A stretch of 64,000 nt of DNA, from the NCBI GenBank assembly GCA_947454705.1, contig CANGKZ010000003.1, positions 1 through 64,000 on the forward strand. Direction: 5' to 3'. A model generated the notes under the pieces. It worked only from the letters and a program-made list of their open reading frames with translations, was not told the origin of the DNA and ran no database searches. The position numbers and the translations under genes are program-made. Source of the stretch: Verrucomicrobiota bacterium (lineage in GTDB: Bacteria; Verrucomicrobiota; Verrucomicrobiia; Limisphaerales; UBA9464). How positions within the stretch are numbered: position 1 is the first letter of the stretch; each line of letters starts with the position of its first letter. This document shows positions 1 to 64,000 of this stretch, piece by piece.

Positions 1-381
1 CTCGTTTGGTTTTGCTTTCAACCAATTTTACTCAGTTGAAGCAGGGCTCTTCACTCATCGCACAACCAAAATTTCAATGATCAACCACCACCTCATTCTC
101 AGCTCATTGATTTCTCAATTTACCGATACTAGAGACGACGATTTGCCTTGCGTCACCCTTTCACAAGTAACGCTCAGCAACAGCGTTCATTAAGAACGAG
201 ATCAATTTACCCGCCGGGAGCGCTTTGACAATACCTTTTTAAGAAAAAGTTACCCGGAATCATCACCAACGTTTCCATCACCCCGGTTTTAGGCCTTTTT
301 CGAGCGATCTCCCTCCATCAGAAATCTTTCGGGAGTGGAACCAAACCCCATTTCACCCGATTGATTTCGGGAAACCGTCTC
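1..381. other. AT-rich gene-free edge of window
   Basis: I see no supported gene, RNA or clear terminator here. The first 120 bases count to about 40 % G+C, against well over 60 % in the rest of the window, and the composition rises only near base 300. The gspK stop codon lies just inside the next feature, so this stretch is downstream of the type II secretion operon. It could be the spacer to a gene outside the window or the edge of a foreign segment. Confidence 0.5.
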
Positions 382-1467
382 CTATTCCGGACGAAAAACG
401 AGGGTTGTGTAGTCCCGAATACCCCGACGCTGAATCAGCGCGGTATAACGGGCATGACTGCGGCCCAGAACGGCCTCGATTTGCACCTCGAAGGTGGTGC
501 TGAGCGCCGTGAAACGGCCCTGGGCACCGACCTGCCCCGCCGGGACGGGACCCAGCAGACGTCCGATGTCGGCGTCATTCTTTGCAGGTTCGTCGTCTTC
601 CGTCCCATCGATCCCGTCCGGACCTGCCCGGGTTTGCAGGATGTGATGAGCCAGCGTCGAATCCCCATGGAGGGCGACTTCCAGAACGGCTTCCGGGGCG
701 GTGTTCACGTTCACCCGGCCGTTGGAGATGGCGCAGAAGAGGTCCACGAGGCCCACGACATCGGTGCTGGCTTGGGTTCGCAGGGAGGCGGTCCGGCGGC
801 CTCCAGAGACGGTTCCCCCAAAGAATTGAACCGGAGTGATCCCCTTCACCTTCAGCAGCTCATGAATCTCGTCGATGGGGCCATTCTTGGCACGATAGGG
901 CGGGTCTTGTCCGAGGTAGTAGGCGCTTTCCGCTCCGCCGCCCGGGGTGACAAATTCGTCGGAATCTCGCCAATCCGTGAGTGCGGCAGCGAGGGCTTCG
1001 GCGCTTTCGCCAGCGGAACCTGTGCGATTCAGCGCGGTCTCGAGTTGGCGGACATCCACCTGGTTGATGTTGAGCTTTCGTTCCTGATCGATGATCCGAA
1101 TCGAGACCTTCCCCTCTCCAATGGTTACGTCGGTCAAGGAGACGCCCTCCAGCGGATCCTCAACCAGGTCCTTCGGTCCGGGACCGCCCGCCCAGCGTTG
1201 ATTGAGTCCGGTGTATCCCTGCGCGCCCGGCATCCGTTGTTCCTGCGCCATGAACCACTTGGCGTGCTCCAGCGCAGACAAGCCGAGCCAGTTGAGTTCG
1301 CCGGAGGCATCGGTCTGGAATGCCAGCCGGCTCTCCACTTTCATCGAGAAACTGAAGGCTCCCACGATGACCGCCATGGCCATGACCATGAGCAAAACAA
1401 TGACCATCGCCACACCCCTGCGGCGGGCCGGATTCCCTGAACGATGAATGGAATCGCGCAGTCTCAT
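382..1467 (-). CDS. gspK: Type II secretion minor pseudopilin GspK-like
   Basis: Inferred minor pseudopilin that would cap the periplasmic pseudopilus of a type II secretion system, 361 residues. The N-terminus has a short Arg-rich leader ending in ArgArgGly, then a hydrophobic helix (about residues 19-43), which fits prepilin-peptidase processing without the conserved Glu5, as is normal for GspK. Two helix-hairpin-helix-like segments characteristic of T2SSK proteins follow, one around KLNINQVDVRQL and one around RVNVNTAPEAVL. An upstream in-frame start would give a 62-residue low-complexity extension inside gspJ. I chose the ATG at 1467 because it overlaps the gspJ stop by four bases (ATGA), like the other junctions of this operon. 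It is the last gene of the operon seen. Confidence 0.82.
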   Translation of the reverse strand: MRLRDSIHRSGNPARRRGVAMVIVLLMVMAMAVIVGAFSFSMKVESRLAFQTDASGELNWLGLSALEHAKWFMAQEQRMPGAQGYTGLNQRWAGGPGPKDLVEDPLEGVSLTDVTIGEGKVSIRIIDQERKLNINQVDVRQLETALNRTGSAGESAEALAAALTDWRDSDEFVTPGGGAESAYYLGQDPPYRAKNGPIDEIHELLKVKGITPVQFFGGTVSGGRRTASLRTQASTDVVGLVDLFCAISNGRVNVNTAPEAVLEVALHGDSTLAHHILQTRAGPDGIDGTEDDEPAKNDADIGRLLGPVPAGQVGAQGRFTALSTTFEVQIEAVLGRSHARYTALIQRRGIRDYTTLVFRPE

Positions 1468-2195
1468 CGGAGCGGCTGGGCTGGGGGTGGGGATCCCGGA
1501 AGGGGCTGCCCCTGGAGGGCCGAGGCCACCGCGCTCGACGGTATGCGAATCACCCGCGTGACGCGTTGAAGCGGTTGCTTGGCATAGCGCCCTTCCTGAC
1601 CGATCCCGAGGGTCACGCGGACCACCTGGGGCAGGCGGTTCGTGAACAGCCACTCCGGCACGTACTCGCCGCGTTGAAGGTCCCAGAATTCGAGCTGAAA
1701 CGCGCTGACTTCGCGGGCCAGCACCACCGGATGCGTTTCGAAATCCCCTTCGCTGGGGGCGAGAAGCGAGTTCTGCCGGAGCACCAGTTCTCCTTCGTTT
1801 TCAACCGTGAACGTCACGCGACGAAGCCGTTCACCCTGGAAGAATCCGCTCCCCGGGAAACCATCCGACACGATGGTCGCGAAGCTGATCGCGGAATACT
1901 TCCCCGAGGTATCCACGAGGAACGAATAGAGCGGTGCGTTGCCCTGGAAGAGCTGCGCGCCCATGAGTGCCGATTCAATGGATTGCGTGGCGATGCGGGT
2001 TCGCTGGGCCCGTGCAGTGAGTTTCAATGCAGCCCCCGTGCTCTGACTGATGATGCGCCAGGTGGAGTACAACGACACCATGACCAGGCTGAACACCGTC
2101 ATGGCCACCATCACTTCAATCAGCGTAAACGCGCGAATGAGGCGAACCGAAACTCGATCCTTTGGGCGGGAAATCTGGGAGGATCGCGCGTTCAT
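1464..2195 (-). CDS. gspJ: Type II secretion pseudopilin GspJ-like
   Basis: A 243-residue prepilin-type protein. The leader (residues 1-22) is basic and the processing motif AFTLIEVMVA follows, with Phe23 as the expected first residue of the mature protein and Glu27 at position +5. A single hydrophobic helix (about 23-45) leads into a mostly beta C-terminal domain. Size and position between the I-like and K-like genes favour GspJ. The start ATG at 2195 overlaps the stop of the upstream gene and its own stop overlaps the start of gspK, both as ATGA, so translation is probably coupled throughout. The letter assignment (J rather than another minor pseudopilin) is inferred from order and size. 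Confidence 0.78.
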   Translation of the reverse strand: MNARSSQISRPKDRVSVRLIRAFTLIEVMVAMTVFSLVMVSLYSTWRIISQSTGAALKLTARAQRTRIATQSIESALMGAQLFQGNAPLYSFLVDTSGKYSAISFATIVSDGFPGSGFFQGERLRRVTFTVENEGELVLRQNSLLAPSEGDFETHPVVLAREVSAFQLEFWDLQRGEYVPEWLFTNRLPQVVRVTLGIGQEGRYAKQPLQRVTRVIRIPSSAVASALQGQPLPGSPPPAQPLR

Positions 2196-2599
2196 CGGAG
2201 CGAGCGTTGAACGGAATCAGGCCGGTAGAGCAGGATGCTCATGCGGGATTCGGTGGCGGTTTTGTCCATCGAGGACCAGACCCAGAAATCCACGCGGAAG
2301 AGCCCGTTGGTCTGCACCTGGAGGATCTCGCGTCGCCACGCATAGCCGGGGTGAATGTCGCCGAAGTCGCCCGCCTCGGAGCCTTCCTCCAGGCGGTTGG
2401 TGAGGGACAACTCGGCAGCCAGGCTGCTGGCATCGACATGAACGCGATCGAGGGCGCGTGCGGTGCGAATCCCGGTGGAACACATGAGCAGAATGCCCAT
2501 GAGGGAAATCGCGAGAATGGCGCCGGCCACGACGACTTCAATCAGCGTGAACGCGTGACGCTCACGGCACCGGAAAGCTTGAGAGGCGGAAACCTTCAC
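2192..2599 (-). CDS. Type II secretion/type IV pilin-like pseudopilin, GspI or PilV type
   Basis: Small pseudopilin of 135 residues with a basic leader, the processing site AFTLIEVVVAG (Phe17, Glu21 at +5) and a hydrophobic helix. The body carries no recognisable enzyme motif. An ATG start 24 codons further upstream is possible but lies inside the previous gene. I prefer the GTG at 2599 because it makes a four-base GTGA overlap with the previous stop, matching the coupling seen at all other junctions here. Order H-I-J-K suggests GspI, but the length and sequence are also compatible with a PilV-like minor pilin. Confidence 0.72.
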   Translation of the reverse strand: MKVSASQAFRCRERHAFTLIEVVVAGAILAISLMGILLMCSTGIRTARALDRVHVDASSLAAELSLTNRLEEGSEAGDFGDIHPGYAWRREILQVQTNGLFRVDFWVWSSMDKTATESRMSILLYRPDSVQRSLR

Positions 2600-3147
2600 T
2601 GGACGGCCTCCATTTCCACGATGCCGGTCACCAGATCGGAGCGGAATCGAAGGATCTCGCGTCGCTGCCACTGGAGTTCGGCATCCAACTGATCGCTGGT
2701 GCCGTTGGGGAAAAAGCGAACGGCGGCGGCTTCCGTAAAGCCCGACACGGCGTTGCGCTGGTTCACGATGAAGGTGCGAAACGCGACGTCTTCTGGGAAT
2801 TCGGCGTGAAACAACGGCGCCGAGGGAGCCGCTGCCGGGGCGGGGCCGTTGGCCGCATTCGAGGGGCCCGGACCGCCGGGAACGGGGACGACGGAAAGTT
2901 CCGTGGTGCGGTCGTTGGCAGAGACCAGCACATCCATGGGAAACCCGGTGAGCACCGCGCGGGCGCGCGCCTGGCGGCAGGCTTCGATGAAATCATTGGC
3001 CGCGCGAATCAGGGGCGGCTTGCGGGTCGCACGAAAGGCCGGGATCGCGACCATCATCATCAACGCGGCAATGGAGATCGCCACCATCAGCTCGATGAGC
3101 GTGAAGCCGGTCGAAGAGCGTCGAAGGGTGGCGGCCCCGGGAATCAT
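2596..3147 (-). CDS. Type II secretion pseudopilin GspH/FimT-like
   Basis: A 183-residue prepilin-like protein. The leader of 14 residues ends in Gly, followed by FTLIELMVAIS with Glu19 at +5 and a hydrophobic helix to about residue 38. The segment after the helix (FIEACRQARARAVLTG) is typical of the GspH/FimT family, in which a long amphipathic helix precedes a beta domain. A Pro/Ala/Gly-rich loop sits near residues 78-95. The ATG start overlaps the gspF stop as ATGA. It would form part of the pseudopilus tip or act in its assembly. GspG, the major pseudopilin, is not in the window. Confidence 0.75.
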   Translation of the reverse strand: MIPGAATLRRSSTGFTLIELMVAISIAALMMMVAIPAFRATRKPPLIRAANDFIEACRQARARAVLTGFPMDVLVSANDRTTELSVVPVPGGPGPSNAANGPAPAAAPSAPLFHAEFPEDVAFRTFIVNQRNAVSGFTEAAAVRFFPNGTSDQLDAELQWQRREILRFRSDLVTGIVEMEAVQ

Positions 3148-4460
3148 CGCTGGATGCTCTGGGTGATGGCGAACATCGCGGACATCACGCTCATGAGGAG
3201 GAATCCGACGATGATGGCGATGCCCACGATCATCATGGGCTCGATCAGGTTGGTCATCGCCCGAAGCGCGAGATTCAGGTCGCGCTCGTAGGTTTCCGCG
3301 ACATTTTCCAACGCACCGGGAATGTCACCGGTTTCCTCGCCGATTTTGAGGAGGTCGATCATCAGCTGGGGAAACAGCCCGCTGCGGGCGAGCGGCTGGG
3401 CCAGCGTCTTTCCGTCGGTCACTCCTTCGCGGGTTTTGGCGACCGCTTCGGCGATGATCACGTTGGGAACGATCTGCTCGGTGATCTTCAGGGCCTGGAG
3501 CACGGGTACGCCGTTGCGCAGCAGCGTGCCGAGGGTGCGGGCGAACTGGCCGAAGAGATTGAGTCGGACCACATGACCAAAAATGGGAAGCCGGAGCACC
3601 AGTCGATCCAGGCTGCGACGCCCCTCGCGCGAGGCCCGGTAGCGACGGAAAAGCATCACGAACAGCGCTCCAAGAATCGGAAACAACCACCACCACTTGG
3701 TGAGGAATCGGCTCGATTGAATGAGCAACAGGGTGGTTGCCGGCAGTTCGAGTCCAGGAATGCTTTCGAACAGGGTCATGAACTTCGGGAGCATGACCGC
3801 CATGAAAAAGACCACCAGCGCCACACCCACGGCACAGACCACGAGCGGATAAATCATGGCCGATTTGAACTTCGCCTGCACTTCCGCGAAGCGTTCGAAG
3901 TGGGTGGATTGCCGCCGGAGCACTTCCTCCAGCGCGCCGCTTTGTTCACCGGCGCGGACCATGTTGACCACGATGGGCGGGAACACCTCGCCCTGCTTGG
4001 CCATCGAATCGGAGAGGGAGCGGCCTTCCGTCACATCCTGCCGGAGCTGACGCGCCACCTCGGAGGGAATGCCCCGGGAAGTAATGGAGGTCATGCTCTG
4101 CAAGGCCATCGTCAGGGGCATGCCGGCCTTGAGAAGATTCGCCAACTGCTGGGTGAAGGTGGCGAGCTCCTGGAGCTTGGGCTTGGGACGACGACGACGC
4201 AGGAGTCGGGAGAAGGAGGATTTTCCGGAATCGGGAGTCGAATCGGAGCCGGTTCCCGAGGACGAGGAATTCGCCGAACCCGAGCTACCGCGGGATTTGG
4301 CGGCGGCAGGAGCGGAGGAACCCTTCATGGGCTCCACCCGCACCGGCATCAGCCCCAGCTTTTGCAGTTGGGCGACCGCTGCGGGGCGGTCGGCACCGTC
4401 GATGACATCCTCGACGAGCTCGCCCGAGCGTCGTCGGGCTTTGTAGGAAAACTGGGGCAT
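3144..4460 (-). CDS. gspF: Type II secretion inner-membrane platform protein GspF
   Basis: Polytopic platform protein that links the secretion ATPase to pseudopilus assembly. It has 438 residues from the ATG at 4460, starting MPQFSYKARR as in GspF/PilC proteins. A longer reading frame upstream has no GspF similarity. A Ser-rich linker (about residues 50-90) precedes two homologous T2SF domains, the first with the typical stretch around LATFTQQLANLLKAGMPL and the second around FARTLGTLLRNGVPVLQAL. Three strong membrane segments are visible. It is the first gene of the operon here. The secretion ATPase (GspE) and secretin (GspD) are not in the window. The gene is divergent from the lipoprotein gene, with 117 bases for two promoters. 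Confidence 0.92.
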   Translation of the reverse strand: MPQFSYKARRRSGELVEDVIDGADRPAAVAQLQKLGLMPVRVEPMKGSSAPAAAKSRGSSGSANSSSSGTGSDSTPDSGKSSFSRLLRRRRPKPKLQELATFTQQLANLLKAGMPLTMALQSMTSITSRGIPSEVARQLRQDVTEGRSLSDSMAKQGEVFPPIVVNMVRAGEQSGALEEVLRRQSTHFERFAEVQAKFKSAMIYPLVVCAVGVALVVFFMAVMLPKFMTLFESIPGLELPATTLLLIQSSRFLTKWWWLFPILGALFVMLFRRYRASREGRRSLDRLVLRLPIFGHVVRLNLFGQFARTLGTLLRNGVPVLQALKITEQIVPNVIIAEAVAKTREGVTDGKTLAQPLARSGLFPQLMIDLLKIGEETGDIPGALENVAETYERDLNLALRAMTNLIEPMMIVGIAIIVGFLLMSVMSAMFAITQSIQR

Positions 4461-4577
4461 GACCGTTGAAACATGGATAACCGGCCGGGGGCAAAAGTTC
4501 CAGTTTCCCCCGGGATTCCCCGGGAAGATCACAGCTTGGACTTCCCTCCCGCCCGGTTCCGAGGCATTCTTCCACCC

Positions 4578-4952
4578 GTGAAACAGTTCGTCCTTGTCGC
4601 GCTGCTTGCCGTCGTCGCCGCGGGTTGCACCCCGAAGTACATGAACCTCACCTCGCGCCGCGTGCCCCGGGTGAGCGAGAGCGTGTATCCATTCGAGGTC
4701 CAGTGGGACACCCCCCGTCGCGTGGCCAGCAACGCCGAGGTGAAGGCGTTCGTGGTCGTCGACACCCAGATTTTCCCGATGACCAAGATCCCCAACACCG
4801 CGAACCGTTGGGAAGCCCAGGTCCCCCTCCCCGCCGAGAAGACCTACATCCCGTACCGTTTCAAATTCGAGTACGACTACCTCGGCAACACCGGTCCGGT
4901 TCACGCCAGCGACCGTTCACCCGAGTACTACATCATCGTTCCCCGCCAGTAA
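4578..4952 (+). CDS. Small predicted lipoprotein, function unknown
   Basis: A 124-residue protein from a GTG start at 4578. This start places a lipoprotein signal at the N-terminus: a hydrophobic stretch followed by VAAGC with the lipidated Cys at residue 17. An upstream ATG would bury that signal behind 35 unlikely residues. The mature part is rich in Val, Tyr, Pro and aromatic residues and alternates like an all-beta domain. No catalytic motif is seen. It lies 63 bases upstream of the lipid kinase gene in the same direction and is divergent from gspF. An envelope or pilotin-like role would be speculation. Confidence 0.7.
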   Translation: MKQFVLVALLAVVAAGCTPKYMNLTSRRVPRVSESVYPFEVQWDTPRRVASNAEVKAFVVVDTQIFPMTKIPNTANRWEAQVPLPAEKTYIPYRFKFEYDYLGNTGPVHASDRSPEYYIIVPRQ

Positions 4953-5015
4953 TCATCCTCGGATCCGGCGGCACGCCGCCATTCCGGGTGGGCACGTTTT
5001 GGGCCCTGTTTCCTC

Positions 5016-5930
5016 GTGATTCGCGTCATTTTCAACCCGACGGCCCGAGGGGACAAAGCGCGCGCGTTTCAGGAAACGCTGGGAAGATTGAGTCAGGGGA
5101 GCCAGGTCGCGCTGCATCCCACCACCGGCCCGTCCACGGCCGCAGCCATCGCAACCTCCGCCGTCGAGGCCGGATGCTCCATCTTGGTGGCCGCAGGGGG
5201 CGACGGCACCGTCAACGAGGTGCTCAACGGGTTGGCATCGGCCAAAGACGGCCTGCAATCCACCGCCCTCGCCATCCTGCCGCTGGGAACGGTCAACGTC
5301 TTTGCCAAGGAACTTGGCATCCCGTCCCAACTGGAAGCGGCATGGCAGGTGATCCTGGACGGAGCGGAGCGAACTGTGGATCTGCCGTTCGTCGATCCGA
5401 TCAACACCGGAATTTCATCGCGTCGGTATTTTGCCCAAATGGCGGGCGCGGGCATGGACTCCGTGGCCATCGGACGCGTCCGTTGGGAGTTGAAGAAAAA
5501 GGCCGGGCAGTTCGCGTACCTCTGGGCCTGCGTCGAAACGCTGGGCCAGCAGCAGCCCCGGGTTGAATTTGAAATCAACGGCACCAAGCGGGTGGCTCCG
5601 CTGATCGGCGTCGGAAATGGACGATTCTACGGCGGACGCTTCCCGGCATTTCCCAAGGCCCGACTCGATGACGGGTTGCTCGACGTGACGGTCATTCCGC
5701 GGGTGAACCCGATCACCATTTTGCGTGTGCTGTTGGCGTTGCAGCGCGATCGACTCGCCGACTGCAGCGCCGCGCTTTGCCTGCAGACTTCCGAGCTCCG
5801 CCTTCGAGCCTCCGACGGAACCCCGTGGCACGTGGAAGGCGACGTGGCGGGGGACCTTCCGGTTTCGATTGGGATTCGCCCGCGTGCGCTTCGGGTGGTG
5901 GGGCCGGGCGGCCCGAAGTTGAAGGGTTGA
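5016..5930 (+). CDS. Diacylglycerol/lipid kinase family protein (YegS/DagK type)
   Basis: A cytoplasmic lipid kinase of 304 residues expected to phosphorylate diacylglycerol or a related lipid with ATP. The N-terminal Rossmann-like kinase domain starts with IRVIFNPTARG and contains the nucleotide-binding signature GGDGTVNEV (GGDGT at residues 61-65). The C-terminal beta domain contains the GNGRFYGGR motif typical of the family. The start is GTG at 5016. The 3' end is odd: the last three sense codons and the TGA stop fall inside the GTTGAAGGG repeat that begins at 5918, so the C-terminus was probably reset when the repeat arrived. The true substrate cannot be told from sequence. Confidence 0.85.
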   Translation: MIRVIFNPTARGDKARAFQETLGRLSQGSQVALHPTTGPSTAAAIATSAVEAGCSILVAAGGDGTVNEVLNGLASAKDGLQSTALAILPLGTVNVFAKELGIPSQLEAAWQVILDGAERTVDLPFVDPINTGISSRRYFAQMAGAGMDSVAIGRVRWELKKKAGQFAYLWACVETLGQQQPRVEFEINGTKRVAPLIGVGNGRFYGGRFPAFPKARLDDGLLDVTVIPRVNPITILRVLLALQRDRLADCSAALCLQTSELRLRASDGTPWHVEGDVAGDLPVSIGIRPRALRVVGPGGPKLKG

Positions 5931-6160
5931 AATGTTGAAGCGTTGAAGGGGGATCCGACGCAACCTCGGGGGTTTTCTCATTCGTTCGGAGTCCCGTTTT
6001 CAGACGGTTTGGGGAGGCGCGATTGAGGTTTTAGCGGGCTGAAAATTAATCCCTCTTTCACGTTCCACGTCCAACAGCAGAGCCGCGTAAACGCGGTACT
6101 CCATACGTGTGAGCAGAACGCCGCCCCCCTTCAACCCTTCAACTTTTTAACCCTTCAACC
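5918..6160. repeat. REPIN-like element A1 (paired inverted hairpin modules)
   Basis: This element fills the gap between two convergent genes. Its outer ends are inverted tandem copies of GTTGAAGGG (5918-5952 forward; 6124-6160 as CCCTTCAAC). Inside lie two 30-base modules in inverted orientation: REP-b forward at 5983-6012 (GGAGT head, hairpin CCGTTTTCAGACGG with one T-G pair) and REP-a reversed at 6078-6107 (hairpin CCGCGTAAACGCGG, then ACTCC). Element A2 at 13116-13362 has the same architecture in the opposite orientation. The GGAG tetranucleotide next to a short palindrome is a known hallmark of REP sequences mobilised by RAYT transposases. Confidence 0.75.
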
Positions 6161-6178
6161 GCCACCGAATCCCAGCGG

Positions 6179-6517
6179 TCACCCCGGCGGCCAACTCAGC
6201 GGGCGACCGCCCAAGATGTGACAGTGCAGGTGCGGCACGGATTCGCCACCATCGCGGCCGTTGTTGATCACCAGACGGAATCCGGATTCCGACAGACCCA
6301 CGCTCTTCGCCACTTCGGCGGCCTTGACCAGCAGGTGCCCCAAAAGCGGTGCATCTTCGGGCTTCGCTTCGCCAATGCGGGGAATCGGACGCTTCGGCAC
6401 CACCAGAATATGCGTGGGGGCCTGGGGATGGATGTCGCGGAAGGCAAACACCTGGTCGTCCTCGTACACAACCTCCGACGGAATCTGCCGGGCAATGAGT
6501 TTCTCGAAGAGCGTCAT
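6179..6517 (-). CDS. HIT (histidine triad) family nucleotide hydrolase
   Basis: A 112-residue cytoplasmic protein of the HINT/PKCI branch, expected to hydrolyse purine nucleoside phosphoramidates or related nucleotides. The hallmark His-X-His-X-His triad is seen as HLHCH (His96, His98, His100), and the segment HILVVPKRPI is typical of the family. Length is normal for a bacterial HINT protein and the domain is complete. It is convergent with the lipid kinase gene across element A1. The next gene upstream ends at 6602, 84 bases away, so co-transcription with the nrdR pair is possible but not shown. Confidence 0.92.
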   Translation of the reverse strand: MTLFEKLIARQIPSEVVYEDDQVFAFRDIHPQAPTHILVVPKRPIPRIGEAKPEDAPLLGHLLVKAAEVAKSVGLSESGFRLVINNGRDGGESVPHLHCHILGGRPLSWPPG

Positions 6518-6601
6518 GACCGCTGGGATACCTTCGAACTCGCGGTTTGGACAGCCTGCAATCGCAGCTGAATCAAACTTGGTACGCTCAAACCCCGACG
6601 G

Positions 6602-7156
6602 TCAGCGGATGACCATCGCGGTTTTCTCCGCGCCGGGTTCCTGGCCGAACCAGGCCTGGAGCGACTCGATGATCCACGCCTGCATGCGATCGCAGGCAGG
6701 GCACCAGTGCTTGCGTCCGACCAACTGTTTCACGCATCCGCGCAATCCGCGGAATTCGACGGCCCGCGGACGGTCGGCGAGTTGATCCTTCAATGTCTGT
6801 CGCAGGCGGGCGAAGAATTCGAGTTCGCCCATTTTTCCCGAGCCCGCAGCGAGGACGCGCAGGTCGGAAACCCGGACCGGGTCCGCAATGCGAACCTCGG
6901 TGACTTCGGCCACCACGCCGAGTCCGTTCAGCACCTTGGCCAGCGCCTCGGCAAACTCGGCAACCGTGATGGAGGTGCGTTCCAACTCCTCCTGAAAATA
7001 GTGCAGCACCCCCATGGCCGCGTTGTTGAGCAGCTCTTGATCGACTTGGCCGACCGCTCCGCCGACGAACTCAAGCGTCAGATCTTCCGCCGAGAAGGGA
7101 ATGCTCCCTCCATCGGGTTGTTGAATCATCAGGCAGTCCTCACGCAGTTGGATCAT
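6602..7156 (-). CDS. Unknown protein translationally coupled to nrdR
   Basis: A 184-residue protein with no family I can name. The first half is acidic and helical (about residues 38-80, with NNAAMGVLHYFQEELER). Near the C-terminus a WCPACDRM motif supplies a Cys-X-X-Cys pair that could bind metal or act in redox, followed by a Trp-rich helix. Its ATG start at 7156 overlaps the nrdR stop by four bases (ATGA), so it is probably made in step with NrdR. That coupling hints at a role linked to ribonucleotide reduction or nucleotide sensing, but this is inference from position only. Confidence 0.75.
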   Translation of the reverse strand: MIQLREDCLMIQQPDGGSIPFSAEDLTLEFVGGAVGQVDQELLNNAAMGVLHYFQEELERTSITVAEFAEALAKVLNGLGVVAEVTEVRIADPVRVSDLRVLAAGSGKMGELEFFARLRQTLKDQLADRPRAVEFRGLRGCVKQLVGRKHWCPACDRMQAWIIESLQAWFGQEPGAEKTAMVIR

Positions 7157-7677
7157 GCTTTTTCCGGGGTTGGGGGTTCCTCAGAGCCATCGGGCAACAA
7201 CGCCATTTGGCGCTTGTCCGGTGGCGGCAACGTGGCGAGCCGGTGAATTTCTTCCACAAACTCGCCCACTTCCTGAAATTCGCGATAGATGCTGGCGAAA
7301 CGAACGTACGCCACGGCGTCGAGTCCGCGCAGTTCGCGCATGACGCGCTCGCCGACTTCCTTGGTCGGCACTTCGCGGTCAAACTTGTCGGTGATTTCGT
7401 CCACGATCCGCTCCGCCGCATCGGCCAGGGCCTGCTCGGAGACGGGACGCTTTTGGCACGCACGCTTGAGGCTCGCGACCAGCTTTTCCTTGGAGAACAG
7501 CTCGCGACGACCGTCGCGCTTCACCACGAAGAGTTCCTCGTGTTCGATCTCCTCGTAGGTGGTGAACCGGTGCGCACAGGCCAAACACTCACGACGACGT
7601 CGAATGACCGAACCCTCTTTGGAGGCACGTGAATCGATGACTTTGTCGTCCTGACCGCCGCACTTCGGACACCGCAT
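7153..7677 (-). CDS. nrdR: Transcriptional repressor NrdR
   Basis: Regulator of ribonucleotide reductase genes, 174 residues. The N-terminal zinc ribbon has Cys3-X2-Cys6 and Cys31-X2-Cys34, with the family signature around VIDSRASKEGSVIRRRREC. An ATP-cone domain follows (about residues 49-139, beginning near VVKRDGRRELF), which senses ATP/dATP. I chose the ATG at 7677 because it starts directly at MRCPKCGG as in other NrdR proteins. The C-terminal extension of about 30 residues beyond the ATP cone is Pro/Glu-rich. No ribonucleotide reductase gene is in the window, and I could not find a convincing NrdR box in the 148 bases upstream. Confidence 0.95.
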   Translation of the reverse strand: MRCPKCGGQDDKVIDSRASKEGSVIRRRRECLACAHRFTTYEEIEHEELFVVKRDGRRELFSKEKLVASLKRACQKRPVSEQALADAAERIVDEITDKFDREVPTKEVGERVMRELRGLDAVAYVRFASIYREFQEVGEFVEEIHRLATLPPPDKRQMALLPDGSEEPPTPEKA

Positions 7678-7825
7678 AGTTTTTGGGCACAACACACAAC
7701 CGGCTGCGCCTGCAGATCCACTAGCCCACAACATCTGGTAGCGTCAAAAGGATTCGGGGAAAACTTACTCCCGCCCCTGAACTGCCACCTGACAAGCCGT
7801 CACAACCGGGTAGAGTGGCCGGGTC

Positions 7826-8530
7826 ATGTCCGCCGCCCCGCTACTCGAACTCCGCTCCGTTTCGAAGAGTTATCCCGGCCCCACCCCGGTCCCCGTGCTG
7901 CGGGGGGCCGCGTTGACCGTGGCCCCGGGGGAATCGGTGGCCATCGTCGGCCCGAGCGGATCCGGCAAGAGCACCCTGCTGAACCTGCTGGGAACGCTCG
8001 ATGCGCCGGATTCGGGCAGCGTGTGGTTCGAAGGACGCGACCTGACCGGGCTGTCCCCCAAGGAACTCGCCACACTGCGGAACCGCCGCATTGGGTTCAT
8101 TTTCCAGAATCACCACCTGCTGCCGCAATGCACCGTGCTGGAAAACGTCCTCGTACCCACCCTGGCCGCCCAACGCAGCGCTCCGCCGGAATCAGTGACC
8201 CGGGCGCGTGAGTTGCTGGACCGCGTCGGACTCGGACATCGCATCGACCACACCCCCGGCCGGCTCAGCGGGGGTGAACGCCAGCGAACCGCGGTGGTCC
8301 GCGCGTTGATCAACAATCCCGCGCTGCTGCTGGCCGATGAACCCACCGGGGCGCTGGACCGCGGAAGCGCCGGAGAGATCACCCGCCTTTTGACCGAACT
8401 GAACCAGACCGACGGACTTGCGCTCATCGTGGTCACCCACAGCGCCGAGCTCGCAGGCCGGATGGGACGTGCGGTGGAATTGCGCGACGGCCAGCTCTTC
8501 CCGCTGATTTCCACGGATTCACGTTCGTGA
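7826..8530 (+). CDS. ABC transporter ATP-binding protein, LolD/MacB type
   Basis: The nucleotide-binding subunit of an export or lipoprotein-release ABC system, 234 residues. Walker A is GPSGSGKST (residues 42-50). The signature is LSGGERQR and Walker B plus D-loop is LLLADEPTGALD. The sequence between Walker A and signature resembles the MacB/LolD/FtsE group. The permease gene starts 43 bases after its stop in the same direction, so the two form an operon. Substrate is unknown. LolCDE-type lipoprotein transport, MacB-type export and cell-wall-linked FtsEX-type functions all use this family. Confidence 0.9.
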   Translation: MSAAPLLELRSVSKSYPGPTPVPVLRGAALTVAPGESVAIVGPSGSGKSTLLNLLGTLDAPDSGSVWFEGRDLTGLSPKELATLRNRRIGFIFQNHHLLPQCTVLENVLVPTLAAQRSAPPESVTRARELLDRVGLGHRIDHTPGRLSGGERQRTAVVRALINNPALLLADEPTGALDRGSAGEITRLLTELNQTDGLALIVVTHSAELAGRMGRAVELRDGQLFPLISTDSRS

Positions 8531-8573
8531 TTTCGCCCTCAGGTTTCCGAACGGCCCCGACTCTCGCCACGCC

Positions 8574-11500
8574 ATGAATCTCCGCCTCCTCGCCCGACGA
8601 TCGTTTCGGTTTCATTTCCGAAGCCATCTCGGTGTGCTCGCCGGCGCGGCGCTCGCAGCGACCGTGTTGATCGGAGCCCTCGCGGTCGGGGATTCCGTTC
8701 AGCAAAGCCTCAAGATCAAAGCCTGGCAGCGCATCGGAGCCATCGCCGCCGCGATTCAGGGCGGCGATCGATTCTTCCGTTCCGAGTTGCTGTTCCGCGA
8801 GTACACCACCGCTGCGGTGTTGGACCTTCCGGGCACCATCACGCGACAGGACGGCACCGCGCGGGCCAACCGGGTTCACGTGCTCGGCATTCGACGCGAC
8901 TTCGGCAAGCTGTGGCAGAAGCCGTACGACAATCAAACGGTCACGGCGCGATCGGTGGAACTGGGGGACACCATCGCATCCCGTTCGCCGCTTACCTTGA
9001 TCACGGCGGATCGGTTCAACCCCACCAACGGATCCATCCACATCAGTCAGGCCCTCGCGCATCAGCTGAACGCCAAGGTCGGCGACGCCCTCGTGCTGCG
9101 GATTCACAAGCCCAGCGCCCTGTCGCGCGATGCGGTCATCACGCCGCGCGATGACCAATCCGTCGCGCTTCGGGTCACCGTCGGTGCAGTGCTTACCGAT
9201 GCCGCGGGCAATTTCAGCCTCGAAGCGGGGCAGTCCCCACCGATGAACGCGTTCATCGACCTCGATCAACTCGCGGTCGCGGCGGGAATTCCCAAGCGGG
9301 CGAACCTGCTGCTTTGGGAAGGCGCACGCTTGGCCAACAGCCAAGTCGTTGCACGCGGTCCAGCGACGAAGCGGAACTGGCACGACTGGTTCTCAGAAAC
9401 ACAAATGAGGCTCCACGTTTCCTCGATCAATTCGGGCGGAACCGGCGACAGCTTCATGATACGGATCCTCAGTTGGATCTCTGATCGAACATTCGAGAAT
9501 CGCGGCGAAGAGCGTTGGAAATTGGGTTCCGCCGCAAACGATCTCCCCGATGCTGGCCGCAGCCTGCAGAAGGACTGGTCGCTCGAGGACGCCGAACTTT
9601 CGGTGCGCAACGTCAACATCGCCCCGCGGCTGAGCGGCGGTGAGGCGGTTCCCAAATCGGTCGAACTCATCACCCGACGTATCTTTTTGGAGGCGCCCGC
9701 CGTTCGCGCCGCGTTGACCAACGACGGCGTCAGCAAACTTCCAACACCCACGCCGATCCTGACCTACCTGGTCAATTCGCTCAGCGTCGGCGATGCAATC
9801 GTGCCGTACTCAATGGTCACCGCAGCGGGTGCGCCGTACACACCGTCGGATCTGCGCGATGACGAAATCGTGGTGAACGAATGGCTGGCTTCGGACCTCA
9901 AGCTCAAGCCTGGCGATTCGTTGGCTGTGGCCTACTACCGGGTCGATGCCGGTACACAACTCGTCGAGCGCACCAACACCTTCCGCGTGCGTTCCATCGT
10001 GCCCCTGCGCGGACTGCATGCGGATCGAACGCTGATGCCGGAATTCCCCGGCCTCGCCAAGGCCGAGAGCACGCGCGATTGGGACGCGGGCTTCGATCTC
10101 ATCCACCCCATTCGCGACAAGGACGAAGCCTACTGGAAGCAATGGCGCGGCACTCCGAAGGCGTTCATCACCCTCGCCGCGGGACAGGCCATGTGGGGAA
10201 ATCGATTCGGAAATCTGACCGCCATCCGTTGGCCCTTGCCCACCCCTTCGGCAGCAGCGGGAGATCTCGCGGCGGACGTGAGCCGGCACGTGCGTTCAAA
10301 TCTCGATCCCGCCGAGGTCGGACTCCAATTCCGCGACATCCGCACTCCCGCCCTCGCCGCAGCAGAGACCGGCACCGGCAAGGAGTTCGGCGGGTTGATG
10401 ATCGGCTTCAGCTTCTTCCTCATCGTGTCGGCCCTGCTGCTCACCGCGATGCTCTTCAGCTTTTCCCTCGATCAACGGGCCGTCGAAATCGGCACCCTGC
10501 TCGCCATCGGCTGGCAGCCCAAGCAGGTGCGCCGGGTGCTGTTCCGCGAGGGGTTGATGATTTCCATTCTTGGTACGCTCATCGGAACCCTGGGCGGCAT
10601 CGGATACGCCCGCGGCGTGCTCTGGGGGCTCGGAACGCTGTGGCGCGATGCGGTGGCAGGTGCCGGACTGGAGTTTCACATCACCGGATCCACCCTCGCG
10701 ACCGGAGTCCTCAGCAGCATCGCGGTGGCGGCGTTGACGCTCGCGCTCGCGCTCCGACGCCAGACGCAGCGGCCCGCCCGCGAGCTGCTCAACGAAGGCT
10801 CCGCCGAACCCGTCTGGACCGATCCCTCCAAACGCTCGGCCTGGCCGCGTCGAATCGCATGGGTCTTCGGCCTCGGAAGCATCGGCATGGCCGGAGCTTC
10901 GATCGCCATGCACGATTCCAACCCGGAGACCTTCTTCAGCGCGGGTTCGCTCCTGTTGATCGCGCTCCTTCTCGGCGCCCGGGAATGGCTCGCGCGACCC
11001 GCCAGCCCATCGGCCTCCCCTCAGGCAATCACGCTTCGCGCGCTGTCGCTGCGTGGCATGACTCGCCGAAGCCGGCGTTCCCTCGGAACCCTTTCTCTGC
11101 TGGGCAGCGCGGCCTTCCTCATCGTCGCCGTGGCCACCAACCGCCTCGATGCACGACGCGACGCCACGCAGCGCAGCTCGGGCACTGGTGGATTCGCACT
11201 CTGGGCGGAGAGCTCCCTGCCCATCGTCCAGGACCTCAATGCGCGGAAGGGACAGGAATTCTACGGTCTCGATTCGCAGGCGTTGAAGGACGTGTCGTTC
11301 GTCCCGCTGCGCGTACGCGATGGCGACGAGGCGAGCTGCCTGAACCTGAACAAGGCGCAGCGTCCGCGACTGCTCGGGGTCAATCCGGAGCTCCTAGCGC
11401 AGCGCGGCGCCTTCACCTTCACCGGGCTCGCACCGGGAATCACGGTGACCAACGGCTGGCTGGCGCTGGGGCCGGCGTACCGGACCAATTCTGATAACAT

Positions 11501-12221
11501 CCCGGTTATCCCCGCCATCGGCGATGCCAACTCGCTTCAATGGGCGCTGCAGAAATCGCTGGGGGAAACCATCGATTACACCGATGAACGCGGTCGCCCA
11601 TTCCGGGTGCGCCTGGTGGGGGCGGTGGCCAACTCGGTGCTCCAGGGCAGCCTGATCATTTCCGAGGCCGACTTCACCCGCCACTTCGCCAACGAGGCCG
11701 GATTCCGGGCCCTGATGATCGATGCCCCGCCTGCGACGGCGGGAGCGCTCGCGGCGCAGCTCAGCCGGTCGATGCAGGACAACGGACTCGAAGTCACCAC
11801 GATGGCCGCGCGACTCGACCGCTTCAACGCAGTCCAAAACACGTACCTGAACACCTTCCAAATCCTCGGCGGCCTCGGTCTCCTGCTTGGCAGCGTCGGA
11901 CTCGGCGTGGTGGTGTCGCGCAATGTGTTTGAGCGACGCGGCGAACTCGCGGTGCTGCAGGCGATGGGATTCGAGGCGTCGGTGCTGCGTCGATTCGTGC
12001 TCGTCGAGCACGGCGCACTGCTGACCTTCGGATTGGGCATCGGAGCGGTGGCCGCACTGATCACCGTGTTGCCGGCGCTGCTGACCCCGGGTTCGGAATT
12101 CCCGTGGGGATCCCTGGCCCTCACGCTCGGCATCGTCGCGGTCAATGGCCTCGCCTGGACCTGGGGCGCTACCCGTCGCTCCCTTCGCAAACCCCTGCTC
12201 GATTCGCTCAAAGCCCTCTGA
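8574..12221 (+). CDS. FtsX-like ABC transporter permease, large duplicated form
   Basis: A 1215-residue inner-membrane protein, the partner of the preceding ATPase. There is one N-terminal membrane helix (about residues 20-42) followed by a large extracytoplasmic region to about residue 600. A first FtsX core then begins around GLMIGFSFFLIVSALLLTAM and carries the cytoplasmic coupling segment RAVEIGTLLAIGW. After a middle pair of helices and a second extracytoplasmic region, a last FtsX core near residue 1095 has the matching coupling segment RGELAVLQAMGF. The protein is therefore two FtsX halves in one chain, longer than LolC/MacB (about 400-650). It probably works as a single-chain permease. 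Confidence 0.88.
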   Translation: MNLRLLARRSFRFHFRSHLGVLAGAALAATVLIGALAVGDSVQQSLKIKAWQRIGAIAAAIQGGDRFFRSELLFREYTTAAVLDLPGTITRQDGTARANRVHVLGIRRDFGKLWQKPYDNQTVTARSVELGDTIASRSPLTLITADRFNPTNGSIHISQALAHQLNAKVGDALVLRIHKPSALSRDAVITPRDDQSVALRVTVGAVLTDAAGNFSLEAGQSPPMNAFIDLDQLAVAAGIPKRANLLLWEGARLANSQVVARGPATKRNWHDWFSETQMRLHVSSINSGGTGDSFMIRILSWISDRTFENRGEERWKLGSAANDLPDAGRSLQKDWSLEDAELSVRNVNIAPRLSGGEAVPKSVELITRRIFLEAPAVRAALTNDGVSKLPTPTPILTYLVNSLSVGDAIVPYSMVTAAGAPYTPSDLRDDEIVVNEWLASDLKLKPGDSLAVAYYRVDAGTQLVERTNTFRVRSIVPLRGLHADRTLMPEFPGLAKAESTRDWDAGFDLIHPIRDKDEAYWKQWRGTPKAFITLAAGQAMWGNRFGNLTAIRWPLPTPSAAAGDLAADVSRHVRSNLDPAEVGLQFRDIRTPALAAAETGTGKEFGGLMIGFSFFLIVSALLLTAMLFSFSLDQRAVEIGTLLAIGWQPKQVRRVLFREGLMISILGTLIGTLGGIGYARGVLWGLGTLWRDAVAGAGLEFHITGSTLATGVLSSIAVAALTLALALRRQTQRPARELLNEGSAEPVWTDPSKRSAWPRRIAWVFGLGSIGMAGASIAMHDSNPETFFSAGSLLLIALLLGAREWLARPASPSASPQAITLRALSLRGMTRRSRRSLGTLSLLGSAAFLIVAVATNRLDARRDATQRSSGTGGFALWAESSLPIVQDLNARKGQEFYGLDSQALKDVSFVPLRVRDGDEASCLNLNKAQRPRLLGVNPELLAQRGAFTFTGLAPGITVTNGWLALGPAYRTNSDNIPVIPAIGDANSLQWALQKSLGETIDYTDERGRPFRVRLVGAVANSVLQGSLIISEADFTRHFANEAGFRALMIDAPPATAGALAAQLSRSMQDNGLEVTTMAARLDRFNAVQNTYLNTFQILGGLGLLLGSVGLGVVVSRNVFERRGELAVLQAMGFEASVLRRFVLVEHGALLTFGLGIGAVAALITVLPALLTPGSEFPWGSLALTLGIVAVNGLAWTWGATRRSLRKPLLDSLKAL

Positions 12222-12242
12222 TCGAGTTCCACGGCTCTCTCA

Positions 12243-12283
12243 TTCCTAGTTTTTAATTTTTAAATCCTAATTTTTAATTTTCA
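12243..12283. repeat. AT-rich direct-repeat tract in a spacer
   Basis: A short AT-rich tract with repeated TTTTTAATTTT units sits in the 68-base spacer between the permease and the sugar-isomerase gene, ending just before the next start codon. It contrasts strongly with the surrounding GC-rich sequence. It could hold a promoter for the downstream gene, or be a small dispersed repeat. No single -35/-10 pair can be defended. Confidence 0.45.
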
Positions 12284-12289
12284 CGGCCC

Positions 12290-13105
12290 ATGCGTTTCAC
12301 CATTTGCAGCGAGATCTTCAAGGAATGGCCCCTGCCCAAGGCCTTCGCGTATGCGCGCGAGGCGGGCTATGAGGCGATGGAAATAGCGCCGTTCACGCTC
12401 GCGCCTCTGGTGACCGCGGTGAATGCGGAGCGTCGACGCGAGATCCGCCGCATGGCCGGAGATGCCGGCATCGCGATTTCCGGAATCCACTGGGTGCTCG
12501 CCTACACCGAGGGCATGCACGTGAATCATCCCGATGCCGCCCAGCGCGGAAAGGCGCGCGATTACCTCGCCGCCGCCGTGGACTTCTGCGCCGACCTCGG
12601 AGGCACCCACCTCATTTTTGGTTCACCGCAACGGCGCAACATTCAGCCGGGCGATCCATTTGAACTCGCGGCCGACCGCACCCTGGAAACCTTCCGACTT
12701 CCCACCCGCGTGGCCGAAGACCGCGGCGTGACGATTTGCATGGAACCGCTCTCGCCGACGGAGACGAACTTCCTCAACACGGCGGCCGACACCATCGCCC
12801 TCGCGCGCCGCATGGAATCGCCTGCGTTCAAGATCATGCTCGATGTGAAGGCGATGCTTTCGGAATCCACGCCGTTGCCCAACATCGTGAGGGCGTCCAA
12901 GGGCGATTTCGCGTATTTCCACGCCAACGACAAGAACCTGAAGGGCCCTGGATTCGGCGAGGTGGATTTCAAGCCGATCGCCGAAGTGCTGCGCGAAGTG
13001 GGCTACGACGGCCACGTGTCGGTCGAAGTGTTCAACTTCGATGAAGGCCCCGAAGTCATCGCCACCAAGAGCCGTGAAACGTTGCGCGCGGCGTTCGGGG
13101 AGTGA
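12290..13105 (+). CDS. Sugar phosphate isomerase/epimerase, TIM-barrel family
   Basis: A 271-residue protein of the xylose-isomerase-like/AP-endonuclease-2 fold. It begins directly with the first beta strand (MRFTICSEIF). The metal-site segments typical of the family are visible: Glu in CMEPLSP after strand 5, Asp in IMLDVKAML, the FAYFHANDKN segment near strand 7, and Glu in VSVEVFNF near the end. Family members act on sugars, inositols or hydroxypyruvate, often as epimerases or isomerases, with a bound divalent metal. The exact substrate is unknown and the neighbours do not decide it. Its 3' end is followed by element A2. Confidence 0.85.
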   Translation: MRFTICSEIFKEWPLPKAFAYAREAGYEAMEIAPFTLAPLVTAVNAERRREIRRMAGDAGIAISGIHWVLAYTEGMHVNHPDAAQRGKARDYLAAAVDFCADLGGTHLIFGSPQRRNIQPGDPFELAADRTLETFRLPTRVAEDRGVTICMEPLSPTETNFLNTAADTIALARRMESPAFKIMLDVKAMLSESTPLPNIVRASKGDFAYFHANDKNLKGPGFGEVDFKPIAEVLREVGYDGHVSVEVFNFDEGPEVIATKSRETLRAAFGE

Positions 13106-13115
13106 CGTGGGGAGA

Positions 13116-13362
13116 GGTTGAAGGGTTGAAACGTTGAAGGGTTGAAGGGGGAAGTAGGGTTCCACCCACACGTTTGGAGTACCGCGTTTACGCGGCTCTG
13201 ATGTTGGACTTCGAACTCAGCGGAGGTTTGAAATCCAATCCCATCGAGGCCTTCACACGCACCTTCCCGAACCGTCTGAAGACGGAACTCCAAACGGATG
13301 AGGGAAACTTCGCGTGAGTCGACGGATTCCCCTTCAACTCTTCAACCCTTCAACCTTTTAAC
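13116..13362. repeat. REPIN-like element A2 (paired inverted hairpin modules)
   Basis: Second full copy of the A element, inverted relative to A1, again between two convergent genes. Outer ends are GGTTGAAGGG tandems (13116-13150) and CCCTTCAAC tandems (13330-13362). REP-a forward lies at 13171-13200 with a perfect CCGCGT-TT-ACGCGG hairpin (13182-13195). REP-b reversed lies at 13267-13296 with a perfect CCGTCT-GA-AGACGG hairpin (13272-13285). The two modules face each other, so GTTTGGAGT and ACTCCAAAC form a longer inverted repeat about 125 bases apart. The RND gene stop is only nine bases beyond the end. Confidence 0.78.
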
Positions 13363-13370
13363 TGGCGCCC

Positions 13371-16300
13371 CTACGCCTTGGCCTTCCTCCAAAAGATCCC
13401 CTTCCCCCAGTCATCAAAGATCGCGTAGCTGACCGGGGTGACCAGCAGGGTGAGAAGCAGGCAGAGCATCTGGCCACCGATGATGACCTTGGCCATGGAG
13501 GCGCGACCACCAGCGCCCGGACCCTGACCGAGGGCGATGGGAATCATCGAAACCACCAGCAGCATGGTGGTCATGAGAATCGGACGCAGACGCACCTGAT
13601 TTGCCTTCAGGATGGCCTCCTCGCGTGGCACGCCCGCGGCGCGCAGCGTGTTGGTGTAGTCCACCTGAAGGATGCCGTTTTTCTTCACAATGCCGACCAG
13701 CATGAACAGTCCGAAGATGGCGAAGAAATTCAGCTGTTCACCAAGCAGAAGCATCCAACCGAGCGCAAACGGAAGCGCGAGCGGCACCGCCAGCATGATG
13801 GCGATGGGATGAACGAAGTGCTCAAACTGCGCCGCCAAAATCATGTACATGAACAGCACCGCAGCGAGGAAGGCGTAGAGGAAGTTCTGCAGCGTTTCCT
13901 GGAGCTGCTTGGCGCGTCCCACGAACACCACCGAGTACTCCGGCGGCAGGTTCATCTCGCGCACCTGCTCTTCCACGAATCGCATGCCTTCACCCAGCGC
14001 GTAGTTGGGCGCAAGGTTGGACTGAATGGTCACGCGACGCTGACGCTGGAAGCGATCGATCTGATTCGGTCCACGCGCCTCGTCCAATCGGACAAAGTTT
14101 GAAAGCTGAACCAGTTCGCCCGCAGCTGCCCCGTTCACCGGCGCGGCTCGAAGCATGATCTGCCCCACGGCTTCGCTCGTGGCCCGGTCGGGATGTTCGG
14201 CGCGAATCCATACGTCGTATTGATCATCGGCCTCCTTGAACGTGCCCACGATCTGACCGCCCACCAGCGTGCGCAACGCCGAGGCGATGTCGTCCACGCG
14301 CAATCCAAACTGGCTCGCCTTCTCGCGGTCGATGTGGACCTGCACCTCGGGCTTGCGATTCGCGAGCGTGGTGTCCACGTCGGCCAGACCCGGATTGGTC
14401 CGCAGCCGGTTGACGATCTGCTCGGAGTATTCGGTGAGCCGCGCCAGATCGGGTCCGACGAGATTGAAGGACAGATCCCCGTTGCGTCCGCCGCCGCCGA
14501 GCGCGCCGATGCGCTGCACGGCCGAGCGGACATCGGGATAGCGGGCCAGCACGCGTCGGGCATCGCGCATCACTTCATCCTGCGACCACGTGCGGCTCTT
14601 GCCCATCAGCTGACTGGTCCGGCTGCCCAGATCGGGAAGACGACAGTAGATGGTGCCGAGGGTCACGTCGCCCTCACCCTTGCCGATGCGGCCGCTGGTG
14701 GGGCCGATCGTGATCATGGTGTCGGACACCGCCGCCACCCCGCCGATCCGGAAGGCCTTCAGCTCGTTTTCAATTTCGGTACAAATCTCCAGCGTCCGCT
14801 TCAGCGTGGTGCCCTCGGGGGTCTGGATGGAAATCTCGAACTCGCTGGAGTCATCGAGCGGGAAGAAGGCGAACCGGCTTGCCGGAATGAGCCAGTACAG
14901 CGAGGCCACGCAGGCGGCGCAGACCAGCATCACGAGGGCGCGGTGACCAAGGCTCCAGGCGAGAATGTCGCCGTATTTCCGGGCCAACCAGCGCATGAGG
15001 GGTCCGCCGTGGGCCTTGCGCTCGCGTGCGACAGGATCGGCCGTGTGCTTGAGAAAGCGCGACGCCAGCATCGGCGTGAGGGTGAAGCTGACGAACAGCG
15101 AGACCAGGATGGCGAAGGCCACCGTCCATCCGTAGCTGGAGAAGAAGAGACCGGTGCGGCCCTTCATGAAGGCCAGCGGAACGAAGATGACCACCAGCGA
15201 CAGCGTTGTGGCCACCACGGCGAGGGCGATTTCCCGCGTGCCCTCAAGCGCCGCCTCAAATGCGGAACAGGCCCGTTCTTCCATCACGCGATGGATGTTT
15301 TCCAACACCACGATGGCGTCATCGATGACCACGCCCACCGCGAAGGTGAGACCGAGCATGGTGGAATTGTTGAGCGTGAAGCCCATCCACTTCATCAGCG
15401 CGAACGTGGCCACCACGCTGACCGGAATCGCAATGCTCGCGATCACGGTGCCGCGCCAGTCGTGCAGGAAGAGGAACACAGTGATCGCCACGAGCACCAT
15501 GCCGAGGACGAGGTGAAAGGAGACCTCGTCGAGATTGCGAAGGATGAACCGCGATTGGTCGCGAACGATGTCGTAGTGGAAGTCCTGCGGCAGCGTGGGA
15601 CGCAATTGCTCCAGGCGCTGCTTGAGCGCGGCGATGAGCTTCACCGAATTGGATCCACTCTGCTTGCGGATCACCAGCGTGACGGTGTTGGCGCCGTCGT
15701 ACTGCGACACGGTGCGGGGCTCCTCGACGCCGTCGGAGATGGAGGCGATTTGTTCGAGGTAGATTGGTTGTCCGCCGGAATTTGCGACGATGAGGCGGTT
15801 GAAGTCCCGCACCTTCTCCATGCGGCCGAGGGTTCGCACCACGAGTTCGCGGGCGCCTTGGTCCATGCGGCCACCGGGGACTTCCACGTTCTGCGCAGCC
15901 AGCGCCGCACGCACTTCCTCGATGGTGAGATTGAACTCACGCAGGCGATCCGTATCCACGGCGATCTGCACCGCCCGGGTGCGTCCGCCAATGAGGCTGA
16001 TGGCGCCGACTTCGGGAACCGTTTCCAGATTTTGCTTCAGCTGCTTGTCGGTGATGTAGGTGATTTCCTTCAGGTCGCGCGGCGCGCTGACCGCGACGGC
16101 GAGCACCGGGGTCGCATCGACCTCGAACTTGTCGATGATGGGCGGATCGATTCCGACGGGCAGGCGCGCGAGGATGGAATTCACCTTGTCGCGAACGTCC
16201 TGCGCGGCGAGGTCGCGATTCCGGTCGAGCAGAAATCCGGCGGTGACCTGCGACACGCCTTCGCGGCTGGACGAGCTCAACTCATCGAGTCCTTCCACCG

Positions 16301-16589
16301 TGTTGATGATTTCCTCGATGGGGCGCGTGACCGAGGTCTCCACTTCCTCGGGCGACGCGCCGCGGAAGGTGGTGGTGACGGTGATGATGGGGAGCTCGAC
16401 GTTGGGAACCTGATCCACGCCGAGATCGCGGAAGGCAGCGATGCCAACGATGAGCAGCAGCAGATTCAGCATCGTCGCGAACACCGGGCGACGAATGCAA
16501 AGATCGGCGAGGCCGAGTCCCGGAGCGGGACCTGGGGAAGCGGGGTTCGACGGGTTTGCGCGACCCGAACCTGAAACCGGAGCGCTCAT
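13371..16589 (-). CDS. RND efflux pump, AcrB/MdtB-type inner-membrane transporter
   Basis: Proton-driven tripartite efflux transporter of 1072 residues, the usual size of hydrophobe/amphiphile efflux pumps. The first transmembrane helix follows a cytoplasmic leader and contains RPVFATMLNLLLLIVG. The first large periplasmic loop begins near QVPNVELPIITVTT. The TM4 proton-relay segment carries the paired aspartates in GVVIDDAIVVLENIHR. The second half shows LPPEYSVVFVG and the matching transmembrane bundle ending near the C-terminus. Its ATG overlaps the adaptor stop by four bases (ATGA). No outer-membrane TolC-type factor is nearby, so one from elsewhere would be needed. Substrate unknown. Confidence 0.93.
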   Translation of the reverse strand: MSAPVSGSGRANPSNPASPGPAPGLGLADLCIRRPVFATMLNLLLLIVGIAAFRDLGVDQVPNVELPIITVTTTFRGASPEEVETSVTRPIEEIINTVEGLDELSSSSREGVSQVTAGFLLDRNRDLAAQDVRDKVNSILARLPVGIDPPIIDKFEVDATPVLAVAVSAPRDLKEITYITDKQLKQNLETVPEVGAISLIGGRTRAVQIAVDTDRLREFNLTIEEVRAALAAQNVEVPGGRMDQGARELVVRTLGRMEKVRDFNRLIVANSGGQPIYLEQIASISDGVEEPRTVSQYDGANTVTLVIRKQSGSNSVKLIAALKQRLEQLRPTLPQDFHYDIVRDQSRFILRNLDEVSFHLVLGMVLVAITVFLFLHDWRGTVIASIAIPVSVVATFALMKWMGFTLNNSTMLGLTFAVGVVIDDAIVVLENIHRVMEERACSAFEAALEGTREIALAVVATTLSLVVIFVPLAFMKGRTGLFFSSYGWTVAFAILVSLFVSFTLTPMLASRFLKHTADPVARERKAHGGPLMRWLARKYGDILAWSLGHRALVMLVCAACVASLYWLIPASRFAFFPLDDSSEFEISIQTPEGTTLKRTLEICTEIENELKAFRIGGVAAVSDTMITIGPTSGRIGKGEGDVTLGTIYCRLPDLGSRTSQLMGKSRTWSQDEVMRDARRVLARYPDVRSAVQRIGALGGGGRNGDLSFNLVGPDLARLTEYSEQIVNRLRTNPGLADVDTTLANRKPEVQVHIDREKASQFGLRVDDIASALRTLVGGQIVGTFKEADDQYDVWIRAEHPDRATSEAVGQIMLRAAPVNGAAAGELVQLSNFVRLDEARGPNQIDRFQRQRRVTIQSNLAPNYALGEGMRFVEEQVREMNLPPEYSVVFVGRAKQLQETLQNFLYAFLAAVLFMYMILAAQFEHFVHPIAIMLAVPLALPFALGWMLLLGEQLNFFAIFGLFMLVGIVKKNGILQVDYTNTLRAAGVPREEAILKANQVRLRPILMTTMLLVVSMIPIALGQGPGAGGRASMAKVIIGGQMLCLLLTLLVTPVSYAIFDDWGKGIFWRKAKA

Positions 16590-17707
16590 TTCGGGCGGGA
16601 TTCTGGTTGGGCCCGGGAAGCGGAAGACGCGCGAATCTCAACCTGTCGACCTTCGGCGAGCCGCGATTGACCGCTGGTGGCCACCTTCTGTCCGGGCTTC
16701 AACCCTTCGAGCACCACCTGGCGGGTTCCATAAATTCGCCCGAGTTTTACGGTCACCGGTTTGGCGATGTCGTTCTCGATTACGAACACGCGGGAAACTC
16801 CGGACAACGCGATGGGGGCTTCGACCGGAATGACGGTCTGGGGCACGTTGCGTTCCAAAATCAGTTCACCCCGGGCAAACGTGTTGGCCTTCAGTTTCCG
16901 ATCGGCATTGGGCACCAGCGCACCGAAGGCGAAGGCACGGGTGCCAGTGTTGATTTGAGGGGAAATCAGAAACACACGACCGGTGAAGGGCTGTCCCGGG
17001 AAGGCATCCACGGTGAACACCACCTCCTGATCGCGAACGACCTGCCCCGCGTAGGCCTCGGGGGCCTGCACGATGTATTTCAGCACGGCGTCGTTCACGA
17101 TTCGGAACATGGGCTTGCCCGGGGTCATGAAATCGCCGCGGGAGGCAATGCGGTCGGCCACCGCTCCATCGAAGGGAGCCCGGACGTGAGAATGAGCGAG
17201 ATTCAACGCGGCCACCTGCTGGGCGGCCTCGGAGGAAGCCAGGGCGCCCCGGGCGGAATCGGCGGCGGCGCGCGCGGCATCAATCGCAGAGGGCGATGCG
17301 ACCCCGCTGCGCTCGAGTTCGAGCTGACGGACCAGTTCGCGCTCGGCGTTGACGGACGCGGCCCGGTTCACCGCCTGCTCCGCCTCGGCTTGTCGGGCCA
17401 GGGCGGCGTAGGTTTCGGTGTCGATTTGGGCAATTTCCTGTCCCTCCACCACACGGTCGCCGAACTCCACTGCGGTCTTCTGCACCACGCCCTGCACCTG
17501 CGCGGCCACGTTGGCCTCGTCCTTGGCGAAGAGCGTTCCCACCACCGGGAGCGTGCGATCCAGCAGGGCCTTCTCGACCGGCGCCACGGTGATAACCACA
17601 CGCGCGGGCGTCGCCGGTTTGGCCGGTGCGGCGGAATTCGGGCGTTCGCAGCCGGAAAGCAGCGCAAAACCCATCAAGAGCGGGAGGCAGTGATTACAAA
17701 AACTCAT
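16586..17707 (-). CDS. RND efflux periplasmic adaptor (HlyD/MFP family) lipoprotein
   Basis: Membrane-fusion protein that couples the RND pump to an outer-membrane channel, 373 residues. The ATG at 17707 gives a lipoprotein signal ending LLSGC with Cys20. The lipoyl/barrel-sandwich half is seen around GTLFAKDEANVAAQVQG and the second half around HSHVRAPFDGAV. Between them lies a short Ala/Glu-rich helical hairpin (about residues 95-165). The beta-barrel and membrane-proximal domains follow. An upstream in-frame extension of 196 residues is out of keeping with the family and runs through the ftsK gene. The adaptor and pump overlap and form an operon. Confidence 0.9.
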   Translation of the reverse strand: MSFCNHCLPLLMGFALLSGCERPNSAAPAKPATPARVVITVAPVEKALLDRTLPVVGTLFAKDEANVAAQVQGVVQKTAVEFGDRVVEGQEIAQIDTETYAALARQAEAEQAVNRAASVNAERELVRQLELERSGVASPSAIDAARAAADSARGALASSEAAQQVAALNLAHSHVRAPFDGAVADRIASRGDFMTPGKPMFRIVNDAVLKYIVQAPEAYAGQVVRDQEVVFTVDAFPGQPFTGRVFLISPQINTGTRAFAFGALVPNADRKLKANTFARGELILERNVPQTVIPVEAPIALSGVSRVFVIENDIAKPVTVKLGRIYGTRQVVLEGLKPGQKVATSGQSRLAEGRQVEIRASSASRAQPESRPK

Positions 17708-17852
17708 CGAGCGGTCTGGAGATCGGACACCGTGATGCGACGGCGGAGCAAATGGAAACTTCAATTCAATCCGCCCCCTTCGATTCGCAACCCCCGGGTT
17801 CAATGCCGCAAACGGCTTGCATCCAAGCGGGGTGCGGTCGGTAATCGACGGC

Positions 17853-20696
17853 GTGCCACGCGACACCAAAGCATCCACGGCTGAATTGCCGCGCCGAACC
17901 GGCGATCTCACCGGGTTGGTGACCCTCGGTCTTTCGACGGTTCTCCTGCTCGCCCTGATTTCGTACGACCGGAACGATCTCGCCCAGTTTTCCCAGCCGC
18001 CCAACGACCCGCCCCACAACTGGCTCGGGCGCATCGGAGCCTGGGGCGCGGGCGGGCTCACCTTCCTGCTCGGCGCGGGATCCTTCGTGTTGATCGCGCT
18101 CGGATTCGGATTCGCCCTCTCGCGCTTTGTCCCCGCGCTCGGATATCTGCGACGCGGATGGCGCGCCCCGACCGCCGCCGTGGGCCTTTTCCTCGCCTGC
18201 CTCGGCGTGTTCGATCTGCTCAAGGGCGAAGGCGTGCACCTCGGCACCACCGGCAACACCTCCAGCCCGGGCGGCGTGCTGGGCGAAGTGCTCAATCACT
18301 GGACCACCTACTGCCTCAACCGCACCGGAGCCACGATGTTCTACCTCGTGATCTACGCGGTGAGCCTCGTGTTCCTGACCGATTTCCACATCCTCTCCTG
18401 GCTCCGGAAGCTCATTCCATCGCGAGTCCCCGGAACCGGCCTGGCCACCGAACCTGACTTCGCCACGCGCGCCGCCCCGGCCTTGTCCAAAAAAGAGGCA
18501 GTTGCCGCGGCCAAACGCGCCCGGGCCGACGAACCCGCGAAATCGAGTTCAAACCCTCCCGCCGTCACCGCACGCGAAGCCGCGCGCGCCGCCGCTGCGG
18601 AACAAAAGCAGGCGGCCAAGGACGCGCGCGATGCGGAGGAGGAATCCGACGACGAAGAGAAAGATCCCGGCCCAAGCCTCGGGGCGGATCTGCAGCCCGT
18701 GCCGGAACCCCGTTTCCAGGACAACAGCCTTTCCGGTTCCCGATCGGAACCTTCCAAGGCCGTCGTGGCCGAAGGCGAAACCATCAAGGCGAGCGAGATC
18801 GCGGAAGCCACCCCGACCAACGCCATCCTCGGTCGCGCCTCCGCCCTGCGATCGAAGGAAAAGCCCGAGAAGACTGCTCCTTCCCTTGAAACGGCACAGG
18901 CCCTGGCCGCCGATGCTTCTGCTCCGGTGGATGAAGCGGAGGATGGCGCGGCTTCCGATTCGGATCCCTTCGGCGAACCGCCCAATTCCTCCGCCGCCCC
19001 GCTCGCACCCGTTCCCGGTGCGAATCCCAATCCGGCGGCCCGCGGACGCATGCAGGTCCGCAAACCCAAGCCGATCACCGTGGCCTCCACGCCGATGATC
19101 GGAAACTACCAGCTTCCGTCGCTCGACCTTCTTCACCTGCCTGACCTCACGGTGAAGCCCACCGAGACCAAGGAGGAGTTGATGGCGAATTCGCGGCTGA
19201 TGGTTCAGACCCTCGCGCAGTTCGGCATCGAGGTTTCGCCCGGCGACATCACCCGCGGCCCCACCATCACGCGCTACGAATTGCATCCGGCTCCCGGCGT
19301 GAAGCTGGAAAAGATCGCCGGCCTGACCAACAACATCGCCGCGGCGTTGAAGGCGGAACGCATCAACATCCTCGCCCCGGTGCCCGGAAAGTCCTCGGTC
19401 GGCGTCGAGGTGCCCAATGCGGTGAAGACCAAGGTCATCATGCGCGACCTGTTGGAATCGCCGGAGTGGAAGAACCACAAGGGCCGCATCCCGCTCGCGC
19501 TGGGCAAGGACGTGTACGGACAGCCGATCATCGCCGACCTCGCGGAAATGCCCCACGTGCTCATCGCAGGCAGCACGGGCTCCGGAAAATCGGTCTGCAT
19601 CAACACCATCATCGCGTCGCTGTTGTTCAAATTTGGTCCCGACCAGCTCCGCTTCGTGATGATCGACCCCAAGGTGGTCGAGCTCCAGCAGTACAACGCC
19701 CTTCCCCACCTCGTGGTGCCCGTGGTCACGGATCCCAAGAAGGTGATCCTCGCCCTGCGCTGGGTGGTGAATGAAATGGAGAAGCGGTATCAGATCTTCG
19801 CCAAGGTCGGTGTCCGCAACATCAAGGCATTCAACGAACGCCCGAAGGACAAGCCCCTGCCCCCGAAGGAGCCCGAGCTTCCGCTCATGGCCCGGAAGGA
19901 AAAACTCGAGCCCGGCACCGAGGGCTTTGCCGTGGAAGTGGACGAACAGATTGTCGTTCCGCGCGACGAGGACATCGTCATCCCGGACAAGCTGTCCTAC
20001 ATCGTGGTCATCATCGACGAGCTCGCCGACCTCATGCTGGTCGCGCCTGCCGACGTGGAAATGGCCATCGCCCGCATCACCCAGATGGCGCGCGCCGCGG
20101 GCATCCATTGCATCGTCGCCACGCAGCGTCCGTCGGTCGACGTCATCACCGGCGTCATCAAGGCCAACATCCCGGCGCGTATTGCATTCCAGGTCGCCGC
20201 GAAGGTCGATTCCCGCACCATTTTGGATCAAATGGGTGCCGACAAACTGCTCGGCAAGGGCGACATGCTCTACCTGCCCCCGGGCAGTGCGCGTCTCACG
20301 CGTGCGCAGGGCGCGTTGATCACCGACCAGGAAATCCAGCAGGTCGTTGACTTCATCGCCGCGCAGGGAAAGCCGAGCTACGAGGTGGAAATCCACCAGG
20401 CATTGCAGAAGGCGCCCAGCTCGGTTGGATCGATGTCGCTCGATCCCGACGATGCCACCAGCAGCGAGGACGAGGAACTGCTGCAGAAGTGCATGGAAAT
20501 CATCCGCACCGAAAAGAAGGCCAGCGTCTCGCTTCTGCAACGCCGACTGAAACTCGGATACGGCCGCGCCTCACGGTTGATGGACGAACTCGAAGACCGC
20601 GGAGTGGTGGGCCCGAGCAAGGGCGCGGAACCCCGCGACATCCTGGTGGACCTCGACGGCGAAGGCTACGACGGCAGCGGCCAGACCATGGTTTAA
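17853..20696 (+). CDS. ftsK: DNA translocase FtsK/SpoIIIE
   Basis: ATP-driven DNA pump that clears chromosome termini through the closing division septum. From the GTG at 17853 it has 947 residues. A TTG 36 bases upstream is an alternative start. Four membrane helices occupy about residues 15-175. A long Ala/Glu/Pro-rich linker follows (about 190-415), then the motor: Walker A GSTGSGKS (573-580 from this start), Walker B in YIVVIIDELADLM, and the arginine-rich TQRPSVDVITGVIK segment. The C-terminal winged-helix gamma domain that reads KOPS-like sequences is present (ASVSLLQRRLKLGYGRASRL). The gene is divergent from the RND adaptor. Confidence 0.94.
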   Translation: MPRDTKASTAELPRRTGDLTGLVTLGLSTVLLLALISYDRNDLAQFSQPPNDPPHNWLGRIGAWGAGGLTFLLGAGSFVLIALGFGFALSRFVPALGYLRRGWRAPTAAVGLFLACLGVFDLLKGEGVHLGTTGNTSSPGGVLGEVLNHWTTYCLNRTGATMFYLVIYAVSLVFLTDFHILSWLRKLIPSRVPGTGLATEPDFATRAAPALSKKEAVAAAKRARADEPAKSSSNPPAVTAREAARAAAAEQKQAAKDARDAEEESDDEEKDPGPSLGADLQPVPEPRFQDNSLSGSRSEPSKAVVAEGETIKASEIAEATPTNAILGRASALRSKEKPEKTAPSLETAQALAADASAPVDEAEDGAASDSDPFGEPPNSSAAPLAPVPGANPNPAARGRMQVRKPKPITVASTPMIGNYQLPSLDLLHLPDLTVKPTETKEELMANSRLMVQTLAQFGIEVSPGDITRGPTITRYELHPAPGVKLEKIAGLTNNIAAALKAERINILAPVPGKSSVGVEVPNAVKTKVIMRDLLESPEWKNHKGRIPLALGKDVYGQPIIADLAEMPHVLIAGSTGSGKSVCINTIIASLLFKFGPDQLRFVMIDPKVVELQQYNALPHLVVPVVTDPKKVILALRWVVNEMEKRYQIFAKVGVRNIKAFNERPKDKPLPPKEPELPLMARKEKLEPGTEGFAVEVDEQIVVPRDEDIVIPDKLSYIVVIIDELADLMLVAPADVEMAIARITQMARAAGIHCIVATQRPSVDVITGVIKANIPARIAFQVAAKVDSRTILDQMGADKLLGKGDMLYLPPGSARLTRAQGALITDQEIQQVVDFIAAQGKPSYEVEIHQALQKAPSSVGSMSLDPDDATSSEDEELLQKCMEIIRTEKKASVSLLQRRLKLGYGRASRLMDELEDRGVVGPSKGAEPRDILVDLDGEGYDGSGQTMV

Positions 20697-20947
20697 ACCG
20701 CGGAGGCGCAGAGGCGCAGAGGCGCAGAGGAACGGAGAATCGACTCTGCCGATGCTGCAAGGCCGTCGCTGGCGCGACGGGATCCTCATTCGTTTGGAGT
20801 CCCGTCTTCAGACCGTTCGGGGAGGCGTGTGTGACGGAATCTGGATGCCGATTTTAACCGCATCCAGCATCCGGGATCACCCAATCTCCGCTCCCCATCT
20901 GCCAGCTTCCAACTCCCATCTCCTCCACCAATCCCGCATCGCGGAGC
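20697..20947. repeat. Repeat mosaic A3 between convergent genes
   Basis: A gap of 251 bases made of repeats. Three tandem GGCGCAGA-like units follow the ftsK stop (20700-20730). A perfect 7-base hairpin CCGTCGC-TGGC-GCGACGG lies at 20763-20780. A single forward REP-b module follows at 20791-20820 (GGAGT head, stem CCGTCT/AGAC with the last two stem bases changed). The rest (20857-20935) resembles the ATCCAGCATCC and CCCATCTGC units that also end mosaic A5. No T-run follows the hairpin, so a classical terminator is not shown. Confidence 0.65.
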
Positions 20948-22156
20948 TCACGCCGTCGCCGGTCCGAACCCGAGCGCACTCTTGATCCAGCTGACCGCTG
21001 CCCGCAATCCGACATCGCGAACGCCGGAAGCGCCACAGGCCTCGGCAAGCACCGTTTCCCCACCCTTGTAGCGCGGGGGGAAATTGATCACGCAGGTGGA
21101 CGACTCGCCATCCACGCGGAGCAACTCCGGATGGATCAGCCCGCGTCCGATTTCATGCGTGCCAGCCGGCACCGTCACCGAGCGCTCGTTCAACACGAGG
21201 AACGGGCGATACTTGAACACCAGGCCCGATCCCTCCTTGCGGCTCAGGCGGCCGTAGGTGCGCACCGCGAGACTGCCCAGACCCGATCCCGTGAAGGCCC
21301 AGTTTTCGCGGGCATCCGGAGTGAAACGGCGATGACGGAAGGTCAGCAAATCCCAGGCGAACACGTGTCCGAACACCGCAAGGCGGAAGGCCCATCCGGC
21401 CAAAACAATGCAAACGATTGCAATCAATCCGGCCCAGAGCGCCCCCAGATTGGGACTCAGCCAGTGGGAACCCACCACGGTCGCCAGCATGGCAGCGCGG
21501 AAGGACTTCAGCGCGGCATCCACGGTGGAGAACGGACTGACGAGAATCAGCACGTGGATGGTGTGCGACACGACCCACACCGACGCGTACACCAGCAGCG
21601 CGAGGGGAACCATGAGGATGTTGCCGAGCCAGGAGAAATCCAACGCCGCGAACATCGCCGACGAACCCTCGGGCATCAGGGAAGCGCCATCGGGATGCAC
21701 CGTCTTGAACACCTCCATCGCCATCGGCACCACGGCGCCGGTCGCCACCAGACCGCTGGCCTTGTTCTCGAACAGCTCGAGGACATCGAGCGGCTTTTTC
21801 AGCGAGGTCGGGAGCACGGTGCCCAGGGTGTCCTTGGCCATGCAGATTCCGACGAGCAGCAGCGCGGGAATCCAGAACCACGGCTGCGCGTACCAGGAAA
21901 GGTTCGCCTTCTCCTTCTCCGGCGCGTGCATGTAGCGGTAGGCCCCGACGGCACCGACACCGAGAAGGGGGGAGATGGCGATGCCGGTGATCTCCGAGAG
22001 TTTCTCCGCAGCCTGGATACCGGGAGTGGGGGCGCTGGAGTTCGCCTTGGCGGGTGCGGCGGCGCCCGCTGCGGCCGAGGCCGGGGTCAGTGCCGGCTCA
22101 AAGGCGAGGACCAGCAGCAGGAACAGCGAGGCGAGAAGTCTGAATTGTCGGTTCAT
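20948..22156 (-). CDS. Predicted multi-pass membrane protein, function unknown
   Basis: A 402-residue protein from the ATG at 22156, which places a signal peptide or first helix at residues 6-27 followed by an Ala/Ser/Pro-rich stretch. About five or six further membrane helices are visible between residues 55 and 265. The last 130 residues form a soluble, probably beta-rich domain without Cys pairs or known catalytic motifs. No family is recognised with confidence. It is convergent with ftsK and has repeat-rich DNA on both sides. The upstream flank from 22157 holds no gene for 861 bases. Confidence 0.72.
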   Translation of the reverse strand: MNRQFRLLASLFLLLVLAFEPALTPASAAAGAAAPAKANSSAPTPGIQAAEKLSEITGIAISPLLGVGAVGAYRYMHAPEKEKANLSWYAQPWFWIPALLLVGICMAKDTLGTVLPTSLKKPLDVLELFENKASGLVATGAVVPMAMEVFKTVHPDGASLMPEGSSAMFAALDFSWLGNILMVPLALLVYASVWVVSHTIHVLILVSPFSTVDAALKSFRAAMLATVVGSHWLSPNLGALWAGLIAIVCIVLAGWAFRLAVFGHVFAWDLLTFRHRRFTPDARENWAFTGSGLGSLAVRTYGRLSRKEGSGLVFKYRPFLVLNERSVTVPAGTHEIGRGLIHPELLRVDGESSTCVINFPPRYKGGETVLAEACGASGVRDVGLRAAVSWIKSALGFGPATA

Positions 22157-22260
22157 CCTCCCGCGACGTTGACGAGCCACGCCACCGCCGGAAAGTGGAA
22201 AACCGGCCCGCTTACTCCAAAAATGGTGCATGCGCTGGAAAAGGCGGCGGTTTGCTCACC

Positions 22261-22290
22261 GGTATGGCGTATCGCGTTTACGCGGCTCTT
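22261..22290 (+). repeat. Lone REP-a hairpin module (A4)
   Basis: A single copy of the 30-base REP-a module. The CGCGT-TT-ACGCG hairpin is intact (22273-22284), and the flank GGCTCTTCTGTTGGAC matches the flanks of A1 and A2. The GGAG head has drifted to GGCG and the outer stem base pair is lost. No partner module is seen nearby. Confidence 0.7.
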
Positions 22291-22341
22291 CTGTTGGACG
22301 GGACATTCAGAGGAGGGGTGAAATCAAACCAGAAAGTGCCC

Positions 22342-22491
22342 GAAAATAGCCCCGGCCTTGAGGCCGGGGATTCTCTCCCAAACCCGGATCGAGTCCCGCA
22401 GGGACGGCAGAACGATCCCTCTGCCGTCCCTCCCGGGACTCAAAGACACCTACCTCCTCAGAGCCCAGGCCTGAAGTCCTGGGCTATTTTC
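22342..22491. repeat. Element C: 150-base unit with terminal inverted repeat and three hairpins
   Basis: The ends are a perfect 11-base inverted repeat, GAAAATAGCCC (22342-22352) and GGGCTATTTTC (22481-22491). The left end carries a perfect hairpin CCCCGGCC-TTGA-GGCCGGGG (22350-22369). The right end carries GCCCAGG/CCTGGGC (22463-22484). The centre is a long hairpin: GAGTCCC plus AGGGACGGCAGA (22391-22411) pairs with TCTGCCGTCCCT plus GGGACTC (22420-22441), 19 pairs with a small internal loop. No reading frame of note lies inside. It may be a small non-autonomous element or a structured RNA. Confidence 0.7.
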
Positions 22492-22610
22492 AAACGAACT
22501 CGGCGAAAATTCGGTGAGGCGCTGTCGCGTCCGGGTCGAACCCCGTTTTCAGATTGAACCGCAAACTCGATCCGACGCCCGGTGAAGTCTCCTTCCATTC
22601 GCCCGCAGAT

Positions 22611-22823
22611 GTGGAGGGCGCGGTTCCACCCGCGCCCAAATCAGTCGCGCGCCTCACGCAAAAGGGATCCCCCACTCCGCAACGCATCGTGCCCAACCGA
22701 AATCGGAACAAACACCATCGTTACGGTGAAGCACCTCATGAACCGGCAGGCACCTTGCCGCACCGGGACTTCACACGCGATCCGCAGACCAAGATGGGGC
22801 GTGGGTGGAACCCCGCCCTCCAC
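22611..22823. repeat. Unit D bounded by 28-base inverted repeats
   Basis: GTGGAGGGCGCGGTTCCACC plus its continuation (22611-22638) recurs inverted at 22796-22823 with about 25 of 28 positions matching. Each arm also contains its own dyad (GGGCGCGG/CCGCGCCC in the left arm). The 157 bases between show no gene. Architecture is that of a small element with terminal inverted repeats. Only one copy is present in the window, so repeat status rests on the paired arms. Confidence 0.6.
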
Positions 22824-23017
22824 CGCGAACCACCCGCATAAAGGTTCGATTCGGCCCCCGGTGCCCGGTGCGCAATTCTTTCTTCCTCTTTCGGAAAGAA
22901 AGCTTCAAGCGGGAGGTCTAACTCGTCTTGCCTGTCTGAGAATCCCGAAGGGGATGCGGATCTTACGACTTGGAGGGGGGTTTTGACAGAAAGCTGGAAA
23001 ACCAGCAAACTGGGTGT

Positions 23018-23308
23018 GTGAAAACGACGCTGGATTTACCAAATGACCTAGTTCGGGAGGTAAAACTTCGGGCCGTGAACGAAGGTCAGAAGCTGAAGGA
23101 CGTCGTTTCAGACCTGCTGCGGCGAGGCTTGGGGCAACCGACTCCCACCCATTCCGGGGTTGCGGCCCGTCGAGGGAAAATTGTCCTCCCTTTGTTTCCA
23201 TCTTCACCCAAGGCACCAGCCCGGCGGATGTCGTTGGATGCCCTCGTGGCCGCCGAACAGGAATCCCTGAACCGCGAAGATCTTGAGCGCCTCCGCCCGC
23301 CTGGTTGA
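23018..23308 (+). CDS. vapB: VapB-type antitoxin (ribbon-helix-helix)
   Basis: A 96-residue antitoxin from a GTG at 23018, which starts right at the ribbon strand VKTTLDLPNDLVREV. The following helix-turn-helix of the RHH fold is seen to about residue 36 (VNEGQKLKDVVSDLLRRGL). The C-terminal half is basic then acidic and should wrap the toxin. Its 3' end overlaps the toxin gene by 26 bases, typical of a type II toxin-antitoxin operon in which antitoxin and complex repress their own promoter. An upstream in-frame ATG at 22970 adds 16 residues with no family match. Confidence 0.82.
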   Translation: MKTTLDLPNDLVREVKLRAVNEGQKLKDVVSDLLRRGLGQPTPTHSGVAARRGKIVLPLFPSSPKAPARRMSLDALVAAEQESLNREDLERLRPPG

Positions 23309-23768
23309 TACCGGGATTTGGATCAGCCTGGCCTTTGAAAGTCACCCCCAACACCGCACGGCGAGGGAGGTGTTTGAAGGCGCGGATTCAAACCGACCCG
23401 TCGCATTCTGCCGTGCCACGCAGAACAGTTTTTTGCGCCTCCTGACGACGCCAACCATTCAGCAATTGTATGGGGCCCCTATCGTGACCAACGCGCAGGC
23501 CTGGGCAAAGACCCAGGAATTGCTGGCCCTGCCGCAGGTCATTTGGTTGGCAGAACCGGTGACGCTCGAAGCGGAATGGAAGCGGTGCGGCGCCGTAGCA
23601 ACTGCCTCGCCCAAGGTTTGGATGGATGCCTACTTGGCTGCGTTCGCGATCGCCGCGGGCTTGGAACTCTTAACGTTCGATCGCGACTTTTCCAAATTCA
23701 CCGAGCATGGACTGAGGCTCCACTTGTTGGGAGCCAAGGCCGTCGAAACTCGAAAGCGAAAAAGGTAA
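23283..23768 (+). CDS. vapC: VapC-type PIN-domain ribonuclease toxin
   Basis: A 161-residue PIN toxin expected to cut RNA (often tRNA) when the antitoxin is lost. The acidic, metal-binding residues are in place: Asp9 in LVDTGIW, Asp115 in WMDAYLAAFA and Asp in the TFDRDF segment near the end. The start is TTG at 23283, just inside the antitoxin gene. The C-terminal tail is basic (RKRKR). Repeat-rich DNA lies immediately upstream of the pair, which fits the mobility of such modules. Confidence 0.85.
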   Translation: MSASARLVDTGIWISLAFESHPQHRTAREVFEGADSNRPVAFCRATQNSFLRLLTTPTIQQLYGAPIVTNAQAWAKTQELLALPQVIWLAEPVTLEAEWKRCGAVATASPKVWMDAYLAAFAIAAGLELLTFDRDFSKFTEHGLRLHLLGAKAVETRKRKR

Positions 23769-23891
23769 GTGACGGCGGGGCTGAAGGGGGGAACGCAGAC
23801 AGCTCGGCCAACAGGACCAACGAAGGGGGCATTGGGCATCCGCCCCAAATCGCTGCTCGCAGAAACAGGGAAAAGCCACCCGTGGGAAGGA

Positions 23892-26240
23892 TTACTCCTG
23901 CGGATACACCAGCACCCGGTCGTGGACGATCAGGATGAGGTCGTTCTTGCCGTCGCCGGTAACGTCGGCGACCGCGGCTTCGCGGGGCTCGGCGGATTCG
24001 TTGCGGCGGTTCCGGAAGGTCCGCTCCTCAAACACCGGCCAGCGATTCGCAGGCACCAGCTTGTGGGGAGCTTCGAAGGAAACCAGATCGATATAAGAAC
24101 GGGCCGTTTCCAGGAACACCAGGTCGCGTCGGCCGTCGCGGTTGAGATCGCCGGTGGTGACGTCGTGGAGGAATCCGTCCTTGATCGGCGTTTCATAGCC
24201 GTCGAGCTCGGAGAGGTCCCACACTTCACCTTCGAGTCGCTTCCAGGCCACGGAATTCGCACCACTGAAAGCAATGGCGTTCGGCGTGGTGCCGTTGAGT
24301 GCCACCGGCGTCAGGCTTTGAAAATCGGTCACCGGAAGCGTGGAGCTCTTGCCCGCTTTCCACACGCCGCTGGAATCGCGGGTGCAGACGGTCAAGGCCT
24401 TGCGGTCGGCATCGAGGAGGAAGAGCACCGGTGTCTTCTGCCCGGCCGGGGTCAAAGCGGCGGCTCCCACGATGCGTGAGGTGCTCGAGGCGCCATTGAT
24501 CTGGTCCCGCACGCTGAAGCTCCAGGTGGGTTTGTCCGCGCCGTCGCTGGTGAGCACCACGGCACGGAGGAAATTCTTCTGGGCCAGCAGCAGCTCGGCC
24601 TTGCCGTCGCCGTCAACGTCGGCCACCGACATCCACGGCGCGTCGGCGGTTCCACCCGGAGGCGTGACGTCGGCTTCCACGAAGAGCGCGCCGTCCTTGG
24701 GTTCCTTTTGCTGGACGAGGATTTTGATCTTCTCGTACGGCGTCAGAAGCACGAGGTCGGGCAGACCGTCCTGGTTGGCGTCGTGAATGATCATCGCGCT
24801 GGGGTTGCCCTTGAAGGTGTCGGACAGTTTTTGAACGGTGGATTTTCCATCCGCAGTCCGCAGCACGATCTCCCGCACGGTCACGGATTCTTCCTTGCCG
24901 TCCTTGCCGGTCTTTTTGTCTTCGCGTTCCACCACCACGGCGAGAGAGGGGGCGGCACCGGGCTTGATCGAACCGACGGTGAAGGAGAGCGGGCGTCCGT
25001 TGAGTGAAATGGCCTTGGGGAATGGGAGGCGTCCGTTCTTGTCGAGCGATGCGACGCCGACCTGCTTTTCATCGGAGCTGAGCAGGAAGACTTCGGCGGT
25101 TCCGTCGCCGTTCCAATCGCGGACCGCGATATCGGTGACTCCTGTAAACGTCGGGAACATGGAGGGCCGGGCGAATCCGCCGTCGGCTTCCTGGTAATAC
25201 ACGGCGAGCTGCCCGCCGTCGGGATCCGCGACCACGAGGTCCACGCGTCCGTCGCCGTTGATGTCGGCCCAGGTGAGTCCGCGACGCGAGCGGTCACTCT
25301 TGAGCAACGGCATCACCGCGAACTGTCCGTCCTTCAATCCGCCGCCAAAATCCTCGGCGGCCTGGCGGATCAAATTTGAAATCGCAGCGCGTCCGGACTT
25401 GGCGGCGATGGTGACGATCTCGGTCTTGTGATCGCCGTCGAGATCCTCGGCCCAGTAGCTGCGAACCGGCGCGAGCGGCAGATGAATCTCGGGTCCGAAC
25501 TGGCCGGGGGCGGTTTGCAGACGGAAGCGAAACGGGGTGGCGTTGTCCCAATTCACCAGCAGCAGGTCGTCGCGCTTGTCGCCATCGAGATCGAGCACCT
25601 GCACGGCCTTGACCACGCCGGAGTATGGGAAGCGTTCCGGATCGGCGAGCGTACCGTCGGGACGCGACATGAGCATGTAGAGATGCTTCTCGGCGAGCAG
25701 GAGCAGGTCGGGCCGGCCGTCGCCGTTGACGTCGCCGCTGGTGAGGGCGTTGAAATCGGAAAGGCCGTCATCGAGCGACCAGCGCTTGGGCGGGGCCCAT
25801 CCGTTGGTGCCGAGATTGAACTGCACCACGAGTTCCTTCGGGTCGCCGTAGTAGGCGAGGTCGGGTCGGCCGTCGCCGTTGAGATCGGCCACCACGATGG
25901 AGGTGATCCGCTTTTCCGAGGACAGGGATTCCACGCGGAACCGGGCATCGGGCGGGAGTTCGTTGATGTCGCGGCGTCCCACCTTGGACGCGGTCACCGG
26001 CGCGTTGGTCTTGCCCGAGCGGTTGTAGAGGACGTTGATCTTGGAGCGCCCGTTGTTGACCACGAGGATGTCGTTCAGGCCGTCGCCATCGAGGTCGGCG
26101 ACGTGCAAAAACCCGATTCCGTAATCGAGGGGGAAAACCTCCGGGCCTGAGAATCCAAAGCGGTTGGTGGAATCCGCCGCGAGACGCCCCGGGAGGGCAA
26201 TCAGGCCGGACACCAGAACCAGCGCGAACGAACGAAGCAT
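23892..26240 (-). CDS. Secreted FG-GAP/VCBS repeat propeller protein
   Basis: A 782-residue exported protein with a signal peptide (about residues 1-22) and about eleven calcium-loop repeats of the form Asp-X-Asn/Asp-Gly-Asp-X-X-X-Asp-Ile/Leu, for example DLDGDGLNDI, DLNGDGRPDL, DVNGDGRPDL, DINGDGRVDL and DVTGDGKNDL. These fold into integrin-alpha-like beta propellers that bind Ca2+. No enzymatic domain is seen between the repeats. The start ATG at 26240 is chosen because it gives the signal peptide. Such proteins are common in Verrucomicrobiota and may mediate adhesion or cargo binding. The role is unknown. Confidence 0.85.
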   Translation of the reverse strand: MLRSFALVLVSGLIALPGRLAADSTNRFGFSGPEVFPLDYGIGFLHVADLDGDGLNDILVVNNGRSKINVLYNRSGKTNAPVTASKVGRRDINELPPDARFRVESLSSEKRITSIVVADLNGDGRPDLAYYGDPKELVVQFNLGTNGWAPPKRWSLDDGLSDFNALTSGDVNGDGRPDLLLLAEKHLYMLMSRPDGTLADPERFPYSGVVKAVQVLDLDGDKRDDLLLVNWDNATPFRFRLQTAPGQFGPEIHLPLAPVRSYWAEDLDGDHKTEIVTIAAKSGRAAISNLIRQAAEDFGGGLKDGQFAVMPLLKSDRSRRGLTWADINGDGRVDLVVADPDGGQLAVYYQEADGGFARPSMFPTFTGVTDIAVRDWNGDGTAEVFLLSSDEKQVGVASLDKNGRLPFPKAISLNGRPLSFTVGSIKPGAAPSLAVVVEREDKKTGKDGKEESVTVREIVLRTADGKSTVQKLSDTFKGNPSAMIIHDANQDGLPDLVLLTPYEKIKILVQQKEPKDGALFVEADVTPPGGTADAPWMSVADVDGDGKAELLLAQKNFLRAVVLTSDGADKPTWSFSVRDQINGASSTSRIVGAAALTPAGQKTPVLFLLDADRKALTVCTRDSSGVWKAGKSSTLPVTDFQSLTPVALNGTTPNAIAFSGANSVAWKRLEGEVWDLSELDGYETPIKDGFLHDVTTGDLNRDGRRDLVFLETARSYIDLVSFEAPHKLVPANRWPVFEERTFRNRRNESAEPREAAVADVTGDGKNDLILIVHDRVLVYPQE

Positions 26241-26307
26241 GCCTCCATGTTGTCCGAAGGTCGCCCGAGGGCAAGCGACCATTGGCCGGAAAATGAGGGA
26301 AGCGACT

Positions 26308-27681
26308 CTACGGTCGGGCGGCGATTTGACGCTCCAGCCGGTCGAGTTTCCGCGAGGTGGTCTTGGCGAGAACGCGCCCTCGGGATTCGATGTCGGTCCG
26401 GGCAATCGGATCGACGCCCGCCCCGGACCTGCTGGTCAAATAGCCATCGAGCGTTTGAAAACACTCAGCCAGGAGGGGAACGAGATCCGGCGGTGCATGA
26501 ACCGCGAGCCGTTGAAGCTGCGTGGCCTTGCGGGTGAGTACTTCCCGCTGCGCCGGGTATTCCCAGGAGCGCACGATTTCGGAGAGCGTGACCGTCCGAC
26601 GCGCGGCGGGGCTGTTGGTCGTTTCGCGGAGCTCGGCGGTTTCCGACATGATCCACCGGAGCTCGGTGATCACGCGATCGCGCGGCCATTGCTGCGAGGG
26701 ATCACGGCTGAGCATGGAGACCAGCGCCACCGCCCACCATTTTTCCACGTCGAGGAAGGTGTCGAAGCGTCCGCCACTCGATCGGAGGAACGCGGTCTGC
26801 CAGTTCAAATGGCTCGGAAGAATGCGGAGGAACTGCTGCGCGTGGCGGCGTCCCTCGTCGTCCTGCACCCACGCGGCAACAAGCAGCGCCACATTCGCGC
26901 GGTACAAATCAAACCGCACGGGATCGGTGAACTGGCCCAATCCCGCCTGGGTCAGATCGCCAAAGCCTTCCGGTTCGTTGCCCCCGAGCTCGGCGCGAAT
27001 GGCGGCGATGGGATCCTTCCGGCGCGCAGACCGATTCAGTAGGGTCTCGGCTTCGGGGACCAGGTCGCGTCCGTACTCATGAATCAGCACGCTGTTCATC
27101 CCCTCGGAAAACCAGAGCGGCAGCAGCACGCAGTCGGACCGCGGATTGCCCCGATTGGCGAGGTCGAGGAGGGACACTTCCACCAGCGCCCGGACCAATC
27201 GGTACCATTCGATCTCCTCGGGCAGCTCCACCTTGAAGACGAATCCGCCGGAAAACGCGGCAGGAACAATATCGATCTGCCCCTCCACCTGGCGGCGTCG
27301 ACGGAGGTAAAGATGCACCTTGGCGCCCGGGGAATCCGCGATGCCGAGCTGCGTGTTCACGGCGAGGCGCACGCGCTCACTGATCACGGCCAGGAGATCG
27401 GCCCGCAGAACCACATTCGCCCGATCCCCCACCGGCTTGAACTGACTCGGCGATCCCACCCGCGCGGCGGAACTGGCACCGGGCTGTCCGTGCACGATGA
27501 ACTGACCCGACCGGCTGACAGTGACCGGACCGGCGCCCGTACCAAAATCGACACGCGAACCCACGCGAATCCCGGGCGACTGGCCGACGAGGACCGCGGG
27601 CAGGCCGGTGAGCAGCAGGAAGAAGGCGATCCAGGACGGGATCCCACGATGCGCCTGTGGAGCGTTGGAGGGAGGTCGCAT
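26308..27681 (-). CDS. Exported protein resembling a degenerate peptidase-MA metallopeptidase
   Basis: A 457-residue protein with a signal anchor (about residues 15-33). The middle part looks like a gluzincin-type (peptidase MA) domain. LLPLWFSEG (186-194) matches the P-X-W-X-X-E-G segment that carries the third zinc ligand, but the position of the HExxH motif reads VEVSL (167-171), keeping the Glu and losing both His. It is therefore probably not an active protease. The C-terminal 250 residues are helical. The start ATG at 27681 is chosen for the signal. It lies between the FG-GAP protein and FmdB genes on the same strand. Confidence 0.62.
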   Translation of the reverse strand: MRPPSNAPQAHRGIPSWIAFFLLLTGLPAVLVGQSPGIRVGSRVDFGTGAGPVTVSRSGQFIVHGQPGASSAARVGSPSQFKPVGDRANVVLRADLLAVISERVRLAVNTQLGIADSPGAKVHLYLRRRRQVEGQIDIVPAAFSGGFVFKVELPEEIEWYRLVRALVEVSLLDLANRGNPRSDCVLLPLWFSEGMNSVLIHEYGRDLVPEAETLLNRSARRKDPIAAIRAELGGNEPEGFGDLTQAGLGQFTDPVRFDLYRANVALLVAAWVQDDEGRRHAQQFLRILPSHLNWQTAFLRSSGGRFDTFLDVEKWWAVALVSMLSRDPSQQWPRDRVITELRWIMSETAELRETTNSPAARRTVTLSEIVRSWEYPAQREVLTRKATQLQRLAVHAPPDLVPLLAECFQTLDGYLTSRSGAGVDPIARTDIESRGRVLAKTTSRKLDRLERQIAARP

Positions 27682-27734
27682 CGGATGCAGGAGCCACCCG
27701 CGGTCCGAACCGCAGGCGGGGGTTCGATCGCTAT

Positions 27735-28100
27735 CTATTTCTTCTTTTTCGCAGCCGGCTTCGACGAGGCAGCCGGAGCGGCTGCGGGAGCTGGCGCCGG
27801 CGCGGGAGCCGGGGTGGCGGGCTTCGATTCCGACTTGGATTCGGTCTTGGGCTTGGACGATTCGGAATCGCTGCGGGCGGCGGACTTGTAGGAATCGTTC
27901 CGGTAGTCGGTGATGTAGAAGCCGCTGCCCTTGAAGATGAGACCCGCACCTCCGCCGATCGCGCGGCGAACCTTGCCCTTGCCCCAGCGCTTGGCCGGGC
28001 AGATTTCTTTGGTGCAGGTGGTCAGCGCGGCGTCCTTCATCGACTGAACGCACTCAAATTCGTGACCGCATTTTTCGCAACTGTACTCGTAGGTAGGCAT
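27735..28100 (-). CDS. FmdB-type zinc ribbon protein with low-complexity tail
   Basis: A 121-residue protein opening with MPTYEYSCEKCGHEFE, the standard start of the FmdB/CxxC_CXXC_SSSS family. Zinc ligands would be Cys8, Cys11, Cys29 and Cys34. The segment GSGFYITDYRND is also typical of the family. Residues 75-121 are a Ser/Lys then Ala/Pro-rich low-complexity tail ending in four Lys. The family is thought to be regulatory, but its mechanism is not settled. It reads in the same direction as the epimerase gene upstream. Confidence 0.85.
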   Translation of the reverse strand: MPTYEYSCEKCGHEFECVQSMKDAALTTCTKEICPAKRWGKGKVRRAIGGGAGLIFKGSGFYITDYRNDSYKSAARSDSESSKPKTESKSESKPATPAPAPAPAPAAAPAASSKPAAKKKK

Positions 28101-28163
28101 GTGTGGCGGTTCGGGAAGTAAGCGGACGCGTGGGAAAGGTCAAGGAGGCGGCTTGGGACGGGC

Positions 28164-29180
28164 TTAGCGGGGACGAACGTAGCCGTGCTCGCGGAACCAC
28201 TGGATCGCATCAGCAAGGGCCCGCTCCGGCGGCGTCTGGGGGAGCCCCAATTCGCTGATCGCCTTGGCCGGGATGAACCACATTTTGTACTTCGCCATCT
28301 TCACACCGGCGACCGGGGCGCGGGGCGGCTTGCCGGTGAATTTCGAAATCATCTCACTCACATGCGCCGCTCCGAGGGCCACGGAATGGGGCACCTGCCA
28401 ACGCGGAGCCGGAATGTCGGTGAGCGATGCCATGCGCATCAGCACTTCCTGGAGCGTCCAGTTGCCCTCGGCGTTTCCGAGGATGTAGCGCTCGCCGAGC
28501 CGACCCTTTTCCGCGGCGAGGATGTGACCCACGGCCACGTCGCGGACGTGAACGAAATTCAGCCCCGTGTTCAGAAAGGCGGGCATGGCGCGATTCAGGA
28601 AATCCACCACCACTTGGCCGGTCGGCGTGGGCTTCACGTCGCGCGGCCCGATTGGCGCGCTCGGATTCACGATCACCACCGGTGCCCCCTGGCGCGCGAG
28701 TTCCCGGGCCGCCATCTCGGCCTGCCACTTGGAGAGCTTGTACGGATTGGTCATCTGCGCTTCCGACACCGGGGTCCGTTCATCGGTCGGCACCAGGCGG
28801 TCGCCGGTTCCCTCCTTGGGGAGTCCGATGCAACCCACCGTGCTGGTGTACACGATGCGCGAGCAGCCGGCCTTGTATCCGGCGCGAATCACCTTCTGGG
28901 TGCCGAGGACATTGACCCGGAACATCGGTTCGTAGTCCGGCATCCACAGCGAGTAGCTCGCCGCGACATGGAAGCACCAATCGCAACCCTCCATCCGGCG
29001 TGCGAGGTCGTCGGACTTTTCGGTGATGTCGCCCTCGACCCGTTCAAACGGGGCACCGGCGAGGCCCTTGAGGTTCGCCCCGGGACGCAGGAGGGCTCGA
29101 ACCGTGTGGCCGCGGGCCACCAGTTCATGCACCAGGTTGGCTCCAATGAAGCCGGACGCTCCCGTGACGAAACACTTCAT
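28164..29180 (-). CDS. NAD(P)-dependent epimerase/dehydratase, HpnA-like
   Basis: Extended short-chain dehydrogenase of 338 residues. The nucleotide-binding glycine motif is VTGASGFIGANL (Gly7, Gly10, Gly13). Catalytic Ser/Thr lies in YTSTVGCIGL and the Tyr-X3-Lys pair is Tyr147/Lys151 in NPYKLSKWQAE. The sequence pattern (IGLPKEG, NPSAPIGPRDVKPTPTG, FVHVRDVA) is close to the hopanoid-associated sugar epimerase HpnA and dihydroflavonol-reductase-like enzymes. No squalene-hopene cyclase is in the window, so hopanoid involvement is only a family-based guess. The ATG at 29180 begins at the first beta strand. Confidence 0.82.
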   Translation of the reverse strand: MKCFVTGASGFIGANLVHELVARGHTVRALLRPGANLKGLAGAPFERVEGDITEKSDDLARRMEGCDWCFHVAASYSLWMPDYEPMFRVNVLGTQKVIRAGYKAGCSRIVYTSTVGCIGLPKEGTGDRLVPTDERTPVSEAQMTNPYKLSKWQAEMAARELARQGAPVVIVNPSAPIGPRDVKPTPTGQVVVDFLNRAMPAFLNTGLNFVHVRDVAVGHILAAEKGRLGERYILGNAEGNWTLQEVLMRMASLTDIPAPRWQVPHSVALGAAHVSEMISKFTGKPPRAPVAGVKMAKYKMWFIPAKAISELGLPQTPPERALADAIQWFREHGYVRPR

Positions 29181-29273
29181 GCGGAAAATCAAAGCACGAA
29201 ACGCGGCCCGGGAACACGGTTTTGGTGCCGGTCGCATTCTTGTTTCCGGCATGCAACTGGCTAGCATTTCACC

Positions 29274-32200
29274 GTGATCCGCCTCTTATGCTGCGTGCTG
29301 ACCGCCTTGCTGTGTTCAGCCATCGGACAGGCGCAGGATGCCCGTTTCATCCGACTCCGATCTGGAACGGTATCCACCCCGCCTCCCCGGATCGGCGGCC
29401 CCGCCCCCGCCAGCGCGGCAATTCCCGCGGGAAACGGCCTTTTTTTGGTTCAAATGGACGATTCCTCGCGCCCGGGCCTGCGCGAAGCCCTCGCGGCCCG
29501 AGGGGTTTCCCTGCTGTACTACGTTCCTGACAACGCCTGGGTGGCGCGCTTCCAGCAGGTGAATCTGGCGGCCGTTCGCGCCCTGCCCGGAGTCCGCTGG
29601 GTGGGCGTCTACACCCCGGAGATGCGCATCCAGCCCCGGCTCAGGTCCATCTTCGCCACCAACCTGCTCGCCTCGGTTCCCCTCAAGCTCCTCGTTCCCC
29701 CCGGAGCCACCGGCCCCGAAATGGCGCAGGTGCTGCGAACCCTCACCGGATCGGTTCAGCACCACACCACCCGCATGGGCACCTACGTGTCCGGAACGGC
29801 GGACCTCCGCCGGCTCAACCGGCTCGCGCAGTCCGATGCCGTGGTATGGATCGAACGCGCCCCGGTGATGAAACTCGTGGACGAGGTCAGCACCAAGATC
29901 GTCGGAGGCGAAACCGGGCGAGACGGCGACTTTGCCCACGTGCATCAACTTGGGTACGACGGCCGCGGAGTGACCGTGGCGGTTGCCGATTCCGGGCTCG
30001 ACTCGGGCGATCCGGCCGACATGCACCCGGACGTGGCGGGACGCGTCGATGCCCTGTTTGCCTACGACGGCCTTGCGGACGCGAGCGACGAACACAGCCA
30101 CGGCACCCACGTGGCGGGAATCGTGGCGGGCAACGCCAGCACCGGCGAAAAGGATGACACGGGAGCCTTCTGGGGACTCGGCGTTGCACCCGGGGCGCAC
30201 TTGGTGATCGAGCGCATCTTTGACGGATCCGGCGGATTCCGAGCCCCGCCCACCTACGCCAAGCTCATGCAGGATGCCGTTCGCAGCGGTGCCTACATTG
30301 GGTCGAACTCCTGGGGTGACGACGTCGCAGGCCAGTACGACCTCAGCGCGGCGGAGTTCGATGGATTCGTTCGCGATGCCGATCCCGACATCCCCGGCGA
30401 GCAGGCCTACGTGCTCGAATTCAGCGCGGGCAACGCCGGCCCCGGCGCGCAAACGATCGACAGCCCGGCGGTCGCCAAGAACGTCATCGCCACCGGCGCG
30501 ACCGACAACAACCGCTTCGAATTCCCCATCTACGGCGACGGACAGGAAGTCATGGCCGATTTCTCCAGCCGCGGACCGTGCGAGGACGGGCGTATCAAAC
30601 CTGATATCACCGCCCCCGGCACGTGGATCTCCTCCATGCGGTCGGTGTACGCCAACGACGACAACGCCTGGGGACCGATCAGTGAATTCTACATTTACCA
30701 GGGCGGCACCTCGCAGGCCGGTCCGCACGCCAGCGGGGCCGCGGCGGTGGCGGTGCAGTGGTACCGCGCCACCCACGGCGGGGCCACGCCATCGCCCGCG
30801 CTGGTGAAGGCGATGCTGATCAACTCGGCCGACGACATGGGCACCGCGACCATTCCCGACAACGGCGGACTGTTTGGCGGCGACGAGGGAGCCGACCCTG
30901 GAACCATCGTGGTCGGCGACACCGCGCCCGCCCCGAACAACGACGAAGGCTGGGGCCGCATCAATCTGGTCAACCTGATCGACAGCTCCCGCACCTATCA
31001 AATGGTCGATCAAGCCTCCGAGCTGGCCACCACCGACACCTTCGAGCAGCGCGTGGTGGTGGGGCCGGATGAGCCGTTGAAGATCACGTTGGTTTACACC
31101 GATGTGCCGGCCCTGCCCGCCTCGATTCCGGCGTTGGTGAACGATCTCGATCTTGAAGTGGTCGCGCCCGACGGACGCCTCTACCGGGGCAATGCGTTTG
31201 GCGACGGAGAATCCGCTCCCGAAACGCCCGAGGGCGATCGCATCAACAACGTCGAAGCCGTCCACCTCTCCTCCCCGTCCGCGGGAGAGTACGTGGTGCG
31301 GGTGCGGGCGCATCGGGTGGTGACCGATGTTCACGGGCGGACCAACTCGGCACCGAAGCAGGATTTCACCCTCGTGGTTTCGGGCCAGTTGCCCAAGCCC
31401 GGCGAAGGCGTGATCTCCTGGGATCGCGACGCCTACCGCTCTCCCGCCACCGCGACGGTCCGGCTGGTGGACTCCGATCTCACCGCCGCCACCAGTGTCA
31501 CCGTCCAGCTCTGGACCTCGTCGCAAGCCAACCGGATCGCGCTGACGCTTACCAAAAATGGTACTTCCGGATCCTTTGCCGGCACGGTGGCCCTCGCTCC
31601 GGGCACGGCGGCGAACAGCATAGGGAAACTGACCGCGAACGACGGCGACTCGCTGTGGGTGGAGTACGTCGATGCCCATCCGGCCGCGACGCGCCAAGGC
31701 TCGTCGAAGATTGATTCGATTCCGCCGGTGCTTTCCGAGGTCAACGCCCTCCTGCAGTTCGGCCATTCCACCATCGAATGGCTCTCCGGCGAACCCGCCA
31801 CCTCGCTCATCTATTACGGCAGCACCAACGCGGTGACCAATCGGTTGTCCGACGGCGTGTTCCGCACCCAACACTCGCTCCAACTGCCCAGCCTGGTTCC
31901 CGGCACCACGTATTTCTTCTCCGTCGTTGGAAGCGATGTGGCGGGCAACACTTCCACCAATGACAACGGCGGTCGCTACTTCCGCTTCATCGGTCCCAAG
32001 CCCGCATCCGCACTGCTCCTCTACTCGCCGGAAAGTTTGTTCAGCGAAAACGGATTCCTGAGCGACACCCCATATCCCGGCATCGAGAACTGGACCGCCA
32101 CGCTCGATGCCCTCGGTCTGGAATACGACGTGTGGGACACCTCGGTGGTTGGGGCCTCGCCCAAGGCTGCGGATCTCAAAGCCTACGGACTGGTCTTCTG

Positions 32201-34541
32201 GCGTCCCGAGGAACTCGCCTCCCCTGCCCCGGGACTCACCGATGCCCTTTCCACCTACGTGTCCTCCGGTGGGGCGTTGTTTGTGTCCTCCTTTGATCTG
32301 CTCACCCGATTGAAGGATTCCAATTCCACCAACTTCATCGCGCAGACGCTCCACGTGTCCGCCTTCCAGGAAGATCAGGGAGCAAATGTGCTCAATGCCG
32401 TGGCGGGCGACCCGGTGGGCGGCGGCATTCAGGTGCCGTTGGATTACTCCCAGTTCCCGAGTGGATTCGCGATCGACCTTCTCGGAATTTCGTGGCCGGA
32501 CGGACCGGATCACCTGACGGTCGGCACCAACACTGCCGCCAGTTTTCTGCAGGAGAACAGCCGCGTGGTGGGAATCCGTTATCCCAAGACCGGACAGGAC
32601 AGCGCGGGTCGCGTGGTGTTTCTCTCCGTGCCGCTGGAGGCGATCACGACCGACGGAGCGGCCCCCAACAACCGCGCCAGCGTGCTGGGCAATGCGATCC
32701 GATTCCTTAAGCCCAACCTCTCCACCGGAGCCTCGGTCGCGTTCGATCAACCCGCGTACACCCTGCCCTCGTCCGCGGTGCTCGAAATCACCGACAGCCG
32801 AAGGGCCACCAATTCCCAGCTCACCGCCATCCTGAGCTCCACCTCGAAGCCCGCGGGCGTTCCCCTCACTTTCTTCGCCACGGCGGAGCCCGGGCTGTTC
32901 CGTACCCGCGCCATCCTGGCCTCGAAGACCAGCGGCACCGCATCCCCGACCCTCGTGCTGACCAACGGTGAAACGATTACGCTTGTTTACATCGACAGCG
33001 CGAAAACTGAAAACCGGGTCGCGGTGCCGATCGACACCGTCGCCCCGGTGATTTCCGACGTGGCCTCCGATCCCGCCTACAACGAGGCCGTCATCACCTG
33101 GACCACCGACAAACCCTCCGATTCGCTGGTCCGTTTCGGCACTTCTCCGGGCGATGATTCCTTCCTCACGCGCAGCGGCTACGTCGCCGAGTCCACCACC
33201 GAACACGAGGTGCAGCTCTCGGGCCTGCTGGCCGATCGCACCTATTATTTCAAAGTCGTGAGCCGCGACGACGCCGGCAACATCCAGTCCAGCGACAACG
33301 GAGGAAAACTCTTCAGCGTTCGCACTTTGAAACCCATCACACCGCCGTGGAGCGACTCCCTGGAATCCGGCCACTCCGGCTGGGCCGTGTACAACGACAC
33401 CAGCGGAAGCGGCGCGGTGCTGCCCGGGGATCCCTCGGATGACGGCGGCGGCGATTCCCTCTCGGCGAGCGGATGGGATTTCGGGACGCCGAAAAACGGA
33501 TTCAGCGTGAAAGCCCACAGCGGCACCAACGTGTGGGCCACGAATTTGAACGGTGATTCCGTGGATTACGCCGTGACCGATCTCATCTCTCCCGCCATCA
33601 GCCTCGTCGGCGGCAACAAGGCCACCCTGCGCTTCTGGCAGAACTACGACTTCACATCGTCCTCGGCTGGCGGAACCGATGACAATCCCTTCGGCGACGT
33701 GTTGGTCGAAGCCGGACAGGTCGCGCTCTCGTCCGACAATGGCGCGACGTGGAACGATCTCTACGTGGTACAAAACGAACTCTCCGACGGATGGGAGGAA
33801 GTGGAATTGGACGTCACGCGCTTCGTCGGGAAGGTGGTGCGTTTCCGGTTCAACTATCAGCTGTTCAGCTTCAACGCCACGGCCCGGCTCGGCTGGTTGC
33901 TCGATGACTTCAGCGTCGAACTCAACACCGTCGCGAGCACCTCGATCGTGGTGACCAACAACCTCGCGCAGGCCAGCTTCACGATTCACGGCCCCACCAA
34001 TCGTGTGGTGACCGGATCGGGCATGAGCTTCCGCACCAACCTGCCCGCCGGGACCTACTCGATCGAGTGGACCGCGGTGCCGTTTTATATCGCCCCATCG
34101 CCGCAGACCAATCAGCTCGGCACCAACGTGAACGATCTCGTGTTCACCGGCACGTACACCTTCCCGGATATCAACCGCAATGGCATCAGCGACCTGTGGG
34201 AGAAGCAGTACTTCGGCACCGTAAATCCGCTCTACACCGGCCGGGGGGACAGCGATCGCGATGGAGTGTCGGACCTCGAAGAATTCCTCGCGGGAACCAA
34301 TCCCACCGATGCCGCGAGCGTCTTCCGTCTCCAGAATCCCGAGACGTTGCCGAACGGCACCGTGCGTCTCACTTGGAACACCGTGGCGAACCACGCGTAT
34401 CAGGTGGAGGTCTCAACCAATCTTGGAACCTGGCAATCGGTGACCGATCTGTTGATTGCCACTGGAACGAGTCAATCCACCACACTGCCCGCCCTCGATC
34501 CGCACCTGCCGTACTTCTTCCGCGTCCGCGTGTCCCCATGA
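29274..34541 (+). CDS. Giant secreted S8 subtilisin-like serine protease
   Basis: A 1755-residue exported protease with a GTG start and a signal peptide (about residues 1-20). The catalytic triad is Asp239 in VADSGLDSG, His276 in HGTHVAG and Ser480 in GGTSQAGPHASG. The oxyanion Asn387 lies in SAGNAGP. A propeptide-like region (about 50-200) precedes it. Downstream are a P-domain-like beta region (about 580-700), two fibronectin-III-like segments ending in DNGG with YYGSTNAV or FGTSPGDD motifs, and a calcium-loop segment near residue 1640 (DINRNGISD, DSDRDGVSD). A C-terminal domain of about 60 residues resembles the end of the CotH/LTD protein at 53314-59661. Confidence 0.9.
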   Translation: MIRLLCCVLTALLCSAIGQAQDARFIRLRSGTVSTPPPRIGGPAPASAAIPAGNGLFLVQMDDSSRPGLREALAARGVSLLYYVPDNAWVARFQQVNLAAVRALPGVRWVGVYTPEMRIQPRLRSIFATNLLASVPLKLLVPPGATGPEMAQVLRTLTGSVQHHTTRMGTYVSGTADLRRLNRLAQSDAVVWIERAPVMKLVDEVSTKIVGGETGRDGDFAHVHQLGYDGRGVTVAVADSGLDSGDPADMHPDVAGRVDALFAYDGLADASDEHSHGTHVAGIVAGNASTGEKDDTGAFWGLGVAPGAHLVIERIFDGSGGFRAPPTYAKLMQDAVRSGAYIGSNSWGDDVAGQYDLSAAEFDGFVRDADPDIPGEQAYVLEFSAGNAGPGAQTIDSPAVAKNVIATGATDNNRFEFPIYGDGQEVMADFSSRGPCEDGRIKPDITAPGTWISSMRSVYANDDNAWGPISEFYIYQGGTSQAGPHASGAAAVAVQWYRATHGGATPSPALVKAMLINSADDMGTATIPDNGGLFGGDEGADPGTIVVGDTAPAPNNDEGWGRINLVNLIDSSRTYQMVDQASELATTDTFEQRVVVGPDEPLKITLVYTDVPALPASIPALVNDLDLEVVAPDGRLYRGNAFGDGESAPETPEGDRINNVEAVHLSSPSAGEYVVRVRAHRVVTDVHGRTNSAPKQDFTLVVSGQLPKPGEGVISWDRDAYRSPATATVRLVDSDLTAATSVTVQLWTSSQANRIALTLTKNGTSGSFAGTVALAPGTAANSIGKLTANDGDSLWVEYVDAHPAATRQGSSKIDSIPPVLSEVNALLQFGHSTIEWLSGEPATSLIYYGSTNAVTNRLSDGVFRTQHSLQLPSLVPGTTYFFSVVGSDVAGNTSTNDNGGRYFRFIGPKPASALLLYSPESLFSENGFLSDTPYPGIENWTATLDALGLEYDVWDTSVVGASPKAADLKAYGLVFWRPEELASPAPGLTDALSTYVSSGGALFVSSFDLLTRLKDSNSTNFIAQTLHVSAFQEDQGANVLNAVAGDPVGGGIQVPLDYSQFPSGFAIDLLGISWPDGPDHLTVGTNTAASFLQENSRVVGIRYPKTGQDSAGRVVFLSVPLEAITTDGAAPNNRASVLGNAIRFLKPNLSTGASVAFDQPAYTLPSSAVLEITDSRRATNSQLTAILSSTSKPAGVPLTFFATAEPGLFRTRAILASKTSGTASPTLVLTNGETITLVYIDSAKTENRVAVPIDTVAPVISDVASDPAYNEAVITWTTDKPSDSLVRFGTSPGDDSFLTRSGYVAESTTEHEVQLSGLLADRTYYFKVVSRDDAGNIQSSDNGGKLFSVRTLKPITPPWSDSLESGHSGWAVYNDTSGSGAVLPGDPSDDGGGDSLSASGWDFGTPKNGFSVKAHSGTNVWATNLNGDSVDYAVTDLISPAISLVGGNKATLRFWQNYDFTSSSAGGTDDNPFGDVLVEAGQVALSSDNGATWNDLYVVQNELSDGWEEVELDVTRFVGKVVRFRFNYQLFSFNATARLGWLLDDFSVELNTVASTSIVVTNNLAQASFTIHGPTNRVVTGSGMSFRTNLPAGTYSIEWTAVPFYIAPSPQTNQLGTNVNDLVFTGTYTFPDINRNGISDLWEKQYFGTVNPLYTGRGDSDRDGVSDLEEFLAGTNPTDAASVFRLQNPETLPNGTVRLTWNTVANHAYQVEVSTNLGTWQSVTDLLIATGTSQSTTLPALDPHLPYFFRVRVSP

Positions 34542-34895
34542 ACCATCACGGAGTGACGCGAACCGGAACGGCAGTTGAAACCGCAGATGGACGCAGATGG
34601 ACGCAGATGGACGCAGATTGCGCAGCCGCGTGAACGCGGTACTCCATACCTAATTCACTTCGTCTGCATCTCGTTCGGAGTCCCGTCTTCAGACGGTTCG
34701 GGTAGGCGCGCAACCTTGTTCCCCGCGCCCATTTCCAGGTTCGTGATCAACAGCAGAGCCGCGTAAACGCGGTACTCCATACGAAATTCACTGAATCCAG
34801 CATCCAGCATCCGCCCCCATCTGCGATCTCCCATCTGCGATCTCCCATCTGCGATCTCCCATCTCCCATCTCCCATCTACGATCTCCTCCGAGTC
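34542..34895. repeat. Composite repeat mosaic A5 between convergent genes
   Basis: These 354 bases hold no gene and are nearly all repeat. Four tandem GCAGATGGAC units (34582-34620) resemble the end of family B. Three hairpin modules follow: REP-a reversed at 34621-34650 (CCGCGT-GA-ACGCGG), REP-b forward at 34672-34701 (CCGTCT-TC-AGACGG) and REP-a reversed at 34754-34783 (CCGCGT-AA-ACGCGG). Then come ATCCAGC units (34795-34812) and a tandem array of CCCATCT and GCGATCT heptamers (34817-34885). The array lacks unique spacers, so it is not a CRISPR. Confidence 0.75.
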
Positions 34896-36971
34896 TCAGA
34901 TCTGCGGATGATTCGCGAGCCACACGCGAATGGCGGATTCCTGCGGATGCTTCGGGCTGAGTTCGAGCACCTTCAGATATTGCGTCCGGGCTTTTGCGGT
35001 CTGCCCGAGATTTCGCGCGTACAAACCAGCCAATGTGAAATGCGCCGCAGCATCTCCAGGCTCCAGCACAATGAGACGCTCCAGCTGCGCCGCGGCATCG
35101 GCCGGAAAATTTCCCCGCTGAAGCGCGGAGGCGAACAGGCGCGTCGCATTGGCTGAGGACGGATCGAGCCGCACCGCAATCTCTCCTGCCAACAAGGCGC
35201 GGGTCAAATCGCCCGAATCCAGCGCCGCCCAGCCGAGGTTATGCTGGGAGGGAAAATGCGTGGGATCCAATTCGGTCGCGCGCTGATACGCGGCCATCGC
35301 GCCTGCGAGATCCTTGCGGTCATACGCGGCAATGCCTTCGTTGAACTGGGCCTGGGCCGCGGCGCGATCGCCAGCCACCAGCGTCTGGGGACTGCGCGAG
35401 GTATAACGCTGCACCACCGGAATCGGAGCAGGCACCGCCACGGATTTCACCACGGCCGGGGCGGCATTCGAAGCGGCTGCAGGCTTCACTGCTACGGCGG
35501 GAGCGTTGGTCTTGATGACCGGTTTTGATACCGCCGCCTGGGCCGGCACCGGGGTCAACGGAGTGGGCGCTTTGGCGGGCTTCGATGCGTTGGGATCGTC
35601 CTTGAACCACTTCACCGGATTGCCCCAGCGGACCGGATTCACCTTCCCCCAGAACCCGGGCTTGCCAGCAGATTCCTTCGAGGCCGCAGCGACCGGCGCG
35701 GAGACTGGAGCCGACTCGGCAGGACGGGCCTCGACGAGGGGCGTCTGCACCGGCGTGCCCGCAGGAGCCGCCGCTGAAGGGGCGGGCGCCGTCGTGCGAG
35801 GAGCCGCCTCGGCCGCGGGTACCGTTTTTGATACCGCCGCTGCACCGTCGCGGGCTGCCTGAAGTTTCGGGCTATCGTCCACCGGCACGATTTCGGGCTT
35901 CACCTCCGCCGGAGGCTTGGACGCGGTGGTAACCGAAGGGGCCGGGGCGGGATTGGTGAGCGGGCGGGAAACCGGGGGATTCGTCACCAGCGGTTGCGCT
36001 GCGGCGACGCGACTGGATTGGGCAGCGGAAGCCGGAGCGGATGCAGGGGCAGGAACCACGGCGGCAACCGTGCGCGGCGGCGGGTTCGAGACCGCGGGAG
36101 TCTGCACGGTCGGCTGAGGACGCACCGGTGCCGGAGCGGGAGCGGCATTGGTGATGCGAACCGGCTGAGGCACGGCCACCAGCGGCGCATTGGTGACCAC
36201 CACCGGACGTGGCACTCCGCCCTCAAGTTGACGCACCACAGCGCGAACTTCCTCCGCGTTGGCCGCCTTGGGAGCACTTTCCAAATAAGCCCGGTACGCG
36301 GCCAGCGCCCCGGCCTTGTCCCCGAGCTGCTGGCTCACCACGGCGAGATTCAACCGGGCGGGAGCGTAGGTGGGATCGAGTCGAAGCGCGGTCTGCAAGG
36401 ACTGACGGGCCGCGGGCAGGCGTCGGCGCGAGGATTGAATCACCGCCAGCTGACTCCAGAAATCCGCCCGATTCGGCTCCAGCTTCAACGCGTTGGTCAG
36501 GCTGCGTTCCGCGTCCTCGGGCTTGCGCAGCTGCACCTCGCACTGACTCAGCAAATTCCACGCATCAGCCCGGGCTCGATTGGCCTCAACGCCGAGGAAC
36601 ACCCGAAGCGAGCGCTCGGCCTCGATCCAATTTCCCTCCTCGAAATACAGCGTCCCAAGATTGAACTGCGCTTCGAACAGGTTGCGGTCCTGCCGGAGGG
36701 CCATGAGGTAGGCCTTGAGTGCATCGGCACGGCGGCCGGTGGCGTGGTAGGCGAGTCCGAGAAAATTCCAGACCCGGGCATCGCCGGGAAGATCGGTCGC
36801 CGCCACTTCGAGCAGCGGAATCGCCTCGGCCGGCTTGTGGGCTTCGAGGAGTTGATCGCCACGCTGGAGTGCCTCCTGACCGTGCGGGCGGCAGCCCGTT
36901 CCAACGGCAGCCATCACCAGGACCGCCGCAAGTGCAGGGGTCGATCGATGGCTCAGGCGAACGCGTAACAT
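34896..36971 (-). CDS. TPR-repeat lipoprotein with Pro/Ala-rich middle
   Basis: A 691-residue protein. The ATG at 36971 gives a lipoprotein signal ending VGTGC (Cys27). Tetratricopeptide repeats fill about residues 35-235 (for instance ARVWNFLGLAYHATGRRADALKAY and the NLGTLYFEEGNW helix pair). A long linker rich in Pro, Ala, Val and Asn occupies about 245-520, and further TPR units follow (about 545-690, with FNEGIAAYDRKDLAGAMAAY). TPRs bind protein partners, so an envelope scaffold role is likely. It is divergent from the DUF362-like gene, with element B1 between. Confidence 0.82.
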   Translation of the reverse strand: MLRVRLSHRSTPALAAVLVMAAVGTGCRPHGQEALQRGDQLLEAHKPAEAIPLLEVAATDLPGDARVWNFLGLAYHATGRRADALKAYLMALRQDRNLFEAQFNLGTLYFEEGNWIEAERSLRVFLGVEANRARADAWNLLSQCEVQLRKPEDAERSLTNALKLEPNRADFWSQLAVIQSSRRRLPAARQSLQTALRLDPTYAPARLNLAVVSQQLGDKAGALAAYRAYLESAPKAANAEEVRAVVRQLEGGVPRPVVVTNAPLVAVPQPVRITNAAPAPAPVRPQPTVQTPAVSNPPPRTVAAVVPAPASAPASAAQSSRVAAAQPLVTNPPVSRPLTNPAPAPSVTTASKPPAEVKPEIVPVDDSPKLQAARDGAAAVSKTVPAAEAAPRTTAPAPSAAAPAGTPVQTPLVEARPAESAPVSAPVAAASKESAGKPGFWGKVNPVRWGNPVKWFKDDPNASKPAKAPTPLTPVPAQAAVSKPVIKTNAPAVAVKPAAASNAAPAVVKSVAVPAPIPVVQRYTSRSPQTLVAGDRAAAQAQFNEGIAAYDRKDLAGAMAAYQRATELDPTHFPSQHNLGWAALDSGDLTRALLAGEIAVRLDPSSANATRLFASALQRGNFPADAAAQLERLIVLEPGDAAAHFTLAGLYARNLGQTAKARTQYLKVLELSPKHPQESAIRVWLANHPQI

Positions 36972-37281
36972 GGCCGCGTGGTAAACGGGCGCTGCCGGGG
37001 CGTCAAGAAAGCCCACCCCGGATCGTGAATTCGCAGAACCAAAAACTGGGTGGAGATGGAGACTTCAACCACAGATGGACACGGATGAACACAGATCGAA
37101 ATGCGCGAAACCGGAGAAATGGTGAGACAATGGTCCACCCCCTCGGCATCTGTGTGAATCTGTGTCCATCTGTGGTTGAAACAGTCGCCTCCCGAAACGT
37201 TCCGCCGGAACGAGATTGAATTTGAAGCCACGGACAACCTTTGCGTCCATCTCCCGCCTGCGCCATGTTGGCGCGGTTCGG
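36972..37281. other. 310-base divergent spacer holding element B1
   Basis: The gap between two divergent genes. Element B1 (37064-37180) occupies its centre, and any promoters must lie in the remaining 92 bases on the left or 101 bases on the right. No clear -35/-10 pair is seen. If the DUF362-like gene starts at the TTG at 37216 instead of the ATG at 37282, the spacer is 66 bases shorter. Confidence 0.55.
37064..37180. repeat. Element B1 with 33-base terminal inverted repeats
   Basis: The left end 37064-37096 begins TTCAACCACAGATGGACAC. The right end 37148-37180 is its inverted copy, with 30 of 33 positions matching. The 51 bases between carry no gene. The left arm is identical over all 33 bases to the inverted right arm of element B2 at 48208-48357, and the right arm matches the left arm of B2 with one change, so the two are the same element in opposite orientation. 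Confidence 0.8.
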
Positions 37282-38391
37282 ATGCATTCACGATTTCATC
37301 AACGTGTCGGTAGGGATTGGCTGAAACTCGGCGCCGCCGGGTTGGCCACCACGCTCGTCCTCCTGGGCGCCCCGGGGAGCCCCGCTGCCCCGACTCCCGC
37401 TCCAGCCTCCGCCCCCGGCGCGATCAACAGCGCCGCGCACGCCCCGAACGCCTCGGTGGTGGCGGTGCAGGACGCCGGTGCTACATCGTCGTTCGTTCCG
37501 AGCTCCCCGGTCGTCCGCCAGATGGTTGCCACCGGTCTCACCCGCCTGACCGGCACCACCAGCATCGCCAAAGCCTGGGCCACGCTGTTGAAGCCCGAGG
37601 ATGTCGTGGGATTCAAGGTAACGGCAGGCCCCGGCCCGGTCAGCGGCACCCGGCCCGCGGTGGTCGAGGCGCTGATCCGGTCGTTGATCGAATCCGGTCA
37701 CTCCCCTGCACGCATCCTGATTTGGGACAAACGTCAGGTCGATCTGCGGTCGAGCGGATGGTACCGCCTCGCCGCCGAACTCCAGGTGCGATGCGTGGCC
37801 AGCGAAGAAGCCGGCTGGGACGGAACCAAGTCGTATGATTCCCCCATTTTGGGACGCCTCGTGGCCGGCGATCTGGAGTTCGGGAAAAAGGAACTCGATG
37901 GAGTGGGACGCAAATCCCACATCACGCGCCTGCTCAGCCAGGAGGTGACCAAGATCGTGACCGTCGCGCCGGTACTGAGCCATTCGGTCAGCGGGGTTCA
38001 TGGTCACCTGACCGGACTCGCCTGGGCCGGGGTGGACAACACGCTTCGCTTTTTCAACGACTCCAACCGGATGGCCGAAGCCGTGCCGGAAATCTGCGCC
38101 CTCGATGACCTGATGCCCAAGGTGGCGCTCGCGGTGGGCGATGCGTTGATCTGCCAGTTCCGCGGCGAGGAACGCACTCTCCTGCATTATTCCGAGGCGT
38201 TGAACGAACTCCGGTTCAGCCGCGACCCCGTGGCGTTGGATGCCCTGGCCATTGCCGACATCGACCGCGCCCGCGGCCGGGCGAAAATCGAAGGCGAACG
38301 CTCCTTCACCACGGATCTCTACACCAACGCCGAACTCATTGAACTTGGCGTGGCGAGCCTGAACCGGATTACGGTCACCCACATTCCGTGA
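37282..38391 (+). CDS. Exported DUF362-like protein
   Basis: A 369-residue protein from the ATG at 37282. An in-frame TTG at 37216 would add 22 residues. The N-terminus has RVGRDWLKLG followed by a hydrophobic stretch, which could be a variant Tat-type signal, though the second Arg of the pair is missing. Residues from about 95 (VVRQMVATGLTRLTG, PEDVVGFKVTAGPG, PAVVEALIRSLIESG) match the layout of DUF362 proteins, which are often linked to iron-sulfur chemistry. No Cys cluster is seen here. Related exported proteins occur in PVC bacteria. The function is unknown. Confidence 0.68.
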   Translation: MHSRFHQRVGRDWLKLGAAGLATTLVLLGAPGSPAAPTPAPASAPGAINSAAHAPNASVVAVQDAGATSSFVPSSPVVRQMVATGLTRLTGTTSIAKAWATLLKPEDVVGFKVTAGPGPVSGTRPAVVEALIRSLIESGHSPARILIWDKRQVDLRSSGWYRLAAELQVRCVASEEAGWDGTKSYDSPILGRLVAGDLEFGKKELDGVGRKSHITRLLSQEVTKIVTVAPVLSHSVSGVHGHLTGLAWAGVDNTLRFFNDSNRMAEAVPEICALDDLMPKVALAVGDALICQFRGEERTLLHYSEALNELRFSRDPVALDALAIADIDRARGRAKIEGERSFTTDLYTNAELIELGVASLNRITVTHIP

Positions 38392-38418
38392 CCCCGCGCG
38401 GCCTCCCCTGAGACTGGC

Positions 38419-39090
38419 TCAGTGGGAAGGGTCTGCGTCTTCGCCCGATTCGGGCACCTCGGCTTCAGCCGTCGCAGCCTCCACAACGGGAGCCGCTCCG
38501 GCACCCGTCTCCGCCACCGCCGGTTCGAGAAAGCGGATGATGGTGTCGCCGTGCTTGAGCTGACGTCGCTCGCGCCATTTCGGGGTGAGATCGAGGGTAT
38601 CTCTTTTGGTGTGCCCCAGGATCAAGATCCCCTCCGGTGCCAACAGGGACGGCAATTCGGGGGCATCGAGAAGTTTCTGCGCGAGCGAAGTGGAGCGGCG
38701 CGTGCCGTTTTTCTCGCCGTACGGTGGATCCGCGATCACGAGATCGAACGTGCGTCCTGCGGCCTTGAGCGGAGCGAGGGCGTGGAACACGTCCATCACC
38801 CGCAGTTCGACGGACATCGTGGGAAGTCCGGTTGCGGCGAGATTGGACCGGTAGAATCGCGCGTGCTTCTCGGACTTCTCGACGCTGTACAGGGAGGTTG
38901 CGCCGCGGCTGAGGCACTCGTGTCCGAGGGCCCCGGTTCCGGAGAAGAGGTCGAGAATGCGAGCGCCCTCGACGCGGGTTCCCAGGCTGTTGAACACCGC
39001 GAGCTTCACCTTGTCGGGCATGGGCCGGACCCCGAGCCCCTCGGGCACGTGAACCGTCCTGCCAGCCGCCTGTCCGCCAATGATGCGCAT
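38419..39090 (-). CDS. rsmD: 16S rRNA (guanine966-N2)-methyltransferase RsmD family
   Basis: SAM-dependent methyltransferase of 223 residues. It starts MRIIGGQAAGR and has RPMPDKVKLAVFNSLG, a standard RsmD opening. The SAM-binding motif is LDLFSGTGALGHECLSRGA and the catalytic motif is DPPYGEKNG. The C-terminal 35 residues are an Ala/Glu-rich extension not typical of the family. The ATG at 39090 is the family start. An upstream extension would be out of frame with conservation. The 3' end is 27 bases from the convergent DUF362-like gene. RhaM lies 158 bases upstream on the same strand. Confidence 0.92.
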   Translation of the reverse strand: MRIIGGQAAGRTVHVPEGLGVRPMPDKVKLAVFNSLGTRVEGARILDLFSGTGALGHECLSRGATSLYSVEKSEKHARFYRSNLAATGLPTMSVELRVMDVFHALAPLKAAGRTFDLVIADPPYGEKNGTRRSTSLAQKLLDAPELPSLLAPEGILILGHTKRDTLDLTPKWRERRQLKHGDTIIRFLEPAVAETGAGAAPVVEAATAEAEVPESGEDADPSH

Positions 39091-39248
39091 GTAACGGAGA
39101 GCAATACCGTCAGCCCCGCAGGGACGAAAGGAGGATTCGGTGCGGGTCGCGGTTGTGAAACGTTCGGCAACCCCAATGCAGCTGCGGCGAACTTCATCAA
39201 CCCGGGTGAATCCGCGTAATCCCAAGCCTGCTTCCATGCTTTCCAAAT

Positions 39249-39581
39249 TCATCCCCTCTCATTGGCTGTATCGAGATGAAACACCTCACGCAACTCGAAC
39301 GAAACAGGGCGCGCATCAGGGTGCGATGGCATGATCGATTCCATGAACCGCCACCAGCGCTGGCAAACTTCCGTCTGCGCGATGGCCTCCCATTGCACCT
39401 CATTCCGGTACTCCACATACCCAAACAATTGACGCGTCTCCGGATGCAGAAAAATCGAGTACTGGTGAACCCCGTGCCGACGCAGCACGGCCTCGAGTTC
39501 CTCCCAGATGGGTTGATGCCGACGCGCATACTCGGCTTCGCACCCGGCATGCACGCTCATGACAAACGCTTTGCGGATCAT
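39249..39581 (-). CDS. rhaM: L-rhamnose mutarotase
   Basis: A 110-residue protein matching RhaM/RhaU: MIRKAFVMSVHAGCEAEY, the RRHQPIWEELEAVLRRHG segment with the catalytic-site His, YSIFLHPETRQLFGYVEY, and WWRFMESIM near the end. It interconverts the alpha and beta anomers of L-rhamnose, feeding the anomer used by the isomerase. Its start is ten bases from the stop of the unknown secreted protein upstream, so it is the last gene of the rhamnose cluster. The family length (about 104) fits. Confidence 0.93.
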   Translation of the reverse strand: MIRKAFVMSVHAGCEAEYARRHQPIWEELEAVLRRHGVHQYSIFLHPETRQLFGYVEYRNEVQWEAIAQTEVCQRWWRFMESIMPSHPDARPVSFELREVFHLDTANERG

Positions 39582-39591
39582 GGGTATCTGC

Positions 39592-40515
39592 TTAGGGCAT
39601 CGCCGACTTCGAGGTCACGGATCGCTGCGTCCGCTGGTGCACGGACTCAAATCGCGCACGGATTTCATCCACCGTGCCGAGCGTCAAAACGACCTCGTAG
39701 TCGAACTGGCTCCCCGGGGTGATCGGAAAGCGCGTCAGCGGCGCGAAATAGGAACACGATCCGTGATCCTCCCGGCCATCGCCGTATCGATAGCAGGTCA
39801 GTCGCGTGGCCTTGGAAACATAGGCGCCCGCACCGAAGCCTCTGGCATCCACGTAGGCCGCCCAGTTTTCCGCCATGGCCCGATATTCATTCGGCCAGCC
39901 CGGCTTGGACCGGCTCAGCGTTCCGTGCGTCCAAGGTGCACCGCCGTCATAGACCACCAGCGTGTCGAACTCCGGAGAGAAGAAGAGAGCGGGAATCTCG
40001 TGATCGATCGCCGGATGGGTCTGGCTTCCGGTGTAGGTCATGCGGAAACGCACCTTGGCCAGGCGATCCTTCAGCTGGATCCATTCCTCGAAGGTCACGT
40101 CCTCCATCTCGGCACCCGAGGCCCAGTGCCGCGCACGGCTTTTGGCGTACAGCGAAGTGCGCGTGGAGCGGAGTTCCAGAACGGTCGCCGGCTTGCCGCG
40201 CCAGTCACCCCCCTGCACCGGATTCCAACGCCAGGGCGTCTTGTTCCACATCGATCCATCCTCAGCCCCGTAATAGGACTGCTGAATCAGGCGACCCCGG
40301 TCCCAGTGATTGATGACATTCCGCGTCGATCCACTCTCCGACAACCAGGCAATACCGGCGCCCGACGAACGCTTCACGCCAATGCGAACCTGCCCATTGT
40401 CGAGAAACAGGAAGTCCGAGAATTCCCCGGTTCCCGGAGTCGCAGTTGCCGTCGCAGCCAGCGCAGGGTGCGAACACAGGCCCGCGAGCATTCCCGCAAC
40501 GACCCACCACCGCAT
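39592..40515 (-). CDS. Secreted protein of unknown function in the rhamnose cluster
   Basis: A 307-residue protein with a signal peptide from the ATG at 40515 (cleavage likely after PALAA). The mature part is rich in Trp, Tyr and Gly, with strands typical of a beta sandwich of the galactose-mutarotase/hydrolase-accessory kind (for example NVINHWDRGRLIQQSYYG and FFSPEFDTLVVYDG). No catalytic signature is certain. Its place between rhaS and rhaM suggests action on rhamnose-containing glycans outside the cytoplasm. Element B3 separates it from rhaS, so it may have its own promoter. Alternatives are a glycan-binding protein or a lyase-like enzyme. Confidence 0.7.
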   Translation of the reverse strand: MRWWVVAGMLAGLCSHPALAATATATPGTGEFSDFLFLDNGQVRIGVKRSSGAGIAWLSESGSTRNVINHWDRGRLIQQSYYGAEDGSMWNKTPWRWNPVQGGDWRGKPATVLELRSTRTSLYAKSRARHWASGAEMEDVTFEEWIQLKDRLAKVRFRMTYTGSQTHPAIDHEIPALFFSPEFDTLVVYDGGAPWTHGTLSRSKPGWPNEYRAMAENWAAYVDARGFGAGAYVSKATRLTCYRYGDGREDHGSCSYFAPLTRFPITPGSQFDYEVVLTLGTVDEIRARFESVHQRTQRSVTSKSAMP

Positions 40516-40548
40516 GACCCACGAGTTCACAAACGAAGAGTAAGAGTC

Positions 40549-40671
40549 TTTGACCACAGAGGGACACTGATGGAGACCGATCGAATAAATTCAGGAGAGT
40601 TGGTGAATTCCATTCCACCGCATTCCGCGAATCTTCATCTGCGTTTATCTGCGTCCATCTGCGGTAGAAAC
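40549..40671. repeat. Element B3, diverged copy of family B
   Basis: The left end (40549-40582) begins TTTGACCACAGAGGGACAC and the right end (to 40671) reads inverted as TTTCTACCGCAGATGGACGC. Both are diverged versions of the B1/B2 terminal repeat. An ATTCGCGGAA stretch inside the right arm also occurs at the same place in B2. It sits inside the rhamnose gene cluster, between rhaS and the secreted-protein gene. Confidence 0.65.
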
Positions 40672-40686
40672 CGCTCCGGGCAACGC

Positions 40687-41742
40687 TCAGAAATCGAACT
40701 GGTCGATGTTGTCCTTGGTGAACTTGAACGGTTCGCCAAGAAGGACGTTGTCGCCCGAGACCTTGAAGCTACCCAGGGCACCCGCAGTAAACTGGGTGGC
40801 TCCCGGCTTCAATTCCCCGCGCGCAGTCGCGGCGGCGACATGGATGGTCAAACGCCCCAGGTCCACCACGCGCCAGAGAATCACGGTGTCGGTCACGCCC
40901 TCTTTCACGTAGCGCTTGTTCTCATTCGGAAGCCCGAGGCCGATCACCTTCACCTGCCCCGCCTTGCCCGCCTGCTTGACCGCCTCCGCCGCTCCCGGCA
41001 CCGCGGGCGAGCAGATGTTCATCAGCAACTTCACATTCGGATTCGCATTCAGAATCGCCGTGGCCTCGGCAAAGGCTTTGTCCTTGAGGTCATCGCACGG
41101 ACGCAGCGCCACCCGCTTCAGGTTCGGATACTTCTCGGCGTTGCGCTTCTCGATCGCCTTCTGCCACTCGATCATGTTTCCCGCCGTGAGGCTGGCCGTG
41201 ATGATGGCGTACTCGCCGGATCCATTGAGCAACCGCGCCGCTTCGTCGGTGAGCGCATTGCCGATGCCCTCGGGCGTGGCCTGGTTGACGAAGAAGCTTC
41301 GCGCATCGGGCAGCGCGTCGGCATCGAAGGTCACCACCTTGATTCCGCGCGACTGGGCCTTGCGCAGCGCGGTGGAAATTCCCTCCCGATTCTCACACGC
41401 CGCAGCGATCACATCGACCCCGCGCGTGATCCACGTCTCCACGATCTCATTCTGCTTGGCGGGATCGGGCTCGGTCGGACCGTCGTAAAGCAATTTGATC
41501 CCGAGCTCCTTGGCGGCCTGCTCCGCACCCTGACGTGCCGCGATGAAATACGCGTTGCCCTTGCTCTTGGGCAGGAAGGCAATGGTGAGCGCCTTTCCCG
41601 CACCCCCGCCAGCCGGGGCTGCCGCATCGCTTCCGGTTTTGGTTTGGGCCGCTCCGGCGGTGTCGGGAGCGGACGGCTTGCAGCCCACGGAAGCGAGGGC
41701 GAGGACCAGCAGTGCGGGCAGAAGAGAGAGGAATCGGTTCAT
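40687..41742 (-). CDS. rhaS: Rhamnose ABC transporter substrate-binding lipoprotein
   Basis: A periplasmic sugar-binding protein of 351 residues in the type-I fold family (ribose/AI-2/rhamnose binders). The N-terminal signal ends LASVGC with lipidated Cys21, then a Gly/Ala-rich linker to about residue 50. The first domain begins LTIAFLPKSKGNAYFIAARQG, and segments such as WITRGVDVIAAACEN and VVTFDADALPDA are typical of the family. Its ATG overlaps the permease stop (ATGA). The rhamnose assignment rests on the operon with rhaA and rhaM. The symbol follows the rhizobial transporter, not the E. coli regulator of the same name. Confidence 0.85.
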   Translation of the reverse strand: MNRFLSLLPALLVLALASVGCKPSAPDTAGAAQTKTGSDAAAPAGGGAGKALTIAFLPKSKGNAYFIAARQGAEQAAKELGIKLLYDGPTEPDPAKQNEIVETWITRGVDVIAAACENREGISTALRKAQSRGIKVVTFDADALPDARSFFVNQATPEGIGNALTDEAARLLNGSGEYAIITASLTAGNMIEWQKAIEKRNAEKYPNLKRVALRPCDDLKDKAFAEATAILNANPNVKLLMNICSPAVPGAAEAVKQAGKAGQVKVIGLGLPNENKRYVKEGVTDTVILWRVVDLGRLTIHVAAATARGELKPGATQFTAGALGSFKVSGDNVLLGEPFKFTKDNIDQFDF

Positions 41743-42758
41743 GACGATGCCGGATTGGACGGGGAATTGGATGCGGGAAGTGTGGAGGATCCGCGACGCC
41801 GCGCCGAGAATTTCTTGAAGACCACCTCGGCCGTCAGCACTACCAGCAGCAGCGCCCCGGTGAGGATTCCCGCGAGCTCACCCGGTTGGTCGGACAATTG
41901 AAGTCCATTGCGCAACACGGCGAGAGCGGCGACGCCGAGAAGCGTTCCGATCACCGAGCCGGTTCCGCCAAAGATGCTCGTGCCTCCGAGCACCACCGCG
42001 GTGATGGCGAGCAGTTCGTATCCCGTGCCGGCATCGGCTTTCGCCTGTCCCACCCGGGCCACGTACACCAGCGCTGCGAGAGCCGCGGCGAGTCCCGACA
42101 GCAAATACACGACGGCCGTGCAGCGCTCGACGGCGATGCCCGCGTGACGCGCGCCCTCGGGCGAATGACCGATCGCCCGAAGCGCCCTGCCGAACACCGT
42201 GTTGTGAACCAGCAACGTCATTCCCACCGCCACTCCGAGCCACAACGGCGCCTGGGCCGGAACCACTCCGCCCAAATACCCCTGCCCCCACGCGAGGAAG
42301 TCCGGCGGGAATCCGGTGAAATTATCCACCCCCCGCGTGAGCGCCTCGGCGAGCCCGCGGAAGAGCGACAAACTCCCGAGCGTGACGATCAGCGGCGGAA
42401 GCCGGAGCCGCGTGATCAACGCAGCGTTGAGGCCACCCGCCGTGAGTCCCACGATCAAGCTGAGTCCGGCCGCTGCAGGCCAGGGCATGCCGCCGTCGCG
42501 CCACAGCTTTCCAAAACACACCGCACACAGCCCAAGCAGCGAACCCACGGAAAGATCAATGCCGCCGGTTAGCACCACCGGAGTCATCACCACGGCGAGC
42601 AGCCCGATCTCGACCGACAACCGCAGGATCTCCATCGCATTCGTTCCGCTGAAGAATTGGGTCCCGGTCCGCGAAAAGATCGCGATCTCCACCACCAGCA
42701 CCGCCAGGAGAAACGCCTCCGAACGCAGCCAAGTACGGCGCATGGGCATCGCACTCAT
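41739..42758 (-). CDS. rhaQ: Rhamnose ABC transporter permease (RhaQ-like)
   Basis: A 339-residue inner-membrane permease of the RbsC/LsrD type, with eight to ten hydrophobic helices. The family motif is visible in TPVVLTGGIDLSVGSLLGL, and the coupling segment GHSPEGARHAGIAVER faces the ATPase. The ATG at 42758 overlaps the stop of the upstream permease (ATGA), whereas the longer upstream frame is a shadow of that gene. The C-terminus is Lys/Arg/Ser-rich. Two different permeases make a heterodimeric channel. P versus Q is assigned by gene order only. Confidence 0.82.
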   Translation of the reverse strand: MSAMPMRRTWLRSEAFLLAVLVVEIAIFSRTGTQFFSGTNAMEILRLSVEIGLLAVVMTPVVLTGGIDLSVGSLLGLCAVCFGKLWRDGGMPWPAAAGLSLIVGLTAGGLNAALITRLRLPPLIVTLGSLSLFRGLAEALTRGVDNFTGFPPDFLAWGQGYLGGVVPAQAPLWLGVAVGMTLLVHNTVFGRALRAIGHSPEGARHAGIAVERCTAVVYLLSGLAAALAALVYVARVGQAKADAGTGYELLAITAVVLGGTSIFGGTGSVIGTLLGVAALAVLRNGLQLSDQPGELAGILTGALLLVVLTAEVVFKKFSARRRGSSTLPASNSPSNPASS

Positions 42759-43681
42759 CGACGCGCCCTCCTCGATCCATCCGCGGCCACCGCCACAAGA
42801 ATGATCGCTCCTTGGATCGCCTTCTCCCATTGCGGAGGGAATTTCAGGAACACGAGCGCCGGTGCGATGCACGCCAGCAGCAACACGCCCGCGAGCACGC
42901 CCCACAGGGTTCCGCGTCCGCCCGAGACCGCCACGCCGCCGACCACCACCCCGGCCACCACTTGCATTTCCAAGCCTGTACCGGTTTTGGGATCCACATC
43001 GGCGAAGCGGATGGCATTCAACACCGCGGCCACGCCCACCAAGGCTCCGAGCGTGACGAACGTTCCCCAGGTCACCCATTCCGGACGAATGCCGGACAAA
43101 CGCGCCGCTTCGCGATCGGATCCCACCGCATAGACAAAACGTCCCACCGCGCTGCGTCGCAATCCGTACACCAGCAGCGCAAACACGGCTGCGGCGGCCA
43201 ACAAAATGAAGAGTTGTCCGGAGGATTGACCCAGCCCGAGCCATTGGAACCGGTCGGGCAGGTCCTTCACGAATTCTCCCTCACGCCACCACCGCAGCGT
43301 TTCGCGCCAGGTCACAAACGTGGCGAGGGTCACCACGATGCTCGGAAGCCCGAGGCCTGCCACCAGCAAGCCGTTGAACGCCCCGAGCAGCGCGCCCCCC
43401 GCGAGCACCGCGAGAATCACCGCAGGCATCGGCCACCCGGCGCGCGCAAGCAAACCTGCCGCCACGGAACACAGGGCAAACTGCGAGCCCACCGAGATGT
43501 CGATCTGCCGCGTGAGCACGACCAGCGTCATTCCGCACGCAACCACCAGCACCGGTGCGGCGGCGGTGAGCGTGGTGAGGAGTTGCTGACGCCCGAAAAA
43601 AGCCGGCGCCACCACGGCGAGCAGCAGCAGGAGCGCGCCGAGCGAGGCGGTGACGGAAAGTTCGCGTCCGTATCGTTTCAT
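42755..43681 (-). CDS. rhaP: Rhamnose ABC transporter permease (RhaP-like)
   Basis: A 308-residue permease paired with the next gene. The conserved motif reads GMTLVVLTRQIDISVGSQFAL and the coupling loop is GSDREAARLSGIRPEW. About eight to ten membrane helices are visible. The ATG at 43681 lies one base beyond the stop of the ATPase gene, so the two are translated together. The C-terminus ends in a basic cluster. Confidence 0.82.
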   Translation of the reverse strand: MKRYGRELSVTASLGALLLLLAVVAPAFFGRQQLLTTLTAAAPVLVVACGMTLVVLTRQIDISVGSQFALCSVAAGLLARAGWPMPAVILAVLAGGALLGAFNGLLVAGLGLPSIVVTLATFVTWRETLRWWREGEFVKDLPDRFQWLGLGQSSGQLFILLAAAAVFALLVYGLRRSAVGRFVYAVGSDREAARLSGIRPEWVTWGTFVTLGALVGVAAVLNAIRFADVDPKTGTGLEMQVVAGVVVGGVAVSGGRGTLWGVLAGVLLLACIAPALVFLKFPPQWEKAIQGAIILVAVAADGSRRARR

Positions 43682-43682
43682 G

Positions 43683-45236
43683 TCACTGCGCCTCCTCCGA
43701 TTGTCCGAGCGCCGCCGCCATCACCTGCGCGGCCGTGCTGCCGCCGGGAAGCGTCGAGACCACCGTGCCTCCGCGCATCACCGCAATCCGGTCGCTCATG
43801 CCGATCACCTCGGGCAGGTCGCTGGAAATCAGCAGCACCGCCAGACCGGATCCGGCGAGTTCGCGGATGAGTTTGTGAATCTCGCCCTTGGCCCCGACAT
43901 CCACGCCCTGGGTGGGTTCGTCGAGGATCAGCCACTTCGGTTGCGTCGCGAGCCAGCGGCCGAGTGCGACCTTCTGCTGATTTCCGCCCGACAACGATCC
44001 GGCCAGAGCCTGCGGTCCCGCGCACTTCACGCCGAGGCGTTGAATCAGATCGGTGGCCATTCCACGCTCGGTCGAAGCCCGGAGCCATCCGCCGGTGAAG
44101 AGACGACGCAGCACAGCCAGCGACAGGTTGTCGGCCACCGGCATTTCGAGGATCACGCCGTGACGACGCCGGTCCTCGGGCACATACGCAATGCCGTGCC
44201 GCATCGCATCGCGCGGCGAACGAATCGTCACCGCGGTGCCGCCGATTTGGATCTCGCCGGAATCCGCCGGCGTGAGCCCAAACAAAACCCGCGCCAATTC
44301 GGTTCGGCCCGCGCCCACCAGACCCGACATCCCGAGGATCTCCCCTTCCCGGATTTCGAGCGACACGTTGCGCACCCCAGATTCGGTACAGCCCACCTGA
44401 TTCAACTTCACCGCCACCGCGCCGGGCGGACGGAGCGGGGCCGGATAGAGCTGGGCGATCTCGCGTCCCACCATGCACTGGATCAATTCTGATTCGGTGA
44501 GCTGAAGGCGTCCCTCGGAATCCCGAACCGGACGGGTGTCGATCGATTCCCCGTCGCGCAACACCGTCACCCGGTCGGCGAGCGCGAAGATTTCCTCCAA
44601 CCGGTGGGAGATGTAGATGATCCCGACGCCCTGGCCGCGGAGGTCGCGAACCAGCTCGAACAACCGCTCCACCTCGCGGCGGGTGAGCGACGCCGTGGGC
44701 TCGTCCATGATGAGCACGCGCGCCCCAGCCCCCAACGCGCAGGCAATCTCCACCAGCTGCTGCTCGGGCATGGAGAGCGACCGCACCTCCGCCTCCGGAG
44801 AAATCCGGGCTCCCACCCGCTGCAACAAGGCTTCGGCCCAGCCTCGACGCGCGGTGGGATCAATGCGCCGCCATGGGGTGGAGGGCTCCAGCCGGATGCC
44901 GAGATTCTCCGCCACGGTGAGATCCGGGAACAACGCCGGCTGCTGATAAATGCACGCAATGCCCAACCGGTGGGCGGTTCCCGGATCGAGGCGCTCCAAC
45001 CGCGAACCGAACACTTCCAACTCGCCGCCATCCGGACCGTGCGCGCCGGCGATCACCTTGATGAGGGTCGATTTTCCCGCGCCATTCTCGCCGAGAAGTG
45101 CGTGCACCTCGCCCGCCCGAAGGTCAAACGACACCCCCTTCAACGCGCGCACCGCGCCGAAGGATTTGGTCACCCCGGCGAGCCGCAGCAGGGGTGTTCC
45201 AAGGTTGGAACGTTCGATGTGGGGATCAGCATTCAT
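43683..45236 (-). CDS. rhaT: Rhamnose ABC transporter ATP-binding protein (RhaT-like, duplicated)
   Basis: Sugar-import ATPase of 517 residues with two nucleotide-binding halves, as in RbsA/XylG/RhaT. The first half has Walker A GENGAGKS and Walker B LIMDEPTASL. The second half has a changed Walker A region (GLVGAGRTELAR), normal for this family, with signature LSGGNQQK and Walker B LILDEPTQG. The ATG at 45236 is preferred to a TTG two codons upstream. The name follows the rhizobial system and is unrelated to the E. coli RhaT symporter. It is 15 bases downstream of rhaA. Confidence 0.87.
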   Translation of the reverse strand: MNADPHIERSNLGTPLLRLAGVTKSFGAVRALKGVSFDLRAGEVHALLGENGAGKSTLIKVIAGAHGPDGGELEVFGSRLERLDPGTAHRLGIACIYQQPALFPDLTVAENLGIRLEPSTPWRRIDPTARRGWAEALLQRVGARISPEAEVRSLSMPEQQLVEIACALGAGARVLIMDEPTASLTRREVERLFELVRDLRGQGVGIIYISHRLEEIFALADRVTVLRDGESIDTRPVRDSEGRLQLTESELIQCMVGREIAQLYPAPLRPPGAVAVKLNQVGCTESGVRNVSLEIREGEILGMSGLVGAGRTELARVLFGLTPADSGEIQIGGTAVTIRSPRDAMRHGIAYVPEDRRRHGVILEMPVADNLSLAVLRRLFTGGWLRASTERGMATDLIQRLGVKCAGPQALAGSLSGGNQQKVALGRWLATQPKWLILDEPTQGVDVGAKGEIHKLIRELAGSGLAVLLISSDLPEVIGMSDRIAVMRGGTVVSTLPGGSTAAQVMAAALGQSEEAQ

Positions 45237-45251
45237 CCGCAACCCTCCGCA

Positions 45252-46562
45252 TCACCGGCTGGAAAGAATCCGGCGCTCGTACTGGCGCATCGATTCAATC
45301 CACGCCGAACCCACCGGCACATCGTGGCGTCGGCAGAACTCATCCCACACTTCTCCCCACGGCAAAGAACGCGACTCCTCCTGCAGGGCGAGACGGGCGG
45401 TCCGGTCGCCGGCGATCTCCGCATGACGAATCGCGGGAGGCTCCAGCAACGCGACGAGCAGCGCCTTCTGCAGATTGCGCGCACCGATCACCCAGGCGCC
45501 GATGCGATTGATGCTGGCATCGAAATAATCCAGTCCAAGGTGGACGCGTCCGGTGGCCCGGGTGGCGATCACCTCGCGTGCGATGGCCAGCAATTCGTCG
45601 TTCAACGTCACCACGTGATCGCTGTCCCAGCGCACGCCGCGACTCACGTGCAGCAGCAACTCCGGGAGCCAGAGCAGCGTGCTGGAGATTTTGTCGGCAA
45701 TGGATTCGGTGGGGTGAAAATGCCCGGCATCGAGGCACAACAGGGTCAGGCGCGTGATGGCATACCCGAGGCAAAACTCGTGCGACGCCACCGTGCAGCT
45801 CTCGGCCCCGATGCCGAACAACTTCGGCTCAATCGCATCGCGCAGGTGCTCTGCCGGATGACGCTCCTCGAACACGGCGTCGAGCGATTCCTTCAACCGT
45901 TCACGCGGCGCAAGACGGTCGGCCGGCGTGTCCTTGAATCCATCGGGAATCCACACGTTGTTGACGCACGGGGTTCCGAGCGCCGCGCCCATGGCCGCGG
46001 CGACGCGACGCGAACGGCGGCAGTGTTCGATCCAGAAGGCACGCACCGCAGGATCCGGATGCGAGAGGGTGAAGCCATCGTCGGCGAGCGGATGCGCAAA
46101 GCAGGTGGGATTGAAATCGAGTCCTAGCCCACGGGTCCGGGCCCAATCGATCCAGCCTTCGAAGTGCGAGGGTTCGATCTGATCCCGGTCCACCGGACGG
46201 CGACCGAATTCGCCGTACATGGCGTGCAGATTCACCCGGTGCCGTCCGGGAATCAGCGCCAGCGCCTGGTCGAGATCGTCGCGAAGTTCCGAGGGAGTGC
46301 GGGCGCGACCGGGGTGATTCCCCGTGACGGCCAGACCGCCACCAAGCTCGGCGGTGCCGCGTTCGAACCCGGTGACGTCATCACCCTGCCAGCAGTGCAG
46401 CGACAACCGAAGTGCACCGAGCCGCTGCATCGCCTCCTCGGCATCGACACCCATCGCGGCGTATCGATCCCGCGCGGCATCAAATCCGGTGCGGGAGCGT
46501 GAAGCCGTTCTGGAGCGAACGGGACGACGCGTCGTCGATTTCGATGAGGTGGAACGGGGCAC
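45252..46562 (-). CDS. rhaA: L-rhamnose isomerase
   Basis: Converts L-rhamnose to L-rhamnulose in the cytoplasm. The GTG at 46562 gives 436 residues, slightly longer than E. coli RhaA (419) because of a basic N-terminal stretch of about 26 residues. No better start lies nearer the conserved region. From [12 protein letters not shown] onward the match is strong: [76 protein letters not shown] and [18 protein letters not shown]. The acidic and His residues of the metal site lie in the last five of these. It is the first gene of the cluster. The 84 bases upstream, after msrBA, hold the only nearby room for a promoter. Confidence 0.95.
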
Positions 46563-46646
46563 GCCGGAATTCCGGACCGGACGTGCGCCAGCGGCAATCC
46601 CAAACCTTGCCGGGGCTCAAAAAACTTTGCCGCTGCCCCGGTGAAC

Positions 46647-47759
46647 TCACTCCGAACGCAGGATGTGGCAGTTGTAGCCGTCCGGATTTTTGATGAGGTA
46701 CTTCTGGTGGTAATCCTCGGCGGAGTAGAAGCGAGAGGCCGTGGTGATCTCGGTGGTGATGGGACGCGAGAATTTCTTCGCCGCGGTGAGCTTCGACTTC
46801 ACCGCCTGAGCGGTCGCGCGCTGCGCTTCACTGGTCACGAAGATCGCCGACCGATACTGGGTGCCGACGTCGTTGTGCTGGCGGTTCAGCGTGGTGGGAT
46901 CGTGCATGCGGAAGAAATATCCAAGCAACGCCTCGTAGCTGAGCTTTGCCGGATCAAACACCACTTCGATCGCCTCGGCGTGGCCGGTCTCGCCCGTGCA
47001 GACAGCATGGTAGGTGGGATTCGCCGTGGTGCCTCCGGTGTAGCCAACGGTGGTCTTCTGAACGCCCGGGATCTTGCGCAGGATTTCCTCCATGCCCCAA
47101 AAACATCCGCCGGCGAGAATGGCCGTTTCGGTTCCCGCAGCGGACGCGGAGGCGGAAGCGGAACCGGAGGTGGCTCCCGCTTTCGCAAACAGGGCGGCAT
47201 ATTTCCCGTAGCCCGACTTTTCCAAATCCGCGACCGGCACAAACCGCATCGACGCGGAATTCATGCAGTAGCGCTGTCCGCCCTTGTCGGCGGGACCGTC
47301 GTCAAACACGTGCCCGAGGTGGGAATCGGCGAGTTTGGAGCGAACCTCGGTCCGCTTCATAAACAGGGTTCGATCCGACTTGAGCACCAACTCGGTGCCG
47401 GCAATGGGCGCAGTGAAGCTGGGCCAACCCGTGCCGGATTCGAATTTATCGAGCGAGCTGAACAACGGCTCCCCGGACACGACATCCACGTAAATGCCTG
47501 GCGCGTGGTTGTCCCAGTACTCATTGCGGAAGGGCGGCTCGGTGCCTCCTTTTTGGGTCACGGCGAACTGCTCCGCGGTGAGCTTGGCGCGGAGGGTTGC
47601 GGCATCGGGTTTCTTGAAATCGTTCATGGGTGCGGTGGGGGAATCGGCAACCTTGCGCTCCCCTGAACTCGGCGCGGCGCGGAGCAGGAAGGTCACGGCA
47701 GCCGCGACCGCCACGGCGGCGACCAGGGAGAGAGGGAGAGCGAGGGTGCTGAGTTTCAT
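46647..47759 (-). CDS. Exported MsrB-MsrA fusion, methionine sulfoxide reductase
   Basis: Bifunctional repair enzyme of 370 residues that would reduce both methionine sulfoxide isomers outside the cytoplasm. The N-terminal helix (about 5-27) is a signal or membrane anchor. MsrB comes first (about 50-178), with catalytic Cys165 in [11 protein letters not shown]. The usual zinc Cys pairs are absent (VVSGEPLF in place of a Cys-containing site), so it is a zinc-free MsrB. After an Ala/Ser-rich linker comes MsrA (about 212-370), with catalytic Cys219 in GGCFWG and the typical [16 protein letters not shown] before A is the reverse of the order in the well-known PilB-type fusions. Confidence 0.92.
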
Positions 47760-47811
47760 GGGACTTGATTGGAGTTCGGACTGCAGGTGTGTCGGTCCCG
47801 GACACCGGACC

Positions 47812-48192
47812 TTACACCTTGCAGTGCGATGCGCCACCCGGATGGTCGAAGGCATCCGACTCATCTTCCTCCGTGCGCGGATCGAGGCATTTGAAATCCT
47901 TCTCCACGGCGACCTTCAACCCCCAGGCCGTATCAAAATAGATCCCCTCCTCCGTCCCGGTGGCCCAGGAGGTCACTTGCGATGCGGGAAGCTCCACCGC
48001 CACGCATCCGGCCTCGTACGTCGCCACTCCGCCGGAAATTGCCGCAGAACTGCAGACTCGGTAGCGGAATGTCGATCCGTCGCCGGGGGCAAAGGCAACC
48101 AATTCCTCGATGGTCTGCCCTTCGGCGAGGCGCTGAACCTCGGACCGGGTGAGACGCAGTCGGACGGAATTCTGGCGGAGACGAAGCTTCAT
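47812..48192 (-). CDS. Small conserved protein, possibly DUF7009 family
   Basis: A 126-residue protein without a signal peptide. The N-terminus [19 protein letters not shown] is short, basic and beta-like, followed by about 60 residues of alternating hydrophobic strands, and the acidic C-terminus is rich in Asp/Glu with His-Cys near the end. The opening resembles small proteins that I recall as DUF7009, but I am not certain of the family. It is 52 bases upstream of msrBA on the same strand. Element B2 lies upstream of its start. Confidence 0.6.
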
Positions 48193-48207
48193 CCTAAAAA
48201 TGGCGGA

Positions 48208-48357
48208 TTAAACCACAGATGGACACAGATTCACACAGATGCAGAGGGAGATGGGTGGTTCGACGCGGCTCGGTCGGTCTCACCTTCTGGGTAATCCATG
48301 AATCCTTCCGTTCCGCGAAGTTCCATCTGTGTTCATCCGTGTCCATCTGTGGTTGAA
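48208..48357. repeat. Element B2 with 33-base terminal inverted repeats
   Basis: The left arm is 48208-48240 and the right arm 48325-48357. The inverted right arm begins TTCAACCACAGATGGACAC and is identical over 33 bases to the left arm of B1. The interior (84 bases) is longer than in B1 but shares short blocks such as GGTGAGAC in the other orientation. The element lies between two genes on the same strand and leaves only 15 bases before the start of the small conserved gene. Confidence 0.8.
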
Positions 48358-48418
48358 CTCTGCTTCAGCTTCCGTTCTGGGGTCGATGCGACGATGCGGA
48401 AAAAGCGGCGTCCGGAGC

Positions 48419-49882
48419 TCACGAGATCAACCCGGGCAGCAGTTCGCCGCTTACGTCGGTGAGGCGGTAGTCGCGCCCCTCGAAGCGGTAGGTGAGCTTG
48501 AGGTGATCGATGCCCAGCTGGTGCAGCAGGGTGGCGTGGAAATCGTGAACGCTCACCGGATTCTCCACGATGTTGTAGCCGAACTCATCGGTGCGGCCAT
48601 AGACCAACCCCGGCTTGAATCCACCGCCGGCCGCCCACAGCGAGTAGCAGCGGGGATGGTGGTCGCGACCAAAATTGGTCTTCGAGATGTCGCCCTGCGA
48701 ATAGGCGGTGCGGCCGAACTCACCGCCCCAGACCACCAGGGTCTCGTCGAGCATGCCGCGCTGCTTGAGGTCGCGAACGAGTGCGCCGCTGGCCTGGTCG
48801 GTGTTCTTGGTCTGGGCCTTGATGCCATCGGGCAGGCCGCCGTGGTGGTCCCAGTCGCGATGGCACAACTGGATGAACCGCACCCCGCGCTCTGCGAGCC
48901 GGCGGGCGAGCAGGCAGTTGTTGGCAAACGACGCCTTGCCCGGGACCGCGCCGTAGGAATCGAGCACCGCCTTGGGTTCCTTCGAAATGTCCATGAGCTC
49001 CGGCACGCTGGTCTGCATGCGGAAGGCCAGTTCGTAATTCTCGATGTGGGTGGCGATGGCCGGATCCCCGAGCTGACCGAGCTGGCGACGGTTCAGATCC
49101 TGCATCGCGTCGAGCAAACTGCGCCGGGAGTCGGAGCTGAGTCCGGGCGGATTCGACACGTACAGCACCGGGTCGCCCTGGCTGCGCATTTGCACGCCCT
49201 GGAAATTTCCGGGAAGGAATCCGTTGCCCCAGTACCGCGCCTGCAGCGACTGCCCGCCCGCCCCGCTCACCAGCACCACGTACGACGGCAGGTTCGCATT
49301 CTCACTGCCCAGCCCGTAGGCCAGCCATGAGCCCATGGTGGGCCGGCCGGGCTGCTGGTTGCCGGTACCAAAAAAGGTCACCGCAGGGTCGTGGTTGATC
49401 GGGTCGGTGTGGACCGATCGGATGAGCGTGATGTCGTCCACCACGCTGCCGATGTGCGGCAGCATCTCGCTCAGCTCGGTCTTGTTCTTCCCGTAGGCCT
49501 TGAACGGATAGGCCGATCCCACGCAGCGGAGGACGGCCTGTCCTGCCGTCATGCCTGTGATGCGCTGTCCCTTGCGAACGCTCGGGGGAAGCTCCTCGCC
49601 GGTCATCTTGGTGAGCAGCGGCTTCGGGTCGAAGAGATCGAGGTGCGACGGCGCGCCCGATTGGAAGAGGTAGATCACCCGCTTGGCCTTGGCCGGGTGG
49701 TGCAGGACCTTGAGCGCTCCGGGAACCGAGGCAGGTCCGGCAGCAGAAGTCGCAGCAGCGGCCTGACCGCGGAAGATCGACGGATCAAGCAGCGACGCCA
49801 GGGCGACGCCGCCGAGACCGGTGGTGCCGCGCAAAAAGGCGCGCCGGGTGAGCGTCTGTTCGAGGGTGTTTTGGAACAACAT
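48419..49882 (-). CDS. DUF1501 family Tat-exported protein
   Basis: A 487-residue protein of the sulfatase-like DUF1501 family, common in PVC bacteria. The N-terminus carries a Tat signal (LTRRAFLRGTTGLGGVALAS). The body shows VIYLFQSGAPSHLDLFDPKP, LIRSVHTDPINHDPA, RRLAERGVRFIQLCHRDWDHHGG and VVWGGEFGRTAYSQG, all typical of the family. It is 32 bases downstream of the PSD1 protein gene. In PVC genomes these two families are regularly paired and are thought to act together in the periplasm, though their substrate is not established. Confidence 0.9.
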   Translation of the reverse strand: MLFQNTLEQTLTRRAFLRGTTGLGGVALASLLDPSIFRGQAAAATSAAGPASVPGALKVLHHPAKAKRVIYLFQSGAPSHLDLFDPKPLLTKMTGEELPPSVRKGQRITGMTAGQAVLRCVGSAYPFKAYGKNKTELSEMLPHIGSVVDDITLIRSVHTDPINHDPAVTFFGTGNQQPGRPTMGSWLAYGLGSENANLPSYVVLVSGAGGQSLQARYWGNGFLPGNFQGVQMRSQGDPVLYVSNPPGLSSDSRRSLLDAMQDLNRRQLGQLGDPAIATHIENYELAFRMQTSVPELMDISKEPKAVLDSYGAVPGKASFANNCLLARRLAERGVRFIQLCHRDWDHHGGLPDGIKAQTKNTDQASGALVRDLKQRGMLDETLVVWGGEFGRTAYSQGDISKTNFGRDHHPRCYSLWAAGGGFKPGLVYGRTDEFGYNIVENPVSVHDFHATLLHQLGIDHLKLTYRFEGRDYRLTDVSGELLPGLIS

Positions 49883-49914
49883 GGGACTCGGAATTCAGGG
49901 CCTCGTGGATGAGC

Positions 49915-52900
49915 TCAGTGAGTGAGCGCCTCGTTCAGATTGAGAAGCACATTGGCGACCGCGGTGTAGGCGGCCAGTTCGACCGGATCGAGCCCGGGCG
50001 AGGGTTTGGATTCACCGACTGCGATCAAGGACTTCGCAGCAGCAGCATCGGCTCGGTAAACGTCGAGCTGCCGATCCAGCGTCCGGCCCAGCACGCTCAA
50101 TTCCTCGGCGCGCGGCGCACGACCGAGCACGTGACGAAAGGCGCGGGTGAGGCGGCGCTCGCGATCCTTCGGTTCCTCGCGCATCACGCGATCCGCCAGC
50201 GCGCGCGCGGCCTCGACGAACACCGGATCGTTCATCAGTACGAGCGATTGCAGCGGGGTCTGCGTACGTTGACGCAGGAAGGTGCAGACCTCGCGGTTCG
50301 GCGCATCAAACGTGGCAAACGACGGATAGTGGGCCGAGCGACGCCAGAAGACGTACATGCCACGCCGGTAGAGGAGATCGCCGTGGTCCTGCTCGTAGTG
50401 GGAATCGGTGCCATCCCAGATGCCCGCGGGCTGATAGGGCTTCACGCTCGGACCGCCGATCTTCGGATTCAACAGGCCCGACACAGCGAGGGCGTTGTCG
50501 CGCACGAACTCGGCGTCCAGACGGAGACGCGGGCCGCGGGACAGCAGGCGGTTGTAGGGATCCTTCTCCAGCTTGAGCGGCGTCACGGCGGCGGATTGAC
50601 GGTACGCGGAGGAAGTCACGATCAGGCGGACCAGCTCGCGGACATCCCAGGCGCGGACGGCGTGCGGACCGTGTTTCGGAGTGCTCAGGCCCGAGCCCTT
50701 GACGCCGTCGCGGAACCGGACCGAGAGCCAGTCGAGCAATTCCGGATGACTCGGCCATTCGCCCTGCGATCCGAAATCGTTCGCCGTCTTCACCAGTCCA
50801 TTGCCGAAGAACATGCCCCACCAGCGGTTCACCGCCACGCGCGCGGTGAGCGGATGATTGGTGGCCACCAGCCATCGGGCGAGCGTGAGCCGGTTGGCCG
50901 GGCCCTCGGGCAGCGGCGGAAGGAAGGCCGGCGTGCCGGCGGTCACCTTCTCACCCTTGGTTCGGAAGTCGCCGCGGATGAGTTGGAAGGTGTCGCGCGG
51001 GGGATCCATCTCCTCCATCACCAGGGAGGTCGGGATCTTCGAGTAAAACTCATCCTTCGTCCGACGCGCCTTCGCCAGGGCGGCCTCGGCGCGGAGGTAA
51101 TCGACCGCGTACCGTTCCCGATACACGCGCGACAGATCCCCGCGTTCCTCGTCGGAGCGATGCCCGCGGGAGCGCGACACAATCGAAAGCCAGCCATCAA
51201 ATTCGAGGCGGGTGACCGTTTCCGCGGTGATCGGTTTTTCGACGACGCGGAGGTTGTCCACCGCTCCCACGAATCCGCCGCCCACTGACAAGGTGCCGGA
51301 AAGCGCCACCGCGGTTGAAAGTTTCTCCACTTCCTTGTCGAACCCGCGGGCCTTGCCGCCGATCCAGAGCTTCAATCCATCGGCCTTCGAGGATCCATCC
51401 CAGGTCCAGGTCACGTGCACCCACTGATTCTCGGGCAACGCATCCTTGGCGCGAACGCGCAGCTGATCGGCTTCATTCGTTCCGCCGAGACGGAACCGGG
51501 GCCGGCCATCGGAGAAACTCCACTCCAACCCGCGGGCGGAATTGGTGGAATCGGGAATCGAGATCAACGTGCCGTTCCCGCGGCGCTTTACCCAGGCGGC
51601 GAGGGTGAGGCCGGCGGATTTTTCAGCGGACGGTTTCAAGGACCAGTCCACACGCGTCGCCGCATCGAGCTTGAGCGCGCGACCGGGACGGCCCGCTTCA
51701 TACGACGGAGCGGTGGATCCTTTGGAAGTGCCAGAAAGCGTCTCCGCGCCGCGTCGAGCCTCCAGGTTGTCCTCGAATTCGAGCGCCCAAGTTTGCGACG
51801 GCAGGGTCAGCGCCGCGGGCGGACGCTCCTGGGTTTCGCGTTCCCATTTTTCCTGGGTTTCACCGAGTTCGTTGGTGCGGTCCTGGAGGGTCTTCTCCCC
51901 GTCCTTCACGGCGAAATCGGCTTCGACGAACTTCAGAGCCTGCTCGGTGGTGGGAACCGGGAGACGCGGAGGCGGGTTGTCGGAGCGGATGCGGTCGAGC
52001 CCCTTTTCCGGCACGTTGTGGAAGAAGGCGTACAACCGGTAGAACTCCTTCGTGCTCATCGGATCGTACTTGTGATCGTGGCACTCGGTGCATCCCACCG
52101 TCATGCCCAACCAAACGGTTCCAAGCGTGTTCACGCGATCCACGACGTACTTGTTCAGGTACTCGTCAGGATCGGCGCCGCCCTCGTCGTTGGTCATGTT
52201 GTTGCGCACGAATCCGGTGGCGATGCGCTGGGACTGGGTGGGATTCGGAAGCAGGTCCCCGGCAAGCTGCTCCACGGTGAAGGCATCGTAGGGCTTGTTG
52301 TCGTTGAAGGCCTGGATGACCCAATCGCGCCACAACCACATGAACCGGACGCCGTCGAAGTGGTATCCGCTGGTGTCGGCGTAGCGGGCCAGATCGAGCC
52401 AATTCGCCCCCATGCGTTCGCCGTATTGCGGGAGTTTTAGGAGACGATCGACGAGCTGCTCATAGGCCGCAGGCGAGCGGTCATTGAGGAACTGGTCCAC
52501 CTCTTCGATCGTGGGCGGGAGTCCGGTGAGATCGAACTTCACGCGACGGATCAGGGTGGCGCGGTCGGCCTCGGGTGCGGGCTCGAGTCCGGCCCGTTCC
52601 AATCGGTCGGCGACGAAGGCATCGATCGGATTCCGAACCCACTTGGAATTCTTCGGCTTGGGGACCGTTGCCGTTTCCGGCGGAAGGAAGGACCAGTGCT
52701 GCTTCCACTTCGCGCCCGCCTGAACCCACGACTTGAGCAGGGCAATTTCACGCTCGCTGAGTTTCTTGCCCGACTTGGGCGGCGGCATGAGCTCGTCCTG
52801 GTCGTGCGTGACCAGCCGGGTCAGCAGCGTGCTGTGTTCGACATCGCCCGGGATCAGTGCGCGGTTGCCGGACTTCAACGGCTTGAAGGCCTCGGATTCC

Positions 52901-53130
52901 AGATCGAGCCGGAGGCCGGACTTGCGGCGTCCCTCATCGGGTCCGTGGCAGGAGAAGCAGTTCTCGGAAAGGATGGGTCGGATGTCGCGGTTGAAATCAA
53001 TCGCGACGGGGGCCTTTGCCGATGCCGCCGACGAGGCCGGGGCGGCGGTCACCGACCGTCCCAAAATTGAGACAGCGATCAGCAGCAGACCGAGAAGTCG
53101 TGGCCGACGAATTGAGGCAATCGAATCCAT
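49915..53130 (-). CDS. PSD1/DUF1549-DUF1553 cytochrome-like protein with LamG insert
   Basis: A 1071-residue secreted protein with a signal sequence from the ATG at 53130 (about residues 1-30). The N-terminal PSCyt1 domain has a haem-binding Cys-X-X-Cys-His (Cys58, Cys61, His62) in [10 protein letters not shown] and an MPPP segment that could supply the axial ligand. DUF1549 follows (about 165-380), with a second Cys-X-X-Cys-His at 347-351 in [13 protein letters not shown] LamG-like sandwich lies at about 440-640. DUF1553 (about 740-1010) completes it. It is followed by its DUF1501 partner. Confidence 0.9.
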
Positions 53131-53313
53131 TCGCAAAAAGGGTCGATCCGGATCGCCCGCCCGGCTGGATCTGCGACGCGGTCCCGAATTCTCGGGAGTA
53201 CGCACTCGTGCCAAACGGGCGGTCGGGATCAGATTTTTCCCACTGTCACCCGTCTTGCTGGAGACCGCAAGGACCGGGCTCCAGAAGGCGGTGCTGAAAG
53301 ACGTCGGAGGGAC

Positions 53314-56300
53314 TCACTGCCCAATGCGAAGACGGAGGAACCGGCTGGTGGCGGCATCGGGAGGAACCTCCAGCGACATCCGCGTGGCCGTAGCGGTGGC
53401 GGCGGGACTCACGGGAGTCCAGGCACCGGCACCAAGCTGCGGCACGGCCTCCACCGAGTAGAGGGTTCCCACGATGCTGTTCCATTCCAGATGCACTGCA
53501 CCGGACGGGGTGAGGCTCCATTCCAGCCGAGGCGCGGGTTCGTTGCAGGAATTGCCGCCACGCGGGGAAGCCAGCGGAAGAAGCACGATGTTCGCACTGC
53601 CATCCGGGCATCGTCCTTCACTCACATCGGTCGCCTGCGCGCCGAAGGTGACCGCATCCACCGGGGATCCATCGGGCGCAAAGAGCCCGATCTCCTCCCC
53701 TTTCGCGGCGAGCTGGAAATTCACGTGGAGGTCCGGCTGTCCGGGCTGATTGAGCTGCGGCTGATTGTCTGCCCAAACCAGCAGGTGGCCGCCTGGAGGA
53801 ATTACGTAACCGGCCGGAATCTGGAACTGGTCGCGTCGCGCCAGCGTGTCGGTGAGGTAGTACCCGGCGAGGTTCACCGGCGCGTCGCCGGCGTTGTAGA
53901 GCTCGAACCAATCGCTGTACTTCGGCGTCCCCGTGGTGGTGTCGGCAAGCGCGGTAGTGTTGTCCGCCATCCACTCATTGATAAAGACCCTCGGCGGCGC
54001 GCCAACTACCCCGGAATATCGCATCGTAACCGTCGCCCCCAGACCGGGAATTGCGGCTCCCGTGGAATCGAGGCCGGTGAATGCCAGCGTGTTCGTCGAT
54101 GCCACCAACGGAACATTGGCGCTCCAGTTGGTGACCGAGGTCCAGGTGACGGGAAGTTCCACCCCGTTTACCTGAAGCGTGCGCAACCGAATCGGAGCCG
54201 TACCAGAAATGGTAACCGGGCTGACGGCGGAGCTGGCCGGGGTCGTTTTGCTCACCGCGAACGGTGCGTCCACCCGGTCAAGCTGGGCCTGGAGGGCGAT
54301 GCGACGGTCGCGGAACCACGTCTTCACGGACTCCGGCGAGGTGAGGTTTTGTCCGTCGCAGAGCCGGATTCCGTTCGCCACGTATGAGGCGTATTTCGCA
54401 TCCATGACCGGATCACAGTTGGTCCCGATCAACGGTCCCTCCACCGCCCGCTGGATGGCCCGGAAGTAGGCGCGTCGGAACGGAGGATGATTGTACATGC
54501 GGGCCACGACCGGGTCGTTGCTAACAAACAGAGGACCGGTTTTCGCGGTGTACGTGGCGTTGAAAGCCGGGGCGGCGAGCATCAGCCAGTCGAGGTCGAA
54601 GAGGTAGATCTGCCACTTCCCCTGCTTCGGCTTGTAGGCGTACATGTTTTTGCCGATGTCGTGTCCCCAGCTGTCGAAATTGTTGATGATGTGTTCGACC
54701 GCGAACACGCCCATCCATTCCTCGATGTCCACGAGCGATTCGGTGAGCCGGGTGTAGGGTTCGGTGGCGGTCGTGTTCACGGCATCCACCAGGTTGAAGA
54801 GATTCTGATAGTCGTTCGGATCACTGCCGGCGCGTTTGTTCCAATTCCACCGGTACCGGGCAGTCTTCTTCACCCCGCCGGTGGTGTTGAACACCTGGAG
54901 CGTCGGCATGGGATCGGCGACCAATCCACCGCCGTCGTTGAACTCGAATCCACGGTCCACCTTGAAGAAATCCCCGCCGGAGTCATTGGGCACCCAGGCC
55001 TTGAGGAACTCGGAGGCGGGCTGATTGACTGCCTCAAAAATGGTTCCCCGTTGCTCGTCCGTGACGCCGTTCAGGTGAAGGCGAATCGGATACCGGTTGC
55101 AGGTGGGCAGTCCCATCTTTCCCGCCATCCAGTAGGCCATCTGTTCCTGCAGCGCGGTGGATTCGTTGCCGTGACCGCCGGGCCAGTCCAGGACCAGATC
55201 CGCACTGCCGAGGAACGGGTCGTCGTCCGGAAAAGTGATGCTGTAACCGCACCGGCCGCAGTTCGGACCGCAATAGCCCGGGGCGATGTACGGACTCCCG
55301 GCGTAGAGAGCGGCGGTGTTGTAGATGGCGCGCTGGTTTCCCAGCACAAAGGTGCAGTCGAGCGGTGTGTTGTTGAGTTTGCTGCGGGCGCTCCAGGCGT
55401 TGAAGGCGGCCTGGGTAATCCAAATTCGATACGTCGGCACATTGCCTGCCGGCTGGGTTTCGCCAAACCGGATGAGGGCTTCGCCCGTGGAATCAAAGGA
55501 CGGAAACCGTGAGGCCACGGTGGACAAAGCATTTTCCCGCGCCTCGACCGTGAACGCCACAAGGGTCCCGGAGGCCTGGCCCGGAAGCGTGGCGGTGAAC
55601 AAGCCATCACCGGCCACCTCGTCCCCGCCGGTGCCGTCATCGGTCATGGGAATGCTCCGGATCGATGGGGAAGGATCGATGCGGTAATTCAGTCGCACGG
55701 CGGGAGCATCCGAAACCGCCCGAACGCGGGCCATGATTCGGACCGCTTGGGAATCGGCCGGCAAAACCGGGGAATGCGTGACATCCCGAATGCCGGGAAG
55801 TGGAGCAGACGACGCCCGGCTGTTCGGTTTGCCTGGAGTTCCCGCGACTTCCGGCAGCGCAAGCACCCCGGCAGCTTCCATCCAATTTCCGCGAATTCGC
55901 ATCAACAACGATGGCGCTCCGCGCAACCACCGCGCGCGGGCGGTGATCGTGATTCGGGTTCCAGATCGCACCGAGGACGTGAGGCGGCATCGCACGCGGT
56001 TCACCTGATTGTCACCACGTTCCACGGCGCGAAGGTGAAGCGACTGATTGCTCTGATAGCCTTCGTTCGTCTCCAGCGAGGTGCGATCCATGGTGCCCTC
56101 GGCGGTCCAGCCCGCGATTCCCGATTCGAAGGTTCCGTTGGCCACCAGGTTCGCGTTGGTGTCGTCCCGCACTTCGATGTTGTCGATCAACGCCTCGCCC
56201 GCTCCCTGCAACAGCAACTGCAGCGAGTCTCCAGTGCTGCTTCCGTTGTCCACGGTTCCGGTGGCGGTGATCAGAGTCCAGGGGGCCTTGGCGGTTTCAT

Positions 56301-59300
56301 CGCTGTCGGCCCAGCTCGATGCGAACTCGGGATCCGCGTCGGGATGAATCAATTCCAAACTGCTGCCCCCGCCGCCGGACCAACGTCCCCATCGGCCGCC
56401 GCTGGCATAGGTGACCTCGGACACGACGACCGGAAGGGTGTTGGTGACGGGTGGCGTTCCCAGAGCGGAGACCTGAACGAAGGGCTCGGGACGCGCCAGG
56501 GCGACGCGTTCCCCTCGGTGCGAAAGCGTACCGGAAAAATTCCCCGCCACCGCGGCGGCACTGAGCCCGGGCTGCTTTTCCAGAAGCCGCGCGGCGTTTC
56601 GCGAGACCACAAAATAGCCATGCGGAGGAATCACCGAATTCGTGGGAAACGTGAATTGGATCCCATCGACGAACTGCCAGCCGGCCAGATCCACCGCCGC
56701 GTCGGAGCGGTTGTACAATTCCACGAACTGATCGTCGTCCAACCCGGAGATTGGATCGTACAGCAGCTCGTGAATCACGACGTCGCTGAGGCGCCGCACG
56801 GCATTCGAAGCGCCGGGGGTTGCCGATGCCAGACGCCGCCACAGCGGAGAACCATCCGGCGCGCGGCCGGTGGCCACTCCATCGGATTGGGCTTGGTACC
56901 GAACTGCATCAAGCACCCGCGTTTGTGCCGCGTTGCGGAGCCAGAGGGTTCCTCCCGTGGCGTTGAGCGCGAAGCCCAGTTGCGCCTGGTTGAGCGCCAG
57001 ATGTCCGCGCGGAGGGAGGACGGTTCCTGCGGGCAGCAGGTATCCGTCGGTCTCCGGATGGTCACTCACCCCGCATCCGGAGAGATCCAGCAGCGCGTTC
57101 GAAGGATTGTAGAGCTCGATGAAATCGCCAGCGCCGGATTCCGAATGCGCGACGAATTCATTGATCACGAGCGCGCGGAGCGGCTCGCTGCCGAAAGAAT
57201 CCATCGCGCCCGGAGAGCCCCCCACCCGGTCGCTGGCCGACCAGGCCCGGGGATCGTTTTCACCGAAGGACGGCCGCGACAGCACCAGCGAATGCCCACC
57301 GCCATCGGGAGAAACCGGCCACGGCGGAAGGCTGTCGTAGTTCACCTCCAGGAACACCGCGCCCACCGGATTCTTGAGCTGAACTTTTCCCGAGGAGTTC
57401 GGGAGTGAACCGGTGAAGGGTCCAACGACGTTGTCGATTCCGTACACCCGTTTCAAATCCGACGGATTGCGGGCCACCACGAGAAACGCCCCACCCGGCA
57501 ACGTTGTGCCCGCAGGAAACGTGAAGTGAATGTCCCCATCGAGACGGAACCCGCCGAGATCCTCCGGCGTGCCCATCGTGTTGAACAGCTCCACAAATTC
57601 GAGCCGGTTGGTTTGTCCCAATCCTGGTACCACCCCCGGAACCTGAGCATGGGCCCCGGGATGATACTGGATTTCGGAGATCACGAGCCCGGTCTTGCGG
57701 TTGCTTTGGCCAAGCGCCTCGGACGTGGGAACTGAATTCTCCGCCGTGGCGGAAACCACGTCGGAGAATTCCCGGAACGAAGCGACCGCAGTGAGCGTCG
57801 GATGATGGGACGCCACTGCGAAACCGAGGGAGACCTGCGACCCAAATGAAGTGGAGGCGGAGCCGAGTAGTGTCCACGCCTGTCCATCGCGGGAGGCGAA
57901 CGCCGTGAACACCGAGCCGACGCGCTTCAATCGCAGCCAGGTGTCGGGATAGTTCACCGGGTACGATCCGGATTGAACCACGGCGGTTCCGTTCGCGGCC
58001 CGGGACTTGAACAGCACGCCGCTCACCGAAGGCGTGGCCATCACGGAGACAAACCGCCCCGAAGGATCGGATGAATCGCGCACCATCAGGCCGGCTTCCG
58101 ACCACGCATCGGGGCCCGACAGGTGCGCGACCTGCACGCGAACGTCGAAGTTGCCCGAGCGCAGCTGCGAGCTGAATTGCAATTGATCACTGCTGCCGGT
58201 GAGTCCGATTCCTCCGCCCGTGACATTGTATCCTCCCGCCACTGGAACAATGGACCCGCCGGTCGCGGGCGACCCAATGTCGAGGGGCCCGTACAGCATG
58301 GCCTGAAACGAAGCTTGGGTGTTCGGGGCCATGGCGACGGTGCCAGTGCAGGCATCGACGAGATTGCGCAGCGTGAGCGTGTAGCGGGTTCCCTCGGTTT
58401 GAGGTTGCGTGGTCAGCAGGACCTGAAGTCCGTCGGGCGACACCACTGCCGACACCACGGGCAGCGGCTGTCCTCCGGCGACGATTTGATAATTGCCCGG
58501 CTGCGTTCCGGTGCCCGCCGAAATGGGTTTTGAAAACACGAGCCGGAGCCCGGTCAATCCGCCGACGCTCTGCACCTGGACCAATTCTGGTGCCACCGGG
58601 TCCACCACGACTCGCAGCACCGCTCCGGAACTCGTGACCGAATGCGGGACTCCTGCGTCCACGTTCCGCACCGTGGCGGTGAAGGCGGCTCCATCATCCG
58701 CAGGTGCCACCGACGACAGAACGAGGGTCGAATTCGTGGCGCCGGGAATCGCTTCGCCATTGCGTGCCCACTGGATCCGATGCGGCGGGGTGCCGTCGTA
58801 ACCAATCTTGAACGTCGCGGTGGAACAGGCCTGAACCGTGACGCTGGCGGGCTGATTCGTCAGCACCACCGGACCGGGATGGAAGAGCGGGAACGCCGCC
58901 GGAGCGACCGTGATGCCGGGCAATCCCGCGGCTTTGATCAGGATGTAATCCACATCGAACTCGGAAGTTCCACTCGAACTGCCGGCGGTAATTCCGGCGA
59001 GACCCGTCCTGGCCGAGCGGCTCGGGATGTAGTCCCACGTCTGCCAGGCGGCAGGCTCCGCCGTGTTCCCATCTGCCGCCCAAATCTTCGCAAACACATC
59101 CTTCGCCCCGCCTTCGGAAACGGCGTCCGGTTCCTGTCGGAGTCGAATCCAATACCAGGTGTTGAGCTGCCACGAAAACGGATTGCCGGGACCCCACGCG
59201 CGTCCGTCATCGAGAAAGGAAATGTGCCGGCCAGTGAGGCCTTCCAGCGCGCCATCGCGAAAGTGATAATTGATGCCCGCGCCGCTGGTGGGATCGACCG

Positions 59301-59661
59301 CCACGCCAACGCCTCCGCGCGCCGGATCCCCACTCCCGAAGCGGAGCACGCGGATCCGCGCCAGCACCTCCTGCGTGGTGGCATCGTACTTCGCCCCATT
59401 GAAGAGCAGGTGATTCGGATCCCCGCCCGCAGTGACCACGTGCAGCACTCCGTCCGATACCGAATAGATGTCGGTCGCGCCGACCGGCTTCCAAACTGCA
59501 CCAAGGCCGGTCCCGGTGAAGTCGTCCTGGAATCCGTTGACCGAAGTCCCGACCTCCGCCGGCACGAGCGATTGCGCCCGCGCGGGGAGCGCGAGCATCA
59601 GGACCAGGCAAAGCGGGATCAAAAAAGATCCACGCCGAAAACGAAGCAGACACGGCATCAT
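53314..59661 (-). CDS. Giant secreted lamin-tail/CotH-kinase-like protein
   Basis: A 2115-residue exported protein with the start at the first of two ATG codons (59661), a purine-rich AGGA upstream, and a signal peptide to about residue 29. In order: LamG/DUF1349-like sandwiches and an Ig-like region (about 40-650), three lamin-tail domains (about 655-1020, opening VISEIQYHPG, LVINEFVAHS and VVIHELLYDP), and a CotH-type kinase-like domain (about 1420-1700) with the Asp pair in YLFDLDWLM. A fourth lamin-tail domain (about 1890-2040, VFINEWMADN) and a C-terminal domain of about 60 residues shared with the subtilase complete it. CotH proteins phosphorylate spore-coat proteins in Bacillus. The target here is unknown. 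Confidence 0.85.
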   Translation of the reverse strand: MMPCLLRFRRGSFLIPLCLVLMLALPARAQSLVPAEVGTSVNGFQDDFTGTGLGAVWKPVGATDIYSVSDGVLHVVTAGGDPNHLLFNGAKYDATTQEVLARIRVLRFGSGDPARGGVGVAVDPTSGAGINYHFRDGALEGLTGRHISFLDDGRAWGPGNPFSWQLNTWYWIRLRQEPDAVSEGGAKDVFAKIWAADGNTAEPAAWQTWDYIPSRSARTGLAGITAGSSSGTSEFDVDYILIKAAGLPGITVAPAAFPLFHPGPVVLTNQPASVTVQACSTATFKIGYDGTPPHRIQWARNGEAIPGATNSTLVLSSVAPADDGAAFTATVRNVDAGVPHSVTSSGAVLRVVVDPVAPELVQVQSVGGLTGLRLVFSKPISAGTGTQPGNYQIVAGGQPLPVVSAVVSPDGLQVLLTTQPQTEGTRYTLTLRNLVDACTGTVAMAPNTQASFQAMLYGPLDIGSPATGGSIVPVAGGYNVTGGGIGLTGSSDQLQFSSQLRSGNFDVRVQVAHLSGPDAWSEAGLMVRDSSDPSGRFVSVMATPSVSGVLFKSRAANGTAVVQSGSYPVNYPDTWLRLKRVGSVFTAFASRDGQAWTLLGSASTSFGSQVSLGFAVASHHPTLTAVASFREFSDVVSATAENSVPTSEALGQSNRKTGLVISEIQYHPGAHAQVPGVVPGLGQTNRLEFVELFNTMGTPEDLGGFRLDGDIHFTFPAGTTLPGGAFLVVARNPSDLKRVYGIDNVVGPFTGSLPNSSGKVQLKNPVGAVFLEVNYDSLPPWPVSPDGGGHSLVLSRPSFGENDPRAWSASDRVGGSPGAMDSFGSEPLRALVINEFVAHSESGAGDFIELYNPSNALLDLSGCGVSDHPETDGYLLPAGTVLPPRGHLALNQAQLGFALNATGGTLWLRNAAQTRVLDAVRYQAQSDGVATGRAPDGSPLWRRLASATPGASNAVRRLSDVVIHELLYDPISGLDDDQFVELYNRSDAAVDLAGWQFVDGIQFTFPTNSVIPPHGYFVVSRNAARLLEKQPGLSAAAVAGNFSGTLSHRGERVALARPEPFVQVSALGTPPVTNTLPVVVSEVTYASGGRWGRWSGGGGSSLELIHPDADPEFASSWADSDETAKAPWTLITATGTVDNGSSTGDSLQLLLQGAGEALIDNIEVRDDTNANLVANGTFESGIAGWTAEGTMDRTSLETNEGYQSNQSLHLRAVERGDNQVNRVRCRLTSSVRSGTRITITARARWLRGAPSLLMRIRGNWMEAAGVLALPEVAGTPGKPNSRASSAPLPGIRDVTHSPVLPADSQAVRIMARVRAVSDAPAVRLNYRIDPSPSIRSIPMTDDGTGGDEVAGDGLFTATLPGQASGTLVAFTVEARENALSTVASRFPSFDSTGEALIRFGETQPAGNVPTYRIWITQAAFNAWSARSKLNNTPLDCTFVLGNQRAIYNTAALYAGSPYIAPGYCGPNCGRCGYSITFPDDDPFLGSADLVLDWPGGHGNESTALQEQMAYWMAGKMGLPTCNRYPIRLHLNGVTDEQRGTIFEAVNQPASEFLKAWVPNDSGGDFFKVDRGFEFNDGGGLVADPMPTLQVFNTTGGVKKTARYRWNWNKRAGSDPNDYQNLFNLVDAVNTTATEPYTRLTESLVDIEEWMGVFAVEHIINNFDSWGHDIGKNMYAYKPKQGKWQIYLFDLDWLMLAAPAFNATYTAKTGPLFVSNDPVVARMYNHPPFRRAYFRAIQRAVEGPLIGTNCDPVMDAKYASYVANGIRLCDGQNLTSPESVKTWFRDRRIALQAQLDRVDAPFAVSKTTPASSAVSPVTISGTAPIRLRTLQVNGVELPVTWTSVTNWSANVPLVASTNTLAFTGLDSTGAAIPGLGATVTMRYSGVVGAPPRVFINEWMADNTTALADTTTGTPKYSDWFELYNAGDAPVNLAGYYLTDTLARRDQFQIPAGYVIPPGGHLLVWADNQPQLNQPGQPDLHVNFQLAAKGEEIGLFAPDGSPVDAVTFGAQATDVSEGRCPDGSANIVLLPLASPRGGNSCNEPAPRLEWSLTPSGAVHLEWNSIVGTLYSVEAVPQLGAGAWTPVSPAATATATRMSLEVPPDAATSRFLRLRIGQ

Positions 59662-59813
59662 AAAGGATTCCTGAGGACCGGGACGATGCGCGCTACCACG
59701 CAAGTTCAGGACCAAACGGGGAGTTCGGGAGACAACCTGTGGAAGAAACGCGGGCCGCGCAATGCGGAGAATCCGGAGCTCCTGCGCCAAGCCATGTTCC
59801 AAATTTGGGCACG

Positions 59814-59846
59814 AAAAACCCCTCCGGAACGAGTCCCGGAGGGGTT
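59814..59846 (-). terminator. Rho-independent terminator of the minus-strand gene ending at 59884
   Basis: An 11-base perfect stem, AACCCCTCCGG (59817-59827) with CCGGAGGGGTT (59836-59846), and an 8-base loop. On the minus strand the stem is followed by a run of T (plus-strand A at 59814-59818). It lies 38 bases downstream of the large fusion gene and well before the next gene, so it should end that transcript. This is the clearest factor-independent terminator in the window. Confidence 0.85.
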
Positions 59847-59883
59847 GCTTGGAATCGGGAATCAGCCCGTGGAGTGAATCAGA

Positions 59884-62800
59884 TCACTCACCCGGGGCGG
59901 GCAGCTTGCCGCCGGCGCCGGAGCTTCCGGGAGGCGCATCGGGATGGGCGGCCAGGTAGGCGTCCACATCCTTGGTCACCACGATCGTGCCCCACATGAG
60001 GGTGAAGTGACCCGGGAAGGTGCAGACGAATTCCTGGGTTCCTTCCGTCGCCGGAGCGGTGAGCTTGAGGGTTTCCTTCTGCCCGGCTTCGAGCAGCTGG
60101 GTCGCGGCGAGCACGTTGGCGTTGCCGCGCGGGACGTACGGACGGCCACGGCCATCGCGTTCATCGGGCTTCATGGTCGCCGTGGCGTTGCCGATCGCCT
60201 CGCGGGAACCGGGCTTCACGATGACGAGGTTGTGGGGCATGAAGTCGCCGTTTTCGACGATGATTTCATACGACTTGCCGGCTTCCACCACGAGACGCGG
60301 GGTGTCGAAGCGGAGCTGCTCGCGCACGGTGCGAACCACGAACACCGGAACGCGGAACGCCTTCAATTCGGCGCGCAGCGCGGAGGCATCGGACGCATCC
60401 AGGGTGCCGGCGAGGTCGCTGGCGAACTGGACGGTCTCGACATAATCCTGAGCGGTGCGACCGGAGGCCGGCACCTGCTTGGCCCAGGCGACGAGCGCCT
60501 TGGCGGCGACTCCGGCCTCGGACTTCGGCCAATCGGCGCGAGGCACGGTGCGGAGACCCTGGGCGGCGGTGGCCACTTCCTGGCCATTCGCGATCAGGGC
60601 AGTGAGCGCGGAGAACACTCCCTTGGCATCGCCCGGGAAGCTCACCAGGGCGCGAATCGCAGCGCGGCGCTGGGCTCCGTCGCCGGAGGCCTGCTGGAGG
60701 AGGGGACGCACCATCGAGGCGGCCTTCGCGCGGAAGTCCGGATCGAGGAGCGACGGGATGCCGTTCATCAGGTCGGTGAGACCCGACGAGGTCTTCGCGG
60801 CTGAGGCCCAGGCGGCATCGAAGCCGTCGTCAGCCACTGCAAGGGCAGCCCAAGCGGCGGAGCGGATCTCGGGGGAGGATCCCTTGGTGGCGAGCGCTTC
60901 CACACGGGCGCGTTCGGCCTTGAGTTCCTTGCCATCCTGCCACGGGAGCAGGCGGGCGACCGGAGCGGTGCCACCGTTTTCCAGAGCGCTGATCACCACC
61001 GCGGCGCGCTTCTGTTTGCGGGCCTTGGCGAGCGCGTCGAGGGCCTGGGTGCGGTCGGCATCGGCGGTCTCGGCGCGGGTCAACACGGCTTCGAGCACCG
61101 TCGGAGTCTTCTGCAACTTCTGCAGATCCGCAGCGGAGAGGCTGGACATGAGGCGGCGGAAGCCGGCCGGGTTGTTGGCAGCCACCGGTTCGCCGGCGGC
61201 CACGGCCTTGCGCCAGATCGGGTCGAGCTGACGGAGCGTTTCCTTGAGGGTGTACTCGAGGTAGTAGTCGGTCGGCTGGGTCAGGATGGCGAGGGCCACG
61301 TCCACAGCCTTGGTGCTGGAGAAGAAGCTCGCGGCGCGAACGGCTTCGAGGCGGACGCGGGGATGCGCATCGGCGGCGAGCTGCTCGAACAGACCGAGCG
61401 CGTCGGGAACGCGATCGCGCCAGTAGCAGAGCACGCGGGCAGCGGCGGCGCGGGCGCGGTGGTCGGACGACTTCAGCATGCGCTGGAGGAGTTCGACATT
61501 CACCACGTTGTGCCACTGGTGGACCCAGAGGGCTTCCATCATGTGGTGCTCGTACTCGGGATCATTCTTGTCGAGCGCGGCGGCCCACTTGGTCACGGCC
61601 TTGGTGACCTTGGCGCTGTCGAAGCGGCCGAGCTCCACCTTGGCGAGTTCGCGGGTACCATTCTCGGGCGACTTGAGCAGCTCGAGGAGGGCCTCGATGG
61701 GCTGGCCGGAGATCTTCGCGGGCTTGAGCAGCGGGCGGCCGGGATAGGTGATGCGGTAGATGCGGCCGTGGGTCTTGTCGCGGTTCGGATCGCGCAAGTG
61801 ATGCTGCATGTGGCCGATCAAGGGCTTGTGCCAGTCGGTGAAATACAGCGCTCCGTCAGGTCCGACGCTGATGGCCGAGGGACGGAAGTTCGGATCGGTG
61901 GAGGAGATCAGGTTCTCGAGAGTCTCACCTTTGATACCGGATCCGTCCTCGCTGACCTTCACGCGGAAGGCGCCCTGGAAGCTGATCACGTTCAGGTTGA
62001 TGAAGTTGTTCTGGAACTCCTCGGGGAAGTGGCGGCTGCTGAGGATTCCGGTGCCCGGGCAGGGACGCGACGGGCGGTTCCAGAATTCCTTCATCCCGGA
62101 GTGGGACGCGGGGTAATCGATGTGACCCGAGAAGGCGGCACCGAAGTAATTCGCGTTGCCGGTGGCGTCGGTGACGATGTCGTTGCCCCAGCGGTCAAAC
62201 ACGCGGCCGTGGGGATTCGCGAATCCGTACGGGGCGTAGCGGGTGAAGTCGCCGGTGCGGGGTTCGAAGCGGTAGATGGAACCGTCGTTGTTGCGGACCG
62301 GTCCGCGGGAGGTTTCCACCTGGGTGCGATGGAACACGCCGTCGCTGAGGTAAATGGAACCACCGGGGTCGAGGCAGATGGCGTTGGCGGTGTGGTGGGA
62401 ATCCGCGGAATCCATGCCCATCAACACGCGTTCCTTCCAATCGGCCTTGCCGTCGCCGTCGGTGTCGCGGACGAACCAGAGGTCCGGCGCCTGCATGATG
62501 AGCACGCCGTCCTTGTAGAATTGGAAGCCGGTGGGGCAGTTCAGGTCATCGATGAAGTGGGTGACCTTGTCAGCGCGGCCGTCGCCGTCGGTGTCTTCAA
62601 AGATCAGCAGGCTGTCGCCGACCTTGGAGTCCGGGGTGCGTTCCGGGTAGTTGGGCCAGGCAGCCACCCAGAGGCGGCCCTTGGTGTCCCAGGCCATCTG
62701 CACCGGATTGGCGAGTTCGGGGAACTGCTCTTCGCTGGCGAACAGATTCACCTTCATGCCGGAGTGCACGGTCATCTTGGAGATGGCCGCCTCGCCGCTG

Positions 62801-63867
62801 AGGAAGGTGTAGCTGCCGTCCTCCTTGGTGCCGCGCTTGTTGGTGGGAACCTGGGTGACGGGAGGGAGATTCGAGTCGTCGATTTCCGAATCCTTGCCCT
62901 TGGCCAGGGACCAGACGTGACGATCGCGGTTCGCAGTGAGCACGTCGCGCTGGCTCATTTCCTCCTGCATGACCTTGTAGTTGGACACGTAGGGAGCGGG
63001 CGCATTCCGATCGCTGATGAATCCGCCCTTGTCGGGCTGGTAGGCGAGGGCCGAGCGGCCGCCGTACACGTTGTAGCCGTCCACGGTGCGATACCGGGCG
63101 TGCCACTGGGCGTTCTTTTCATTGATCGCCGCACGGAGCTTCTCGCGATTGCCGCGGGGCGCCTTCTCACGGAAGAGGCCTTCGAAGAGCACGGGAGCGA
63201 GGGCCTTGTCGCCGTCGTCGCTGAGGTAGAGGCCGTTGATGGTCAACGAGCGGCTGCGCGCCGCGGCGTCGCTGAAGAGCTTCAGCGAGGGATGGAACAC
63301 GTCCACGAACTGAACCCCGTTGGACTGCGCCACTTCGGCCATGGCCGCGGTGTAGAGTTCGAGGTTCTTGTTGTTCGCGGTCGGGTCGGGGTAGTTCTTG
63401 TCCTGATGACGCTCGTTTGCGATCGGCGAGATGAGCACCACTTTTGGGGCACCCTTGCCGGAGAAGTCGGTCGACTGAAGGTGCTTCAGCTCCTTGTCGA
63501 GGTCGGCGCGGAACTTGGCCAGGCCGTCCGGTCCCTTGACGGATTCATTGAAGCCGAAGAAGGCGAGCACCACGTTGGCGCTGGTCTTCTTCAACCAGTC
63601 GTCCGGGGAACCGAAGTTCTCGGAGCGGTGGCGGAAGGCGACCTCGTCGCCGGCGACGGCGAGATTCCGGAAGACCAGCTTGTGGTCGGGGAATCGGGTC
63701 TGGACCAGGGTTTCAAACCAGCCGGTGTGTTGCATGCGGTCGGCAAGCGCGTTGCCGATGAGGACCACATGATCTTCGGGTTTGAGCTCAAGCTTGGCCG
63801 GGGCCTGCGCTCGCGCGAGGACCACTCCGACCAGGAGCATTGCGAATAGGGACTTAAACAAGTGCAT
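59884..63867 (-). CDS. Secreted fusion: degenerate SGNH domain, dehydrogenase-type propeller, HEAT repeats, cupredoxin
   Basis: A 1327-residue protein with a signal peptide (about residues 1-21). The first part (about 25-240) resembles an SGNH hydrolase but reads IGNA where GDS is expected, and the block-V His is Tyr (NGLYLS), so it is probably not catalytic. A soluble-glucose-dehydrogenase-like beta propeller follows (about 370-720, with DTDGDGRADK and DTDGDGKADW). HEAT-like helical repeats cover about 730-1150. The end is an azurin-like blue-copper domain with the full ligand set His1212, Cys1282, His1287 and Met1291 (MPHNLVIV; FVCTFPGHFTLMWG). A cytochrome c domain is absent. It is probably a periplasmic sugar- or alcohol-oxidising electron-transfer protein. 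Confidence 0.85.
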   Translation of the reverse strand: MHLFKSLFAMLLVGVVLARAQAPAKLELKPEDHVVLIGNALADRMQHTGWFETLVQTRFPDHKLVFRNLAVAGDEVAFRHRSENFGSPDDWLKKTSANVVLAFFGFNESVKGPDGLAKFRADLDKELKHLQSTDFSGKGAPKVVLISPIANERHQDKNYPDPTANNKNLELYTAAMAEVAQSNGVQFVDVFHPSLKLFSDAAARSRSLTINGLYLSDDGDKALAPVLFEGLFREKAPRGNREKLRAAINEKNAQWHARYRTVDGYNVYGGRSALAYQPDKGGFISDRNAPAPYVSNYKVMQEEMSQRDVLTANRDRHVWSLAKGKDSEIDDSNLPPVTQVPTNKRGTKEDGSYTFLSGEAAISKMTVHSGMKVNLFASEEQFPELANPVQMAWDTKGRLWVAAWPNYPERTPDSKVGDSLLIFEDTDGDGRADKVTHFIDDLNCPTGFQFYKDGVLIMQAPDLWFVRDTDGDGKADWKERVLMGMDSADSHHTANAICLDPGGSIYLSDGVFHRTQVETSRGPVRNNDGSIYRFEPRTGDFTRYAPYGFANPHGRVFDRWGNDIVTDATGNANYFGAAFSGHIDYPASHSGMKEFWNRPSRPCPGTGILSSRHFPEEFQNNFINLNVISFQGAFRVKVSEDGSGIKGETLENLISSTDPNFRPSAISVGPDGALYFTDWHKPLIGHMQHHLRDPNRDKTHGRIYRITYPGRPLLKPAKISGQPIEALLELLKSPENGTRELAKVELGRFDSAKVTKAVTKWAAALDKNDPEYEHHMMEALWVHQWHNVVNVELLQRMLKSSDHRARAAAARVLCYWRDRVPDALGLFEQLAADAHPRVRLEAVRAASFFSSTKAVDVALAILTQPTDYYLEYTLKETLRQLDPIWRKAVAAGEPVAANNPAGFRRLMSSLSAADLQKLQKTPTVLEAVLTRAETADADRTQALDALAKARKQKRAAVVISALENGGTAPVARLLPWQDGKELKAERARVEALATKGSSPEIRSAAWAALAVADDGFDAAWASAAKTSSGLTDLMNGIPSLLDPDFRAKAASMVRPLLQQASGDGAQRRAAIRALVSFPGDAKGVFSALTALIANGQEVATAAQGLRTVPRADWPKSEAGVAAKALVAWAKQVPASGRTAQDYVETVQFASDLAGTLDASDASALRAELKAFRVPVFVVRTVREQLRFDTPRLVVEAGKSYEIIVENGDFMPHNLVIVKPGSREAIGNATATMKPDERDGRGRPYVPRGNANVLAATQLLEAGQKETLKLTAPATEGTQEFVCTFPGHFTLMWGTIVVTKDVDAYLAAHPDAPPGSSGAGGKLPAPGE

Positions 63868-64000
63868 GGCGATTGGGTCGAGCTTACGGAAGCCGTCGCT
63901 GGTTCGGGAAGCGCGGATTCCGGGGTTTTTGCCCCCAGCCCAGACGACGGCCGTTTCCCCGCATTCACTTGGTTTTCACCAACACGGGGCTTGAGCCCGC

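Follow-up and report, generated by a model that had tools for sequence, protein, structure and literature searches.

The 150-base element at 22342-22491 of the window, i.e. of the whole stretch of 64,000 nucleotides analysed here from a Verrucomicrobiota genome (G000), is best read as a non-autonomous, REPIN-like miniature mobile repeat. We give this reading a probability of about 0.8. The element would consist of the ends of a Y1 (HUH) element, arranged as A-B-loop-B'-A' and devoid of a gene, and would owe its spread to the action in trans of the only Y1 transposase of the genome, which is of the subclass 1.2 type. A preliminary description of this DNA had proposed a non-autonomous transposable unit, and the proposal has held up: the copies form a dispersed family, the genome has a single Y1 transposase gene accompanied by half-units of the element, relatives have transposase genes bracketed by the same kind of ends as well as gene-less units, and congeners differ at the orthologous place. 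The repeat structure, the conservation of the hairpins, the link with the transposase and the occurrence of the same ends with and without a gene can be read directly from the sequences.

Structure of the element

The sequence and coordinates first given for the unit are correct, and so is its 11-base perfect terminal inverted repeat: GAAAATAGCCC (22342-22352) is the exact reverse complement of GGGCTATTTTC (22481-22491). Folded as single-stranded DNA, the 150 nucleotides reach -43.3 kcal/mol, against a mean of -21.4 (sd 2.8) for shuffled sequences (z -7.84, 0 of 200 shuffles as good). The fold contains the three stem-loops already described, at 22350-22369 (8 bp), 22391-22441 (central) and 22464-22483 (the core of A', which in the minimum-energy fold pairs over 22462-22485), but the central one has 8+12 = 20 bp with small bulges instead of 19. 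Nor are the hairpins nested: they stand side by side inside the terminal repeat, none within another. The AGG-CCT theme said to mark each side is clear in the right hairpin (AGGCCT), whereas in the left one CCT and AGG occur only beside the loop. The element is laid out as a hairpin A with an ATAG foot, B, an 8-nt loop, B' and A':

22342-22349, plus strand: left foot GAAAATAG, which tags hairpin A; majority-base share of 0.93 among 28 copies
22350-22369, plus strand: left hairpin A, 8 bp with a TTGA loop; from fold and covariation
22370-22390, plus strand: spacer 1, less conserved; majority-base share 0.73
22391-22411, plus strand: B unit GAGTCCCGCAGGGACGGCAGA, a small hairpin of its own or the 5' side of the central stem; from fold and pair counts
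22412-22419, plus strand: central loop, position of the transposase gene in the four nearest named relatives; from fold and the relatives' loci
22420-22441, minus strand: B' unit, inverted copy of B and 3' side of the central stem; from fold and pair counts
22442-22463, plus strand: spacer 2, less conserved; majority-base share 0.66
22464-22483, minus strand: right hairpin A', inverted A, with one mismatch in the window copy; from fold and covariation
22484-22491, minus strand: right foot CTATTTTC, inverted tag; majority-base share 0.91
22492-22522, plus strand: right flank, majority ATTCCnAAnCGGnnAAGGnTCGGTGnGGCG, common to many copies at lower identity in corrected orientation

The flank at 22492-22522 is either part of the unit or part of its preferred surroundings. 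The covariance model of the element (R1) has a single match in the window at thresholds up to E=10. Hence the stem trace once noted at 39110-39125 is no copy of the element, even if the 11-mer CCCGCAGGGAC is present at 39115-39125.

Conservation of the hairpins

Pairs were counted in an orientation-corrected alignment of 28 copies, nine of which had been turned round after comparison of the spacers. These copies come from the 31 places of the genome that score 77 bits or more; the exclusion of C71:11280 and C4:2047, each with one broken end, and of C39:19575 favours paired columns. Majority-base shares are 0.90-0.96 for the feet, A, B, B' and A', and 0.66-0.73 for the spacers and the centre. 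Over all helices, pairing reaches 92.6% (89.5% in shuffles) and covariation 0.110 (0.059 in shuffles), values attained in 0 of 500 shuffles. The local A hairpins have 95.2% pairing against 89.7% and covariation of 0.122 against 0.033, again with 0 of 500. For the central B/B' stem, covariation is 0.100 against 0.080 (5 of 500), while changes on both sides and pair types are no better than in shuffles across the 28 copies. In 13 of these copies the loop triplet of B is complementary to that of B', where 6.3 such copies are expected.

Other pairings were less convincing. A and A' show a weak tendency to pair with each other (covariation 0.046 against 0.033, 8 of 500), so that local A hairpins are preferred. 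B and B' folding independently are little above shuffles, both for pairing (95.4 against 94.8%, 61 of 500) and for covariation (0.075 against 0.062, 16 of 500). The compensatory changes proposed as a check on the stems are present: they strongly back the A hairpins and weakly back the central B/B' stem.

A dispersed family in the host genome

BLAST of the element against its own genome (5.45 Mb in 80 contigs) gives 69 rows, and among 39 genomes, the own included, there is a match in 10. R1 was built from 28 copies on a first alignment, in which the orientations of this near-palindrome were mixed. With a threshold of E<=0.001 and both strands counted, it gives at least 98 rows in G000. These amount to at least 52 distinct places, of which 31 reach 77 bits; the weaker matches include half-units. 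Counts per genome obtained with this model are lower bounds because only part of the first-look candidates was scored (150 of 3178 in G000). The foot is ATAG in most own-genome copies. Of 19 loci, 2 have an open frame of more than 400 codons (stop to stop) running across the unit and the other 17 have none, which is a count of open reading frames and not of called genes.

A very stable fold would also suit an element that is mainly a structured RNA, as the preliminary description had alternatively put forward, or a hairpin ending transcription or stabilising mRNA at gene ends, with copies kept for that role. On the minus strand, one stretch (22369-22350) resembles a terminator, and Di Nocera's account of GTAG repeats (PMC3733652) states that many REPs are thought to be transcribed. 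Yet the window has no match to Rfam families at gathering scores, and the model matches both strands at 46 of the 52 places in G000, hence no sense strand is marked. The 2 terminator-like sites compare with 0.6 expected in shuffles, and one of them is outside the element. Since an RNA role also leaves the link with the transposase gene unexplained, we find it unlikely.

The median pairwise identity between copies is 75.5%, and the sole near-identical pair (L005 and L007, 98.6%) also has its flanks in common. Some copies are at the same place in the congeners G001 and G007; most copies are therefore old. At the place orthologous to that of the window copy, the covariance model finds no counterpart in G001-G006. 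In G007 (L088) it gives marginal matches only, 18.1 bits at best, and we rejected this locus as a copy of the element, since the place holds a different unit family. In G002 the orthologous slot is short, in G006 it contains no unit, and in G001 and G007 it holds another A-B-type unit family. In the G007 slot (L088, around 600-850 and 1220-1460), this other family shows a hairpin CCCAGGGCA-GCCCTGGG and occurs again some 610 bases away. The orthologous places of 7 congeners yielded no empty site with exact borders, since homology stops at least about 120 bases short of the element.

In corrected orientation, many copies have about 30 bases in common on their right and, further out, inverted arrays of a TTGAAG octamer. 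A GTTGAAG array lies within about 160 bases of 17 of the 28 copies, on the plus strand to the left and on the minus strand to the right, with the exception of L003. These brackets are either a larger repeat or an insertion target. GTTGAAG arrays in opposite orientation also bracket intergenic palindromic elements at 5918-6144 and 13117-13363 of the window. Inside these brackets, at 5990-6110 and 13160-13300, is another palindromic family with a CGCGTTTACGCGG-like core, a remnant of which stands beside our element at 22265-22300. REP pairs inside longer palindromes have been described (PMC3733652). The same intergenic region contains a further repeat family at 22611-22824, which is found at many places in G000 and G006. 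The stretch at 22970-23768 encodes a PIN-domain protein (PF01850) with a small upstream partner without Pfam match, an arrangement resembling toxin-antitoxin pairs; the G001 counterpart of this intergenic stretch is short and differs in content.

One might propose that the family is now passive, i.e. that it multiplied long ago and is spread only within larger TTGAAG-bracketed intergenic blocks, by recombination or duplication. This would agree with old and diverged copies, some of them at the same place in G001 and G007, and with the common flanks and inverted brackets around many of them. But the hairpins stay paired while the spacers vary, and in several phyla the units match the arms of the transposase of the same genome (see below). 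Purely passive spread seems quite unlikely to us.

The Y1 transposase of the genome

G000 has one Y1_Tnp gene (PF01797; 102.4 bits for its product), at G000:C26:62256-62705 on the minus strand. We took as its start the TTG that aligns with the ATG of the orthologue in G001. The resulting protein of 150 aa has the motifs DHVH, WQ and YIESQEEHH and matches solved TnpA sequences, e.g. the ISHp608 transposase. Just upstream of the gene are two half-units, each composed of A and B, in the order B'-A'-A-B-gene, the nearer one about 80 bases from the start. The G001 orthologue is syntenic, 70% identical and has the same arrangement of half-units. No downstream half-unit was seen at these two loci, and both fail the inverted-arm test used below (score 21 each). 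On the transposase tree, the protein belongs to a group of 8 rows that spans four phyla (SH-aLRT 98), and this suggests horizontal transfer.

The protein passes the NCBIfam IS200 model (78.4 bits, cut-off 55) and does not pass the RAYT model NF047646 (25.2 bits, cut-off 80). The first of these scores, together with a terminal inverted repeat and the lack of a gene, might point to a remnant of an IS200/IS605 insertion sequence or to a classical DDE-type MITE. But the copies lack the target-site duplication of a MITE: 0 of 28 have a match of 4-8 nt and 1 of 28 has one at 2 or 3 nt. Y1 enzymes are not expected to duplicate their target. Moreover, G000 has a single Y1 gene, in contrast to the multiple near-identical gene copies of IS200/IS605 (subclass 1.1), and the ends of our element are inverted double hairpins, not the small subterminal hairpins described for IS200 in the survey of Quentin 2018 (PMC6006769). 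Either origin is thus highly improbable.

Bracketed genes and gene-less units in relatives

The four nearest named relatives of the transposase are 54-62% identical to it and come from four phyla. In all four the gene is bracketed as A-B-[gene]-B'-A', and in the Spartobacteria record the start codon comes directly after B. Gene-less sequences of the A-B-B'-A' plan match well in the Spartobacteria, planctomycete and Hydrogenedentota genomes. Matches of this kind are weaker in the Sumerlaeota genome, where the three that we inspected are half-units. Among 22 units or half-units that we chose for comparison, these three included, 17 had their best match in the arm of the transposase of their own genome. 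The number rises to 20 if the orthologous pair of G000 and G001 is taken as one, the exceptions being L043 and L183. Two genomes, like the age of the copies and the lack of a downstream arm at the G000 locus, weigh against our reading. G006 (96% complete) has units, with at least 26 model rows, and its two Y1 genes found carry other hairpins, no matching transposase being found; G129 has a related transposase but no match to R1.

With a six-row protein alignment, at least 81 of 387 Verrucomicrobiota genomes have a transposase match at E<=1e-20. To look for arms we fetched 106 loci, which are best matches and not a random sample. One locus with a short flank and a duplicate of our own locus were dropped, and 97 of the remaining 104 fit the Y---Q--HH pattern, the other 7 being excluded as unfit. 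Inverted arms (score >=40) are present in 73 of these 97 loci, against 7 of 485 mismatched pairs. They are found in 67 of 89 loci in Verrucomicrobiota and in 6 of 8 from other phyla. In Bacteroidota, at least 108 of 247 genomes have a transposase match, and the arms of the loci examined are weaker or absent: 8 of 27 loci have inverted arms, against 2 of 135 mismatched pairs. This set started from 30 loci with enough flank, of which three were excluded as not fitting the motif, at least one of them (L224) only because the pattern misread it. One Emticicia gene is in both sets (L100 and L200) and fails the arm test in both. At another locus (L152, G289:C1), a Y---Q--HH transposase has very long inverted arms (score 388, 293 bases); this is perhaps a young or compound element.

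The base triplet before the strongest hairpin is TAG, CAG or AAG in 47 of 70 arms (26, 14 and 7, respectively). On the transposase tree, the identity of the base that precedes AG is clustered, with 13 changes against 22.3 when shuffled (0 of 200 as low). This result must be read with the poor resolution of the tree (136 columns) and with labels available for 54 of 96 rows, of which L109 and L110 were corrected by hand and L059 and L060 set by inspection; before correction there were 14 changes against 23.2.

Comparison with known systems

The element resembles the REPINs associated with RAYTs (Bertels and Rainey 2011, PMC3116915), which also have two inverted tagged hairpins with a spacer, are dispersed and are linked to a Y1 gene, and for which that paper proposes a clover fold. 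Like them, it has two inverted tagged hairpin palindromes and a linked gene with the same palindromes, which in its own genome are upstream only. Yet each side has two different hairpins (A and B), the unit is 150 bp long, and the GTAG/GTGG tag is absent, the foot being ATAG. The linked gene is a Y1 gene but by model not a RAYT: where RAYTs (class 2 TnpA_REP) have Y---NP, this transposase has Y---Q--HH (YIESQEEHH). The ATAG foot and the 25.2 bits with the RAYT model, under the cut-off of 80, rule out membership in the GTAG/RAYT branch.

The REPtrons, TIRtrons and GTAG repeats described by Di Nocera 2013 (PMC3733652) are similar in their head-to-head pairs of tagged palindromes and in having Y1 genes flanked by inverted repeats, with some TIRs called "double palindromic". 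The verrucomicrobial O. terrae is said there to be rich in GTAG repeats. Our system differs in its foot, in the subclass of its transposase and in the single A-B-gene-B'-A' plan shared by relatives from four phyla. TIRYTs and TIRtrons have long inverted repeats around the Y1 gene, a GGGGWSAS motif and a C-terminal HTH domain; here, inverted arms occur in the relatives, and the 150-aa protein has no Pfam domain besides Y1_Tnp. We also considered B as a CGTC REP. Such REPs have an unpaired CGTC tag and a stem of 8-9 bp starting with A-T pairs (PMC3733652). B' does contain CGTC, three letters of which (GTC) are part of a 5-bp GTCCC stem, and the assignment was rejected.

By motifs and length, the transposase fits subclass 1.2 of TnpA_Y1 (PMC6006769), with which it shares DH[IV]H, WQ, Y---Q--HH, a length of about 148 aa and a low copy number. 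The survey lists this subclass as without REPs and as found mostly in Cyanobacteria and Bacteroidetes; it describes an automatic search for GT[AG]G feet, with some subclasses inspected by eye. In contrast, we find inverted hairpin arms flanking the gene, in Verrucomicrobiota and in other phyla. In an open-licence library, searches on REPs of this subclass or of Verrucomicrobiota brought up, besides general REP/RAYT papers, PMC3733652, PMC6006769 and PMC8266576; no partner repeats appear to have been reported for the subclass. What is new here is the link of repeats to Y---Q--HH transposases and to their hairpin arms. We lean, with some reserve, towards a broader conclusion: Y---Q--HH class 1 (IS200-like) Y1 transposases may constitute a second REP system of their own, widespread among Verrucomicrobiota and also occurring in several further phyla, with two-part ends (an A hairpin with a NAG foot, and a B hairpin) and gene-less A-B-B'-A' units. 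It would have been overlooked through searches for GT[AG]G feet and a known range of mostly Bacteroidetes and Cyanobacteria.

A putative mechanism

In the TnpA_REP enzymes of E. coli, Stenotrophomonas and Marinomonas (PMC8266576), recognition and the choice of the cut both involve a foot located 5' of the hairpin. These enzymes differ from ours in being RAYTs and in having activity proven in vitro. For the Marinomonas enzyme, with a CT site, that study describes only the AG of GTAG as strongly selected; AG is likewise the commonest common part of the feet in the arms analysed here.

The element was probably moved in trans as single-stranded DNA. For recognition, cutting and the single-stranded intermediate, we infer the following course. 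Once single-stranded, as may happen on the template of the lagging strand, the unit would fold its two outer A hairpins locally, and the B/B' stem would draw the ends together into a clover shape. A transposase dimer would recognise each A hairpin with its (T/C/A)AG foot, cut beside them and join the DNA at a new site without target duplication. Our guess for the cut site is the CT at 22484-22485, because the AG of the foot guides cutting at CT in one enzyme (PMC8266576).

These results provide a repeat partner for a transposase subgroup that was described in 2018 as without REPs. They suggest that repeat systems based on tagged hairpins are not confined to the RAYT branch and occur in the IS200-like branch too. 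The double-hairpin A/B ends offer a testable model of how Y1 enzymes choose their ends, and A-B units may account for some of the structure in the non-coding DNA of these genomes.
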